A stretch of DNA of 64,000 nucleotides from Rubripirellula sp. (GTDB lineage: Bacteria > Planctomycetota > Planctomycetia > Pirellulales > Pirellulaceae), in assembly GCA_028823035.1 (NCBI GenBank), contig JAPKCI010000004.1, positions 1 through 64,000 of the forward strand, given 5' to 3'. A model generated the notes under the pieces. That model made no database searches, was not told the DNA's origin, and was given only the letters and a program-made list of their open reading frames with translations. A program made the position numbers and the translations under genes. Below, one piece after another: positions 1-64,000 of the stretch. Numbering within the stretch: the first letter of the stretch is position 1; each line of letters starts with the position of its first letter.

Positions 1-709
1 CATCAACATGACCCAGCGATGTGTAGAAGGATTTGCCACCATCAGCGCGTTGAAAAGTCCAGGCAACAGGCTCTGGGGGATGGCCTTCAACTTGGCCGGT
101 CATCAATACGACCGTGCCCGTCACTAACGGCGAGACCCGATACAGTGACCCTGATGAAGGGTAACTGCGTGAACCGTCAATACCATGCAGCAGTTGTTGG
201 CGTCCCTCTGCTTCGACCATCTTCAATACAACCGTCAAATCGTTCCCATGGTGGTTGGTGTAATTTCCACCAAATACCGCTTGATCAAAATCAGGCCAAT
301 CAACACGCCCTTCGGGTGGCTTCTTGTTGCGCAGTGAGAACGCGTGACTTGCCGTACGAATCCCGATAACTGGCTTGCCAGCAGCAATGAATTTCCGAAC
401 CAACGCCAACTGGTCTTGGGGCAAAGTTCGGCGGCGCACACTCACTAACAACAAATCAGCCGAGCGCAGAGTTTCCAATCCAATCAATCGATTCCGATCA
501 CTTGGATCTTCAGAAACGATCGTCGTGCGATAAAGTTTCTGCTGCTGTTTGGCGAAACGATCGAGAGACTCCTTAGTCTCATACTCACTTTCAGCCACCA
601 GCATGACCACGTGCGGCTTCGTGGGTGCGTCGGCTTTGGTCGGTTCCTCACCAAACCCACACACTGTCATCAGGCACAAAACAGCAAACAGTAACTTCGC
701 GGGCCACAT
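1..709 (-). CDS. ThuA-like (trehalose utilization / class I GATase-like) domain secreted protein, 3'-truncated by window edge
   Basis: Read by hand on the minus strand from ATG at 709: MWPAKLLFAVLCLMTVCGFGEEPTKADAPTKPHVVMLVAESEYETKESLDRFAKQQQ...LVSVRRRTLPQDQLALVRKFIAAGKPVIGIRTASHAF...VFGGNYTNHHGNDL. Signal peptide plus ThuA-like motifs; the frame stays open to position 1. Confidence 0.75.
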   Translation of the reverse strand, partial: MWPAKLLFAVLCLMTVCGFGEEPTKADAPTKPHVVMLVAESEYETKESLDRFAKQQQKLYRTTIVSEDPSDRNRLIGLETLRSADLLLVSVRRRTLPQDQLALVRKFIAAGKPVIGIRTASHAFSLRNKKPPEGRVDWPDFDQAVFGGNYTNHHGNDLTVVLKMVEAEGRQQLLHGIDGSRSYPSSGSLYRVSPLVTGTVVLMTGQVEGHPPEPVAWTFQRADGGKSFYTSLGHVD

Positions 710-910
710 CGAGATCGCACCATATTGAAGGGGTATTAAAATGGACAAGCTACCAATATAGCTGGAAACACCCGCGTTCACCGTAATCAGATCAAGTAAG
801 AATCTGATCAAATCGACCTGAGCCATCTCACAAGGATGCATTTCCACCGTTAGCCGGAGAAAATTGCAACTTTCGACGTTCACATATTGCATGAACCCGA
901 AGTGCAAAAC

Positions 911-2089
911 TCAGCCCGCATTTCGCGGCAGATGTCGAAGGGTCAGTACACCCTCGATCGCCCGAATTGAGTCCAGCGTTTCGTCGCTGATTCCATCATC
1001 CAGATCGATAATCGTGTAGGCGATATCACCACGTGATTTATTAAGCAAGTCCGCAATGTTCAATTGCGATTCTGCAAGAATGGTCGATATTTGGCCGACC
1101 ATATTGGGAACATTCGCGTTTGCGATCGTAATTCGGCTGCCACCATTTCGGGGCATAACTGCCTCAGGAAAGTTGACGGAATTACGAACAGTACCGTCTT
1201 CCAAAAACTCGCGTACGCTGTCGGCAACCATGATGGCACAGTTTTCTTCTGCCTCAGCAGTCGACGCGCCCAAATGTGGAAAGGAAATAACTTTCGGATG
1301 CTTCAGCAGACTACCCGTCGGGAAATCAATCACGTACGAATGCAGGTGTCCACTGTCGAGTGCCGCCAAAACGGCTTCATCGTCACAAATACCTCCGCGG
1401 GCAAGATTCACCAGCACGCCACCTTTAGGCATCATCGCTATCCGCTCGGCACTGGCGAGTCCTCGTGTCGCGTCCAGCAACGGAACATGTACTGAGATCG
1501 CATCGCACTGACTGAACAGATGGTCGATACTGACGGCTTTCTCGACTCCACTGGACAGTTGCCATGCACTTTGGACCGAGATCAAGGGATCGTATCCGAC
1601 GACTTTCATCCCCAGCGACAAGGCAGCATTCGCAACCCTCAGGCCAATCGCTCCGAGTCCAATCACACCGAGCGTTTTCGCAGGAAGCTCCGAGCCAACG
1701 AAATTTTTCTTGCCGGATTCGACCGCCGTGGAAATTTCCGCGTCCGTTCCATCAAGACCATCTGCAAACTTCATGGCGCCGGAAATATTGCGTGACGCCA
1801 TCAATAAACCAGCCAAAACCAATTCTTTGACAGCATTAGCATTCGCTCCGGGAGCGTTGAATACGGGCACACCAAGCTCGGTCATTTTCTGAACCGGGAT
1901 ATTATTCACGCCTGCCCCAGCTCGTCCAATCGCAGCGACACTTTCCGGAATATCCATGCCGTGCATCTTGAACGACCGCAGCAAAACCGCATCGGGATGA
2001 CTGACTTCCGAGGCAACTTCATAGTTCTCACGTGGCAGTCGCTGCAGCCCTTTGACGGAGATATTGTTCAACGTAAGAATTTTGTACAT
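911..2089 (-). CDS. serA: D-3-phosphoglycerate dehydrogenase (392 aa) with C-terminal ACT-like domain
   Basis: AGAGVNNIPV, LGVIGLGAIGLRVANAALSLGMKVVGYDP, NLARGGICDDEAVLAAL, FPHLGASTAEAEENCA; C-terminal ACT-like segment; next to serC. Confidence 0.9.
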   Translation of the reverse strand: MYKILTLNNISVKGLQRLPRENYEVASEVSHPDAVLLRSFKMHGMDIPESVAAIGRAGAGVNNIPVQKMTELGVPVFNAPGANANAVKELVLAGLLMASRNISGAMKFADGLDGTDAEISTAVESGKKNFVGSELPAKTLGVIGLGAIGLRVANAALSLGMKVVGYDPLISVQSAWQLSSGVEKAVSIDHLFSQCDAISVHVPLLDATRGLASAERIAMMPKGGVLVNLARGGICDDEAVLAALDSGHLHSYVIDFPTGSLLKHPKVISFPHLGASTAEAEENCAIMVADSVREFLEDGTVRNSVNFPEAVMPRNGGSRITIANANVPNMVGQISTILAESQLNIADLLNKSRGDIAYTIIDLDDGISDETLDSIRAIEGVLTLRHLPRNAG

Positions 2090-2154
2090 AGGACAGTTGG
2101 CTATTGATAATCTAGTTGAAACGAAAGCTGAACGAGAAAAACTTGCTACCTGGC

Positions 2155-3267
2155 TCAGCCATTCTTGGCAGCAAAGTCCTTCATGAAATTGGCAAGAGTT
2201 TCGACACCCTCTCGCGGCATCGCGTTGTAAATACTTGCACGGATACCACCAACACTGCGGTGTCCTTTCAGGCTCACCATGGAATGCTGGGCAGCCTCAT
2301 CCACGAACTGCGTTTGCAGCTCGTCATTGGGAAGCGTGAATGTCACATTCATCAACGAACGGCACTCGGGCTTGGCATGCCCCTGATAAAATCCGCTATT
2401 CGCATCAATGGTATCGTAAAGCACCTGAGCCTTCTCGCGGTTCTGCTTTTCCATGGCCTCCAGTCCACCAATGTCATCCGCCAGCCAACGGGCTACCTTG
2501 CCCAGCACGTAAATCGCAAAGGTTGGCGGTGTATTCCACATTGATCCACCAGCCTCGTGATTGCGGTACTGAAGATAACCTGGCAGCGACTCGCTTCCCC
2601 TCTCCAGCAGATCCCGTCGGACCACAACGACAGTGACACCAGCTGGCCCCGCATTCTTCTGCGCGCAAGCGTAGATCAGACCGTACTTGTCGATTGGTAG
2701 TGGGCGACAAAGAAAGTCACTCGACGCATCACTGATCAAGGGAATTGAATCAGGACAGTCTGGTTCCGTGGGGTACTGCACGCCTTGAATCGTCTCATTG
2801 CTGCAGTAGTAGAGGTATGCAGCATCATCCCGTACCTGATAATCACCAGGTCTGGGGACATGGTCATAATTTGAATCCTTGGCATCGTAGATCGCCTCGA
2901 TATTACCCTCCTTTCTGGCCTCAACAATGGCTTTCTTGCCCCAAGACCCGGTCAACAGATATTGGCCGGTCATCTCGGTGCCCCGTAACAGGTTCGCAGG
3001 AATCATTGAGAATTGGAGCGCAGCTCCCCCCTGCAAGAACAGAACTGCGTAATCGTCGGACACGCCCAACAGCGATCGCAGCGTCGCTTCAGCGTCCTCC
3101 ATGATGCTGACAAATGGTTTCCCACGATGGCTGAGTTCAAGTAAGGACGCGCCAGCACCTGGCAAACATAGAAATTCTTCCTGAACCTGTTGCAGGACGG
3201 TCAATGGCAAGGCAGCGGGCCCAGCTGAGAAATTAAAGGCTCGCTGAGCGGTCGCGGTAACGCTCAT
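2155..3267 (-). CDS. serC: Phosphoserine aminotransferase
   Basis: FNFSAGPAALPLTVLQQ, GLIYACAQKNAGPAGVTVVVVR (PLP lysine region), RASIYNAMPREGVETLANFM. Start taken at internal Met (MSVTATAQRAFNFSAGP) rather than the 3381 ORF start. Confidence 0.92.
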   Translation of the reverse strand: MSVTATAQRAFNFSAGPAALPLTVLQQVQEEFLCLPGAGASLLELSHRGKPFVSIMEDAEATLRSLLGVSDDYAVLFLQGGAALQFSMIPANLLRGTEMTGQYLLTGSWGKKAIVEARKEGNIEAIYDAKDSNYDHVPRPGDYQVRDDAAYLYYCSNETIQGVQYPTEPDCPDSIPLISDASSDFLCRPLPIDKYGLIYACAQKNAGPAGVTVVVVRRDLLERGSESLPGYLQYRNHEAGGSMWNTPPTFAIYVLGKVARWLADDIGGLEAMEKQNREKAQVLYDTIDANSGFYQGHAKPECRSLMNVTFTLPNDELQTQFVDEAAQHSMVSLKGHRSVGGIRASIYNAMPREGVETLANFMKDFAAKNG

Positions 3268-3600
3268 CTTTCTACGCTTCCTTTCAGGAAAAACCTGCCG
3301 GCCGAGACGACCCCGCCGGCGTGCTGATAAATTCAGCGAGAATTCTAAACTCCCAATCTTCAATCTGGAAGGTTGCGACAACGAGACAGCGGCAATCAGC
3401 CGCGGAACCTCCCTAAATCCCTACGAATGGAAGATTCAAAGCCAACAATCTCTGCGAAAACCTCGGCAACTCTGCGGCCAGATCAGCGATTGACCAGCTA
3501 GAAGGGACCGGTCACTCGATTCCGGTCACGTCAGTCAAGCTTGATGGGAGGGCTCCACAGTAACCTTGCTGCTCGGGCCGAATGAACGGCATCGGCCCAA

Positions 3601-4131
3601 CTAGAAGCCAAATTCCCGTAACCAAGCTTCGACCTGCTGGTCGTTGATCACACGACTGGGCTTTCCCGAGCCGTCTTCGCCAGTCCCCTGCCCTGCCCTG
3701 TTGCGTGACTCACAGGCCGACGCGATCTTGCCGTCCAAGAGATCATCCAGCCATGATTGAGAGTCACTGAAAGCACTGCCGCGACGTTTTGCAGCAGCCT
3801 GCACACGGCGATCCGAGGAAACCACCGTAAGGCTCTTGGGTGCCGAATGAGCCGCGATCATTTCCTCAAGCAAATCATCTGCTTCTGGATAGCCTACGGC
3901 AAAACGGACCTCGACCCCTTCGACCGAAAACTCGCTGGGACGACCCACTGGTGGCCCAGCTGCATCGAAAACGACACAGGTTCTTTCACGTTGCACATCT
4001 GTCAAATGCTCAACCAATCTGCGGACTAGCTGAGTTCGTTCCCGCTGCAACCAGCGACCATCCGGGTCGCGATTCGGCGGCGCAACCGGCGCCAACACGT
4101 TGTACCCATCGATCAGCAATAACAAGGACAA
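3601..4131 (-). CDS. NYN domain (YacP-like) putative RNA-binding/ribonuclease protein
   Basis: MSLLLLIDGYNVLAP, CVVFDAA, EADDLLEEMIAAHS, LTVVSSDRRVQAAAKRRG match the NYN/YacP pattern. Confidence 0.8.
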   Translation of the reverse strand: MSLLLLIDGYNVLAPVAPPNRDPDGRWLQRERTQLVRRLVEHLTDVQRERTCVVFDAAGPPVGRPSEFSVEGVEVRFAVGYPEADDLLEEMIAAHSAPKSLTVVSSDRRVQAAAKRRGSAFSDSQSWLDDLLDGKIASACESRNRAGQGTGEDGSGKPSRVINDQQVEAWLREFGF

Positions 4132-4418
4132 CAGCCAATCTCCGAAAACGAGGGCAAGGATTCAGAACTCTATCTTTTGACTGCCCCGCGCAGTCTTAAC
4201 AGAAACAACATGAGCTGCAACAGGCAGAATCATCCCAGAAAGACAAATCTCCTTGATCATGACCAGTGCTCTGCCGGGCGCATGGACAAGAATAGCATCA
4301 AGATGGGATCCCGTGCTCCATAGCCCCAGAACTAAGGGTTTGATGATCCGTGGAGAACAGCCCCCATGCCAACGCTCGAACGACTTCGGCAACCTTCAAT
4401 ACTATCTGGCGGTACAGA

Positions 4419-4454
4419 TCAATCAATCCTGTCAAGTCAATCAATCCTGTCAAG
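4419..4454. repeat. Perfect 18-bp tandem duplication (tcaatcaatcctgtcaag x2)
   Basis: Direct reading: 4419-4436 and 4437-4454 identical. Confidence 0.9.
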
Positions 4455-4658
4455 CAATCGCACTTCTGGGCCGACATACATGTCGTAGGCGTGATAGCAA
4501 AAGAACGCAAGCACACCGACAGCGAGCACCGTGATGCCAATGAATTTACACGGTTGCAAGCGATCATCACCAACGGCAAGAACTGAATTCAGACTGATTC
4601 GCTGCCGGGCGGCTGATTGATTGGCAGGGTCCCGGCGTTTTCCACGAACCGGTGCCAC
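4437..4658 (-). CDS. Small hypothetical membrane protein (73 aa)
   Basis: Single hydrophobic segment KFIGITVLAVGVLAFFCYHAYDMY after a basic N-terminus; stop codon lies at an 18-bp tandem duplication. No family recognised. Confidence 0.35.
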   Translation of the reverse strand: MAPVRGKRRDPANQSAARQRISLNSVLAVGDDRLQPCKFIGITVLAVGVLAFFCYHAYDMYVGPEVRLLDRID

Positions 4659-5023
4659 CTTAGCCTTGGCTTCCGGGTTGAATCGATCGCGTTCTGACCG
4701 CGCGTCTTACGCAGGATCGCGTTGCGTCATCAAACGCAGGCGTTACTTGGGTTTGCACTTATCTCGTGAAATTGCATTGACGTCATCACACACGGGCGTT
4801 TTCATCTCGCTCATGCATTTCGACCATTGGGCTATAGTCTAACAATCGACAAACAAATATCTCACGCTTGAATCTTCCGCTGCAGTGCGGAAATGCGGTT
4901 ATTCACGCCGCTGTTTCTAAAATTTTGATGAACTTAAGATGAAGCCACTTTACTGACCAAAAAGGCGTTTCAAGCGACTGCTTTTTGAAATCACATTGAA
5001 CGCGTGTTCGCCACGCACGCTGG

Positions 5024-5800
5024 TTACGACTTCGGGTAATCAACCCGCAGTAGAAACAATCCGTGCGCAGGCGCTGTTGGTCCCGCAAGATCACGGTTGC
5101 GGGCAGCAAGTACTTCGTCGACCCAGGCAGCGGATTGCTTTCCGCGTCCGACTTCTATCAGTGTCCCAACAATGTTACGAACCATGTTGTAAAGAAAACC
5201 ATCAGCCTCCACTTCAATCGCCAGCTTGCTCGCGTCCTCATCCGCCGCTTGCGAAACGATCACGTCACAGGCTCGAACATCCCTCACGGTTGTTTTCCGA
5301 ACAGAACCAGCCGCCTGAAAGCTCTTGAAGTCATGAACGCCAACAATGCGTTGGGCTGCCATTCTCATTGGATCAATGTCAAGGTTACCATGAAGATGCC
5401 AGCGATATCGATAGTCAAATGCATCACGCACTCCACCTACCTGCAGCTGATACCGATAACGCTTGCCAATCGCATCCCGGATCGCATGAAAGCCAGGCGC
5501 CGCATCGCTTGCCTCGCGGACTGCGATGGAGTCCGGCAGTTGGGTGTTCAACGCTCGCATCAACTGCTCGGCGGTATCACGCCAGGCAACACAGCAGCTT
5601 GCTACCTGCGCCACAGCATGCACGCCAGCATCGGTGCGTCCGCTGCCGATGACCTGAATCTCTTCGCCCGTCAGACGCTTAAAAGCTTTCTGCAAACACC
5701 CCTGCACGGTCGCTTCCTGAGGCTGAACCTGCCAACCCGCAAACTCCGCGCCGTCATATGCAATCGTCAACTTGAAAGAACGATCCACGCTTGCATTCAT
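5024..5800 (-). CDS. truA: tRNA pseudouridine(38-40) synthase
   Basis: KLTIAYDGAEFAGWQVQPQEATVQ, VIGSGRTDAGVHAVAQVA, DGFLYNMVRNIVGTLIEVGRG. Confidence 0.93.
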   Translation of the reverse strand: MNASVDRSFKLTIAYDGAEFAGWQVQPQEATVQGCLQKAFKRLTGEEIQVIGSGRTDAGVHAVAQVASCCVAWRDTAEQLMRALNTQLPDSIAVREASDAAPGFHAIRDAIGKRYRYQLQVGGVRDAFDYRYRWHLHGNLDIDPMRMAAQRIVGVHDFKSFQAAGSVRKTTVRDVRACDVIVSQAADEDASKLAIEVEADGFLYNMVRNIVGTLIEVGRGKQSAAWVDEVLAARNRDLAGPTAPAHGLFLLRVDYPKS

Positions 5801-5807
5801 CCTTGCA

Positions 5808-6860
5808 TCAGGCTGTACCACTCAACACCGATGATCGCTTCACCAGCAACTCGGCGATCTGAACTGCATTGGTAGCCGCTCCCTTCCGCAAGTTGTCGCT
5901 CACACACCAAAATGCGATGCCGTTGCTGCAACTGAGGTCCTGCCGGATACGACCAACAAACACATCGTCTTTTCCTTCGCAATCGCGTGGCATCGGGTAC
6001 TTCTGACCTTCAAGATCATTCACCACCGTGATGCCCTCGGATTCCTCAAATAAACGAATCGCCTCGTCCACGGACAAAGGTTTTTCTGTCTCAACAAGAA
6101 TTGATTCGCTGTGCCCTATGGTGACAGGTACCCGAACACAGGTGGGACAAATCTGAATCTGTTCGTCACCCAATATCTTTCGGGTCTCGTAAACCATTTT
6201 CATCTCTTCGCTGGTATAGCCCTGATGCTTCTCGGAACCGATTTGAGGAATCAGATTGAATCCAATCGGATGCTGAAAAGTACTGGGTGGATGCACCTGT
6301 CCAGTGAGCGCGTTTCGCACACTGTCGTGCAATTCTTCATTACCTGACAGGCCGGCGCCACTGGTCGCCTGGTAAGTGCTGACGACGACTCGCGTGACTT
6401 TGGCAGCTCGATGCAAGGGCGCGAGAGCGACAACCATCTGCGTCGTACTACAATTTGGACTGGCAATGATTCCTTGATGCGAATCAACTGCCTCCGGATT
6501 CACTTCCGGAATGATCAGCGGGACTTTTGGGTCCATTCGCCAAAATCCGCTTTCATCAACGACAACCGAACCAGCCTCAACAGCCCACGGGGCAAATTCC
6601 GCTGAGACCTCGTCCGGCGTGCTGGCGATCACCAAATCGATATCTTTGAAGGCACCCGGTTCCAGCAACTCAACAGTCATGGCCTCACCACCGACACGCA
6701 CCTCTCGTCCAACAGACCTTTCAGATGCAAGCAGCTTAAGCCGCTTGTAGGGAAACTCACGTTGGACAAGCTGTTCAATGACAATACGTCCGACCGCACC
6801 GGTCGCTCCAACCAAAGCTAACGTTTCGTACACAGATCTGTGATGGGTTAATCGGGACAA
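5808..6860 (-). CDS. asd: Aspartate-semialdehyde dehydrogenase
   Basis: LALVGATGAVGRIVIEQL, IIASPNCSTTQMVVALAPLH (catalytic Cys), STYQATSGAG, CVRVPVTIGHSESI. Confidence 0.93.
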   Translation of the reverse strand: MSRLTHHRSVYETLALVGATGAVGRIVIEQLVQREFPYKRLKLLASERSVGREVRVGGEAMTVELLEPGAFKDIDLVIASTPDEVSAEFAPWAVEAGSVVVDESGFWRMDPKVPLIIPEVNPEAVDSHQGIIASPNCSTTQMVVALAPLHRAAKVTRVVVSTYQATSGAGLSGNEELHDSVRNALTGQVHPPSTFQHPIGFNLIPQIGSEKHQGYTSEEMKMVYETRKILGDEQIQICPTCVRVPVTIGHSESILVETEKPLSVDEAIRLFEESEGITVVNDLEGQKYPMPRDCEGKDDVFVGRIRQDLSCSNGIAFWCVSDNLRKGAATNAVQIAELLVKRSSVLSGTA

Positions 6861-6944
6861 GAAAAAGAAGGATTGGGACGCAGCGGAAAGGCAATCAGCT
6901 GAGCGGCAGCAAACCGAATGCTGCCCCCTGCCATGTCTCTCAAA

Positions 6945-8126
6945 TCAATTGGCGTTTTTGATGGCCTCTGGCAAAGTTTCATTAACCAGACCAAGTACCC
7001 CTCGCCCTCCGAGCAAACGTGCTTCGACATCTTCGACAACATCGGAAGAATTGGCCTTCCAGAAATTGGTCACGGTCTTATTGTCCAACGGCGTGTAAGA
7101 ACGGAAAATTCTGAAACCAACCCCTCGGGCAGGATCACTGGTGAACCACCATGGACTCTTGGGAAAGTTGGGATCCTCTGTTTTCCATTCCTCGTCATCA
7201 GAAGACAACCGGGCAGCACTCCGCAACTGCTCCGGATCCATTTCCCAAGATCCACCCCGGACGACCACAGGTGATGAAGTCTCGGGCCAGATCACAACTT
7301 CAGTCGCGTTCACTGGCTTTCCGGTTTTGAACTTGGTGTAACCATCCTCGGTGTAAGCATTGACGGTCAACTCTGCAACGCTGCCATGCATATCGAAAAG
7401 CCCAAAAGCGTTGGGTTTCTTTGAACCGATAGGTGGCGCGCCATCATCAGCATTGTCAAAATACCAGGCGTAGTCATCAATGGGTTCTGCTGAATCTCCC
7501 CAACTGTAGGCTTTGCCACTACCGGCACGGCAAGCGTATTCCCACTCAGCTTCGGTTGGAAGCCGGTACTGTTGACCAAGGACACGGCTCAACCATTTCG
7601 TGTATTGCTGAGCGGAGTACTGTGTCATCGTGACTGCTGGCTGCTCCGGTTCCTCACCATACTCATAGGTGAAACTGGGATCATAAAGGTGAGTGGGAGC
7701 CGTGATTGCATCGACCATCGTGTCGGGCACAACCCGGCGAATAGCGCGTGCTTCGAAATCCTTGAAGATGTCATACAAGTTCATGAACTCCTTGTACTCC
7801 GCCCAAGAGACTTCTTTCTCTGCAACCCACATGGGGTCAACCGTCACCTCGATTTGCGGACCCTCGTCATCACCCCGATCTGCCTCGCTTTCCGGACTGC
7901 CAAGCGAGAAAGTCCCACCAGGAATCGGTATCATCCGAAAACTCACATCGGTGCCGGGAATCACAACGCTGTAAGGCACCATGTAACCCTTGGCTACCTT
8001 CACACTGGGACCGGTCGGTGGTTTTTTGTTCGCAATACCGGGTGCAGATTTTGAGACTTCTGTTGCCTCAGCGCTGGGTTCGAAAGGCAAGACGAGCAGG
8101 CAAATAAGAATCGGAAAAAAACGCAT
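6945..8126 (-). CDS. Secreted FGE-sulfatase (SUMF1) domain protein
   Basis: Signal peptide MRFFPILICLLVLPFEPSAEA; MIPIPGGTFSLGSPESEADRGDDEGP, YRLPTEAEWEYACRAGS, FGLFDMHGSVAEL, VVRGGSW, GFRIFR. Confidence 0.85.
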   Translation of the reverse strand: MRFFPILICLLVLPFEPSAEATEVSKSAPGIANKKPPTGPSVKVAKGYMVPYSVVIPGTDVSFRMIPIPGGTFSLGSPESEADRGDDEGPQIEVTVDPMWVAEKEVSWAEYKEFMNLYDIFKDFEARAIRRVVPDTMVDAITAPTHLYDPSFTYEYGEEPEQPAVTMTQYSAQQYTKWLSRVLGQQYRLPTEAEWEYACRAGSGKAYSWGDSAEPIDDYAWYFDNADDGAPPIGSKKPNAFGLFDMHGSVAELTVNAYTEDGYTKFKTGKPVNATEVVIWPETSSPVVVRGGSWEMDPEQLRSAARLSSDDEEWKTEDPNFPKSPWWFTSDPARGVGFRIFRSYTPLDNKTVTNFWKANSSDVVEDVEARLLGGRGVLGLVNETLPEAIKNAN

Positions 8127-8395
8127 TGATGGGGATCCAACGAGGCCTTGAAACAATTCACATGGACCACACGGTGGTGGTTTCACGCTGGTTAGCGTGT
8201 CATGGTGGGGACCGGCGGTCGCGAAAACCGACCATCCCGCTCTCTATCATAATTGGTTTCCCCCCCTCTGCTAAAGGTGTGGAAGCGTCATCGGGCGAAT
8301 TTCGTCGGTAGCGGCGGTATGTGTTCGCTAATTGTGACACCGGGAATTCAAAACCCGGCGCTTTGACGACGAATCCTCGGCTATCTCTAAGATCG

Positions 8396-9943
8396 TCAAG
8401 GCTGGTTGAGCACGTCTGGTCGCGATCCCAATACCACTGTCACCTGCAAAGGCTCACCCGCCCGCACAACCGCTAAGGTGATGTTCGACCCTGCGACCGA
8501 ACTGCCAATCAGTCGCATCAGGTGCGGCAAATCGCGGACCGGTTTACTGTCGACGGTCAAAATGTGATCGTCCAACTTCAGTCCAGCGACAGCAGCAGGA
8601 GAGAATTCGTTGGTCAAGCCACTGACAATCGCACCGCGCACTCGATAATTAGTCCCGACAAGTTTGTCATCTTCGACATCACTGAGACGAACTCCAAGCC
8701 ACCCACGATCGACGCGTCCATCTTCCCGCAGCCCTTCGTAAACCTGCTTCGCAACATTACTCGGTACCGCAAAGCTCACGCCCTGGTAGCTTTCCCCGAC
8801 AATCGCCGTATTGATACCAATCAACGCCCCTCGGGCGTCCACCAACGGCCCTCCACTGTTGCCTGGATTGACGGCAACATCGCTTTGCATGAAGTCTTGA
8901 TAGTGAGTACTGTCCTCAACTAAGCGGTGCTTTCCACTGAGAATTCCAAACGTCACGGTCTGGTCCAATCCAAAGGGACTGCCAACGGCCCACACAGGTG
9001 ACCCCACCCGACAACGATCACTGTCTCCCCACGTGATCGGTATCAATCCCTCCGTTTCGACCTTCAACACAGCCAGATCAGTCTGCCTATCTGTCCCCAC
9101 AACGACAGCTTTCATCCGGCGTCCATCACCCAAAGTCACGTAAATATCCTCACCGTCAGCGATCACGTGGCGGTTAGTTAGCAGGTATCCGTCCTCAGAA
9201 ACCACCACGCCGCTACCCTGATCTGTCTGGGGCGCATAAAGGGGAAACACATGGCCTTGGATCTTAATATCTTCCACAGTTGGTTTTTGTTTCACATCGA
9301 TATGAACGACACTGGGGCCCACTGCCGAAGTCACCATCTGGTACGCTCGGCTCAGCGTATCCAATGAAACATTTCTTAATCCTTCAGTGCCTGACTCATA
9401 CTCAGCCCGCAGTTCTCCCCGATGCCACCCATAACGAATCTCTTCCACAATTCGCGGCACTGCATACCGGGCAGCAAGCAGAAGGACGGCCATCGTGGCA
9501 AGCAGAAAAAGACTTTGCGTCAGGGGATCCTGCCGTCTACTAAGCCGTTCGCTATTTCGATTGGTAGACACCAGTGGTTCTGGGTCCGGTCCCGCACCGG
9601 CGGAGGTTTCGGAACTACCCTTTAAAACGGGATCACTTGGACTCAGGATCGGATGCTCTCGCGTTTCGTTCAAGGGAGAACGGATCGAATCGCCTGAATT
9701 AATGACACCGAAACCTCGCTTGTCAGACGAAGCGATCGCTCCAGTCGTTGGTTCAGGAAACCGACTGTCCTGAAGCGTCATTTTTTTGTCAACGCCGAGA
9801 TTGCATTGCGTCTCTGGATTTTCTGCCCTGCTGTTAGCCTGCAGAACTGTGGCATTATCCACTGAAAGATCATCCTCACCTTCGCAAGAAGCCTCGACAT
9901 GCGAAGCCGATTCGGACTGCGGTGGGTGCGGATCTGGATTCAT
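8396..9943 (-). CDS. HtrA/DegP-like trypsin-type serine protease with C-terminal PDZ and N-terminal TM
   Basis: H (LLTNRHVIADG), D (TDLAVLKVE), S (VNPGNSGGPLVDARG) triad; PDZ-like C-terminus; TM QSLFLLATMAVLLLAARYAV after a ~150-aa N-terminal region. Confidence 0.88.
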   Translation of the reverse strand: MNPDPHPPQSESASHVEASCEGEDDLSVDNATVLQANSRAENPETQCNLGVDKKMTLQDSRFPEPTTGAIASSDKRGFGVINSGDSIRSPLNETREHPILSPSDPVLKGSSETSAGAGPDPEPLVSTNRNSERLSRRQDPLTQSLFLLATMAVLLLAARYAVPRIVEEIRYGWHRGELRAEYESGTEGLRNVSLDTLSRAYQMVTSAVGPSVVHIDVKQKPTVEDIKIQGHVFPLYAPQTDQGSGVVVSEDGYLLTNRHVIADGEDIYVTLGDGRRMKAVVVGTDRQTDLAVLKVETEGLIPITWGDSDRCRVGSPVWAVGSPFGLDQTVTFGILSGKHRLVEDSTHYQDFMQSDVAVNPGNSGGPLVDARGALIGINTAIVGESYQGVSFAVPSNVAKQVYEGLREDGRVDRGWLGVRLSDVEDDKLVGTNYRVRGAIVSGLTNEFSPAAVAGLKLDDHILTVDSKPVRDLPHLMRLIGSSVAGSNITLAVVRAGEPLQVTVVLGSRPDVLNQP

Positions 9944-10285
9944 GTGGACAGACGCAACGTCGACGAAAAACGGAACTTACTCGGTTGCACCGAAAAGCTC
10001 AACTGTCAAATCGAGTTCCTCCGCGACCCCTTTTATTGTAGCGCAGAGGCGACCTCGAAATAGCATGAATTCCAACAGAAAGCAGTTAACCCAATTCGAT
10101 TTTCGCAGGTAAAACCGGCTTAATCCGAATGTTTGAGTACTTTCCCCCATTGTTGAGCCTCAAGGGTGGCAGGAAAGTAGTGCTATGGGACACCCCGCAA
10201 GATGCTCCAACGCGGTATCTTGTGCAGACCATCTCGTGCTGCCTTGGATTCACTCTTCCCCTGACTAGTGGCCGGAATTCCATCC

Positions 10286-11986
10286 ATGACTGATACCGTC
10301 CGCGAATCAATCTACGAAGCGATTGCTTCCATCCGACTGATCGACCCACACACCCATATCAACCCACATGCACCGGCATCCAACACACTGGCTGACCTGC
10401 TCGGTTACCACTATTACACCGAACTGGCGCACTCCGCTGGGATGCCCAAAGATCAGATCCAAGAAGACGGCATCAGTCACCGAGAACTGGTACGACGACT
10501 GGTGACGAATCTTTCGCCCATCGAGAACACAGCACAGTATCGATGGCTGATTGAGATCTGCCGCAAGTTTTTTGGATTCACTGGCGAACGACTGGATGAA
10601 TCCAACTGGGAAGATGTTTATGAGACAGCGGAAGCACAGATGAAATTGGCGGAATGGCCGCAGATGGTTCTCGATCAAAGTAACGTCGAGGCAGTGTTCC
10701 TGACCAATGATTTTGATGATGACCTCGAAGGATTCGATTGCAACACCTACATCCCCTGCCTGCGCACGGACGAACTTGTATTTCATCTTGCCAAGCGACA
10801 AACTCAGGAACGGTTAGCGGTCTGCACTGGCATCGAACTGGATGGCTCGCTGAGTAGTCTTCGCGAGTCCCTGCGTCAGCGATTCGACCATTTTGTGGGA
10901 CATGGTGCTCGAGCCTGTGCCATCTCGCTGCCACCAGATTTTGAACCCTTGCAAATCAGTGACGGCCGAGCGGCGACGGCGTTGAGCGAAGTATTACTGA
11001 AAGGCACGATGGCTGATCAGTCCCACCACATAGCACTCTCCCGCCGAATATTCTGGACATTGGCGGAACTATGCGACGAGTATGGCCTACCGTTCGACTT
11101 GATGATCGGTGTCAATCGGGGCGTCTATCCAGATGGCGTTTTCCAGGGACAAGATTTGTACGACAGTCGAGTATCGTTGATTCAGTATCGTGAACTGTTC
11201 AACGCATTTCCTCAGGTCAAGTTCCCGATCTCCGTGTTAGCAAGCGTCACGAATCAGGAACTTGTCAGCTACGCGTGGATCTTTCCAAACGTGGTTACCA
11301 ACGGACATTGGTGGTACAGCAACACACCTTCCTTCATCGCAAGAGACGCGACTGCGAGACTAGAGGCAGTTCCACAAACAAAGCAGATTGCCTATTACAG
11401 CGACGCGTACAAACTCGAATTTGTGTGGCCCAAGTTCGACATGTACCGTCGTATTCTGTCAGGTGTTCTGACAGACCACTTTGTGAAAGAAAACGGTTGG
11501 AGCGAAGAACGAGCAATCGAATTGGGACGACAAGTTTTACGAGATAATGTTGACGAAGTGTTCCCCCGTCCCAGCCTGCCGTTGGACGGCGACACAGGAC
11601 AAGATAATTTTGATACCGAAAACATCACAGTCTTGAATGACGATTCGAATAACACCGAAGAAGAACTGGACCCGCTGCCAAGCCACGACGAAATCCAATC
11701 CGCTGATGCCGATGACATCCAACTGTTGGATGACTCAATCGAGCAAATCAGATCGGATTCGGATGAAATTGCATCCAACATAGATCCGGAACCTTTGGAT
11801 GTTGGTGATATCCTCAGTGAGGATACCGATGAGTCGCCGGGGCCTCAGATTCGCATGCTACGAAGTGACGATTCCTTTGAACTTGGTGAAGAATCACTGC
11901 GTGTTCACCCTGATCCTGTCACAGGCGAGTTGAAGTTCCCTGTGAACAAGGATTCCGAAGAAGAATCGGAACCCGGGGAAACTTGA
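10286..11986 (+). CDS. Glucuronate/uronate isomerase-like amidohydrolase with long acidic C-terminal extension
   Basis: DPHTHINPHAPAS near the N-terminus, TIM-barrel-like body, NGHWWYSNTPSFI; last ~135 aa are Asp/Glu/Ser-rich. Confidence 0.7.
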   Translation: MTDTVRESIYEAIASIRLIDPHTHINPHAPASNTLADLLGYHYYTELAHSAGMPKDQIQEDGISHRELVRRLVTNLSPIENTAQYRWLIEICRKFFGFTGERLDESNWEDVYETAEAQMKLAEWPQMVLDQSNVEAVFLTNDFDDDLEGFDCNTYIPCLRTDELVFHLAKRQTQERLAVCTGIELDGSLSSLRESLRQRFDHFVGHGARACAISLPPDFEPLQISDGRAATALSEVLLKGTMADQSHHIALSRRIFWTLAELCDEYGLPFDLMIGVNRGVYPDGVFQGQDLYDSRVSLIQYRELFNAFPQVKFPISVLASVTNQELVSYAWIFPNVVTNGHWWYSNTPSFIARDATARLEAVPQTKQIAYYSDAYKLEFVWPKFDMYRRILSGVLTDHFVKENGWSEERAIELGRQVLRDNVDEVFPRPSLPLDGDTGQDNFDTENITVLNDDSNNTEEELDPLPSHDEIQSADADDIQLLDDSIEQIRSDSDEIASNIDPEPLDVGDILSEDTDESPGPQIRMLRSDDSFELGEESLRVHPDPVTGELKFPVNKDSEEESEPGET

Positions 11987-12042
11987 AGTTCAGCTTACCT
12001 GCACTCGCTCTCAAAACGGAACCGTGGCGGCCTCACAGCCTC

Positions 12043-13626
12043 TCAGCCCTTGGGGTGTGATTTCTCGGAAACAATCCGGTTGATCGCGTTGAGCATCGCC
12101 AGAATAGTACTTTCGACACTATCGGTACTGACACCAACACCACGGTAGGTGCGTCCCTTGTGTTCAACCTCAAGGTTCACCTCGCCAATGGCGTCACGTC
12201 CAAGCGTTGCGCTTCTTACGCTGAAGTCCTTGCAAACCAATTCAATTCCAGTGATCTTTTCGACAGCCCAGAAAACGGCATCGATAGGCCCATCACCCAT
12301 TTCAACGCACTCTGTTTCTTCCTTGTCGCCACGGCGCAAACTCAACTCAACTCGTGGTTCACGTGATTTACCGCTCGTCACCACGTAATCAACCAGCGCC
12401 CACTCCTCCTCAACACTGCAACTGATCTGCTGCTGAACGAGTGCCATAATGTCGCCATCGTAGATCTCTTTCTTCTTGTCGGCCAACAGCTTGAATTGCT
12501 CGAACACCACCTGCAACTGTTCGCCCGTCAAAGTAAAGCCAAGTTTCTTGGCCCGATCAGCTAAGGCAGCTCTGCCACTATGCTTGCCGAGAACCAAATC
12601 TGTTTTGGAGAACCCCACTTCCTCCGGTGACATGATTTCATAGGTACTGCGTTCTTTCAGCATGCCATCCTGATGAATTCCGGCTTCGTGCGCGAATGCA
12701 TTTCGCCCCACAATGGCCTTGTTGCGCTGCACCTGGATACCGGTCGTTCTGCTGACCAGACGACTGGCGGGCACCAACCTCTTGGAGTCAATTCGGGTTG
12801 CACACTGGTAGAAGTCACTGCGGGTCTGCAGCGCCATCACCACTTCTTCAAGAGCCGCATTCCCAGCTCTTTCTCCGATCCCGTTGATGGTGCACTCAAT
12901 TTGCCCCGCGCCAGCTGCGACTGCAGCCAAACTGTTACCCACGGCCATACCAAGATCATCGTGACAATGTGTGCTCACGACAGCCTTGTCGATGTTCGGG
13001 ACACGATCATTCAGCATTCGGAAGCGATCGTAGATTTCACTTGGAGTCGCATATCCGACCGTGTCAGGAATATTGACGGTCGTTGCGCCGGCGTCGATCG
13101 CTGCCTCCACAACGCGACACAGAAAATCGTACTCCGTCCGGCAGGCATCTTCGGGCGAGAATTCAACGTCATCGCAGTAGCTCACCGCCCGTTTGACTCC
13201 TGCGATTACACGCTCAAGGATTTCATCCGGACTCATTCGCAATTTAAATTCACGATGAATAGCACTGGTCGCAAGAAACACATGGATCCGTGAACTGGGA
13301 GCAAACTTGACCGCCTGCCAGGCAGCATCGATGTCTTTGTCGTTACATCTAGCCAAGCCACAAATCGTGGAGCCACGCACTGTCTGTGCGATTTGTTTGA
13401 CTGCCTCAAAATCACCCGGGGATGCAATGGGGAAACCAGCTTCAATGATGTCGACGCCCATTTCAGCCAACAACTGGGCGACCTCCAACTTCTCTGCCAA
13501 ATTCATACTCGCGCCCGGTGACTGCTCACCATCACGCAGAGTCGTATCAAAAATACGAATCATCCTTGGCTCGGACTGGCTGGAGTCATCACTGTTGGCA
13601 TCTTGGGCCGGATTAGGATGCGACAT
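12043..13626 (-). CDS. leuA: 2-isopropylmalate synthase
   Basis: IRIFDTTLRDGEQSPGASM, VVSTHCHDDLGMAVGNSLAAVAAGAGQIECTINGIGERAGNAALEEVVM, NAFAHEAGIHQDG; C-terminal regulatory domain. Confidence 0.95.
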   Translation of the reverse strand: MSHPNPAQDANSDDSSQSEPRMIRIFDTTLRDGEQSPGASMNLAEKLEVAQLLAEMGVDIIEAGFPIASPGDFEAVKQIAQTVRGSTICGLARCNDKDIDAAWQAVKFAPSSRIHVFLATSAIHREFKLRMSPDEILERVIAGVKRAVSYCDDVEFSPEDACRTEYDFLCRVVEAAIDAGATTVNIPDTVGYATPSEIYDRFRMLNDRVPNIDKAVVSTHCHDDLGMAVGNSLAAVAAGAGQIECTINGIGERAGNAALEEVVMALQTRSDFYQCATRIDSKRLVPASRLVSRTTGIQVQRNKAIVGRNAFAHEAGIHQDGMLKERSTYEIMSPEEVGFSKTDLVLGKHSGRAALADRAKKLGFTLTGEQLQVVFEQFKLLADKKKEIYDGDIMALVQQQISCSVEEEWALVDYVVTSGKSREPRVELSLRRGDKEETECVEMGDGPIDAVFWAVEKITGIELVCKDFSVRSATLGRDAIGEVNLEVEHKGRTYRGVGVSTDSVESTILAMLNAINRIVSEKSHPKG

Positions 13627-13664
13627 CGTTCGTGGTACCTTTGAACCGTTTTGTGTTGGGCAGC

Positions 13665-13703
13665 GAAAAAAACAAAAAAACCCGAGTCGCCGGGCGACTC
13701 GGG
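13665..13703 (-). terminator. Intrinsic terminator/attenuator in the leuA leader
   Basis: Minus strand CCCGAGTCGC-CCG-GCGACTCGGG then TTTTTTTGTTTTTTT; ~40 nt upstream of the leuA start codon. Confidence 0.9.
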
Positions 13704-13752
13704 TTCGTTGTCTTTTCGTGCGAGAGACCGCTATGGTCTGTCCAAACCCTTA

Positions 13753-13812
13753 TCATCCGCCTGCTTGGCGTCCTAGTAGGAGAATCGATAGCAGGTGGAT
13801 CTGGATTCGCAT
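13753..13812 (-). CDS. Candidate leucine leader peptide (MRIQIHLLSILLLGRQAGG*), upstream of leuA
   Basis: Minus strand ATG CGA ATC CAG ATC CAC CTG CTA TCG ATT CTC CTA CTA GGA CGC CAA GCA GGC GGA TGA: 5 Leu + 3 Ile in 19 codons, tandem TGA TAA stops, followed by the terminator hairpin. Confidence 0.8.
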   Translation of the reverse strand: MRIQIHLLSILLLGRQAGG

Positions 13813-13818
13813 GGTTGT

Positions 13819-13848
13819 ATGTTAGGCAAGAGAGTGCATCAACGTCAA
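13819..13848 (-). promoter_or_regulatory. Putative sigma-70-type promoter for leader peptide-leuA
   Basis: Minus strand TTGACG - 18 nt - TAACAT, ending 6 nt before the leader-peptide ATG. Confidence 0.55.
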
Positions 13849-13975
13849 CGGTTCGCAGCCATTTTTTCTCAATCCATGAAAACAGGTTAAATCGGACCTG
13901 CCCTGCCCCGTGCTTCCACCATCATTCCTTCCGCGTTCCCCGATTTTTCGGCAACCAGTCATTTCATCGCTCAGA

Positions 13976-15055
13976 TCATGCTGCCGCCTTGGGGATCTCT
14001 TTGCCTTGGAGCTGATAGACGTATCTCAGAACTTCGGCAACAGCCTGATAATGATCGGCAGGAATCACATCACCTACGTCGACTGTCTTGTACAAGACTT
14101 GAGCCAAAGGCTTTCGCTCTACGACAGGTATCCCATTCTCAAGTGCAAGCCGTCTGATTTTCTGGGCGAGTACACCAGCCCCTTTGGCAACGACCACGGG
14201 CGCCGGCATTGTTAAAGGGTCGTACTTAATCGCAATCGCCAATTCTGTTGGATTACTGACCACAACATCTGCATCAGGAACTTCGTTTTCAGCGCGTTGC
14301 ATCATCAACTGACGCTGCACCATTCTCCGTCTTGCCGCGACCTGCGGATCACCCTCGGTTTCCTTCAGCTCATCACGCACTTCCTGGTCAGTCATCATCA
14401 GATCCTGCTCATGCTTCCACTTCTGAAAGGCATATTCGAGGATCGCGAGAATCAACAGAGCCATACCAATCCAAACACAGGTTCCCAACAGGCAATTAAA
14501 CAAGGTGGAGGATATTTGCGGAACCGTCTGTGTTGCCATCCCAAGAATTGAATCGCTGTAGTGCCGGACTGCAAAGAATGTCACCACTGCGATGACAGCT
14601 ACCTTAAAGAGTCCAAACCCCAACCTCGCCACGCCTTGCAGCGAAGCAATGCGTTTCACACCCGAAAGCGGATTGATATGACTGAGCTTGGGAGCAATCT
14701 TTTTTGTGCTGAAAACAATGCCAGTCTGGCCCAGATTGACCAGCACTCCAGCGACCAACATCGCAAGCAGCAGTGGGACAGCCGCAAGTGCCAAACGATC
14801 CGCATACCCCAATAGCCAGTGAGCTGCATCGTTGGTCTCCAGGGACTTCATCCGGGGTGTCGACAGCGAATCGATCAGGGCAGCTGCCAATTGTTCTGCT
14901 GCCGGTGCACCAAACATCCACAAGGTAGCAGCAGCTGCGAGTAGCAAACCAGCCGACGTCAGATCCTGACTTCGAACTACCTGCCCCTCTTCACGGGCTT
15001 GCCGGCGTCTGCGTTCGCTTGCTGAATGTTTCTTGTCGCCACTGGAATCTGCCAT
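13976..15055 (-). CDS. flhB: Flagellar type III export protein FlhB (with NPTE instead of NPTH)
   Basis: KKHSASERRRRQAREEGQVVRSQDL, HINPLSGVKRI, LMMTDQEVRDELKETEGDPQVAARRR, NPTELAIAIKYDP. Confidence 0.92.
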   Translation of the reverse strand: MADSSGDKKHSASERRRRQAREEGQVVRSQDLTSAGLLLAAAATLWMFGAPAAEQLAAALIDSLSTPRMKSLETNDAAHWLLGYADRLALAAVPLLLAMLVAGVLVNLGQTGIVFSTKKIAPKLSHINPLSGVKRIASLQGVARLGFGLFKVAVIAVVTFFAVRHYSDSILGMATQTVPQISSTLFNCLLGTCVWIGMALLILAILEYAFQKWKHEQDLMMTDQEVRDELKETEGDPQVAARRRMVQRQLMMQRAENEVPDADVVVSNPTELAIAIKYDPLTMPAPVVVAKGAGVLAQKIRRLALENGIPVVERKPLAQVLYKTVDVGDVIPADHYQAVAEVLRYVYQLQGKEIPKAAA

Positions 15056-15084
15056 CAGCGATCACCTCTTCGCTTGATTGATGG

Positions 15085-15864
15085 CTACCAAAGACTGCTT
15101 AGCTTCGACGCTACTGTCGCCAGTTCTTCCTGGAAAACAAGGCCTACAGATCCAATCGTGATGGACAGAATTACAAGCATCGCCAACGCATTGATACTCA
15201 AACCGATCGCCAGCACGTTGATCTGGGGCAACGTACGACTAATCAAGCCGGTCACGAGATTACTGAGCAACAGTGCTGCAATGACCGGCGCGGCAACCCG
15301 CACTCCGGATGCCATCCCAGCCGACAATTGACCAATGACCAAATCCATCATCGATTCATGAAACTCAACGTTGCCGGCAGGAACTGCTCGAAAACTCTCC
15401 ATGAGGACACCCAACAGAATGCGATGGCCTCCAACCAGCAACATCACAGCTGTCACCAACAATCCGATCAATCGTGCCACCGTTGGCATGCTGCTGGAAG
15501 TCGTTGGATCAACGGCGTCTCCCAACTGCATCCCACCAGTGCTGGTGATCATTTCTCCACCCAATTGCAAGCCAGTAATGATCAACTGCACGGTGGCTCC
15601 AATCAACAAGCCAATCAAGCCCTCTCGTGCAATCGCAATCACCAACTCGATCAAATTGCCAATCTGGGGCAATTCATGAACGGGAGTCTCGCTGGCAACC
15701 GGAGGCAGAACCAGCAAGGTCAACGTAAGCGCCAGAAAAGCACGGATTCTTTTCGGAACACCAACGCCAACGGCAGGCATCGCAATCAGCAAGGTGCTCA
15801 AGCGTGTCATCACCAACACGCCGAGGACCAAGTGTTCCATCAACCAAGTCGTTAGCGACTCCAT
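15085..15864 (-). CDS. fliR: Flagellar biosynthetic protein FliR
   Basis: Polytopic membrane protein with FliR-like motifs (EGLIGLLIGATVQLIITGLQLGGEMI); between fliQ and flhB. Confidence 0.88.
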   Translation of the reverse strand: MESLTTWLMEHLVLGVLVMTRLSTLLIAMPAVGVGVPKRIRAFLALTLTLLVLPPVASETPVHELPQIGNLIELVIAIAREGLIGLLIGATVQLIITGLQLGGEMITSTGGMQLGDAVDPTTSSSMPTVARLIGLLVTAVMLLVGGHRILLGVLMESFRAVPAGNVEFHESMMDLVIGQLSAGMASGVRVAAPVIAALLLSNLVTGLISRTLPQINVLAIGLSINALAMLVILSITIGSVGLVFQEELATVASKLSSLW

Positions 15865-16127
15865 CAGGGTGAGCCCGCATTCTCAAAGATCACCCGAGTG
15901 AACTCCACCATTCTGGTCAGTAACCATGGCAGACAAACAACCAATACAGCTGCCATCGCTAGAATTTTGGGAACAAAGGCTACTGTCTGGTCCTGCACCT
16001 GCGTCAATGCCTGCATCAAACCTACCAGCAGTCCTGCTGCCATCCCTACCAGCAGGATAGGGGCAGCAATGATCACAGCTGCCATCAAAGTCGCGCGACA
16101 CAGATCAACTGCGGTTCCAGCATCCAT
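15864..16127 (-). CDS. fliQ: Flagellar biosynthetic protein FliQ
   Basis: 87 aa, two TMs, AGLLVGLMQALTQVQDQTVAFVPKILA. Confidence 0.93.
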   Translation of the reverse strand: MDAGTAVDLCRATLMAAVIIAAPILLVGMAAGLLVGLMQALTQVQDQTVAFVPKILAMAAVLVVCLPWLLTRMVEFTRVIFENAGSP

Positions 16128-16143
16128 CAGCTCTTAAACTCCC

Positions 16144-17001
16144 TCAGCCCATCGTTCCAAAACTGTCCATCAGCATTTGCACAACCAAACGCCAACCGTC
16201 AACAAGCACGAAAAGAAGCAACTTGAATGGCAAAGATATGACCTGTGGTGGCAACATCAACATCCCCATCGAAATCGTGACACTGGCAACCACAAGATCG
16301 ACGATCAAAAATGGCAGATAAATTTGGAATCCCATCAGGAAAGCTGTTTTTAATTCGCTCAAAATGTACGCGGGCAGCAGAACCCTCAAAGGCACATCTT
16401 CAAAACTGCTTGGCAGAGGCCCATCAGGATCCATGTACTGATAAAAAAGGTGCACGTCATCGTGGTTGCCCGCCACGTCAATCTGCCGAGACATGAATTC
16501 TCGAATCGGAACAGAGCCTGCTTCGTATGCCTCTTCCATCGTCATCGCGACTTGGGGGTCTGTATACGGTTCGATAGCATCGGTGTAGACCCGCGACCAG
16601 ATGGGTGACATCACAAACAAGGTCATGAACAAGGCGATGCTGGTCATCACCTGACTGGGTGGTAAGGACTGCAAGCCAATCGCCTGTCGCAGCAGACCCA
16701 GAACGATGATGATGCGGACATAACAGGTCGTCATCAACAGGACGGCTGGTGCCAAACTGAGTACGGTCAATAACAGCAATACTTGCAAACTGCTGCTCAG
16801 GCCCTCCGGACTGGCCCAGACATCAGGCCCACCTCCCAAACCCTCCAAAGGACTGTTGGTGACAATCGGAAGGGAACTTCCGCTCTTCGAAAGGATCGTC
16901 GGCATCGGGCCAGTAGCGACCTCCTGTGCAGATGCACAAGTGGTCACGGCCACCACCGAGATGAGGACTAATCGAAATAAAAACAGTCGGTTCAACCTCA
17001 T
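16144..17001 (-). CDS. fliP: Flagellar biosynthetic protein FliP
   Basis: Signal peptide; [74 protein letters not shown]. Confidence 0.95.
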
Positions 17002-17081
17002 TCGCTCCGTCGAGTAGCGTTGACAAGTTCGACGGAGAGTAAGAAATGCCTAGAACCGAGCGGAAGGCGAATATCGGTCAC

Positions 17082-17116
17082 AAAAACAAAAAACTTGAGG
17101 CGGAATCTGACCTCAA
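17082..17116 (-). terminator. Intrinsic terminator downstream of DUF420 gene
   Basis: Minus strand TTGAGG-(10 nt)-CCTCAA then GTTTTTTGTTTTTG, 8 nt past the stop at 17124. Confidence 0.7.
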
Positions 17117-17123
17117 TTCCTTT

Positions 17124-17585
17124 TTAGCCGTAAATTTGATACAGCATCAGATAAACAAGCACTCCCGTGACGGAAACATATATCCACGCAGGATACGCAA
17201 AACGGACCAGACGCTTGTGCTCGGCTATCCGACCTTTCATCGCCAGAAAGACGGCACGAACCGCCAGCACTGGGACGATGATTGCTAGCATCAAGTGAGT
17301 GATCAGGATGCCGTAGTAGGTGTAGCGGGCGGCGGTGGACGCGACCTCCGGATCGGTGGGGAACTTGTTGTTCCATTCCCCGGTAGCCATGTAGAGCGAC
17401 AATTTGTGTAGCAAGTAAACCAACAGGAAGACCGCACTAACCCCAAGTGCCGAAAGCATCATGGTCTTATGACGCCGTACCAGTCCCCGACGGATATTGA
17501 TGAACCCCAGAACCAGTAGCACGGTTGCTATCAAATTCAATGCCGCTGTCAGGTGCGGCAAATTGCTGGCCAACGATTCCCACAT
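17124..17585 (-). CDS. DUF420-family membrane protein (cytochrome oxidase assembly-associated)
   Basis: Four-TM protein, NLPHLTAALNLIATVLLVLGFINIRRG, HKTMMLSA, KGRIAEHKRLVRFAYPAWIYVSVTGVLVYLMLY. Confidence 0.85.
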   Translation of the reverse strand: MWESLASNLPHLTAALNLIATVLLVLGFINIRRGLVRRHKTMMLSALGVSAVFLLVYLLHKLSLYMATGEWNNKFPTDPEVASTAARYTYYGILITHLMLAIIVPVLAVRAVFLAMKGRIAEHKRLVRFAYPAWIYVSVTGVLVYLMLYQIYG

Positions 17586-18265
17586 TACGACTTAACTCCA
17601 TTCATCATATCTCGAATCTTATCCTGCAGTTTGTTGAACTGAGCTTTCTCGGGCCAGCTGTAAAACCCTTCGATTTTTCCCTCGGGATCTACTAGCACAA
17701 AACGTTCGGTGTGGAACTTTTTATCCACTGGTTGCCGGAATATTTCGCCACCGACTCGACGGATATAAGTCAGATCTCCCGTCATGAACAACCATTGATC
17801 AGGGTCTGCACCAAACCGAGCAGCATACTCACGTAGGACTTCAGGAGTATCCGTTTCAGGATCAACAGAGATCGCAACGAACTTCACCCCCTCTCCGTCA
17901 AATTCGCTCTGCAGTTCCTTTAGTTTTTGATTCTGCTGTACGCAAATGCTCGGGCAGGTGCTAAAGAAGAAACTGACCACGTACGGCTGACCCAGCAATT
18001 GCTCGCTTTTGACGGTGTCTCCACTCCGCTCGATCAACTCAAACCGGCTGAGCCATTCCTCGTCTTCGGGTGGGTGACTGGGATCAGAGTTCTCGACAGC
18101 GGCTGACGCATTGGGAACGTTCGCTGGATCAGCTCCACCGTTACTGAACACAATGTCATCAGGCCCCAGCTGGTTGACGTTTGCATTGCCTCGATAGGCA
18201 CGGATTGCCAATCCCATGCCAACACCAGTCAGCAGAATGAACGCCAAAAATACAACTCTTCGCAT
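17585..18265 (-). CDS. SCO1/SenC family copper chaperone-like protein
   Basis: YVVSFFFSTCPSICVQQNQKLKELQ (CxxxC), FVAISVDPETDTPEVL, KFHTERFVLVDPEGKIEGFY. Confidence 0.9.
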   Translation of the reverse strand: MRRVVFLAFILLTGVGMGLAIRAYRGNANVNQLGPDDIVFSNGGADPANVPNASAAVENSDPSHPPEDEEWLSRFELIERSGDTVKSEQLLGQPYVVSFFFSTCPSICVQQNQKLKELQSEFDGEGVKFVAISVDPETDTPEVLREYAARFGADPDQWLFMTGDLTYIRRVGGEIFRQPVDKKFHTERFVLVDPEGKIEGFYSWPEKAQFNKLQDKIRDMMNGVKS

Positions 18266-18276
18266 GACAAAGATTC

Positions 18277-19161
18277 CTAAACGATAACATCGACTTTGCG
18301 ACTCCCGCTCATCAATCGCCACGCCAGCATGAGAGCAAGAACTGTCGCAATGACCGTGATCGCCCAGCAAACCGGCGAAGACGGCGAAAAACCGGACGCT
18401 GAAAAATCAATCTGTGGAAAGAGCAGACGCCGCAATTCGACCATGGAGTAACTGAGCGGGTTTGCTCTCATCATAGCACCGAGGATCCACTGACCAACGC
18501 TCGCATCAGCACCCAACGCGGGAATCGGAAAGAAGGTACCACTAAGCAGCCACATCGGCATCAAGCCCAACATCATGATGGCATGAAATCCCTGAGTACT
18601 CTCCATCGGCCAAGCAACAATCATTCCCAAAGCACACATTGCCACTGCCACCAGTGCCAACAGCCCCAGCAAGGGAATCAAAGACCAGCCGGGTGCGGCG
18701 GTTCCAATCAGTAATACAAGAGCTAGAAAGAATAAAGCTTGGACCCAGGCAATGGCTGCCCCTCCCATCACCTTACCGACTAACACTGGCCACCTGCCAA
18801 CGGGTGCGACCAACACTGCCTGCATGAAGCCTTCCCGGCGATCCTCAATCACGGAGATCGTGGAAAAGATCGCAGTAAAAAGTACAATCAGGGCCAAAGT
18901 TCCAGGAAGAAAGAACTTTAAAAAATCAAGCTCGCCCGCACTCTGAAAAGCCCCGCTGAGTCCTGTTCCAAAAAGCACCCAGAACAATAGTGGCTGAACC
19001 ACTGCTGCGGTGACACGATTTCTCTGACGAAAAAACCTGACCCATTCCCGCTTGGCGAGCATCCAGGCTGCGGCCATACCATCACCGGCCCGCTCAGCAG
19101 GCGCAGTCATCGCCGATCGTTCAGGATGCTGCTTTTCGATTGGCTTGGACAATGAGTTCAT
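18277..19161 (-). CDS. ABC-2 type transporter permease
   Basis: Multi-TM permease: FFRQRNRVTAAVVQPLLFWVLFGTGLSGAF, ISVIEDRREGFMQAVLVAPVGRWPVLVGKV; overlaps the upstream ATPase ORF region. Confidence 0.85.
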   Translation of the reverse strand: MNSLSKPIEKQHPERSAMTAPAERAGDGMAAAWMLAKREWVRFFRQRNRVTAAVVQPLLFWVLFGTGLSGAFQSAGELDFLKFFLPGTLALIVLFTAIFSTISVIEDRREGFMQAVLVAPVGRWPVLVGKVMGGAAIAWVQALFFLALVLLIGTAAPGWSLIPLLGLLALVAVAMCALGMIVAWPMESTQGFHAIMMLGLMPMWLLSGTFFPIPALGADASVGQWILGAMMRANPLSYSMVELRRLLFPQIDFSASGFSPSSPVCWAITVIATVLALMLAWRLMSGSRKVDVIV

Positions 19162-19210
19162 ATCGATGATTTGTTCTCTGACTGGCCTGGGATGATGCTG
19201 GTGATGTCCC

Positions 19211-20167
19211 TCATGCGACAAACGCCTGCCCTGTTTTGGCGATGAAGACGTCCTCGAGACTGGGGCGACCAATATTGATGGACTGAGCCTCCTCGCCAAG
19301 TGTTTCGATCAGTGCTGGAACCAACGTGGCTGGCGACTCGGCTTGCAATCGCAATTGATGGTGCAATCGCTGCGGCGACAATCCCAGCTGATCACGCAGC
19401 ATTTGCTCCGCACGCACAACGTCATTGGCAACAATTGTAATGATGCCCCCACCCATTTCGCTGCGCAGTTCATGCGGCGAACCGTCTGCAATCAACTTTC
19501 CCTGAGACATGATCGCAACACGGTCAGCCTTGTCAGCCTCTTCCAATAAATGGGTCGTTAACAGGACAGCGATCCCATCATCAGCCATTGCGCGAATGGC
19601 AGTCCAAAGATTCAATCTCGCTGCCGGATCCAACCCTGTGCTTGGTTCATCGAGCAACAGCAACCGCGGTCGATGCAACATCCCCTTGGCAAGCTCAACT
19701 CGACGCTTCAGGCCACCCGAAAGAACTTCGCAGCGATCGTGGCGGCGGTCTGTCAAATCCAACTGTTCAAGCAAGGCATCCCGGCGACGCTGCAGTTCTC
19801 CCCCGTGGATGCCGTAAAGAGCACCTTGGCAGGCAATATTTTCATCAACTGTCAGCTTCTTGTCCAAACTCGGCGATTGAAACACGATTCCAATCTGCTC
19901 TCGCACATGTAGCGGTTGGGTTCCGCTCTCGAATCCACCGATGCGAACCTCACCACGCTGTATCGGCAACAAGGTACAAAGCAAGCGAAAAAGTGTCGTC
20001 TTACCACTGCCATTGGGACCAAGTAACGCAAATATCTGGCCTGCCAGAACATCGAAATCGACGCCACGCAACGCGGCGTTGTCACCATAATCATGGTGCA
20101 GTTCCCGCACCGTACAGACGGTATCGCAATGCGGTTGATCGCTCTCGGTCACCGGATCACTCACCAA
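19211..20167 (-). CDS. ABC transporter ATP-binding protein
   Basis: Walker A LLGPNGSGKTTLFRLL, signature LSGGLKRRVELAKGMLHRPRLLLLDEPSTGLDP. Confidence 0.95.
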   Translation of the reverse strand: MVSDPVTESDQPHCDTVCTVRELHHDYGDNAALRGVDFDVLAGQIFALLGPNGSGKTTLFRLLCTLLPIQRGEVRIGGFESGTQPLHVREQIGIVFQSPSLDKKLTVDENIACQGALYGIHGGELQRRRDALLEQLDLTDRRHDRCEVLSGGLKRRVELAKGMLHRPRLLLLDEPSTGLDPAARLNLWTAIRAMADDGIAVLLTTHLLEEADKADRVAIMSQGKLIADGSPHELRSEMGGGIITIVANDVVRAEQMLRDQLGLSPQRLHHQLRLQAESPATLVPALIETLGEEAQSINIGRPSLEDVFIAKTGQAFVA

Positions 20168-21213
20168 AACAACCGCAAGGTAACAACCGCCAACACTGCA
20201 GGCAGGACCAGCAAAGACGATCGCAAAAGTTTCCGGGCTGTAGAATCATCGGGACAGCGGGCAAAGCGAACAGACGCAAGGAGCATTGGCCAAGCCGCAG
20301 CAGTCACGGCAAGCGATCCGATAATGGCACCTGGTAAACCCGCGGGCATACAACACAAAGTCACTCCAAGCCCAATCAACACAGCTGACCCGGAAATACT
20401 TTGCCACCCTGCACTGCGGCCGGTCGGTTCCTCAGTCGTCGTCATTTTGAATCCTGCCTCGCCGTATTGGCGGCGATAGATCCAGGCGATCGACATGAAG
20501 TGAGGGTACTGCCATGCGGCCAATACACCGACCAACAACCATCCAGTCCAATCAGTGAGCTCGCCCCCTGTTGCGGTGTATCCGATTAACACGGGGATCG
20601 CACCCGCAACCGCACCAACGGTTGTGTTCCATGCCGTGCGAATTTTCATCGGCGTGTAAACAAGGACGTACAGCAACCAGGTAACAACCCCGACAGCGGC
20701 AGGCTCGACACCGAAACAGACGCCGAGAACAGCGGTGCCAACCAATCCCAGAAATGCTGTAAACAGGACCGCGGGAGCGGTCGCGAGACGGCCTGAAGGA
20801 ATCGGTCGATTCGCTGTCCGGGTCATTCGGCAATCGATTACTCGTTCCCAAATTTGGTTGGCGGCTCCCGCACTGCCGGCAACAGCTGCTGTACCCACAA
20901 GCAGCCAAACCAAACTGCCCGCCGAAACGAATCCAGCAGCCCCCATCATCGCCGTAGCACACGTGGTCACCAAAATCATGACGACAATGCGAGGCTTGGT
21001 GAGTTGCACGTAATCAGCCAGAACAGCAATCATCGCCGGTCCACTTTCGGTGGCGTCAAGACTGTCCTTGCTCTTTGGCTGGCTGCCCTGCTCCACTTTC
21101 CCCGTTGCATCGGCGTCAACTGTCCGCTCACAAGCGTACGACGCCGAACTACTCAAACGAGTGTCCGGACAAGACGCAGAAGCGGTATCGGCTGGAAGGA
21201 GATCAGTTGCCAT
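20161..21213 (-). CDS. ctaB: Protoheme IX farnesyltransferase
   Basis: UbiA-type motifs NQIWERVIDCRMTRTANRPIPSGRL; VYTPMKIRTAWNTTVGAVAGAIPVLIGYTA; AWQYPHFMSIAWIYRRQYGEAGFKM. Confidence 0.92.
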   Translation of the reverse strand: MATDLLPADTASASCPDTRLSSSASYACERTVDADATGKVEQGSQPKSKDSLDATESGPAMIAVLADYVQLTKPRIVVMILVTTCATAMMGAAGFVSAGSLVWLLVGTAAVAGSAGAANQIWERVIDCRMTRTANRPIPSGRLATAPAVLFTAFLGLVGTAVLGVCFGVEPAAVGVVTWLLYVLVYTPMKIRTAWNTTVGAVAGAIPVLIGYTATGGELTDWTGWLLVGVLAAWQYPHFMSIAWIYRRQYGEAGFKMTTTEEPTGRSAGWQSISGSAVLIGLGVTLCCMPAGLPGAIIGSLAVTAAAWPMLLASVRFARCPDDSTARKLLRSSLLVLPAVLAVVTLRLFW

Positions 21214-21227
21214 GAGAATGAAGGCGT

Positions 21228-22298
21228 TCAGGCTGACTCAGGTTTGAGGATCGAATCGGAGACACCGTATTGTTTTTGCTCGCGTTCAGACATTTCATGC
21301 GTGCCGCTGGTCGCCGCAACGCGGCGACAATGACGCACTCGCAGCATTCGAATCCATAACATGGCCGAAACCGCCAGTATCAGGGATCCAGTCGCCACAT
21401 GAGACGTCACGATGATCGAGTCGATGAACCCCTTGGCTCGGACGAGAAAACCAGTCGAACCCGGCACCCACTCGAGGAAAGAGGGCCATCCATAATTGAC
21501 GACCCATGTTCCCACCCCAAGTGTGATCTGAACAGCTACTAATCCTATCAGGAAAGCGGCTGGTCGCGTAAGTGTCAAATCGCCGCAGCGACGGATCCGG
21601 ACCCAACACACCATCGTCACAAACCACAGTAAAAATGCGAGAATCACGTGCGTGGCCACGATCATGGCGAAACCACCGGGTGCGGCATTTGGCTGCACAT
21701 GCCTCAGTTGGGCTCCCAGAACCAACTGCAGATAGCTCAATGCGACCAGTGTCCCGGCTGACCAAAGCTGCAAAATTCCAATCGGACCTTGAACAGAAGG
21801 CGTCAAGTACGTCCGCCAATGGCGACTGGTAACCACGGCCGTTGCAACACAAAGAGCGAAAAAGGCGGGTCCGAAACACCCGTGCAGCATCGCCAATGTT
21901 CGATCCCCGAGAACGACACGCATGCCGCCCAACAGTCCCTGCGTGATCACGGCGATCAGTAAGCCAACAGCTAAGACAAGAACCCAGCGTCTGGGTTCTT
22001 TCAAGTAAGCCGTCACCACGATTGCAATGGCGACCAACCCAACCACCGCGCCCAGCAGACGATGACCGTGTTCGATGAACAAGTCAAAGGGTCCCAGCAG
22101 CCATGTCTTGTAGGGATAGAGGAACAGGTTGTAGCCGTAGGTTCCCGGCCAGTCGGGAACAGCCATTCCGGCATCGTAAGTCGTTACCAAGCCACCCACC
22201 CAGATCAATGGCCAGACCAGACAAACGAGCAGGACAGCCAGGCGGTGAACCAGGCAAGCGGATTGATTCGAATCGACAGAGTGCTCAGTTGAAGACAT
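21228..22298 (-). CDS. ctaA: Heme A synthase (COX15/CtaA family)
   Basis: VWPLIWVGGLVTTYDAGMAVPDWPGTYGYNLFLYP; IEHGHRLLGAVVGL; adjacent to ctaB. Confidence 0.9.
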   Translation of the reverse strand: MSSTEHSVDSNQSACLVHRLAVLLVCLVWPLIWVGGLVTTYDAGMAVPDWPGTYGYNLFLYPYKTWLLGPFDLFIEHGHRLLGAVVGLVAIAIVVTAYLKEPRRWVLVLAVGLLIAVITQGLLGGMRVVLGDRTLAMLHGCFGPAFFALCVATAVVTSRHWRTYLTPSVQGPIGILQLWSAGTLVALSYLQLVLGAQLRHVQPNAAPGGFAMIVATHVILAFLLWFVTMVCWVRIRRCGDLTLTRPAAFLIGLVAVQITLGVGTWVVNYGWPSFLEWVPGSTGFLVRAKGFIDSIIVTSHVATGSLILAVSAMLWIRMLRVRHCRRVAATSGTHEMSEREQKQYGVSDSILKPESA

Positions 22299-22305
22299 AG
22301 TTCGA

Positions 22306-22488
22306 TTATCGACCCTGATTTTGGCTCCAACGAAAAACTCGTTCGGCAACCATCCCACCTAGCACGCAACCACCACCCGAGAACAGCGCCAAAGCCACCA
22401 TCCCCGCAAAGCCAGAGGCTGTCATTAAACCATAGCCAATGCCCAAACCGACGACGGCTCCAATGGTTCGATAAGCTTGCTCACTCAT
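22306..22488 (-). CDS. Small hypothetical membrane protein
   Basis: MSEQAYRTIGAVVGLGIGYGLMTASGFAGMVALALFSGGGCVLGGMVAERVFRWSQ; Gly-rich TM hairpin, in line with ctaA. Confidence 0.6.
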   Translation of the reverse strand: MSEQAYRTIGAVVGLGIGYGLMTASGFAGMVALALFSGGGCVLGGMVAERVFRWSQNQGR

Positions 22489-22536
22489 GTCAATTTCCGT
22501 TTTCACGACCACCAGAATTCAGTCCACTGTTGAACT

Positions 22537-23748
22537 TCATTGTGGCGACGATAGCTGCTGGACATATCTGACAAGGTCCCCTATTTCGTCGACCGTCAAT
22601 CCCTTTCCGTTCGATTCTTGCACCACTTCAACCGCAGGCATCGGTGTCCCGGCAATTCCCTGCGTGATACGTCGGTACAACGACGCTGCATCCCCACCAC
22701 CATGGAAGACACCGTCCTGTAAATTCCGCGGCTTGATCAACCGTGGTCGCAAGGCTCCGGCGTCACGGAAAGGCTTCATCGCGGCATGATCGTCAGGCGT
22801 CAGCCCAATTTTTGTTGAATACTCTTTCGTCCAGTCGTCATAATCCAAAGTTTGCAAACTGCCATCGCCCCCCGGACCGTGACAGCCAACACAGTTGGCA
22901 ATTCTGCCATGAAAAAATTCCTTCCCTCTCTTCACAGAGTCAGCCAACTCGTCACTCTTAAGTTCAGCCATCGCGGGGGCAGCAACCTCATTCTCTGCTG
23001 CCTCAGCCCAACCCGCATGAACGCGATCAACAACCTGCTGCACCACCTCACCGCCTTCGGTAGATGCCTTGCTTGCCAGTCGCAATTCCGCTTCGGGCAG
23101 CTCTGTCCCATAATCAAGTTCGTCGACTGCCGCTGCAGTCATGCGTCGTTCCACCTCACCACGTGTTGACAGGTAAACAACGTAGTCGACCAACGCGTCG
23201 AGATCATCCGGGTCCAACAATGCGAAAGATGGCATGGCGGTACCCGGGATTCCCTTGACCAACAAATCACGAATGTCCTGGCGTGTGGGTTTCAGCCCCC
23301 GCAACGTAGATTTCCATTTAAAGACCCCATGACGGAAATCACGAGGGTACGGGTTTTGGAAAACACTGGCTGGGCCAGCGCCGCTTCCCTCCAGCGCGTG
23401 GCATGTCACGCAGTGCTCGCGAAACAACCCTTGGTGCGTTCCATCCCTCTCACTACTAGCAGGACCACCCGCACGTACCAGGTTCCTCGTGCTCAGTGGC
23501 AAGGTCTGCAACGACGATCGCTCAGGCCAAGTCGGTTCATCAGGTGTCCCGTACAGTTCGCGAGCGACATCACTCGCGTCCTGGCCGGCTGCCGCAGTCG
23601 GCACAGAACGTGACCTCGCCAACGACAACGAGTGAACGTCGTTGGGCCGAAACTCTTCGATTCGGGCATCACACCCGATCAAACAGCAGACGACAATGGC
23701 CAAAAATGAGTAACGCACATTACTTTCGGGGGAATCAGAATAAGACAA
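22537..23748 (-). CDS. Diheme cytochrome c family protein
   Basis: Two CXXCH motifs: CVTCHALEGSGAGPAS and CVGCHGPGGDGS; lipoprotein-like N-terminus (VCCLIGCDA). Confidence 0.85.
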   Translation of the reverse strand: MSYSDSPESNVRYSFLAIVVCCLIGCDARIEEFRPNDVHSLSLARSRSVPTAAAGQDASDVARELYGTPDEPTWPERSSLQTLPLSTRNLVRAGGPASSERDGTHQGLFREHCVTCHALEGSGAGPASVFQNPYPRDFRHGVFKWKSTLRGLKPTRQDIRDLLVKGIPGTAMPSFALLDPDDLDALVDYVVYLSTRGEVERRMTAAAVDELDYGTELPEAELRLASKASTEGGEVVQQVVDRVHAGWAEAAENEVAAPAMAELKSDELADSVKRGKEFFHGRIANCVGCHGPGGDGSLQTLDYDDWTKEYSTKIGLTPDDHAAMKPFRDAGALRPRLIKPRNLQDGVFHGGGDAASLYRRITQGIAGTPMPAVEVVQESNGKGLTVDEIGDLVRYVQQLSSPQ

Positions 23749-24339
23749 TCACCAGCCCCCATTCAACCGCGAAACCGCGATCCTCGCAAACGCTACCCAT
23801 TGTCGCACCCAAACGGGAATCAACTATCTCTCGCTAGTCTCAGGGGTGGTGTGATCGGGCAAGGGAAGCGATTAAGACCCTATTTCCCCAAGAAACCTGC
23901 AGTAGACGGACAACCGAGAGCCTCTCGCACGGCTTAAGCCAAAAGGGAAAGCGTGCAACGATGCAACAACGGACTCCTCGGAACTGAGTTCGGTCTGTCA
24001 CGATTTGGACACTGCTAACAGCACTACCAATTCAGACCTGCGGTAACGTCAATCTCCAATAGTGATTCCGCACACGACTGCTAACAAGCCCGCAGCAGAC
24101 AAGCAACGCAGCGTGTATGAATGACGATGCGGCATCGATGACAAGATGAATGCCATGTCATCCGCGGTCAAGCATCTATTTCGCGAACAATGGGTAATGG
24201 CCCCAATCAAGACGATTCCGGGACCGCGACCAAGCAGATCCTTCACTCGGTCGATGGCCTCGCCGACGCAAGGTCTTGCGAGACCATCCTGTTTGCTAAC
24301 GCGCCAAGCCGACCAACTCGGGAAACTGACCGAAAACGA

Positions 24340-25110
24340 TCAGTCAGCACTGAGCGAGTCGGCAGGAATCACTACCGTGCCAAGATCGTTCATACCAGGT
24401 TTGATGTCGACCTTGAATCGGCTGCGACTCCATTCCTCTTGCTTGCCATCAACCGTGACTTCCTTGATCCCACCTGCCTCATGGTAGACACGGAAAACCA
24501 GCTCATCACCGACAGGAAGACCTTTGATGATCAGGTCGCCATTGTCGTCGCTGGCGGCTACAAATGGGTGATCAAGTACAACAATATAAGACCTCATCCA
24601 AGGATGAATGTTGCAATCAACAGGGATAGGAGCCGGCTCACTTTCCTCGAGTGCAACCGTCTTTTCCTGACCGGCAGGAATCGTGAAGTTCTGCTGTTTG
24701 TTATTGAAAAATCCAAGGTTGGCGTTATGTCCAACAGTATCGGGATTTGTCACTTTAAGGGTGTCACCCGTTTGTGCAATCACGATATGTGGTTCGAAGC
24801 GGCACTTGTCGTTTGCCAGCGTGAGTATCTTTTTCGCTGGTGGTACGTCATCCAACTTGGAACCACCGCGGCCGGTGTAAACATAGACAACGACATTCTT
24901 CAAACCTTTGTTCTTGGGGTTCACCAAGAGGCGTTCGTTCATCAGTTTGCCTTGGCCACAAAACTGAACGTCTTTGTTGACGTCGATGGCCGAAGGATTC
25001 GGTGCAGCACCGCCGTACTCGAAATGGATCTTAAGATCGCCCTTCTGTGCCATCGCGGGCACCGAGGACATGAACAGAAAGGCAACGGCGGGTAACATCA
25101 ATATCTTCAA
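24340..25110 (-). CDS. Secreted cupredoxin-like (plastocyanin/methylamine utilization-like) protein, probable TTG start
   Basis: Signal peptide KILMLPAVAFLFMSSVPAMA; type-1 copper-like pattern VGHNANLGFF...PVDCNIHPWMRSYIVV; GGAGAGAC Shine-Dalgarno-like sequence before TTGAAGATATTGATG. Confidence 0.75.
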   Translation of the reverse strand: MKILMLPAVAFLFMSSVPAMAQKGDLKIHFEYGGAAPNPSAIDVNKDVQFCGQGKLMNERLLVNPKNKGLKNVVVYVYTGRGGSKLDDVPPAKKILTLANDKCRFEPHIVIAQTGDTLKVTNPDTVGHNANLGFFNNKQQNFTIPAGQEKTVALEESEPAPIPVDCNIHPWMRSYIVVLDHPFVAASDDNGDLIIKGLPVGDELVFRVYHEAGGIKEVTVDGKQEEWSRSRFKVDIKPGMNDLGTVVIPADSLSAD

Positions 25111-25563
25111 TGGTGTCTCTCCTTTGGAGGGATCAAATGGGCGTCGAACGGCAACAAACAACACTGTCCTCTCAGTGTAACCGACCAGATCAGAATCGCA
25201 CGAATCAAAAACGCGATGGAACTGGGTTCATGGCACCGGTAGGCTCGTGCCGAAGAGGAAGAGCGACGACTGAAAAGCCTTGAATACTTGCAGTCGCCAC
25301 CCATCAAATTAGTCTTCAACTAAGAAAGTGCCATCCCATGGGTGGGGCTGTGGAGCGGATGGCAGAACAACAATCTTCGGCAGGACGTTCGCAATTCTAT
25401 TCGCTAGTGGGAGATTGTCTACCACTAAAGGCAAATAAGACCCGCTAAAAAACCGTTCCCTCTCTTGGCTGGGTGTCGCCTGTCGAAGCTCCGCGTCAGC
25501 CTCTAAATTGCCATCTTGTTTCCCTTTGCATGCAAATTTGCCAGGTAATTTTAGGTATTCGCG

Positions 25564-26859
25564 ATGAAGGTGTTGGTGGTTGGAAACGGTGGACGTGAAC
25601 ATGCTCTGGCCTGGAAGCTTGGGCAGAGCACCAAAGTCGACAAGGTTTTCGTTGCTCCCGGTAACGCCGGAACGGCAAAAGATGCCGAGAATGTCGACAT
25701 CGCTTCAACAGATATCCCCGGTCTGATTCAGTTCGCCAAGGATCAGGCGATCGATCTGACGGTCATCGGTCCAGAAGCCCCGCTTGTCTTAGGGCTTGCT
25801 GACGCAATGGAAGCTGCCGGGCTGAAAGTATTCGGTCCCTCCCGAGCTGCCGCCGAGTTGGAAGGCAGCAAAGTGTTTTGCAAGAATCTATTGCGCACCG
25901 CCAATATCCCTACGGCCAACTACCAGACCTTTCGCAGCGGCGACGATGCTTCCAGATACATCAAGGACCGATTTAGTGAACCCAACGAACCAGTCAATGT
26001 GGTTGTCAAAGCTGACGGTCTAGCGGCTGGTAAAGGTGTCATCGTTTGCGACACACGAAGTGATGCTTTGGAGGCAATCGACCGCATCGCATCACGGCGT
26101 GAATTTGGTGAAGCAGGCAATGAACTGATCATCGAGGAAAAACTGGTGGGACAGGAAGTAAGTGTTCTGGCAATCACCGATGGTGAAACCATCGTGACAC
26201 TGCCGGCAGCGCAAGATCACAAGCCAGCCCACGATGGAGACACCGGTCCAAACACCGGGGGTATGGGAGCCCATTGCCCAACCCCGATCGTCGATGACGA
26301 ATTGATGACGAAGATCGAATCCGATGTACTGGTACCTATCGTCCATGCACTGAAGCGGGCACGGCGACCGTTCAAGGGTGTCCTTTACGCCGGATTGATG
26401 CTGACGCCAGCTGGCCCCAAAGTTCTCGAATTCAATGTGCGGTTTGGCGACCCCGAATGCCAACCATTGCTAATGAGACTCAAGACCGATCTTTTCGATG
26501 TGCTGGAAGCCGCCGCTGACAGTCGTCTTGCCGAAATGGATCCGCTGGAATGGGACGAACGACCGAGTATCTGCGTGGTAATGGCAAGTGAAGGTTATCC
26601 CGGTGACTATGAAAAAGGACGCGAAATCACCGGCCTCGAAAATGCTGATGCACTGGAAGATGTCAAAGTGTTTCACGCCGGTACTGTACTCGCCAACAAT
26701 CAGGTCGTGACGAATGGTGGTCGTGTCTTGGGCATTACGGCCATGGGCAATACAATCAGCCAAGCAAAATTGCAGGCCTACACCGCAGTGAAAGAAATCC
26801 GTTGGCGGGGAGCGTGGTGCAGAAAAGACATCAGCGATAAGGCACTGGCGGAAAATTAG
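25564..26859 (+). CDS. purD: Phosphoribosylamine--glycine ligase
   Basis: MKVLVVGNGGREHALAWKL, KADGLAAGKGVIVCD, GDTGPNTGGMGAHCPTP, LEFNVRFGDPECQPLLMRL. Confidence 0.96.
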   Translation: MKVLVVGNGGREHALAWKLGQSTKVDKVFVAPGNAGTAKDAENVDIASTDIPGLIQFAKDQAIDLTVIGPEAPLVLGLADAMEAAGLKVFGPSRAAAELEGSKVFCKNLLRTANIPTANYQTFRSGDDASRYIKDRFSEPNEPVNVVVKADGLAAGKGVIVCDTRSDALEAIDRIASRREFGEAGNELIIEEKLVGQEVSVLAITDGETIVTLPAAQDHKPAHDGDTGPNTGGMGAHCPTPIVDDELMTKIESDVLVPIVHALKRARRPFKGVLYAGLMLTPAGPKVLEFNVRFGDPECQPLLMRLKTDLFDVLEAAADSRLAEMDPLEWDERPSICVVMASEGYPGDYEKGREITGLENADALEDVKVFHAGTVLANNQVVTNGGRVLGITAMGNTISQAKLQAYTAVKEIRWRGAWCRKDISDKALAEN

Positions 26860-26950
26860 CTTCGTTGTCAGAGCCATTGCCCGCACTGGCTCTAAGCAAC
26901 CGCTTGGGACTTGAAATTCTCGCAGTTGGTCCCCCAACTGCCTCCAGCAC

Positions 26951-26995
26951 GCAAGTTCGGGGGCCACAAGTTCGGGGGCCACAAGTTCGGGGGCT
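26951..26995. repeat. 15-bp tandem repeat, 3 copies ([ag]caagttcgggggc[ct])
   Basis: Direct reading: 26951-26965, 26966-26980, 26981-26995. Confidence 0.9.
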
Positions 26996-27078
26996 ACGCG
27001 CAAAAACTCCGATTTCATCGAGGCTGGAACTGCTTCTGCGGGACACCTCAATCAGGGTATGCCTGCAAGCATTCTGAT

Positions 27079-28011
27079 TCATTTGCGTTGCACAGAAAGG
27101 ATACGACGATGACCGTCGAGATCCTTGATGAAACGCAAGTCGCCAAACGCAGAATTTTCTTGTGCCAATACCTGACACGCATCTGCGATCATCGGACTGA
27201 GTTCGATAATCAAGCGACCTCCGGCAGAAAGTCGATCAGGCGTTTCCTCGAACAATCTGGCGATGATCTCCGTTCCATCGGGACCTGAAACAAGTGCCCC
27301 GCGAGGTTCAAAGTCTCTGACAGTAGGAGACAGTTCAGTGTATTCGGACTCACTGACATACGGGGGATTGCTACAGATGATATCGAAGGAATCTGGTTGC
27401 TCGACAGCAGACAGCAAGTCGCTCTCAACAAAATTGATGCGATCATCCACCTCCAGTTGCTTGGCATTCCAGATAGCGATCTGCAAGGCTGCTTCACTTA
27501 CATCTACGGCGGTCATTTCGGCTGATGAGCAATTCTTGACCACACTGATGGCAATTGCCCCGGACCCGGTTCCAATATCAGCAATTTTGAGCGGTCGATC
27601 TGCCGAGAACTGTTTGGCACAGTCGAGTGCTTCAATCACCAGATGCTCCGTTTCCGGACGCGGAATCAATGTCGCATCATTGACTCGAAATCTCATGGAA
27701 TAGAATTCCCGGTAACCAACCAGTTGAGCGACTGGTGTTCCCTCACCCCTGCGACGCACCATTTCCCGGAAGGCAATACGTTGCTCTTCACCGGGTTCGT
27801 CGGCAAAGGCGGTATACAGATCGATCCGCGCACAGTCACGAGCATGGGCCAACAAAACTTCTGCATCAAGGCGTGGAGATTCACTTCCCTTGCGTTTGAA
27901 GAATTCTGTTGTCCAATCCAATAATCGCAACACAGTCCATGGCTCATCATGGCGTTCGGACATGTTTTGTTCCTGATTCGAACGTGCCGCAGTATTGGTC
28001 ACTTTTGACAT
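27079..28011 (-). CDS. prmC: Peptide chain release factor N5-glutamine methyltransferase
   Basis: ADIGTGSGAIAISVVKN, DIICSNPPYVSESEY (NPPY), GYREFYSMRFRVNDATLIPRPETEHLV; followed by prfA. Confidence 0.93.
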   Translation of the reverse strand: MSKVTNTAARSNQEQNMSERHDEPWTVLRLLDWTTEFFKRKGSESPRLDAEVLLAHARDCARIDLYTAFADEPGEEQRIAFREMVRRRGEGTPVAQLVGYREFYSMRFRVNDATLIPRPETEHLVIEALDCAKQFSADRPLKIADIGTGSGAIAISVVKNCSSAEMTAVDVSEAALQIAIWNAKQLEVDDRINFVESDLLSAVEQPDSFDIICSNPPYVSESEYTELSPTVRDFEPRGALVSGPDGTEIIARLFEETPDRLSAGGRLIIELSPMIADACQVLAQENSAFGDLRFIKDLDGHRRILSVQRK

Positions 28012-28046
28012 CTGTTCAGCAGATCCGCTTTTGTTAGCTTGCTTTG

Positions 28047-29129
28047 TCAGTCGATCATATCGCCGCGAATCTGATCGCGGTCATACTCGATCAAGGCATT
28101 GGTTACCGCGGAAACATCGCCCGCAATCACCTGATCCAATTTATAAAGAGTCAAATTGATACGGTGGTCAGTCAGGCGGTTTTGAGGAAAGTTATAAGTC
28201 CGAATACGTTGACTGCGGTCACCCGAACCAATCAGTCCCTTCCGCTGCTCTGCCTGTTTGGCGGTTTCTTCTTCCCGCTTCTTTTCATAAACACGGGCTT
28301 TGAGAACTCGCAGAGCCTTCGCCAGATTTTTATGCTGGCTTTTCTCGTCCTGACATTGGACGACGATCCCGGTTTCGTGGTGGGTCAAGCGAATGGCGGA
28401 CTCTGTTTTGTTGACATGCTGACCGCCGGGACCTGAAGCGCCGAATTTGTCGACACGATAGTCATCAGACTTCAGTTCAACCTCGATATCCTCTGGTTCG
28501 GGCATCACAGCCACGGTTGCCGCTGAAGTGTGCACGCGGCCCTGAGTCTCGGTCTCAGGAACTCTTTGCACCCGATGGCCACCAGATTCATATTGCAAGT
28601 CACGATAGACTCCTTCGCCTTCGAGGGTCAGCGTGACTTCTTTGAAGCCTCCCATTTCCGTGGGACTCGCATCCATCACTTCTGTTTTCCAACCACGTTG
28701 CTCAGCATAACGACGGTACATCTCGAACAGGTCCCGCGCGAACAAGGCTGCTTCATCACCGCCAGTGCCCGCCCGGACTTCCATCACGCAGCGAGTACGG
28801 TGGCTGTCATCCCCACCCACTGTCAGCGACAACAAATCTTCCCAGATTACTTCCCGCTGCCCACGCAAGGATTCGATCTCTCCCTCTGCCATCTCGCGTT
28901 CTTCGGCATCATCGGCAGCTTCCGCCATTTCCTTGCAGTCGCGGATCTCGACCGTCAAGCGTTTGAACTCGCGGTATTTGTTCGCCAGTTTCGCCAACCC
29001 ACCATGTTCGCGGGCAGTGACACTCATTCGAGCCCCATCCCCCAGAACTTCAGGGTCAGACATATCACGCTCCAACTGCTCAAAGCGAGCAAGTTTGTCT
29101 TCCAACGTGTCGCGTATCGATCCACTCAT
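28047..29129 (-). CDS. prfA: Peptide chain release factor 1
   Basis: [28 protein letters not shown] (GGQ), [45 protein letters not shown]. Confidence 0.96.
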
Positions 29130-29188
29130 GGCGATTTTTTCATGCGATAACCGGCGATCATGATCGAGTCATCTTTGATTTCTAGTCA

Positions 29189-29247
29189 CCGTAGTCCGAA
29201 GCCACAATCCACTTGGTTCAGCGGTAGAATGTGGCGTGGGACTACGG
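29189..29247 (-). ncRNA. Candidate structured element (nested hairpin) between rpmE and prfA, possible prfA 5' leader
   Basis: CCGTAGTCC/GGACTACGG (9 bp) enclosing, across a 4x4 internal loop, CCACAaTC/GAaTGTGG (7 of 8 pairs). Confidence 0.4.
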
Positions 29248-29260
29248 CTCGAATACTTCT

Positions 29261-29304
29261 AAAAAAACAGCCGCGACGGTCGCTGATGCGATATCCGCGC
29301 GGCC
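29261..29304 (-). terminator. Intrinsic terminator downstream of rpmE
   Basis: Minus strand GCCGCGCGG...CCGtCGCGGC followed by TGTTTTTTT, ~30 nt past the rpmE stop. Confidence 0.75.
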
Positions 29305-29334
29305 ATAAAAATGGTTCGAGGCCGAAGCCACTGC

Positions 29335-29568
29335 TTACTTCTTGCCCTTGCTTGCAAGGCTACCGTAGGTGCCCGCTGCAAATTTCTTCTGGAACTTGTC
29401 AATTCGTCCAGCCGTATCAATGTATTTCAGTTTACCGGTGTAAAACGGGTGACACTCGTTGCAAATATCGATCTTCAATTCTGGTCGAACGCTGCGAGTC
29501 TGGAAACTGTTGCCGCAACCACAGGTCACGGTCGTTTCTTGATAATTTGGGTGAATGCCGTCTTTCAT
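29335..29568 (-). CDS. rpmE: Ribosomal protein bL31 (Zn-binding type)
   Basis: [63 protein letters not shown]. Confidence 0.96.
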
Positions 29569-29702
29569 GGCGTCTTTCAGATGGTTTGAGGGTAGCCGCC
29601 GCTGGCTTGAGTACAGCCGCTTTGAGCCCCGCAATGTACGTCACATGCCCTCTTTTGTTCAAGGCCTTTGATTTTGATCACCGAATCTGAGCAAACGGCC
29701 TC

Positions 29703-29788
29703 GCCACGCCAGCTCCGCTCTGCCACGCCAGCCCCGCTCTGCCACGCCAGCCCCGCTCTGCCACGCCAGCCCCGCTCTGCCACGCCAC
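29703..29788. repeat. 19-bp GC-rich tandem repeat, ~4.4 copies (gccacgccagccccgctct)
   Basis: Copies at 29703 (1 mismatch), 29722, 29741, 29760 and a partial at 29779. Confidence 0.92.
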
Positions 29789-30125
29789 GCCCTAACAGCC
29801 CACCATCAGGCCTGTCCTCCATTTTGCCGTCCCGAAGCTGTCTCCGGGCACTTCGAGTACCCAAAGTTCGCCAAGTTGGCCCCAGAAGCCGAACCAGTGC
29901 CTGTACTCAGCCCATCACCGTTCTCTATTGTGGCTCGAGAGATTCGGGTCCGGACTGCGATCACGACTCAGGAGCGAGTGCTGTTGATCTATGGTTACAG
30001 ATCCAAAACTGAATTCGCCAGCAAATCAAGGCAATGGGATCAACACCGCCAACCCAGGTCAATTGGTCTGTCAGCTACTTCGGCTCCGCAGGCTTCTATG
30101 CGGTCACATCGGCTTGCTCGACCGG

Positions 30126-30509
30126 CTAGTCTGTCTTCTCCAAAGTCGCAACCGCTTCAGCGTCTGGTACCAGCTCGGACTCCAGAAAGCTGCATGCCTT
30201 TTCGAATGCTTTCAGATTAGCTGCGGCTTGCATGTGACCTGCGTTATCGAGGCTGCAAAACGCCGTTTTTACACCAGCAGATTTCAGAGCAAAGTAACTG
30301 GTTTTGGTCCAAGCTTGAGGAACAAGTTGATCAGCCGAGCCATTGCAAAAGAAAACAGGGGTATCGTCTGCATCGACAAATGCTGCCGAAGACGCCGAAG
30401 ACGCCGCGTGAAACTTGTCTCGCACGGAACTCATATCGCCCCCCATCCAGTATTTGGCCCACTTTCCATCATCGGGGAACCAACGAAAATCAGTCGGAGC
30501 CCACCACCA
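30126..30509 (-). pseudogene. C-terminal fragment of an alpha/beta hydrolase (esterase-like), 5'-truncated
   Basis: Minus-strand reading WWWAPTDFRWFPDDGKWAKYWMGGDMSSVRDKFHAAS...DDTPVFFCNGSADQLVP...YFALKSAGVKTAFCSLDNAGHMQ; stop codon at 30510-30512 and no N-terminal half (no nucleophile elbow). Confidence 0.55.
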
Positions 30510-30512
30510 TCA

Positions 30513-30914
30513 ACGTCAACAGTCGAAGGACAAATCGATCCCGAACGGATCCGCTACCTTGCTCGCGATGGAATCCCAGAAGTACCTTCCCCGCTGCATT
30601 ACGATTCAAAGATCTACTTCGTCAAGAATGGTGGTATATTGACATGCATCGACTTTAGGACAGGTGAACGCCTTTCACGTATGCGTACAGATGGGCGTGG
30701 TACCCACTACGCTTCGCCAATCATTCAGGGTGACCTTCTATTCAGTTCCGCGGGCGGTGGCACGATCTCAGTCATCCGGTTGGCGGACAAGCCGAAAGTC
30801 ATCGCAACCAACCAACTGGAATCCCCCGTCATTGCTGCGTCAGCAATTGTCGAGGGAGTTTTTTACATCCGAACACGCGACAAGCTTTGCGCCTTCAAGG
30901 TAGCGGGTCAGTGA
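30513..30914 (+). pseudogene. C-terminal fragment of a PQQ-type/WD40-like beta-propeller protein, 5'-truncated
   Basis: IPEVPSPLHYDSKIYFVKNGGILTCIDFRTGERL...HYASPIIQGDLLFSSAGGGTISVIRL...VIAASAIVEGVFYIRTRDKLCAF; upstream part of the ORF (29991-30510) is antisense to the hydrolase remnant and shows no propeller motifs. Confidence 0.55.
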
Positions 30915-31015
30915 CAGAATGATTCGCGCCAGCGAACTGTAAAATACAATTCCGGTTGATCCGATGTCCGCTGCGGCCTTTGATCAATTCCAGACCAGGG
31001 TGATGAACCACAACC

Positions 31016-34000
31016 ATGACTCTCCCCCATCAAGCCTTGCATCAAGTACAGTGCAGAAGCAGCAAGACAACCCTGCTGATGACTCTCATCAGCCTGATTG
31101 CAGCACCTGCCGTCTGCGCTGAAAACCCTACGAACACATTCGATGCTGTTGCCCCAATCCTGATTCGTCATTGTTTGAAATGCCATCAGGGAGATGAGCC
31201 CAGTGGGGGCCTGCGAATGACCACAGCCGAGACGTTTGCGGTCGGGGGCGAGAGTGGTGAACCGACAACCAATGGAGACCTCGACGACAGCCTGCTGTGG
31301 GAACAAGTCTCAACAGGCGAAATGCCGCCCGAATCGAATCTGACTGACTCGGAATTGGCGATTCTTCGAAACTGGATCAAAGCTGGATCACCTTGGCGTG
31401 ATCGAAAGCTGCATCTTTTTGACATGACAACTAACGAACGGGCGGGAAAGGACTGGTGGTCACTACAACCGCTCAAGAACCCGACAATCCCCGAAGCATT
31501 TAAAAGCGAACACAATCCAATCGATGCTTTTGTCAAAGCACGGCTCCGTGTGAACGGATTGGAAATATCACCCTCTGCCGACCCAATAACACTGGTTCGC
31601 AGGTTGTCACTTCACCTACATGGCATCCATCCATCGCCCGCAACAGAACTCGATAGTGAAGCAGTTGAACAGAACTTCGAAGCACTCGTTGCAACATTCC
31701 TTGCATCACCACGATACGGCGAGCGATGGGCGAGACATTGGCTGGATCTCGCAAGGTTTGGTGAGAGCCAGGGCTTTGAACGCGACAAGTCACGTCCCGA
31801 TGCTTGGCATTATCGCGACTGGGTCATCAATGCTCTGAATCAAGACATGCCTTACGACCGATTCGCCCAGCTGCAAATTGCCGGTGACTGCCAGCAGGAA
31901 ACGGGCACAGAGGGAATCATCGCAACTGGCTTTCTCGTAGCAGGTGCCTATGACGAAGTGGGTCAGAGCCAACAGAGCGCTGCGATGCGTGCTGTGGTCC
32001 GACAGGATGAACTGGAAGACTACGTTGGCACAGTCAGCCAGACGTTTCTAGGTCTGACAACGAACTGCGCCCGTTGCCATGATCACAAATTTGATCCTAT
32101 TCTTCAGTCTGAATACTACGCTTTATGCGCGGCGCTGGATGGTGTGCGGCCTGGCAAACGCGAAGTGACTGACCCTTCCCAGATCGCTCAAGGTCAGCAA
32201 CTGGCTGCCGACCTCAAGCAGCAAACAGCAAATGTTGCAGTTCAATTGGCCGAGTTGGAAAGGTCCATTCTGCAGGACGTTAAAAAAACGATTGTCGCGG
32301 ATGGCAAGGACCTTACACCTATTCTGCAACCGATCGCGCACTGGGACTTTGAACTGGATTTAAAAGATCAATTAGGCAATCTTCATGGCCAGGCTCATGG
32401 CAAGGCGAGACTGGAAAACGGAATGCTGGTTCTCGATGGAAAAGACGCTCATGTCATGACCATACCCCTGGAACAGCCTCTGCATGAAAAAACGCTGGTG
32501 GGGAAGGTGCGATTGGAAAACCTGAATCAAGGTGGTGGTGCCGTCATGGCACTGCTGGGAAAATCTCCTAATCGCTTTGATGCCATCGTCTATGGCGAGC
32601 GGGAACCAGGACGATGGATCGCAGGCAGCGAAAACTTTGTTCGCACCCAAGACGTGGGTGGTCCACCGGAAACTGGCGATGGTAGCAACCCGCAGCCGGT
32701 GCACATCGCCATCACTTACGGGCCGGATGGAACGATTTCCCTCTTCCGAAATGGTGAGCCATACGGGACGCCCTATCAAAAGCCCTTACCAGAGTACAGC
32801 GTCGGGACTGCCAAAGTCGCCTTCGGAATCCGACTATTGCCGGTCGGTGGCAATCGCATGCTGACCGGACGCATCGAGGAAGCGAGTCTCTACGACCGTG
32901 CCTTGACTGGCATGGAAATCCGGTCGCTCGCCAAGGGTGGCAACTTTCTGACAAACGAAGAACTTGCCCGGGGCACATCGGCCAAGCGTCTGGTAATGCG
33001 GGAAGGACTCCGAGAGGATCTTCAGGACTTGCGAAGCAGGAATATCAACATTCAGAAACAATTCACATACGCTGTCCAACCTCGAAAGCCAGAACCGACT
33101 CGCCGACTGATTCGTGGCAACACGGCGACACCAGCAGAAGTAGTGGTCCCGGCTGGGATCGCGAGCGTCCAGGGTGTGAACCCTGATTTCGGCCTGTCAG
33201 CCGACTCGCCAGAAAAACACAGGCGGCAAATGTTGGCCAACTGGATCACCAGCAAACACAACCCGCTATTCGCGCGAGTCATTGTCAATCGAATCTGGCA
33301 ACATCACTTCGGCGTCGGGCTTGTACGCACACCCAGCGATTTCGGCTTCACCGGGGGCAAACCTTCGCATCCAGACCTGCTGGACTATCTTGCAAACCAG
33401 CTCATCGAATCAGGTTGGAGTCTGAAGACATTGCACCGATTGATTGTCACCTCAAAAACATGGAAACAGGCGGTCACGGAAAGCCTGCGGGGGGAGCAAA
33501 TCGACGGCAACAATCGGATGCTATGGCGTGGGAATCGGACTCGGCTGGATGCTGAGGCGATTCGCGACTCAATCCTTCAGATGGCTGGACAATTGAACGA
33601 ATCTGGCGGGGGCCCGTCATTCCAAGACTTCAAAACTTTCAACTTTAACAGCCAGTTCTATGAAGTCCTTGATCGTGAGGGTCAGCAATACAATCGCCGC
33701 ACGGTCTATCGCATGATCATTCGTTCGGGAAGGCACCGCCTACTGGATGCGTTTGACTGCCCAGACCCTTCGGCGACCGCTCCCAAGAGGAGTCGGACAA
33801 CAACACCCCTGCAATCACTTTCCTTGATGAACCACCCCTTCGCCATTCGCATGGCGGGTCACTATGCCAACCGTGTCCGCGCTGACGCTGGACCGAACCC
33901 TGAAAGGCAAGTTCAGCGAGCAATCGAACTGGCCTGGTACCGATCACCCACCCCTGATGAGCAAAAGCGACTTACCGATTTTGTACGCGATCACGATCTC

Positions 34001-34054
34001 AGCTCGCTCTGTCGAGTGCTGATCAACAGTAACGAGTTTCTTTATGTTGACTGA
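31016..34054 (+). CDS. Planctomycete-type PSCyt1/DUF1549 - LamG-like - DUF1553 protein (1012 aa)
   Basis: CLKCHQGDEPSGGLRM (CXXCH), RYGERWARHWLDLARFGES, NCARCHDHKFDPI, central LamG-like AHWDFELD...IEEASLYDRAL, MLANWITSKHNPLFARVIVNRIWQHHFG, RRTVYRMIIRSGRHRLLDAFDCPDPS. Confidence 0.92.
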   Translation: MTLPHQALHQVQCRSSKTTLLMTLISLIAAPAVCAENPTNTFDAVAPILIRHCLKCHQGDEPSGGLRMTTAETFAVGGESGEPTTNGDLDDSLLWEQVSTGEMPPESNLTDSELAILRNWIKAGSPWRDRKLHLFDMTTNERAGKDWWSLQPLKNPTIPEAFKSEHNPIDAFVKARLRVNGLEISPSADPITLVRRLSLHLHGIHPSPATELDSEAVEQNFEALVATFLASPRYGERWARHWLDLARFGESQGFERDKSRPDAWHYRDWVINALNQDMPYDRFAQLQIAGDCQQETGTEGIIATGFLVAGAYDEVGQSQQSAAMRAVVRQDELEDYVGTVSQTFLGLTTNCARCHDHKFDPILQSEYYALCAALDGVRPGKREVTDPSQIAQGQQLAADLKQQTANVAVQLAELERSILQDVKKTIVADGKDLTPILQPIAHWDFELDLKDQLGNLHGQAHGKARLENGMLVLDGKDAHVMTIPLEQPLHEKTLVGKVRLENLNQGGGAVMALLGKSPNRFDAIVYGEREPGRWIAGSENFVRTQDVGGPPETGDGSNPQPVHIAITYGPDGTISLFRNGEPYGTPYQKPLPEYSVGTAKVAFGIRLLPVGGNRMLTGRIEEASLYDRALTGMEIRSLAKGGNFLTNEELARGTSAKRLVMREGLREDLQDLRSRNINIQKQFTYAVQPRKPEPTRRLIRGNTATPAEVVVPAGIASVQGVNPDFGLSADSPEKHRRQMLANWITSKHNPLFARVIVNRIWQHHFGVGLVRTPSDFGFTGGKPSHPDLLDYLANQLIESGWSLKTLHRLIVTSKTWKQAVTESLRGEQIDGNNRMLWRGNRTRLDAEAIRDSILQMAGQLNESGGGPSFQDFKTFNFNSQFYEVLDREGQQYNRRTVYRMIIRSGRHRLLDAFDCPDPSATAPKRSRTTTPLQSLSLMNHPFAIRMAGHYANRVRADAGPNPERQVQRAIELAWYRSPTPDEQKRLTDFVRDHDLSSLCRVLINSNEFLYVD

Positions 34055-35486
34055 CCACCGTTTCAATCGCCGATCCTGGTTTTCGTTCGCATCACGCGGT
34101 GTGGGCAGCTTGGCTTTGGCAGATCTGATGAGCAGAAATTGCAGCCTGCCTGCCGGAGTCATTGTGCCCGAGGCCGCTGATCCAGCCCCACATCATCAGC
34201 CGCGAGCCAAACGCGTTATCCACATATGCATGTTCGGCGGACTCAGCCAGGTAGATTCATTTGACTACAAGCCTGACCTCGAAAAACTGCATGGAAAATC
34301 ACTCTCCAGTGATGAAAAACCTGATGTCTTTTTTGGCAAAATCGGACTGTTGCGAAAAAGTGATTGGAAATTCCGCCAACGTGGTGAAAGTGGACTTTGG
34401 ATCTCGGAACTCTTCCCGCATCTTGGCGAGGTCGCTGATGAATTGACCGTCGTCAATTCCATGTATGCTGAAACGTCCAATCACACGCCGGCCACCTTTC
34501 AAGAGAACACAGGATTCCGTCTGAATGGTTTTCCAACCTTCGGTGCCTGGATGTCATACGGCATGGGCAGCGAGACGGATGAACTACCCTCCTACATCGT
34601 GATTCCTGACACGCGTGGATTACCAGCAGGGGGTTCGATTAACTGGAGCAATGGTTTTCTTCCTGCTCGCCATCAAGGTGTGATTATGCGTAGCAAGGGC
34701 ACCCCGGTAGACGATCTGTTTCCCGCAGTCCAAATCCCTGAATCTCGTGAACAGGCAAGTCGGAAACTGCTGGATGAAATCAATCAAAAGCACCTTGCAG
34801 CTCGCCCGGATGACAACGAACTGGCAGCCAGAATCGCAAGCTACGGGTTGGCTGCGAAGATGCAGATGGCTGTCCCGGAGGTTACCGATCTCAGTCGCGA
34901 ATCACCGTCGACGCACCAGATGTACGGGATAGAAAATCCTGCAACGACAGACTTTGGCCGAAGCTGTCTGCTCGCTCGACGTCTGCTGGAAAAGGGAGTA
35001 CGGTTCGTGCAGTTGTATTCCGGAGGTGCCTTCGGTTCACCACGCATCAATTGGGACGGCCACGAAAACATGCAAAACAATCATGGACGCGAAGCGGGTC
35101 GTGCCGACAAGCCACTGGCTGGTTTGATTCGTGATCTGCGTCAAAGAGGGATGCTGGATGACACGATCGTTATCTGCACCTCTGAATTTGGTCGAACCCC
35201 TTTCACTCAATCAGCGTCTGATCAGCTCGGTACCGGACGCGATCACAATCAAAATGGATTCTCGATCTGGATGGCTGGGGCCGGTATGCCAGGAGGTCGA
35301 ACTTACGGAGCCACCGATGAAATTGGTTGGCAAGCTACAGAAAATCGCACCAGCTGGCCTGATCTTCATGCCAACCTGCTGCATCTGCTGGGTATCAATC
35401 ATGAGCGGCTGACTCATTACCACAACGGCATCCAAAGACGCCTCACGAATGTACACGGGAAACTGTTGCCCGAATTGCTCGGATAG
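34044..35486 (+). CDS. DUF1501 protein, overlapping the upstream DUF1553 gene by 11 nt
   Basis: RVIHICMFGGLSQVDSFDYKPDLEKLHGKSL, GMLDDTIVICTSEFGRTPFTQSASDQLGTGRDHNQNGFSIWMAGAGMPGGRTYGATDEIGW; Tat-like N-terminus (NRRSWFSFASRG). Confidence 0.93.
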   Translation: MLTDHRFNRRSWFSFASRGVGSLALADLMSRNCSLPAGVIVPEAADPAPHHQPRAKRVIHICMFGGLSQVDSFDYKPDLEKLHGKSLSSDEKPDVFFGKIGLLRKSDWKFRQRGESGLWISELFPHLGEVADELTVVNSMYAETSNHTPATFQENTGFRLNGFPTFGAWMSYGMGSETDELPSYIVIPDTRGLPAGGSINWSNGFLPARHQGVIMRSKGTPVDDLFPAVQIPESREQASRKLLDEINQKHLAARPDDNELAARIASYGLAAKMQMAVPEVTDLSRESPSTHQMYGIENPATTDFGRSCLLARRLLEKGVRFVQLYSGGAFGSPRINWDGHENMQNNHGREAGRADKPLAGLIRDLRQRGMLDDTIVICTSEFGRTPFTQSASDQLGTGRDHNQNGFSIWMAGAGMPGGRTYGATDEIGWQATENRTSWPDLHANLLHLLGINHERLTHYHNGIQRRLTNVHGKLLPELLG

Positions 35487-35594
35487 CTTCCTCTCGCTCG
35501 ATAAAGCACCCGGCCGTGTCAAGCGCCCCGTCGCTCGGCAGGTATCATGATTCCGAATCAATTCACTTACAAAGGTCGCACCACTGCTGACCCA

Positions 35595-36554
35595 TCAATC
35601 ACTGATATCACCAACATCGCTGGCCTCTTTCCAGTGATCCACGACAACGGTGTCAAATACCAACTGGTAAAGGTGGTAAACGATCATCGGCACAACACTC
35701 ACCCCACAGTCGATGGCCATCTGCAAACCAACCATCAACGTCTTCTGACTGCCAGAAATTGCCACGGCAATCTGCTTGCCTCGATCAAGGCCCATGCATC
35801 TGGAAAAGAAAATGCCAAGGAATAGAGTAACGGTATGGAGTCCGGCTGCTGAGACAAAAATCAGCATCGCAATCAACCAGGGCGTGACTTCAATTGATGA
35901 CGAAGTGTCAGTCACACCACAAGTCGCAGCTCCAATAGCGACCATGACCAACATCCCAGCCTGACCCAATCCTGACAAACGCCCACGGTTGCGATCGGCC
36001 CAGTCTGCCGCCCCCATCCGCCGCATCGACTGAGCCAGCAACAACGGCAAAACCACGATGATCGAAAGTTTCATCACCTGCCCCACGACATCGATTTCGG
36101 CATGAGTCGATAGTACCAGCCAAATTCCAATCGGTGCGACGACCACGCAGGCAAGGTTCGTAACCACGGTGGTCATCATGGCGACCGACCCGTCGCCACC
36201 CGCGCGACGGGTCCATACCGATGCTGATGCGAGTGTGCAGGGCACGATGGCCGCAATGAAAAGACCGCCAAAGAGAGACTCCGGAAGCCAATAAATCGTG
36301 GGCAGGCAAAGAAGTGGAACCAATAACACACTGATTCCAATTGATAGCAATGACGGGAGCGGTCGAGCGTAACTTTTACGAATTGCGTCATTTCGCAGAG
36401 TGATACTCATCGCCCACATCACAACGAAGACGATCCCACCTCGTAATAGTTGCCACTCAAGCAGGTGACTCCAAGCTTCGGCCCAGAAATAACCCACAGC
36501 AAAGCTGATGGCCAAAGCTACCAGGAACCAATGTTTCGCCAATTTTTCCCACAT
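35595..36554 (-). CDS. Bile acid:sodium symporter family membrane protein
   Basis: ~9-10 TM segments; SALLSIG-type helices, ATVPCTLASASVWTRRAGGDGSVAMMTTVVTNLACVVVAPI and GSQKTLMVGLQMA motifs typical of this family. Confidence 0.8.
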   Translation of the reverse strand: MWEKLAKHWFLVALAISFAVGYFWAEAWSHLLEWQLLRGGIVFVVMWAMSITLRNDAIRKSYARPLPSLLSIGISVLLVPLLCLPTIYWLPESLFGGLFIAAIVPCTLASASVWTRRAGGDGSVAMMTTVVTNLACVVVAPIGIWLVLSTHAEIDVVGQVMKLSIIVVLPLLLAQSMRRMGAADWADRNRGRLSGLGQAGMLVMVAIGAATCGVTDTSSSIEVTPWLIAMLIFVSAAGLHTVTLFLGIFFSRCMGLDRGKQIAVAISGSQKTLMVGLQMAIDCGVSVVPMIVYHLYQLVFDTVVVDHWKEASDVGDISD

Positions 36555-36710
36555 ACCGCAAACCCCCGAAGCGACCTATCGGTGAATCAATCAGTGAATC
36601 TAAGATCGCGTTTCATTTCCGGAAACTGGTTGCCTTCCAACTGGCCTCGCCAATCCATCCCACGCGGTTCCATCCCAAGTGGCTCTGGTGCGTAGCCAAG
36701 AGGACGAACG

Positions 36711-38048
36711 ATGCACGAGCGAACACAGCGAACGACTGCAAAATTGTTGTTCGTATTCTGCTGCGCGCTCCCCACCTGTTTCACCTGCCTCTGCATTTTG
36801 GTGACATGGACACCATGGTATCACCATCGAGCACTGCAAAAACTTGAGTCGAAACTTTCACACAGCACTGGGTTGGTGATTGAAATCGACGATTTCCTAC
36901 AGACATCACCATCAAGGTTGCACTTGTACGGTGTCACTGTCAAAGAACCAGAGACTGCTCGCGAGATTGCTCACGTCCGCGAACTTGAACGTGTCGACGA
37001 CGGTAATCAAGTAACGCTCTTGCTGCAGCAGCCAGAAATTCAATCCCGTGAATTAAAGAGCATCTGGCACCTGCTCCATCAACGCTTTCTGTGTCGCCCT
37101 GACTTGACGACTGTCCCTGTCCGCGCCTCCGCCAACGATCTAACCATTCATAGTCGTAGCGGTGCAGTCACCTTTAAGGATGTAGACGCATGGATCACGC
37201 CTGACGAAGAGGCTGTGGAAGCAACCATCGCCTGCCTTCCAGCAGACTCGCGTTACGATAGTCCCATCAACGTCAGAGTACGGCGAGATCGCAGCGGTAA
37301 ACATCCAACTACTCACTGGTCGCTTGACACACAAGGCACCACCCTGCCCTGCTCCGCCGTTGCGGATTTCATACCGCAGATGGAAAAGCTCGGTGCCAAT
37401 GCTGAATTCGCTGGAACATTGGCATGGCAACTCAACGCCGACCACTGGTGGATCGATCTTGGTGGTTCACGATTTCACGAGGTATCCCTCGATCGAATCT
37501 TTGAACGCAACTCTCACCGTCTGAGTGGCACGGCAACCATTCAGTTCGATCGTTGTCGAATCAATCCTCATTCGAAGCAGAGTGACGTTTCGGGATCCAT
37601 CATCGCCAATGATGGTCAGATTGGTCGCAGCCTGTTGTTAGCTGCCACTCAGAATTGCGGATTCGAAATCCGCATGCAAGATCGCTTGCTTGATCAGTAT
37701 GGTGATGTCCCGTTTGACCTGCTTGGGCTCGGATTTAACATCAACAATGCTCAGCTCAGACTTGCTGGAATCTGTCGCAACGAACTTGGCTACGAAGGCT
37801 TTCCTTCCGATGTAGTGCTATGCCTGGATGGTTTCCCACTGGTGTTTTCAAGCGAACAAACCATGGATTCACTTAACGCACTACGTGTCGTTGCACCAAG
37901 CTATAGCGTTGCGGTCCCAATGTCCGACCAGACCAGCTGGTTGATGAATTTCCTGATCCCACCCAGCCGTCCAATGCCTTCCAATGAGTCACGTATTCGG
38001 TCAGCCGACAATTGGCATGGCGGACCCCTGATTTCACAGCCCAGGTAA
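36711..38048 (+). CDS. Hypothetical protein with N-terminal TM (AsmA-like architecture possible)
   Basis: 445-aa uninterrupted ORF; TM LLFVFCCALPTCFTCLCILVTW then a periplasmic beta-rich region. No specific family recognised. Confidence 0.65.
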   Translation: MHERTQRTTAKLLFVFCCALPTCFTCLCILVTWTPWYHHRALQKLESKLSHSTGLVIEIDDFLQTSPSRLHLYGVTVKEPETAREIAHVRELERVDDGNQVTLLLQQPEIQSRELKSIWHLLHQRFLCRPDLTTVPVRASANDLTIHSRSGAVTFKDVDAWITPDEEAVEATIACLPADSRYDSPINVRVRRDRSGKHPTTHWSLDTQGTTLPCSAVADFIPQMEKLGANAEFAGTLAWQLNADHWWIDLGGSRFHEVSLDRIFERNSHRLSGTATIQFDRCRINPHSKQSDVSGSIIANDGQIGRSLLLAATQNCGFEIRMQDRLLDQYGDVPFDLLGLGFNINNAQLRLAGICRNELGYEGFPSDVVLCLDGFPLVFSSEQTMDSLNALRVVAPSYSVAVPMSDQTSWLMNFLIPPSRPMPSNESRIRSADNWHGGPLISQPR

Positions 38049-38245
38049 CGCCTGCAATGCTGTCTGCACCGCACTGACACTCACGAGCCGCAGACAGACT
38101 CGCATTTTGACTTCAAGGCAACTTGTCTGAATCACTGCGACCTGGGGACAACTCAATGACAGTCCCCCGCCCCGGGCATAGGGACCCGGCAACATTGAAG
38201 GCGACGCCACATCCCGATCACCCGCGAACGACAATCCACCAACAT

Positions 38246-41200
38246 TCAGCTGGCGGGAGTCGAACCAAATCGCACCTTGCACCACCGCAGCAGCAGGTCA
38301 GTGCCAACGAATGCAAGTTGCAGCACAATATAAACTGTCAACCACATCAAGACGCCGGAAGTAAATCCGTAGCTGTGCATCCCAATCCCCAGTTCATTAG
38401 TGCCGAACCAGCTCCAAGCAGTGACAACGTTTCCGCCAATCGCCAGTGCCGCAAAACCACGCCCGCTCACCATGCCATCCCAGCGTGCATGCAACATCAG
38501 AGCATTCCAGATCACAATCAGCAGCGCACCATTTTCTTTCGGGTCCCATCCCCAGAATCGGCCCCAACTGTCATCAGCCCACAAACCACCGAGCACCGTA
38601 CCAACGAAGCTGAACAGGATTCCGAAACAGGTTGCGCCATAGCAGCATCGATAGATGTCGTGAAGTTTGGACTTTTCGGAACCTAGCCAACCAGCCACAA
38701 GATAACCAGCACCCAAGGTGCCTGCGACGAGCGTCGCCACGTAGCCAAGTGTCACGCTGATCACGTGGGTCGCCAACCAGAACTGTGTATCAAGAACAGC
38801 TTGGAGCACCGGCATGGTATCTCCGGTATTCAATCCGTACGCAACCAGCAAAGTCAGCACGCCCGCAGCAGAGGCCAAAAGGTTCCCAATGCCGTATCGG
38901 AAAAGACGTTCGAGCACCAAGCCGAAAAGAACGGCTGCCCAACCAATGAACACGGCAGAGGAATAAATATTGATGACCGGTGCCCGGCCTGTAATCGTAA
39001 TTCGGCAGACAATCGCGACGGTGTGAACGATCAAAGCGATGGCAAGCATGCCCCAAACCGCTTGGCGCAAACGAGGCAAATTCACAGCAAAGTAGACCAA
39101 ACCGAGAACCAGCGTGATGAGATACAGGATCATGGCAACTCCAGTTGGCCACGACGACTGCATCCAGCGTTCGAGCGAAACCAAGCCGGTGGTATAACCA
39201 GGAACCGGGTACGCTGAGACGGCATTCAGATGTTCATCAACGGCCTTATTGAAGGCTTCGGTGTCCTCATCGGAATAAGATGAAACAATGTCACCAAAAC
39301 TTGCAATCGCGAGTGACCGATCCGTTTTATCTCTGGGTTCTCGGCCCGCTTGAGCCAACTCCCGGATTTCGTTAAAGAAAGCGGCGGCAAACGCCATCCA
39401 CTTGGGTTGGTCCACGGATTCTGCAGCCAAGTCTTTGCCAGGGGGAATAATGGCGGCAGCCGGCATGTTCTCCAACTGATCCATCCTTCCAATCAACTCT
39501 CTCATAGCAAGCATGCCTCGCGACGCTTCATCCGAGGGCTGGCCAGGTCTCAACCTCTGGAACTCTGCTTCCGTCATGATCCTTGGTGCGGGTAACTGGA
39601 ACGCTGCCGCTGCAAGTGTGTACTGTCGAGTTCTTCGATCAAGTTCGAGCAGTTTGCGTTCCTTGAAAGACTGATCGGGTGCGTCCTTACCCTGTGCCGC
39701 TTCGACGAGTCGACTGGCACTCCCCCATTCTTCAGTGATTTCCTTCAACGAGTACAACTTACTCTCGCGACGATCGAGTCCCAATTCACTGCGGACCTCA
39801 TCAGCATCAATTCGGAACATTGGCAACCTGCGAAGTTCCTGACTGTCGCTGGCAACTTCCATCAGCCATTGTATCGCCGAGATGCTCTTGGCACGTCCAT
39901 TTGGACTCACGCGATCCTTTAGCTTGGTAGGAGCACCATCGAGTGGAATCGACTCTTTGTTGCTGATGGCCTTTACCGTTTGCCGGGCGTACGCATCCAG
40001 AGGCATGACTCGGCCACCAAACTGCGTGGGGATTTTTCCCGCTTCGTAGAAGTCATATTTCGTGACACGTTGTGCCGGACGCATACCGTTCATAACGGCC
40101 CCCCAAGGCACCAGCATGCAGATCGTCAAAACACCAAAACATCCAACGGCAGCGACAACGGGCCACATCGATGCAGGTTGTTGATCAGATCCATTCGGGC
40201 CAGCCGAATTCTGGCCTCGAGTTTCGCGTTCACGTCGTTTCAAGAACCGAGTGAGCGTACCAAAGAAGTGTGCCAACATTCCCAAGGCGGTGATACTGCA
40301 GGCGAGGTAGGGAATCAGCCAACCCGAGTTTTGAACCACCTGTATCCCAGTCATCTCTTTGCCACCCGGCAGCGGTGTGTAACTGGACTGGTAAAAAGTT
40401 TCGCCACGATACCGCAGCGGATTATTCATCCAAACACGCTCGCGTCGGTCCTCACCCGTCTCTTCGTCCACGATTCTGATAAACGACGAATAATCACGGG
40501 GCGTCTCAGTACCGCTGTAATTGACTCGGCGAACATCGACCAGTTGCACCCAGTAAGGCTTCACTTCACGATGAAATTTCAAACCGATGTCGTAAGACAC
40601 ATCACCAACATTGATGGTGTCATATCGATCTTCGCTCGTATTATCGGCCATCAGCATGACCCTGTCAGACAACAATTGACTGACCAAATGGGTTCCCAGT
40701 GTTAGCGGCGATTCTTTGTCTATCAGCTCGACGTAAGCCGAAGCCAGATTCATTGCACTATCGGTCCCGCCAGATTTTCTGGCGTTGACCGCTTGGGTCC
40801 CAAGTCCGAATCCAGTCGTCGCAAGGTTATCGCCTTCTACAGCCCTTAAGTTCGAGTTTTCAAAGAACTCGACAACCCGGATGTCCACGGGCAAAGCATC
40901 ATCACTGATCACGGTATCTGTCTGAAATGCCGATCGGAGCCGGCTACCGGGGATCGCTATCACCTCGTCACTCGTCTCGCCCTTGTTCACGAACGCAAGT
41001 TCAATCAAGTCAAGGTTGACCAATGTATTGGAGGATTCACCCTCGATCAAACTCAAACGCTGCTCAAGTTGACGATCGCCAAACGCGAATTGACCAACCA
41101 TCATCAATCCGACACCAAGATGCAGCAAAACGTTGCCACCCTGTTTGTCGAATACCAACAGGCAGCCGATCAACAATATGACCCCCGCCCCAAGACCCTT

Positions 41201-41881
41201 CGCCAGTTGCCAAACGATCCGGAGCCCTGGGTCACCAATCCGGAAATCCTGTACCAAGGCATACACGATGAACACTGCCAAACTCGCCGCCAAGACAAAG
41301 GCAATGGTCCTAATCGTCGTTTGGGAGATTTGCAGCCCCGCGTAAACGAACCCGAATGCCAAGGCAGTTACGCAAGCCAAGATAGTCGCCCACAATGCCT
41401 CGTAACTGATCGGAGGCGTGCCCTGCAAACCATCACTGCTATGCCCCGCGACCACCACCAGCGTCGCCAGCAAAAAGCCTGCGGAAATCAACGTGAATCC
41501 TGCCACCAGTTTCGTTCCTGATGTGTGGACTTTGAATCGCGTCACTTTCGCAGCAACCAAGTTGACCATTAACAACAGACCAATCAGAGCACCACCTGGG
41601 AATGGAATCCTGCCCGGAATTGGGTTTTCGTGCGGATAGAACGCCTGCGGGAAAAAATCGTCGAAATGCAACTGTGTGAACCAGCAGGTGAAGTACCGCT
41701 GCTTGACCTCAAACATGTTCATTTCGTCCTGGGCCAATGTTCCCACCAGGACCGTCACCAGTGACAGTGCAAACAATGTCACTGTCAGTTTCAGCGAACC
41801 GAATGCACGAAAAATTCCCAACAAGCTGAGCGTAGCTGCCTGATCATTCGGTCGTTGTGCGGAGTCTGCTATCGTTGCCAT
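38246..41881 (-). CDS. Fused ResB-CcsA (CcsBA) system II cytochrome c biogenesis protein (1211 aa)
   Basis: N-terminal ResB region (SLKLTVTLFALSLVTVLVGTLAQDEMN, YRGETFYQSSY), C-terminal CcsA with WGRFWGWDPKENGALLIVIWNALMLHARW. Confidence 0.9.
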   Translation of the reverse strand: MATIADSAQRPNDQAATLSLLGIFRAFGSLKLTVTLFALSLVTVLVGTLAQDEMNMFEVKQRYFTCWFTQLHFDDFFPQAFYPHENPIPGRIPFPGGALIGLLLMVNLVAAKVTRFKVHTSGTKLVAGFTLISAGFLLATLVVVAGHSSDGLQGTPPISYEALWATILACVTALAFGFVYAGLQISQTTIRTIAFVLAASLAVFIVYALVQDFRIGDPGLRIVWQLAKGLGAGVILLIGCLLVFDKQGGNVLLHLGVGLMMVGQFAFGDRQLEQRLSLIEGESSNTLVNLDLIELAFVNKGETSDEVIAIPGSRLRSAFQTDTVISDDALPVDIRVVEFFENSNLRAVEGDNLATTGFGLGTQAVNARKSGGTDSAMNLASAYVELIDKESPLTLGTHLVSQLLSDRVMLMADNTSEDRYDTINVGDVSYDIGLKFHREVKPYWVQLVDVRRVNYSGTETPRDYSSFIRIVDEETGEDRRERVWMNNPLRYRGETFYQSSYTPLPGGKEMTGIQVVQNSGWLIPYLACSITALGMLAHFFGTLTRFLKRRERETRGQNSAGPNGSDQQPASMWPVVAAVGCFGVLTICMLVPWGAVMNGMRPAQRVTKYDFYEAGKIPTQFGGRVMPLDAYARQTVKAISNKESIPLDGAPTKLKDRVSPNGRAKSISAIQWLMEVASDSQELRRLPMFRIDADEVRSELGLDRRESKLYSLKEITEEWGSASRLVEAAQGKDAPDQSFKERKLLELDRRTRQYTLAAAAFQLPAPRIMTEAEFQRLRPGQPSDEASRGMLAMRELIGRMDQLENMPAAAIIPPGKDLAAESVDQPKWMAFAAAFFNEIRELAQAGREPRDKTDRSLAIASFGDIVSSYSDEDTEAFNKAVDEHLNAVSAYPVPGYTTGLVSLERWMQSSWPTGVAMILYLITLVLGLVYFAVNLPRLRQAVWGMLAIALIVHTVAIVCRITITGRAPVINIYSSAVFIGWAAVLFGLVLERLFRYGIGNLLASAAGVLTLLVAYGLNTGDTMPVLQAVLDTQFWLATHVISVTLGYVATLVAGTLGAGYLVAGWLGSEKSKLHDIYRCCYGATCFGILFSFVGTVLGGLWADDSWGRFWGWDPKENGALLIVIWNALMLHARWDGMVSGRGFAALAIGGNVVTAWSWFGTNELGIGMHSYGFTSGVLMWLTVYIVLQLAFVGTDLLLRWCKVRFGSTPAS

Positions 41882-41914
41882 GTTTAGATCGCGGTTCGAG
41901 TGCGGACGAATTGT

Positions 41915-43531
41915 TTACAAATTTAATTTCAATGATCGCAAGAAAGACGCTATCGCGTCGGATTGCTTCGCCACCGTTTCGGCAGGGCCAGTCATTTTCA
42001 CAAAGAGACTCATGTTTCCATCTGGCCCCAGCGGAACAATGGTTGCATCGATCGCCTTCCCCTGATTGGGATCCTCGCCCGTTAACACAAACCGCTTTCC
42101 CGCGATTCCCGCAACGGTTACTTCTTTAGCGTCTTTCAATGCCTGATCGATTACCTCATCAGGGACGACACCGTCACGAATTTGCCCTAACCAACGAGCA
42201 ATGTTGCCTCGCAATTCTCCCCCAGCAGGAATGACCGTAATTTCAGCTGGAGCGTCTTCTGGTCCAACATTGAACGCTGCCAGACGCATGCTGCTCATTT
42301 TGCCATCACGCCATCCTTCCGGTCGCTCAAAGGTCACGCGATCCTCTGGTTCCTCCGCTCCCGGGGAAACAGTAGCCGGCGGCAGCGCGGCCGAACTGGC
42401 CTTGGCAACGAGATCAACCCAAACCGAACCCGAATCCGCAGCCTGAACAGAAAGAGGCTGCCCCCCAGCCAACTCCTGCTCTGAATTGGCCAGTCCCATT
42501 TGCCCACGCCAGCGATTGACGTTCATCTCGACCTGCTCTTGCCAAGGCCGCTCTTGCTGGCGAACAAGCTTCGATACGCTGACATCAAGTTTCCCCGTCG
42601 GTGTTTCGACATTCAACGTGGCATATCGGAAAGACCCTGCCACCCCGCGTGTCCAACCCTTTGGCAAATCAGTCAGGACGGGAACTCCCTTGTCGAATTC
42701 AATGGTCTCGACAAAATTCCGGAACGGCGTCTCGACCGAAGCAACGGACCCCTTGGACCCTGTCACCTTGAAGAACCAGACGTCCTCACCTTTTGGCACC
42801 ATCGCAGCCAGCATGCGGTCGGCTGACTTGGCAGCCTGAGGACTGGGGGAGTCAGGATTATTTGAGAACGGAGCAGGTGGCGGAACATGATTCGCGAAGG
42901 GTGCTGCCATGGGAGGACTTCCATCGAACCCACCAACGAGATCAACCCAGATAGCATCGGGATCAGCAGACTTCACCGAGAGTGGTTCAGCCTCCGCCCA
43001 CTTCTGCTCTGACTTCGCCAGTCCCAGTTGTCCCCGCCAACGATTCACGTTGTCCTCGACCTGCCGATCCCAGGAAGAATCCTCCCTTCGTTGGAGCTTC
43101 GATACGCTGATCCCCAACTGTTTGTCTGCTGTATCAACATCCAGCGTTGCGTATCTAAGAGGCTTTTCCCCGCCACGCCTCCAACCCTCTGGCAGATCAA
43201 CGAGCACCGGAGCACCGTTGGCGAATTCAATGTCTTCGACGAAGCTCCGGAAAGGAGCCTCAATCAACCCAACCGCCCCTTCTGGCCCTGTCACCTTGAA
43301 AAACCAAATATCCTGACCCTTGGGTACCATTGCTGCCAACATGCGATCCTTACTAGGCAACAACTCGTTAGGAAGCTTGGTTGGCACCGTATAGGTGACG
43401 ATCGGGGCTGATTGCTCGCAACCTGTCAGACAGGCCATGACACAGGCCATGACAAAAGGACAGGTGCGGCGAAAATGCAGTGAATACGGCTGCAAAGACA
43501 GGGTTTCTGGAATAATGGCGAACCGCAACAT
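41915..43531 (-). CDS. Predicted lipoprotein with internally duplicated domain (538 aa)
   Basis: Lipobox-like MACVMACLTGC; two ~140-aa repeats beginning S(K/A)DRMLAAMVPKG and ending (I/V)WVDLV, plus a divergent third module. Confidence 0.75.
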   Translation of the reverse strand: MLRFAIIPETLSLQPYSLHFRRTCPFVMACVMACLTGCEQSAPIVTYTVPTKLPNELLPSKDRMLAAMVPKGQDIWFFKVTGPEGAVGLIEAPFRSFVEDIEFANGAPVLVDLPEGWRRGGEKPLRYATLDVDTADKQLGISVSKLQRREDSSWDRQVEDNVNRWRGQLGLAKSEQKWAEAEPLSVKSADPDAIWVDLVGGFDGSPPMAAPFANHVPPPAPFSNNPDSPSPQAAKSADRMLAAMVPKGEDVWFFKVTGSKGSVASVETPFRNFVETIEFDKGVPVLTDLPKGWTRGVAGSFRYATLNVETPTGKLDVSVSKLVRQQERPWQEQVEMNVNRWRGQMGLANSEQELAGGQPLSVQAADSGSVWVDLVAKASSAALPPATVSPGAEEPEDRVTFERPEGWRDGKMSSMRLAAFNVGPEDAPAEITVIPAGGELRGNIARWLGQIRDGVVPDEVIDQALKDAKEVTVAGIAGKRFVLTGEDPNQGKAIDATIVPLGPDGNMSLFVKMTGPAETVAKQSDAIASFLRSLKLNL

Positions 43532-43829
43532 ATCTACCTACGCGTGCGTGACAAAGCCGGCCGAACGTGGCACTTGCCCTAATGATGATCCGATTACATC
43601 GGGGCGTGGATCGGGTGAAAGACTCGGCTGAGGAAGCCGACCACCTGACAGGACCACATCCTACCTGCTGAATACTATAAACGGCAATCCAGTATGGTTC
43701 GTACCCAGCTAAGTGAATCGAACCCCACAGAGTGGCAACAGGATCCTCTCAGCGAGCAAGCAGGGTTATTAGAATTGCCTATTATCGGAACTGAATCACC
43801 CGATTGATGCCAGAATACGGCCGATGCTA

Positions 43830-45413
43830 CTACGGCCCGAAACCCATCCAGCTGACCAGCGTATCGGTAATCGAACTCACAGGAGCACTCGTTTCGCTAT
43901 AGCTCCACATGTTCTGGACCAGATCAGTCATCAACATGCCGCCAACACTAAGCACAGCGAGAATCATCACCAAGGTGACGCACTGCATCAACGTGAAGGG
44001 TATTTCGTAGGCGTTGAATCCTCCGCCGCTGCCTATGGCTGACACAGCAGTCTCTTCCACCGAAATTCCTGCTTCGTCTCCATCATCCATGCCGAGTACT
44101 TCAACGGCCTCGGGCTCACTGCCGAAGACATCACCGCCCTGAGCCATGCCGGCATCTCCAAATTCGATCGGCTCACCAATCGCCTCTGATTCTTCGACTT
44201 CGATGACCTGAGACCCGCTTTCGAAGTCAGCTTCCAAACTGATTCCCGAAGGAGACAGTTGGAACTCTTCATCAGCTTGAAAATCGACCATCGAGCCACC
44301 GCCGCTGCTGCCACCCTCGGAGACTTCAGCGCCCAGATCGAGTGCGGAAATGCTGCTGCCGGCAAGATCGAGTGGTTCACTTTCCAAGGACAAGCCACTG
44401 TCCGAAGGGCTCATCAAGTTGATCCCGCTGTCACCCGCCACAGAAATGTCGCTACCAGCACCACTGATGACCAAATCATCGTCGTCATCAGCAATGACCA
44501 GTTCGTCATCGGCGAGCACGTCCCCCAAGCTGGATCCCAGACCTGAACCTAAACCGCTGCCGAGTTCAGAGCCTAGCAGACTGCCACTGTCACCAGAAAC
44601 AACTCCACTGCCGGACTGTTCAGACCCCAGCAGGTCGAGCTCGCTCAAAACATCAGCACCATGCGAACCCATGGAAGCAACATCCAAATCGCTCGGTGCG
44701 TCCAAATCGCTCATCAGTTCAAGGCTGCTGGCACCTGTTGCATTCGCCTTCGAACCGCCGAGATCAATATCGCTTCCCAGCACGTCCATCGCACTGTCGT
44801 CTTCGTCACCAATCATTTCCTCACCGCTGTCTTCATCAGGGCCGCCCGAAGCAAAACTCAGGTCGCTACCTGACTGAAGACTCATTTCCCCTTCGAGATC
44901 CAGCAAGCTGCCGTCACTCGCAGCTGCGTCTGAACCGAGAGCATCTGGATGGGACTCGGAAATCTCTTTCAGTTCTTGGTCAGTGACGGGTCCAGTGCTA
45001 CCCGCATTAGGTTCGATCGCTATATCGAGTTGCGCAGAATCGTGCATGATCGCGGGGTCATTGAGCTGCAACTCTGCCGAATCAATCTCCTGTAAATCAT
45101 CCCCAACCTCCATGTCCAAATCGCTCTCACCTGAGACAACCTGCACATCGGCATGGTCACTCTGTGACGCAACTAAATTGACATCACTGCCTGGGCCCGA
45201 CGCGACTGGGTCACCACCGATCCCGATCTCGCTGCCCTCGGCATCGAGATCGCCGACTGCATCGACCAATCGGTCAATTTCACTTTCCGGGAATTTCCAA
45301 CTCGCTCCATCACGAAAACCTCGCACTTTTCCTTGGCTACGCAGATCCACAAGTTGATCAGCTGGTACTCCGAGCTTTTGTGCAGCTTCTTCTAACGATA
45401 GGTAGTTAGCCAT
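43830..45413 (-). CDS. Excisionase/MerR-type HTH protein with long acidic low-complexity linker and C-terminal TM
   Basis: MANYLSLEEAAQKLGVPADQLVDLRSQGKVRGFRDGASWKFPESEIDRLV (HTH_17-like), D/S/G-rich middle, C-terminal TM AYEIPFTLMQCVTLVMILAVLSVGGMLMTDLVQNMWS. Confidence 0.8.
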   Translation of the reverse strand: MANYLSLEEAAQKLGVPADQLVDLRSQGKVRGFRDGASWKFPESEIDRLVDAVGDLDAEGSEIGIGGDPVASGPGSDVNLVASQSDHADVQVVSGESDLDMEVGDDLQEIDSAELQLNDPAIMHDSAQLDIAIEPNAGSTGPVTDQELKEISESHPDALGSDAAASDGSLLDLEGEMSLQSGSDLSFASGGPDEDSGEEMIGDEDDSAMDVLGSDIDLGGSKANATGASSLELMSDLDAPSDLDVASMGSHGADVLSELDLLGSEQSGSGVVSGDSGSLLGSELGSGLGSGLGSSLGDVLADDELVIADDDDDLVISGAGSDISVAGDSGINLMSPSDSGLSLESEPLDLAGSSISALDLGAEVSEGGSSGGGSMVDFQADEEFQLSPSGISLEADFESGSQVIEVEESEAIGEPIEFGDAGMAQGGDVFGSEPEAVEVLGMDDGDEAGISVEETAVSAIGSGGGFNAYEIPFTLMQCVTLVMILAVLSVGGMLMTDLVQNMWSYSETSAPVSSITDTLVSWMGFGP

Positions 45414-45512
45414 TCGATCTTCGGCTCCGATGGATCCCAGCGAACCAGAATCTTCGATTGGTAATGTGGACACAGTAAAACGGTAAGATTTTACCGCTGC
45501 ACCCCGACACCA

Positions 45513-45938
45513 TCACCGCCGATTGATCTCTCGAATCTCGTCGGGAAGCGGGGAGGTGGCGTTGAGTTGCAATGAAAAATCAGCATCAATTGGACGACTA
45601 CTGACAAGTCGGACCTTCCCCGACCTGTCAATATGATACACGGCCATCCAAGATTTGCCGGTATGAACTAGCGTAATTACCTGAGTTCCCGAGGTGTCAG
45701 AATGGGAAAATCCGATCATATCACCCGAGGCACCCACCCGAGCCACCGTTTCGGCAACTGTCAGGCTGGACGCTTCGGATTGTGACGGCAATCCTGAACT
45801 CTGAGTTGTCGGGGTTTGACTTACCGCCACCGTCGCAACACCAATCACCATCAACAACACTAATGCAGTGCGGATTATCGGAGTTTTGGTATCGCTTGGG
45901 ACGACTTGGGTTGTTTCGACCATTTCTTCGTTCGTCAT
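45513..45938 (-). CDS. Hypothetical membrane-anchored protein
   Basis: TM IIRTALVLLMVIGVATVAVSQTPTT then a ~90-aa domain; directly upstream of the HTH/acidic gene. Confidence 0.6.
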   Translation of the reverse strand: MTNEEMVETTQVVPSDTKTPIIRTALVLLMVIGVATVAVSQTPTTQSSGLPSQSEASSLTVAETVARVGASGDMIGFSHSDTSGTQVITLVHTGKSWMAVYHIDRSGKVRLVSSRPIDADFSLQLNATSPLPDEIREINRR

Positions 45939-46300
45939 GACAAATGCTCCAATTCCTAAGGGATCCCAGCTAGTTTCCCCTGATTTCATGCAAGAAAACA
46001 CCATCATTGCACTCCGCCCGATTGCTGGTCCGATGGTACGGAGATGCCCGAACCCACCGCAATATGAACCCGGAGATCTGAAACCGCAGAGAAAACTTGC
46101 TAGCTATCTGGCGCAATGGCAATTTCTGACGATTGGGTGAAGTCGCCGGGTCCTGACGGTCGATCCGATGTTCTATGGAGGCGTTGCCCTCCCGCCGAAG
46201 GCCTCGCCATCGGCGCAGGAACGACAGTAACCAATTGGCTCAGCCAGCCGACCACGTTGCCGATTCGTTCCCCAAAACAGACTCTCTTGAGAGGTTGACC

Positions 46301-47935
46301 GTGGGAATTGATGTAAAAAGTTCAGGCTTTGAGCCTAACGTCCGTCCCAGCGAGGGTGACTCCTGCAGCGAGGGCACAGAACCCGCCAAACATCACTCTG
46401 CGGGTCACGCGGTTTTGGCGACCGTCACGGGGGCCACTCTGAATGCCTGTTTCTACGCCATCGTTTACACGGCGCCGTGGGAGCAACTGCGACGGTATTT
46501 TCTGGGTCACCCTGTCGCGATCGCCGCGACGATTCTGTTTTGGTTTGCAGTCGCTGTTCTGTTTACCAAATGGCTGGATGTGATGACCCAAGTCAAGCAG
46601 TTGGATGCGATCCGCGACGAAGATCTGTTACCCCCCAAGGATGGTGAATCGCCTGCCCAGCGTTGGCTGGCCGAGAATGATGCAGGCCACGTCTCTCGAC
46701 AATGGCTCGAAGACATTTCGCGACTACCCAATCAAACACGTAGAAATCGTCTGGTTTCCCGACTCGAGGAATTGCTGACTCGTCAATCGCAGCGTGGAAC
46801 GACAAAGCACTTGGCGGACGATCTTCGTGAGCTGTCGGGACGTGATGCCGATGCAGCTCATGACTCACTTGGTCTGGTCAGGATCATTATTTGGGCGATC
46901 CCAATGCTCGGATTTCTTGGCACAGTGATCGGCATCACCCAGACCTTAGGTGGACTCGATTTTACAAATGGCAATGCAGCCGTACAGAACCTCAAGAGTG
47001 GTCTGTATGTGGCCTTTGACACGACCGCTCTGGGACTTGTTTTGTCAGTCATTGCCATCTTCCTGCAATTTCCCATTGAACGGGGTGAACAACGCCTGCT
47101 GGCTAAAATTGACACCCGCGTTGGGCACCTCGTATCTGCCTGTCTTCCGAGTGACGAAACCTCCGACAATCAGACCGCATTAATCTCAGACCTCTGTCGC
47201 GGGGTGCAAGCTGCGGTTGCCGAATCCTTGGACAGTCAAGCGCGTCTATGGGCGAAAACCATTGACGAAGCACAGCATCATTGGCGTGCTGTTCAGAAAG
47301 ACAGCGCCGACAAAATCAGCGAAGCGTTGGAACGCACGCTGCTGCCTGCCTTGAACACTCATGCTGCAAGCATCACTGGTGCATCCGAGATGGTCGGCAC
47401 ACAAATGGCAAGTGAATGTGATCGCTGGCGGGAATTGATGGAAACATCGCAACGTGTATCACATGAAGCCCATGAACAAACGTGCCACCAACTGTTAACA
47501 GACATCGAGCATCGATTCTCACCGGCATTAACCAAGCACGCAGAGACGCTCAAAACCACGACGGTTCACGCATCCAATCATTTTACTCAGCAATGCCAAC
47601 ACCACTCTGAGTCAGTCGCTCACCACTCTGAGTCAGTCGCTCAACACTCTGAAAACCTGATAGAGCTCCTGGCATCGCTTTCCAAGCAGCATGAAAACCT
47701 TTCGGAAACTCAGAGCAGCGCGGCTGCTGTCACCATGCTTCAGAAATCGCTCGATGCAAACTTGCAACGATTGGTGGCGACCAACGTTGCCATTGACCGC
47801 AGCGTCGCCGCTGCCGGAGGCGATGGGATGGCTGATGCCATGCGGATTCTGGCCCGCGCCGTGGACGTACTATCTAGCCGGATCTCTGGGCCCAACCGGC
47901 CAGCCAATCATTCCTCCTCAAGGCAGGCAGCATGA
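46301..47935 (+). CDS. MotA/TolQ/ExbB-like proton channel protein with long C-terminal coiled-coil tail (GTG start)
   Basis: IIIWAIPMLGFLGTVIGITQTLGGLDF and GLYVAFDTTALGLVLSVIAIFLQFPIERGEQRLLAKI are MotA_ExbB signatures; GAGAGG precedes GTG at 46301. Confidence 0.85.
   Translation: MGIDVKSSGFEPNVRPSEGDSCSEGTEPAKHHSAGHAVLATVTGATLNACFYAIVYTAPWEQLRRYFLGHPVAIAATILFWFAVAVLFTKWLDVMTQVKQLDAIRDEDLLPPKDGESPAQRWLAENDAGHVSRQWLEDISRLPNQTRRNRLVSRLEELLTRQSQRGTTKHLADDLRELSGRDADAAHDSLGLVRIIIWAIPMLGFLGTVIGITQTLGGLDFTNGNAAVQNLKSGLYVAFDTTALGLVLSVIAIFLQFPIERGEQRLLAKIDTRVGHLVSACLPSDETSDNQTALISDLCRGVQAAVAESLDSQARLWAKTIDEAQHHWRAVQKDSADKISEALERTLLPALNTHAASITGASEMVGTQMASECDRWRELMETSQRVSHEAHEQTCHQLLTDIEHRFSPALTKHAETLKTTTVHASNHFTQQCQHHSESVAHHSESVAQHSENLIELLASLSKQHENLSETQSSAAAVTMLQKSLDANLQRLVATNVAIDRSVAAAGGDGMADAMRILARAVDVLSSRISGPNRPANHSSSRQAA
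47600..47652. repeat. 21-bp in-frame tandem repeat (2.5 copies) encoding HHSESVA
   Basis: caccactctgagtcagtcgct at 47600-47620 and 47621-47641, partial third copy; protein HHSESVAHHSESVAQHSE. Confidence 0.9.
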
Positions 47936-50001
47936 GCAGCCGCCGTCGCCAAGGGCTCTCACCATCACTGTTCCCTTTCTTAGCGGTACTCGTCTGCACA
48001 CTCGGAACACTGATTCTGCTACTCGCATTGGTCGCGCAAAACGCGACCGATTCGGCTGAACAAACTGCACGCGCCAAGACACAAACGGAGACACCTCCAC
48101 AGTCCAACGGGCCAACTGCCAAAGCAGTGGAATCTTTGCTTGAGGAAGATAGGTTTCGCGTGACCAAGCTTGTTTCTTTCCGGGATAAGCAAACTGCCGA
48201 CCTGGAAAATCGACGGGATGAGCTGAGCCACATCGAAGAACATTTAAAAAGCACTCGCAACAGGCTGAAAGAGCTGAACGACGAAGTCGCCATGCTGGTG
48301 GATGATACGCAAGACACGACTGACATCGACCAGCAGATGCTGACCACGGTGCGTCAACAACTCGACTCCGAAAAAAAATCCATCGCGGAACTGCGAGAGG
48401 AAGCAAAGAACAAATCTCCTCGGATCGTCATTGTTCCGCACAAGGGCCCCAATGGCACGGATCGGCGACCAATCTACCTCGAATGCAACGACGAGGGACT
48501 TACCATAATGCCAGAAGGTTGCCAGATCACGATCGAGCAGTTAGAGAACTCGATTGACTCGGCCAACCCATTGGATTCCGCCTTGAGAATCATTCGGCTG
48601 CATGCGATGAGACAGTATGGGGACACTGCACCGCCCTACCCCCTTCTCGTAGTCCGACCAGATGGAATTGAAGCCTATGGCGCGGCGCGCGGCGCGATGC
48701 AAGACTGGGATGACCAATTTGGTTATGAATTGGTTTCCGACAATGTCAAGCTTGCATTCGATCGGCCTGACCCCGGTCTAAGGAAAAAAATCGATTTAGC
48801 GATTCGTGAAGCTTCTTCGCTGCAACAATCAATACGATCACTTGCCAGATCTGGTGGCGGCGGTGGTCGTGGAGCTAACGGCAATGCTCGAGGCCCAACT
48901 GCTATCAGACAAGGCAAAGGTCGATTACCAACGTTGTCGGCAGCCTCTCTTGATCGGGCCGGTCGAGCAAACGGATTTCGGTCCCATCGTGACGACATCA
49001 ACCCAGAAGGTGCCGCAAGTCAAAAGGATCTTTATCAGCGGGGTTCGCGGTACAACGATCGTTCATACGCGGCACCATCCTATGGTGGCAAGCCTTATGC
49101 GATTGCACCGGGAAATACCGATGCCGGGGATGATGCTCGTCAATGGGCAGCAAAGATCAGATCCGCAACGAATGAGATGAAAGAGGTGTCGCAAAACCAG
49201 AGAGATTTACAGAATGGGTCTCCGCTCCTCGCTCAGAACTCACCCTATGATTCATTGACATCAAGCTCGAATCCACAGGGTGATTCCGCACAGACGACCG
49301 ACAAAAATTCATCTGGAGATCAGCAAAATAAGTTTGCCATCTCCTCAACCAATACAGGTGACACACCAGCAGGACTTGCGAATCCGAACGGCTCAGCTAG
49401 CCAACCAGCCTCGAACGAACATGTCCCAAACAACGCTCACGAATCGGCGTTGGATCAGGGCGGCAATCACACATCCTCACAGATTGCCCAATCTGGAACG
49501 AAGGGAAATGGTGGTGCCATGAGATCAGGAACGCAATCCGGCCAGAGTCCACCGAGCCAGTCAAATTCGGGTAGTGGTTCAAGCTCATCTGACCGTCAGG
49601 GAACACCACAGGTCAGGGCTGAAGGTAATCCCAGAACTCCACTGCGTAGAAAGGGAGAAAACTGGGCGTTGCCCAGTCGCATGGCAGGCATTCAGGGCAA
49701 CGCCATTGTTCGATCCATCCATGTTGAATGTCATTCAGACCACTTTATATTGCTGGCACCTGGAACAGGTGGAGCAACCGAGATTTTTGGATTCACCAAT
49801 GGAAATGTCGAGCGAGCCACGATGCAACTGGCTACTGCGATCCGGGACCGAGTCAGTCGGTGGGGTCCAGCCTTACCCGGTGGACGTTGGGAACCGCAGT
49901 TGGATGTGATCGTCATGCCCGGCAGCGAAGCTCGTTTCTACGAAATACAAAGCTGGTTACGTGGAAGCGGCGTTGAGGTCACCGGGAGAAACTCGCTATG
50001 A
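47932..50001 (+). CDS. Hypothetical single-TM protein of the MotA-like operon (689 aa)
   Basis: N-terminal TM SLFPFLAVLVCTLGTLILLLALVAQ, coiled coil, globular domain, ~300-aa S/G/N/Q-rich linker, C-terminal domain; ATGA overlap with the upstream gene. Confidence 0.8.
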   Translation: MSSRRRQGLSPSLFPFLAVLVCTLGTLILLLALVAQNATDSAEQTARAKTQTETPPQSNGPTAKAVESLLEEDRFRVTKLVSFRDKQTADLENRRDELSHIEEHLKSTRNRLKELNDEVAMLVDDTQDTTDIDQQMLTTVRQQLDSEKKSIAELREEAKNKSPRIVIVPHKGPNGTDRRPIYLECNDEGLTIMPEGCQITIEQLENSIDSANPLDSALRIIRLHAMRQYGDTAPPYPLLVVRPDGIEAYGAARGAMQDWDDQFGYELVSDNVKLAFDRPDPGLRKKIDLAIREASSLQQSIRSLARSGGGGGRGANGNARGPTAIRQGKGRLPTLSAASLDRAGRANGFRSHRDDINPEGAASQKDLYQRGSRYNDRSYAAPSYGGKPYAIAPGNTDAGDDARQWAAKIRSATNEMKEVSQNQRDLQNGSPLLAQNSPYDSLTSSSNPQGDSAQTTDKNSSGDQQNKFAISSTNTGDTPAGLANPNGSASQPASNEHVPNNAHESALDQGGNHTSSQIAQSGTKGNGGAMRSGTQSGQSPPSQSNSGSGSSSSDRQGTPQVRAEGNPRTPLRRKGENWALPSRMAGIQGNAIVRSIHVECHSDHFILLAPGTGGATEIFGFTNGNVERATMQLATAIRDRVSRWGPALPGGRWEPQLDVIVMPGSEARFYEIQSWLRGSGVEVTGRNSL

Positions 50002-51038
50002 GTCAGCACCGAAAAAAAAGAGCTGTGCTCGAAATGGGGCATGACTCGTTCCTGGACATCGTCGCCAACCTTGTCGGAATTCTGATCATTCTGGTCGTCG
50101 TCCTGGGCACACAGTCGACCGCCGTGATCGAAGAAATCAAAGACAAGGTCCAAGAAGACCAGAGCGGGGAAACCGAATTGGCATCAGAGGCCCAGTTGTC
50201 GGAACTGGCAAAGTACTCGATGCGGGCAGCGGCAGCACAAGCAGATTCCAATCGTCTGGAAGACACGGTCCGAGAATATGATTCCAAGATTCGCATTCGC
50301 AAACAACAACGTGCTATCGTGCTGGACCTGCTGGCTCAAGTCGAGGCGGCATGGGAGGAGAAGAAAAAAGAATTCGATCAACAGGCAACGCAGGCTGCTG
50401 AACGGATGACAGCGTTCAAATCAGCTCAAGATGAATTGGTGCAACTGGCTGGTATTCGACAGCATTTAGAAGATCAACCAGACCCGGTCGTAGCCGTCGC
50501 CCATCTGCCAACTCCAATGGCAAAAACCGTGTTTGGGGACGAAATTCACTTTCGTCTCAAAGGCGATCGTTTGTCCATCGTTCCGATCGAAAGACTGCTC
50601 GCGGAAATTCGACGCGACTTTGAAAGAATGGTCTCAGGTACTCGCAATGGGCAGACAGAAGCTGCGGTTGGTCCGCTTAACGGCTATGTAGCTCGGTACC
50701 GAATGGACAGGAATCGTGAAATGATCTCGCGCGGAGGACAGCTTCAGATGGCAACCCGAATCCAGTTGATTGGGATGACCGTCGAACCACTCAACACGCC
50801 GCATGGCCAACCCATTGAACAGGTCTTGGCGCATAGCAGCGTACTCGATGTCGAACTGGCAGGTCGTGACCCTAACACGACAACCATCACCGTCTGGGTT
50901 TACCCCGACAGTTTTGCCTCTTTCCGGAAACTCAAAGAACACTTGTATGCACGCGGTTTCGCAACCGCGGCACGCCCACTTCCCATGGGTCAGGAAATTA
51001 CCGGTGGACCACAGGGTTCACGTTCCAACGCTCAGTGA
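49998..51038 (+). CDS. Hypothetical ExbD/MotB-position single-TM protein (346 aa)
   Basis: MGHDSFLDIVANLVGILIILVVVLGTQS (Asp at the start of the TM), coiled coil, C-terminal domain; ATGA overlap with the upstream gene. Confidence 0.8.
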   Translation: MSQHRKKRAVLEMGHDSFLDIVANLVGILIILVVVLGTQSTAVIEEIKDKVQEDQSGETELASEAQLSELAKYSMRAAAAQADSNRLEDTVREYDSKIRIRKQQRAIVLDLLAQVEAAWEEKKKEFDQQATQAAERMTAFKSAQDELVQLAGIRQHLEDQPDPVVAVAHLPTPMAKTVFGDEIHFRLKGDRLSIVPIERLLAEIRRDFERMVSGTRNGQTEAAVGPLNGYVARYRMDRNREMISRGGQLQMATRIQLIGMTVEPLNTPHGQPIEQVLAHSSVLDVELAGRDPNTTTITVWVYPDSFASFRKLKEHLYARGFATAARPLPMGQEITGGPQGSRSNAQ

Positions 51039-51196
51039 CGCAGACAGCGTCCACGCTTACCCACGCGACAACAAACAGACCCCTACTTCCATGCAGGACA
51101 CCTGCATCTTGAGGTCATGCAGCTGAGATTCAGGCCGGCGGCTTGCGACTCACCTCGATATCAGGATGAGATCAGTTCCTCCATCAGATCACGCGA

Positions 51197-52174
51197 TTAC
51201 TGCTGCCGCGTGATTTCCTGTTTCGCCCATGCAGTTGCCCCCAGCACCCCGGCATCATCACCAAGCTTGGCGGCAACGATTTCAAAACGGTCCCGATAGA
51301 CACTCATCACACTCTCGCGAGCCGTCTTGCGGATCGTACCGACCACCAGGTCTTCCATCGCCTCGACTAAACCACCGCCCAAGACAATTTTGTCGGGGGC
51401 CAGCAGATGCACAATATTCACAACGGCAAAGCCAATCGCTACGGAGGCCTCTTCCACCAAATCCCGAACTACCTTGTCGCCATTGGCAATCGCCTCCGCA
51501 AGAGCACCACTGCGAATCTCGGCCAAATCCGTGCCAACGGTTTGCAGCAAATGGGGTGCATCCCCGCGATGAGCTGCCTTGGCAGCTTCAGCGGCGATGG
51601 CCAAACGACTTCCCTCGGCCTCCACCGTTCCCGGAAGCTTGTAGCCGCTTGACCGCGTACTGCTGCTGATCCGCGTATGCCCAACCTCCATACAACTGAT
51701 TCCAGCACCCTGAAGGATGCGGCCCTCATACACACAGCCCCCACCAACTCCGGTACCGGGGAAAATCCCGACAGCACACCGGGAACCTTTGGCCGAACCA
51801 AACTGGTATTCACCGAAAACACCAGCATCGACGTCGTTGATCACCTTGACAGAGCAGCCAAATTCTTGCTTTAGACTTTTTCCGATCTCAACATCGTCCC
51901 ATCCCAAATTCGGCGTGGTTAGAATACAGCCGTTGTCGAGGTCAATCGGCCCCGGACACCCAATGCCAATTCCCGCAATCTGCTCAGGCTCAATGTCATT
52001 TTCCGTCAGCAAACGATGGATGGTGGTAATGATCCGTCCCACACCGCTCTCCGCCCCCTCCCGACCCCGTGTCTTGCGGCGTCGCCTGCCGATGACCGTC
52101 CAGTCATCTTGATAGGCGACCGTTAACATCTTGGTGCCACCAAGATCGAATCCGATCCAAACGTTTTTTTCCAT
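51197..52174 (-). CDS. ROK family protein (glucokinase-like)
   Basis: MEKNVWIGFDLGGTKMLTVAY, GIGCPGPIDLDNGCILTTPNLGW, VINDVDAGVFGEYQFGSAKGSRCAVGIFPGTGVGGGCVYEGRILQG, KIVLGGGLVEAM. Confidence 0.92.
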   Translation of the reverse strand: MEKNVWIGFDLGGTKMLTVAYQDDWTVIGRRRRKTRGREGAESGVGRIITTIHRLLTENDIEPEQIAGIGIGCPGPIDLDNGCILTTPNLGWDDVEIGKSLKQEFGCSVKVINDVDAGVFGEYQFGSAKGSRCAVGIFPGTGVGGGCVYEGRILQGAGISCMEVGHTRISSSTRSSGYKLPGTVEAEGSRLAIAAEAAKAAHRGDAPHLLQTVGTDLAEIRSGALAEAIANGDKVVRDLVEEASVAIGFAVVNIVHLLAPDKIVLGGGLVEAMEDLVVGTIRKTARESVMSVYRDRFEIVAAKLGDDAGVLGATAWAKQEITRQQ

Positions 52175-52524
52175 TGCAGCCATTGATTCCAAAACCCAAG
52201 GAAGAATCAGCGATCAGGCAGAATTTCGTTCACACAGATATACTGTTTACTGAACAATCGGTCCAAGAGCCTGTTGGCAAATCAGACCGCAAGACCCACC
52301 CATCTTCAACCCGGCTAAAAACAGTCGGTTTCAAGGTTCCCCTCACACCCTTTGTCGGTAAAGTTTGTCGGTTCCCCATTAAGGAAAATCGCGTGGGTCA
52401 CTGAATCCGCTGTTGCCCGACAACCTCTGTCACAAAGCTCGCCTGAGCTACATGGATGATTTTTTTAGGCCGAGACCGAAATAATCGGCCAGACCTGCGC
52501 ATCTAACTAGCAGTCCCTTGATAA

Positions 52525-53067
52525 ATGAGTGATGATCGACCGCCTAGAACCAACTCGGAAACCTCTGTCGAAACGGCAGAGGAACGGGCAGCCAGTTGGC
52601 GGCTTGTTTTCGAGAATTCTCTGGGGGGTCTGCGGGCATTTCTGAGGAAAAGACTGCCGCAGGACTCAGATATCGACGACTGTCTGCAGGTAGTTTTTGT
52701 CAAACTGATTGAAAAAGGTGACTCAGTCGCCGCCCCGGCACTGAAATCATGGCTATTCAGAGTGGCTGCCAATGAATCAGCACGAATTTGGCGGAGCAAA
52801 GCTGCTGCGGAAAAGATGTACCAGAAACATGGCGGAACGGAGGTTCCGACAGTTGACCCAACCGATGCAGCGATTCAAGCAGAAACGACCAAGCATTTAA
52901 AACAAGCACTGAAGCAACTGCCTGATGCATGGCAGCAAGTCGTGCACTTGCGACTATACGAAAATTTGACTTTCCAACAGATTGCAGACCGCCTAGACGT
53001 CCCGTTGGGCACCGCACTGACCCGAATGCGTCGAGCATTGGAACGTCTGAGAAACAATTTGAAGTAG
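52525..53067 (+). CDS. ECF-type RNA polymerase sigma factor
   Basis: Region 2 DCLQVVFVKLIEKG...LKSWLFRVAANESARIWR; region 4 LPDAWQQVVHLRLYENLTFQQIADRLDVPLGTALTRMRRALERLR. Confidence 0.92.
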   Translation: MSDDRPPRTNSETSVETAEERAASWRLVFENSLGGLRAFLRKRLPQDSDIDDCLQVVFVKLIEKGDSVAAPALKSWLFRVAANESARIWRSKAAAEKMYQKHGGTEVPTVDPTDAAIQAETTKHLKQALKQLPDAWQQVVHLRLYENLTFQQIADRLDVPLGTALTRMRRALERLRNNLK

Positions 53068-53073
53068 AAAAAC

Positions 53074-53712
53074 ATGAACAAGATCATTTCATCCGATGGC
53101 GAAATACATTTAGACATTGCTTTAACCGATGATCTGAAAAACCGATGTCTGCAATATCTGCTGGACGATCTTGATTCTGAGCAGGTTGAGTTGTTCGAGA
53201 AAGCGTTGTCAGAGTCCGCGAGCTTGGGGGATGAACTCAACCGGCAAGCTGAAGCGATTTCCATGCTTTCAGAGATCCACTCCGGCGAAGGAATCCCAAC
53301 ACCGGTACAAACGGATTCCGGCCAGCAAACAGTGACTTTACGGAAAATAGCCTACATCGCGCTCGCCGTATGTTTTGCCGGAATGATGGTTCGGGGCTGG
53401 TGGCAGACACCCGGTTCGGTAGCCCAGTCAGAGGTAGCACAACCTGGCATCGTGCCTCCCTTGGTAGCCGACAACGTGACCGATTTGCAGCCAGTTGCTG
53501 TTCCAGAGTTCACTTTGATCGCCAGGGCATGGGCAGACAACCAACTGCGTGAAGACACAGGTTTCCAGCAAAGTGAAACGCTGCCCGATACAATCGGTGA
53601 TTACTTCGAAGAGACCGGTAGCGAGGTCAATGACATCAGCAGTGAACCGGCGTTTTCATGGATGTTCATCGCTGCATCCGAGATTCAGGAATTGGGCACC
53701 GATGACGGCTAA
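53074..53712 (+). CDS. Putative anti-sigma-like single-TM protein
   Basis: 7 nt after the sigma gene; acidic N-terminus, one TM (IAYIALAVCFAGMMVRGWW), C-terminal domain. Confidence 0.65.
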   Translation: MNKIISSDGEIHLDIALTDDLKNRCLQYLLDDLDSEQVELFEKALSESASLGDELNRQAEAISMLSEIHSGEGIPTPVQTDSGQQTVTLRKIAYIALAVCFAGMMVRGWWQTPGSVAQSEVAQPGIVPPLVADNVTDLQPVAVPEFTLIARAWADNQLREDTGFQQSETLPDTIGDYFEETGSEVNDISSEPAFSWMFIAASEIQELGTDDG

Positions 53713-54391
53713 CATCTTCAAACTACTGATCCTTTCGCCAGCTTTTCTGATGGTCGCAATCACATCCTCACTCGTTCAAAGTGAGGATCCACTGTCGGCA
53801 TCAAACGAGAACAATAGTGATGGCAAGCAAGATTCTGCGCCGCGTCGGCCAGTGAGCGAAGTTAATGTTGAAAACGAGAGGCTCGCACAGGGTTTAGTTC
53901 AATCCCACCTTCCAGAACTCAAACCAGTACTCAAACAACTGCAAACCGACCATCCCCGGCACTATGAACGTGCCGTTCGTGATCTTGCCCAGTCAGCACG
54001 AAAACTCGACTTAGCCAAGAAACGAGATGAGCGTCTCTTCGACATTGAGGTTGAATTGTTAAAAGCGGAAACCCAAGCCAGTTTGCTGGCAGCGAAACTC
54101 ACCGTGCGTGATCACGCAAGCGATCGACAAAGTTTACAGCAGGCTGTCTCCCGCCTTCTGATCGCAAAAACCAGCAAAGCACGCTACGACGTCGCAATGT
54201 ATCGAAAGCGGCTTGAGCGAGACCAGAAACTACTCGAGACAGCGGAACAGCGTCTTTCACGTTTCCAACAGGAAAGCAATAGCGTGATTAAAGAATCCTA
54301 TCTAAGTATGCTTCGCAAAGCAGGCCGCAAGCCTGACGAAACTGAGCGACGAAAAAAGAACCAAACAGATACAGCAGCGTCACCGGAATAG
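53702..54391 (+). CDS. Secreted, highly helical hypothetical protein
   Basis: ATG at 53702 overlaps the upstream stop; signal-like MTANIFKLLILSPAFLMVAITSSLVQS, then charged heptad-rich helices. Confidence 0.7.
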   Translation: MTANIFKLLILSPAFLMVAITSSLVQSEDPLSASNENNSDGKQDSAPRRPVSEVNVENERLAQGLVQSHLPELKPVLKQLQTDHPRHYERAVRDLAQSARKLDLAKKRDERLFDIEVELLKAETQASLLAAKLTVRDHASDRQSLQQAVSRLLIAKTSKARYDVAMYRKRLERDQKLLETAEQRLSRFQQESNSVIKESYLSMLRKAGRKPDETERRKKNQTDTAASPE

Positions 54392-57264
54392 TGAACACTG
54401 GTTTTCCAACAACTGTACCCTTAATGTCAAAGTTTATGATCCTTCTCAGCCAGAAACATCTCTCGGCCGTAATCCTGACGATTGTCTGTGCATGTCTGAT
54501 TGCAATCGATGTCAATTCAGCGCGGGTTTTTGCTGAACCGGTAAACACAAAATCCAAATCCTCTGCAGCGTCACCCGATGCCCAGCCAACATCGAAACCG
54601 CTAAGCAGCCGTTATGCCACCGAAGAAACGAACGAAGTTCCTGACTTCCAAAAGCACATCGTTCCATTGCTTGGTCGGCTTGGATGCAATGGTCGGGCCT
54701 GCCACGGATCATTTCAAGGACGCGGTGGCTTTCAGTTATCACTGTTCGGCTATGACTTCGATGCTGATCATGCGGCACTGCTGGACGAAGATTCGGGTCG
54801 CGTTGATACCGATGATGTCGACGAAAGCCTGATTCTTGCCAAACCGATCGACGCCGATATGCACGAAGGCGGCAAACGATATGAGAAAGGAAGTTGGCAG
54901 CACCACGTCCTGAAACGTTGGATCGAATCAGGCGCTGCCTATGACAAAACTGCCTTTCGTGAACTGGATCGTCTGGATGTCAGCCCGGCAGAGGTACTGT
55001 TCACGAAGGAAGGCGAAGCCATCAACCTGACAGCCATCGCACACTGGCGGGATGGCTGTTCCGAAGATGTCACAGAACTCTGCCGCTTCAGTTCGAACGA
55101 CGACGCAGTGGCACAGATCGACGAAACCGGACACATTCAATCCGGAGACCGAGGTGACACACATGTGGTCGTCTATTACGACAACGCAGTCGTCCCGGTC
55201 TCTGTGGTCCGACCAATCGGCCCTCCACTCAGTCCGTCGGCAGTGGAACCTGCCCACCCCGTGGATCGACTGGTAAAGCAAAAACTCGACAAACTGGGAA
55301 TCCTCGCCTCTGGTGCTTGCACTGATTCTGAATTCATTCGTAGAGCATCGCTCGACATCACCGGCATCCTGCCCGGAGCCGATGAGGTCAGGGAATTCCT
55401 CGCTAATCAATCACCGACAAAGCGTCAACTGCTGATCGATCGATTGCTGGATGCACCGGGATACGCTGCATGGTGGGCAACACGATTTTCCGACTGGACT
55501 GGTAACAGTGACGAACAGTTAACCAATGTGTTGCCTATTCGCAACGTTGCCACCCGACTTTGGTACGAATGGTTGCGTGTCCGTTTGCAGAACAACATGC
55601 CTTATGATGAAATTGTCGAAGGCATCGTCACCGCCAAGAATCGCCAACCTGATGAGGACTACCTCGAATACTGCAAAACCATGACCGAAGCTTGCAAGCC
55701 AGGAAACGAGAGCGTGTATGCGGAACGGGACGGGTTACCGCTGTATTGGGGACGTCGCAATTTCCAGAAACCCGAAGAGCGTGCTATCGGTTTTGCCTAC
55801 ACATTCCTCGGCGTCAGAATCGAATGCGCCCAATGCCACAAGCACCCTTTTGACAAATGGTCAAAGAATGACTTCGAGCGTTTCTCGAAACTCTTTACCC
55901 CCATTCGCTTCAGCGCGAATCTGGTCACAAAGGACGCAAAGCAGATGCGTCAGGAATTGCTGGACGCATTGACCGATGGCGAGAAACTCAACGGCGGTGA
56001 CTTACGCCGGGCGGTACAAAAAGCAGCGCAAGAGGGCAAAACCGTGCCTTTCGGAGAACTGGTCTTCGATGATGCAAATATCCAACGTCTCATCAAAGCA
56101 CAGCAACAGTCAAAACGAAAGGGAAGCAAGCCTCGCGCCATAAAAATCCCCAGCGGTAAAATCCTCGGAGAGGATGCTGCGATCCAACTGGATACCGACC
56201 CTCGGGAGGCCCTGATGACGTGGCTACGTTCCGCCGAGAATCCTTACTTTGCAAAAGCAATGGTGAACCGCGTCTGGAGCAATTACTTCGGCGATGGAAT
56301 TGTCAGTCCAACGGATGACATGAATCTTGCCAACCCGCCCGTCAACGCTCCCTTGATGGACTACTTGGCGACTGAGTTCATCGCTCACGATTTCGACTTA
56401 AAGTGGCTTCATCGCACTATCGTCACAAGCGAAACCTACCAGCGGACCGCTGAAACCAACGAAACAAATGCGATGGATCAGACAAATTTCTCGCATCATG
56501 TTCCCCGACGCCTGCCTGCTGAGGTCGTTTATGACGCGGTGATTCTGGCCACAGGCTCTGACAAACATGCCGAAAAACTCCGCAGTGCACTGGATGAAAT
56601 GGCAATCGCCGAAGGCAAGCCAAAACGCCGCAATCAACAGGACTTTGCTCTGGAAATCTTCGGACAATCCAATCGCGAGTCCAACTGCGACTGCGACCGC
56701 AGCAATTCACCAAGCTTGCTACAGTCCATTTACCTTCGCAATGATGCAGACATGCATAAGCGACTCGCCGACAAGAATGGATGGGTGGCTCAAGCCTGTT
56801 CAGAATTGGGCGTCGCCGGGCCACGTGCAAGCGTTGACCCCCGCAAAGCGATGCAACTCAAGCGGGCCGATGGCTATCGCAAACAGTTCATGGCTCGCAT
56901 TGGACAATACCAGAAACTGCCTGTCGAAAGAAAAACAAGACTGGAACGGCAAATCCAGAAGGATTATCAGCGACTGGCCGCGAAAATGAAGCTCGCCGGT
57001 TTTCATGTACCGGCGTTGTCGGATCTCATGAAAGACGCAAATGCATGGCCTGAACTTGCTGCTCAAGTTTCAACAAAAGCTGCTACCAAAACGGTCGAAC
57101 AACTTGTCGAAGAGGCATATCTCCGAACGCTCAACCGCTATCCGGAACCAGAAGAAACGGATATTTCCGTTGCCTACATTCAAGACTCTGAGGTCCCCGC
57201 AGACGGTGTCCAGTCACTCCTCTGGGCTCTTGTGAACACAAAAGAATTTATCCTGACACATTGA
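54391..57264 (+). CDS. Planctomycete DUF1549/DUF1553 protein with Big2-like domain and CX4CH motif (957 aa)
   Basis: LGCNGRACHGSFQGRGGFQLSLFGYD, Big2-like INLTAIAHWRDGCSEDVTELCRFSSND, ECAQCHKHPFDKW, AKAMVNRVWSNYFGDGIVSPTDDMN. Confidence 0.92.
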   Translation: MNTGFPTTVPLMSKFMILLSQKHLSAVILTIVCACLIAIDVNSARVFAEPVNTKSKSSAASPDAQPTSKPLSSRYATEETNEVPDFQKHIVPLLGRLGCNGRACHGSFQGRGGFQLSLFGYDFDADHAALLDEDSGRVDTDDVDESLILAKPIDADMHEGGKRYEKGSWQHHVLKRWIESGAAYDKTAFRELDRLDVSPAEVLFTKEGEAINLTAIAHWRDGCSEDVTELCRFSSNDDAVAQIDETGHIQSGDRGDTHVVVYYDNAVVPVSVVRPIGPPLSPSAVEPAHPVDRLVKQKLDKLGILASGACTDSEFIRRASLDITGILPGADEVREFLANQSPTKRQLLIDRLLDAPGYAAWWATRFSDWTGNSDEQLTNVLPIRNVATRLWYEWLRVRLQNNMPYDEIVEGIVTAKNRQPDEDYLEYCKTMTEACKPGNESVYAERDGLPLYWGRRNFQKPEERAIGFAYTFLGVRIECAQCHKHPFDKWSKNDFERFSKLFTPIRFSANLVTKDAKQMRQELLDALTDGEKLNGGDLRRAVQKAAQEGKTVPFGELVFDDANIQRLIKAQQQSKRKGSKPRAIKIPSGKILGEDAAIQLDTDPREALMTWLRSAENPYFAKAMVNRVWSNYFGDGIVSPTDDMNLANPPVNAPLMDYLATEFIAHDFDLKWLHRTIVTSETYQRTAETNETNAMDQTNFSHHVPRRLPAEVVYDAVILATGSDKHAEKLRSALDEMAIAEGKPKRRNQQDFALEIFGQSNRESNCDCDRSNSPSLLQSIYLRNDADMHKRLADKNGWVAQACSELGVAGPRASVDPRKAMQLKRADGYRKQFMARIGQYQKLPVERKTRLERQIQKDYQRLAAKMKLAGFHVPALSDLMKDANAWPELAAQVSTKAATKTVEQLVEEAYLRTLNRYPEPEETDISVAYIQDSEVPADGVQSLLWALVNTKEFILTH

Positions 57265-57355
57265 ACAAATTTCCCACTGAACATTGCCAGCTCGTGTGAA
57301 ATCTGTCACGAGTCCTGAACCTTTACCATTAGCGGACATCAAACGAGACATTTCC

Positions 57356-58660
57356 ATGAAACTACATCGAACCTGTGATGGAATCCAACGTCGGGACATG
57401 CTCAAAGCCGGAACGTTGTCGCTCGGTGGCTTGACCCTAGGAAACTACATGCGAATGTCGCATGCAGGAGAAGTACAACCGGGCCGAGCAGACCGTGCAA
57501 TCTTCATTGAACTGCCTGGTGGACCCTCTCATTTGGATACATTCGATCTGAAACCCGAGGCGGCCAGCGAGTACCGAGGTACTTTCAATCCCATCGCAAC
57601 TAATGTGCCTGGCATCCAGATTTCCGAACATCTTCCCAAGCTTGCAGCCGTCGCTGACAAGTTTGCGATCCTTCGCGGCGTCAGCCACACATTGGCAGCT
57701 CATCGGCTTGGACGCGAGTATGTGAATACAGGCAGCAAGCCAATTCCAGCTCTTGAGTATCCCAGTTATGGCTCAGTGCTTGCCAAAGAGCAGCCCAGCA
57801 AAAACAACATTCCGAGCCTCGTCGCTGTCCCCAAGGCAGGACAAGGCGCTGGTTTCCTGGGTATCCGCTACGCCGCTCTGGAAACAAACTCCAGTCCCAA
57901 TTTTGGCGACCCATTCTCGGTTCGCGGCATCTCTCTAGGAGGAGGCATCGGCGTCGATGAAGTCAAACGGCGTCAAAGCCTGCTCAGAAAACTCGACCGA
58001 AGATTTGCCGAACTCGAGAAGAGCAATCAGCTGCTTGAGGGTCTCGACAAGTTCGGTGAGCAAGCTTATTCGATGATCACTTCTGCAGAGGCAAGAGAGG
58101 CTTTCGATATCAGTCAGGAGCCAGAGAGCTTTGCCAAACAATTTGGCGAAGATTCGTTCGGGCAAAGCTGCATGCTTGCTCTCCGACTCGTTGAATCCGG
58201 AGTTCGATTAGTCAGCGTCCAACTCGGCGGCTGGGATACGCACACCGATAACTTTACCAAGCTGAAAGACACTAATCTGCCCAAGCTTGATGCAGGACTG
58301 AGTGGTTTGCTGACTGGTCTTGAGCAGCGTGGACTGCTGGAAACCACAGCCGTTTTCGTCACGGGCGAATTTGGTCGGACGCCCAAAATCAATTCGAGAA
58401 GTACTGAGGGCGGCAGAGACCACTACCCACGCTGCATGTTCATGTTGATGGCCGGCGGTGCAGTTCGAGGTGGTCAGGTCATTGGCGAAAGCGATGATAC
58501 CGCGGCAGGGCCAAGGCATGAAGGAATCTCACCAGATGACGTTGCGGCGAGTTTCTATTACAACCTCGGTATCGATCCAGCCATGGAATACGACACCAAC
58601 ACTGGCCGACCGATCACCTTGGTGCGAAACGGCGGGGTAATCAAGGACTTGTTCTCGTAA
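57356..58660 (+). CDS. DUF1501 protein with Tat-like signal
   Basis: MKLHRTCDGIQRRDMLKAGTLSLGGLTLGNYM, AIFIELPGGPSHLDTFDLKPEA, FVTGEFGRTPKINSRSTEGGRDHYPRCMFMLMAGGAVRGGQVIGESD. Confidence 0.93.
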   Translation: MKLHRTCDGIQRRDMLKAGTLSLGGLTLGNYMRMSHAGEVQPGRADRAIFIELPGGPSHLDTFDLKPEAASEYRGTFNPIATNVPGIQISEHLPKLAAVADKFAILRGVSHTLAAHRLGREYVNTGSKPIPALEYPSYGSVLAKEQPSKNNIPSLVAVPKAGQGAGFLGIRYAALETNSSPNFGDPFSVRGISLGGGIGVDEVKRRQSLLRKLDRRFAELEKSNQLLEGLDKFGEQAYSMITSAEAREAFDISQEPESFAKQFGEDSFGQSCMLALRLVESGVRLVSVQLGGWDTHTDNFTKLKDTNLPKLDAGLSGLLTGLEQRGLLETTAVFVTGEFGRTPKINSRSTEGGRDHYPRCMFMLMAGGAVRGGQVIGESDDTAAGPRHEGISPDDVAASFYYNLGIDPAMEYDTNTGRPITLVRNGGVIKDLFS

Positions 58661-58690
58661 GCCGCAGCCAGTGGCCGGATAAGACAAACA

Positions 58691-58732
58691 CAGCCGTCGA
58701 TACGCAGTATCGGCGGCTGTTTCTTTTGTTTC
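58691..58732 (+). terminator. Intrinsic terminator after DUF1501 gene
   Basis: CAGCCGTCGATAC-GCA-GTATCGGCGGCTG (13 bp, one G-U) followed by TTTCTTTTGTTT. Confidence 0.88.
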
Positions 58733-58768
58733 AGGAGATAGATCTGGATGCTTGCAGCAGGCACTATC

Positions 58769-58814
58769 AAAAAAGAAGGGCCATGGTGAAGCCCTCCCTG
58801 CCTCACCATGGCCC
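58769..58814 (-). terminator. Intrinsic terminator of the minus-strand Cys-rich protein gene
   Basis: GGGCCATGGTGA/TCACCATGGCCC 12-bp stem; on the minus strand followed by TTCTTTTTT. Confidence 0.8.
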
Positions 58815-58963
58815 ATCAATGCTGGAACGATGGCACCGATCGTTCCACCCTCCCAATCCATGGTATTAGTGTCATCGGCAAATTGCGCGAATCGTCTGAA
58901 CCAGAACCGGGGCAGAGGTGTAACTTTTTTTGAGGCGAACAAAGACTTTGTCAGCAACCTGGA

Positions 58964-59668
58964 TTACCGGCCTGTTTTGCTATCACAGCTTTCGCAACCG
59001 GCATTCTTCCCCTTGAAACAGTCGCACTCACCATGGAGATGGGCATGTTGGGGTCCGCATTCATAGCCGTAGCCATCCCAAGCGTTTGAATAGCAGGGGT
59101 TGCCGCGGAAGTACTGCAGGAATGTTGATGTTGGAAGATTTGGACTGACCCGTGGTCGACAGACAACCCCAGTCTGATAGGCATGAGTTTCACATGCTTG
59201 GTTCTGAAGGCGATGCCCTACCGATTTGGCTTCCCTTGGCTGAATAGTGACGATCTGTGCTGGCAAAGCGTTGGTGACGTCGATCAGGTTGACCTCAGCC
59301 AGAGGCATGGAGTCCGGAATCGGATCTTTCAGGACTGCTTTCACGGTCTGCTCGGGCGGCAGGGCAATTACCGGGACAACAGTAAGTACTTCTGGCAAAA
59401 CAGGCATCTTCATCCCAACTGCAACAGGTTCGGATTTCACCCGTTCAACTGCGAAGGGTTCAACTGCAACGGGTTCAACAGCAACCGGTTCAACTGCAAC
59501 GGGTTCAACAGCAACCGGTTCAACTTGGTCAGACGTGGAAAGCTTGTCATCCGCGCTCATCACGTCGCCAAAACTGAGATCAGCTAAAAGCCGCTTGATT
59601 TCGTCATTGGCAGAGACAGTGTTGGCCAGAAGTGCCAGTACCAAGAGCGTGAGAGCAGAATTACGCAT
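58964..59668 (-). CDS. Secreted hypothetical protein with (VAVEP)n repeats and Cys/His-rich C-terminus
   Basis: Signal peptide MRNSALTLLVLALLANTVSA; VEPVAVEPVAVEPVAVEPVAVEPFAVERV; C-terminus with Cys-rich CGPQHAHLHGECDCFKGKNAGCESCDSKTGR. Confidence 0.65.
   Translation of the reverse strand: MRNSALTLLVLALLANTVSANDEIKRLLADLSFGDVMSADDKLSTSDQVEPVAVEPVAVEPVAVEPVAVEPFAVERVKSEPVAVGMKMPVLPEVLTVVPVIALPPEQTVKAVLKDPIPDSMPLAEVNLIDVTNALPAQIVTIQPREAKSVGHRLQNQACETHAYQTGVVCRPRVSPNLPTSTFLQYFRGNPCYSNAWDGYGYECGPQHAHLHGECDCFKGKNAGCESCDSKTGR
59442..59526. repeat. 15-bp tandem repeat with 30-bp higher-order period (ggttcaactgcaacg / ggttcaacagcaacc)
   Basis: Alternating copies from 59457 to 59516 with a degenerate copy upstream and a partial copy downstream. 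Confidence 0.9.
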
Positions 59669-60048
59669 GAGACGACCATCCATGTCTAGAGTAAACGTAA
59701 GAATTGAGGGCTCGCCGCCTTCCAAATCATGGTTTCCTTGCCCGCCGCCTTTCAGCTTTCGGCCTAACCAGTGATTTCGGTGATTGTCGGGTTCGATTCC
59801 CTGAGTAAGTGCAAACCAGGTTTGCAGGGATGTTGGAGGAATCCGTCTCGCAATCACGGTCAATGAACCACTTAACCTTTGCCGCGCCACGGATGGCGTG
59901 CAACGAAAACCGTGTTAAAGAATTGGAAACTAGATGAGCCGCGGGTGTGCGATCGGTGTGAATGCCAATCTTTTCGTACGCGTTAGCACAGTTACGGTTT
60001 GCCTAACCAGACCTCACTGTCAATCAACGGCCCTCGAATCCAGCTTGG

Positions 60049-62664
60049 CTAGTCACCCATGCTCAACAAAGCATTCCGGATTTCAGCTCGTCTTTCCGAT
60101 CTGGTGAACTTGGAACCATCCTGTTCTGAAACGTAAAACACATCAGCCACCTGATCGAGATGGGTATCAATCTTGGCAAAGTGCAGCACCACACGCAGTT
60201 CAGCAAGAGTGGCCGCAATTCGATACAACAGTCCAACTTCGTCATAGGCAAAGAATGACAGAATCGTATAGCGATCGACCGTCTCGTTATCAAACACAAC
60301 TTTTCTGGGCAGAACATTGACACTGTCACCTTCACGTGAGTTCTGGGAATCCCATTTGCGGCGATATGCCGGCAATGGCTCGTCGGGAGAGTCAAGCAAA
60401 TGACACACGCTAGCGCAAATACCCTCAGTACGTGAATCGACTGCATTGTCATCCGTACACTCGGAATCAGCCACCCAGTAATTGTCCCAGGCAAGATTCC
60501 CAACCATCTCGATCTGAGCTCGCAGAATGACCAATCCACTGGTACTCAGTACCCCTGTGGCCCGTGCGAACGTTCCGATGGAATGCTCATCTTCACGCCT
60601 TACCACGGTGTAGCGAATTGCATTGAACCGTGGGTCATAGGTGCTTGTACATAAAGCTCCCGCAGCCAAGTTACAGGCGACCATTTCGATCTGTTTGGCA
60701 AGACAATCGGAATCGGCAAGGCTAAGTAGCGACAGCGGCATCCTGTCCAGCAACTTCGTGCATCTCTCGTACGAATCGAGTTGTTGCAGTTGCTCACGAA
60801 CCTCGGATCGCTTCAATTCAATTTCGGGATCATCCGGACTTCCTGGCAGACTGCCGGAGTCAAAGTACCGCCGCGTCCGCTTATAAAGATCTTCGATCAG
60901 GTTGACTTTCCAGTCGGTCGCAACGCCAGGTCCCACCGCAACCAGATCGGCATAGGTATGCACCACCAGCAGTTCCAGCCTTCGTATCGATCCTACCTCC
61001 GCTGCAAAAGACAGCACAATTTGCGGGTCGCTGAGATCGTGACGAAACGCCACCACATTCACCGCCAGATGCTTCCGAACCAGCCATTCGAGCGTCTCGG
61101 CGGTAACAGGATCCAGGTTCAGTCGTTCCGCTGTCTTTCTGGCGATCCGTGCTCCCACAATGCAATGATCTTCTTCATAGCCTTTGCCAATGTCATGAAT
61201 CAGCAATGCCAAGTGCAGCAGCCGCTTATCGGCAAGCCGACGGTATCGCCGCCCCATTCCACCTTTATCATTTTGTAGTTCAGTCGCTGCCTCTATCGCG
61301 CGGAAACTGTGGGCATCAACTGTGTACTTGTGGTAAGCGTTGAACTGAAGCAGTCCTCGCATTCGTTTGAATTCAGGAATCAGCTGTTCAATGATTCGCA
61401 GTTCATGGAGCCGTCGCACTAGAGGCGCCAGTCGCCCAGGGCGACTGAGAAGCAAGAGGAACGCTTCGATCGTCTCGTCATCAGGTGGCGTGGAAACACG
61501 ATCTTGCATAGCATGCCGAATGGTCTGCCATGTCTGGTGAGTAATACGCCGACAGTGCTGATTGGCAAGGCTCATCAGCCGCAGCACGTCCGGAAGGTTA
61601 GTCGCGAATTTCTCAACATATTCCTTGGGTACCCAGATGTGCGCAGGCCCCATCCGAACGTGTTCGGAAATTTCTTTTGACAGAATCGACTCGACCGCGC
61701 GGTTAATCAAAGGTCGGCTCTGAGCGTCGTCCACAAAGTAGGCAGCCGCGTATCTGATGTTCCGGGTATTGTCGAAGTAATCCTGCATGAATTGCTCGAC
61801 AGGCAACATTCCCTCGGTGCCGGTGTAACCCCAAGCTTCAGCAATCTCCAGTTGGGTCCCGCGATCCAGAACATCCATACTCTTGCCTTCACGAAAATGC
61901 AATTCATGGCGAAGTCGCAACATGAAGGCGTACGCCTGTCGAAGGTGGCGGTAATCTTCTTCCGGCAGAGCTCCCAGCTTGAGCAGGCGTTCCAGGTCTG
62001 TCTCACCATAACGGGCAAATCCAATCCACCGGATTAGCTGTATGTCACGCAGCGCGCCACGTGAGCGTTTCACGTTTGGTCGCAGCAAATAGGCCGTATC
62101 ACCCCACTTGGCCCGTTCTGCGCGACGCGCTGCAACCACCTGTTTTACAATCGCCGTGCTGCGTCGCATCGCTCCATGTCGAAACGCATAAAAGTACTTG
62201 CTATACAATCGCAAGCTGCCGGCCAACAATCGTGATTCAGCAAGGGAGGAATAAATTACCGGATCCTCCCACGACATCCGGCACGCTTCGCTGGAAGAAC
62301 GAAATGAAAAACCCGGATCGATTCCAGAATCACCAATATCTTTCTGCAGGTTCCCAGCAATCTTGGTTGCCAGACTCTCTGCCTTGGGAGTCGTCAACAA
62401 CATCAGATCAGCGTCACTGTAGGGAGCTAGGTCACGCCTTCCAAAACCACCATGCGCGATCAACGAAAGACCGGTCAAACGTTCATCTGTCGCATGTTCA
62501 CGAATGGCCTCGTGCCAGATGTCCAGCACGACATCGTCGTAAACATCAGCCAACAATGTTGAAACCTGCATCCCAGGCGTCCCTGAGCGATGCTGTTCAC
62601 GCGCTTTTTCACGCCCTTCTTCGAGTGCCGCGCGACAGCGTAGAACAATGGGTCGCATCGACAT
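60049..62664 (-). CDS. glnD: [Protein-PII] uridylyltransferase / uridylyl-removing enzyme
   Basis: Nucleotidyltransferase AHGGFGRRDLAPYSDADLMLL, HD domain LALLIHDIGKGYEEDH, C-terminal ACT-like YTILSFFAYDEVGLLYRIAATLAEL. Confidence 0.95.
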   Translation of the reverse strand: MSMRPIVLRCRAALEEGREKAREQHRSGTPGMQVSTLLADVYDDVVLDIWHEAIREHATDERLTGLSLIAHGGFGRRDLAPYSDADLMLLTTPKAESLATKIAGNLQKDIGDSGIDPGFSFRSSSEACRMSWEDPVIYSSLAESRLLAGSLRLYSKYFYAFRHGAMRRSTAIVKQVVAARRAERAKWGDTAYLLRPNVKRSRGALRDIQLIRWIGFARYGETDLERLLKLGALPEEDYRHLRQAYAFMLRLRHELHFREGKSMDVLDRGTQLEIAEAWGYTGTEGMLPVEQFMQDYFDNTRNIRYAAAYFVDDAQSRPLINRAVESILSKEISEHVRMGPAHIWVPKEYVEKFATNLPDVLRLMSLANQHCRRITHQTWQTIRHAMQDRVSTPPDDETIEAFLLLLSRPGRLAPLVRRLHELRIIEQLIPEFKRMRGLLQFNAYHKYTVDAHSFRAIEAATELQNDKGGMGRRYRRLADKRLLHLALLIHDIGKGYEEDHCIVGARIARKTAERLNLDPVTAETLEWLVRKHLAVNVVAFRHDLSDPQIVLSFAAEVGSIRRLELLVVHTYADLVAVGPGVATDWKVNLIEDLYKRTRRYFDSGSLPGSPDDPEIELKRSEVREQLQQLDSYERCTKLLDRMPLSLLSLADSDCLAKQIEMVACNLAAGALCTSTYDPRFNAIRYTVVRREDEHSIGTFARATGVLSTSGLVILRAQIEMVGNLAWDNYWVADSECTDDNAVDSRTEGICASVCHLLDSPDEPLPAYRRKWDSQNSREGDSVNVLPRKVVFDNETVDRYTILSFFAYDEVGLLYRIAATLAELRVVLHFAKIDTHLDQVADVFYVSEQDGSKFTRSERRAEIRNALLSMGD

Positions 62665-62821
62665 GAAAGATACTCATAGCAGACGCAAAAATGGAATGGT
62701 CGCCCAAACCAGAAAATGACGAGTGACAAAACGACCACATGCCAAAGCAATCCCCCCAATACCGTCAAGGAAACGGTAAAGTGATGCCGACCCTGTCGGG
62801 TGACTGCAGTAACGCTGGCAA

Positions 62822-63205
<384 letters not shown>

Positions 63206-63347
63206 TCATTGTACACCCGACGGAACATCGAACCAGACGGGCACCGGTCAGGAGCAGAGGTAACGGAGCAGAATAATCCCAAGATCCGATTTGGGGTTTT
63301 TTGGGTAATCCACGTCGCTTTGATCCCCATTCCCACCCACCAACGGT

Positions 63348-63917
63348 CTAGGAATCCGAACTGGGTGGGTCGGGCCTTATCCATGGCACGTCCGCCACAC
63401 CGCGAGTTTGATTCGCCACCCGAGACAGCACGAATAGCAGATCACTGAGTCGATTTAAGTACATGATCAACTCTTCCGAAACACTGGTTTCATGTCTCCG
63501 GACCAACGTCACGACCCGTCGCTCGGCCCGACGACAGATGGCCCTGGCCAAATGCAGATGAGTGGCACCAGCATCGCCAGCTGGAAGAATAAAATGCTTG
63601 AGTGGGTCTAATCCACTCTCGTTCTTGTCAATCCACTGCTCCAACTGCCCAATATGAGCATCCGAGATGATTCTCATGCTGTGATCGTCTGGCTCGGGCG
63701 TCGCCAACTCGGCTCCGATCGAAAATAAAGCGTGCTGGATGATTTCCAGTTGCGAATCGATCAATTCGCCCAAATTGGCGGATCTTGCCATCCCAATCGC
63801 TGCATTGAGCTCATCAACCGTTCCATAGGCCTCAATCCGATCATCATCCTTGGCCACCCTGGGTCCGCCAAAAAGCCCTGTGCTGCCCGTATCGCCAGTT
63901 CGTGTATAAATCTTCAT
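63348..63917 (-). CDS. PduO-type ATP:cob(I)alamin adenosyltransferase
   Basis: MKIYTRTGDTGSTGLFGGPRVAKDDDRIEAYGTVDELNAAIG, LPAGDAGATHLHLARAICRRAERRVV, YLNRLSDLLFVLSR. Confidence 0.95.
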   Translation of the reverse strand: MKIYTRTGDTGSTGLFGGPRVAKDDDRIEAYGTVDELNAAIGMARSANLGELIDSQLEIIQHALFSIGAELATPEPDDHSMRIISDAHIGQLEQWIDKNESGLDPLKHFILPAGDAGATHLHLARAICRRAERRVVTLVRRHETSVSEELIMYLNRLSDLLFVLSRVANQTRGVADVPWIRPDPPSSDS

Positions 63918-64000
63918 AGATGACCTGTTAGTGAAAACAGTACTACGCCGCCACTGGCCGCGAGTTTCGCTAGATAGTGTTTTGTAGGGAACTCCTGATA

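Follow-up and report, generated by a model that had tools for sequence, protein, structure and literature searches.

A candidate leucine-responsive transcription attenuator upstream of leuA in Rubripirellula and related planctomycetes

Introduction

Does the short gap between flhB and leuA in Rubripirellula sp. hold a regulator that adjusts leuA to the supply of leucine? The window analyzed here is 64,000 nucleotides of contig JAPKCI010000004.1, and the gap lies on its minus strand between the end of flhB (13976) and the start of leuA (13626). A preliminary description of this DNA proposed leucine attenuation upstream of leuA. The conserved leucine codons, the terminator and an antiterminator strand adjacent to the stop codons all support this proposal, and the probability that the locus is a ribosome-mediated transcription attenuator controlling leuA by leucine supply is put at roughly 0.88. 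The mechanism of attenuation is classical and long known elsewhere. As far as the open-access literature was searched, leucine attenuation in Planctomycetota is undescribed until now; no description of a planctomycete leuA attenuator was found there, which does not make priority certain, and PMC4833913 mentions planctomycetes only regarding leader ORFs close to genes.

Results

The elements of the preliminary description, from the promoter, leader ORF and tandem stops through GGGTTTG, the GACC/GGTC hairpin and the terminator to the leuA ATG, were confirmed to the base. All lie on the minus strand. The sigma-70-type promoter TTGACG-N18-TAACAT (13819..13848) has its -35 element at 13848-13843 and its -10 element at 13824-13819, and after 6 nt the leader ATG stands at 13812. 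The leader ORF MRIQIHLLSILLLGRQAGG (13750..13812) comprises 19 codons followed by the tandem stops TGA TAA, and contains five leucine codons, CTG CTA and, further on, CTC CTA CTA. Its 3' end, which encodes R-Q-A-G, forms the small hairpin CGCC-AAGCA-GGCG (13758..13770). Directly 3' of the stops lies region 2, GGGTTTG (13743..13749), the 5' strand of the predicted antiterminator, whose loop encloses the small hairpin GACC-ATAGC-GGTC (13726..13738). Region 3, CGAACCC (13701..13707), is both the 5' strand of the terminator and the alternative partner of region 2. The intrinsic terminator (13674..13706) has a 13-bp stem of GAACCCGAGTCGC and GCGACTCGGGTTT around a CCG loop, with a T7 tract. The leuA ATG lies downstream of the T-tract as claimed, at a measured distance of about 48 nt and not the ~40 nt first given. 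leuA itself (12043..13626) encodes a 527-aa 2-isopropylmalate synthase (NF002086, 748.9 bits against a cut-off of 532). A protector hairpin that pairs region 1 with region 2 is present in the window's own sequence; its conservation in relatives is not clear.

The promoter is the sole sigma-70-like site in 5 kb, a match that is not significant alone because shuffles average 3 such sites in 5 kb. The promoter pattern and a 6-7 nt gap to the ATG are kept by nearly all members of the own clade (own genus, Stieleria and neighbors). The leader folds at -70.1 kcal/mol, compared with -47.7 kcal/mol in shuffles (z -5.0, 0/200 shuffles as good), the terminator alone reaches z -5.2 against shuffles, and 97% of cells are paired in its stem. 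The GACC-ATAGC-GGTC hairpin is paired in 69% of cells, with double changes in 3/4 pairs. The CGCC-N5-GGCG hairpin is paired in 83% of cells in 22 sequences, with few double changes, and is a possible RNA polymerase pause signal or spacer. Short hairpins just before the leader stop also occur in relatives: CCACGTTTACGTGG (L014), CGACGCCCCTGCGTCG (L023) and CCTCCGCGGAGG (L024).

LeuA was matched in 99 of 100 relatives. A phylum-wide sample of 244 genomes yielded matches in 234, many of the distant ones being other members of the enzyme superfamily. A strict uniform detector, defined as a Leu-run ORF plus a terminator in the upstream region, was positive in 65 of 90 leuA upstream regions. It was positive in none of the 86 control regions (0/23 ilvB, 0/22 trpE, 0/22 hisG and 0/19 leuC) and in none of 90 shuffled leuA upstreams. 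The combination is beyond chance because it is conserved at this rate relative to the controls and shuffles, with p-values for the leader that are not fully independent because relatives share ancestry. A Leu-run ORF with an AACCC..GGGTTTTTTT-type terminator behind it occurs in most of the order and nearly all of a second family in the class, and a Leu-run ORF plus terminator occurs in most class-level relatives and some members of other classes. The leucine codons and terminator, whose conservation the preliminary description had asked to see in related planctomycetes, are conserved throughout the order, as is the antiterminator strand next to the stop; the ORF and terminator are also kept at class level. 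With a covariance model built on the own clade, each genome gave a single strong full-length match, at leuA; no second full-strength copy was found in the searched genomes, where the other matches are weak or are terminators on the opposite strand.

About a quarter of the leuA upstreams of the order are negative by the strict detector, and the leader is absent from the leuA upstream regions examined at L021 and L028. At L021 (G021, own genus), the leader has given way to a GCCGGAACAAGCG...CGCTTGTTCCGGC inverted repeat, some 90-290 nt upstream of leuA, and the terminator is decayed. The GRQAGG end, put forward as a conserved feature, did not hold up as such: it is kept only near the own genus and is replaced elsewhere by ..GRP, ..ARA or ..ARS. 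Outside the Leu run, the sequence, length and ends of the leader peptide differ widely between relatives. The leader matched no Rfam, Pfam or NCBIfam family; the peptide scans used peptides of relatives, the own peptide being too short.

The codons of the leaders are biased. CTA accounts for 36.5% of leucine codons in own-clade leaders, compared with 4.4% in leuA genes and 4.0% in the window's long ORFs, an approximately 9-fold enrichment of a rare codon. The enteric leuL is also CUA-rich.

In most loci, region 2, which is complementary to region 3, starts at or just past the stop codon. The proposed GGGTTTG:CGAACCC antiterminator is borne out by comparison: 91% of cells pair, and true partners beat permuted ones. 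Partner permutation was used after per-locus shuffling of region 2 proved too weak to inform. Across 79 loci, the energy of the region 2:3 pairing is -9.99 kcal/mol for true partners and -8.51 kcal/mol for permuted ones (sd 0.24, 0/2000 permutations as good); for the order-level genera alone the values are -11.4 and -9.3, and for 19 class-level loci the test is not significant (p 0.19). The terminator arms of the 79 loci likewise pair better with true than with permuted partners, and the region 2:4 negative control was not significant. There are zero double changes in the antiterminator helix within the own clade, where covariation is silent because regions 2 and 3 are nearly invariant.

An occlusion model with a ribosome leading edge of 14 nt links the position of the ribosome to this pairing. 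Predicted antiterminator formation averages 0.72 with the ribosome in the Leu run and 0.18 when it stands at the stop codon; antiterminator formation favors the stall in 82 of 91 loci and the reverse in none (0/91). Shuffling the exposed stretch lowers the predicted value from 0.72 to 0.48 (sd 0.03). In 70 of 91 loci, the final leucine of the run is placed 5-8 codons ahead of the stop, at the distance that the model requires. Under the model, peptide tails such as GRQAGG or RRRIGG would be a spacer, which would explain their presence without sequence conservation outside the clade.

In nearly all of the own clade, only 6-7 nt separate the -10 element from the leader ATG, so that its A is the predicted +1; among shuffles, 0.02% have a gap of 4-9 nt. 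This geometry fits leaderless translation of the leader ORF in the own clade. The leaderless leader of the preliminary description is predicted for nearly all of this clade but not for every relative: many have a predicted 5' UTR, and most other lineages have their predicted promoter some 18-90 nt ahead of the leader ATG. Scattered lineages again show leaderless geometry, among them L029, L089, L104, L113, L132, L278 and L307. On a LeuA tree, 9 changes between the leaderless and 5'-UTR states are required, of which well-supported branches demand at least 7; this count is provisional because the state labels are promoter predictions. A single origin of the leaderless state was considered and rejected; the first tree had used incomplete labels, and a wider promoter scan gave at least 7 changes.

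Discussion

The results presented here are consistent with an attenuator of the classical type. Comparison of related sequences shows all of the parts, their conservation, the codon bias, the alternative pairing and the spacing. The locus has a short ORF rich in codons for the amino acid of the downstream gene, an intrinsic terminator between this ORF and leuA, and an antiterminator that is built with one of the terminator strands and carries signs of selection, which are not significant at the class level. A modeled ribosome at the stop blocks the antiterminator, whereas one in the leucine codons does not.

From this arrangement we infer a transcription start site, leader translation, a ribosome stall and a read-through response. 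RNA polymerase would begin at the A of the leader ATG or at an adjacent base, and the leader ORF would be translated without a Shine-Dalgarno sequence because the transcript would start there. With ample charged leucyl-tRNA, the ribosome would get to the stops and its leading edge would cover GGGTTTG; with region 2 covered, region 3 would pair with region 4, the terminator would form and transcription would stop before leuA. With scarce charged leucyl-tRNA, the ribosome would stall in the CTG/CTA/CTC run, 5-8 codons ahead of the stop. Region 2 would then be exposed, pair with region 3 once it is made and weaken the terminator, such that the polymerase would read into leuA.

The hairpin could instead be a mere terminator of an upstream flagellar export operon, with leuA served by its own promoter and the leucine-rich ORF due to chance. 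In 21 of the 30 closest loci leuA is preceded by an flhB match, and in the window flhB is on the same strand; ORFs of flagellar export, named by eye as flhB-, fliR-, fliQ- and fliP-like, occupy 13976-17001 of the minus strand directly upstream. However, a promoter and the leader ORF intervene between flhB and the hairpin, and leuA loci that lack an upstream flhB also have the leader and terminator. No promoter-like site (best 6/12) is present in the 49 nt that separate the terminator from leuA, and the absence of a Leu-run ORF plus terminator from all control regions, together with the CTA bias, argues against chance. This explanation is very improbable. It is just as hard to credit that the leader ORF, transcribed together with leuA, encodes a small protein with a function of its own, such as a hydrophobic membrane peptide. 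Action in trans is possible for leader peptides, peTrpL of Sinorhizobium meliloti being an example (PMC7298713), but here the peptide varies in sequence, length and ends outside the Leu run, and what is conserved is the codons, the stop position and the RNA pairing. An additional role of the peptide in trans, besides attenuation, is compatible with these observations.

Leucine might also act through translation of leuA or through a ligand-binding RNA and not through ribosome stalling and termination. Mutations in the Streptomyces coelicolor leuA leader, as cited in PMC1262725, were inconsistent with classical attenuation. Actinobacterial leuA carries the LEU element, a pseudoknot whose base stem pairs the leucine codon run with the leuA Shine-Dalgarno sequence (PMC1262725). 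In the planctomycetes, by contrast, most loci have a strong U-tract terminator, the SD-like AAAGG of leuA in the window sits outside the terminator hairpin, and there is no Rfam riboswitch or T-box match. Control of this kind is accordingly highly unlikely, and the classical attenuator type is favored over the LEU element because the terminator is strong.

Among known systems, the enteric leuL of the leuABCD operon (Rfam Leu_leader, RF00512) shares with the planctomycete locus a Leu run that includes rare CUA codons, a mutually exclusive antiterminator and terminator, and a leucine gene downstream. Unlike enteric leuL, the leader ORF is predicted to be leaderless in the own clade, the antiterminator is only 7 bp long and starts at the stop codon, and leuA is not followed by leuBCD. 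The RF00512 model matched neither the window (up to E 10) nor 14 relatives (up to E 1). The Streptomyces lividans leaders leuL1 and leuL2 (PMC8079986) are leaderless Leu-run ORFs, as predicted here. An intrinsic terminator is also present at LeuL2, upstream of leuS, whereas LeuL1, ahead of leuA, has no typical terminator; both belong to another phylum (PMC8079986). The attenuator transcript of S. meliloti trpL (PMC7298713) begins at the leader ATG, like the prediction here, but serves a tryptophan operon in another phylum. The leu leader of Corynebacterium diphtheriae, MNRANLLLLRRGGSQA (PMC5784534), is also from another phylum, with no start site assignable there; its LLLLRRGG end resembles the own-clade ends LLLLRRQTGG and LLLLRRRIGG, which may reflect convergence or a shared constraint.

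Planctomycetes are reported to have few SD genes and to show signs of leaderless or S1-dependent initiation (PMC5397173). Leaderless leader ORFs have precedents in S. meliloti trpL (PMC7298713), S. lividans (PMC8079986) and C. diphtheriae ilvB (PMC5784534). With confidence that falls slightly short of even, we suggest that the leuA attenuator is old in Planctomycetota, perhaps in the wider PVC group, and that initiation at the leader switched repeatedly between leaderless and 5'-UTR modes with the logic of stall and termination unchanged; in the own clade, the ribosome would load at the 5' end of the nascent RNA. The repeated switch at one conserved regulator would offer a natural comparison of initiation modes. 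Attenuation at leuA would bring classical leucine attenuation to a phylum in which no description of it was found. It would also imply that transcription and translation are coupled in planctomycetes, a group whose cell organization has been much debated. The attenuator is an unannotated feature that could be added to many genomes.

Two individual loci deserve mention. At L014, the leader ORF lacks a base near its end, and the usual stop is lost as a result. A finishing ribosome would sit beyond region 2 because the ORF runs about 7 codons further, and this exception could test the attenuation model. L307, from Verrucomicrobia UBA6053, has a leader MIRSGLLRRLLLLLLLEG and a terminator about 168 nt upstream of leuA. 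Its promoter geometry is leaderless (TTGACA-N16-TATTTT-6-ATG), and this candidate suggests that the attenuator may extend beyond Planctomycetota.
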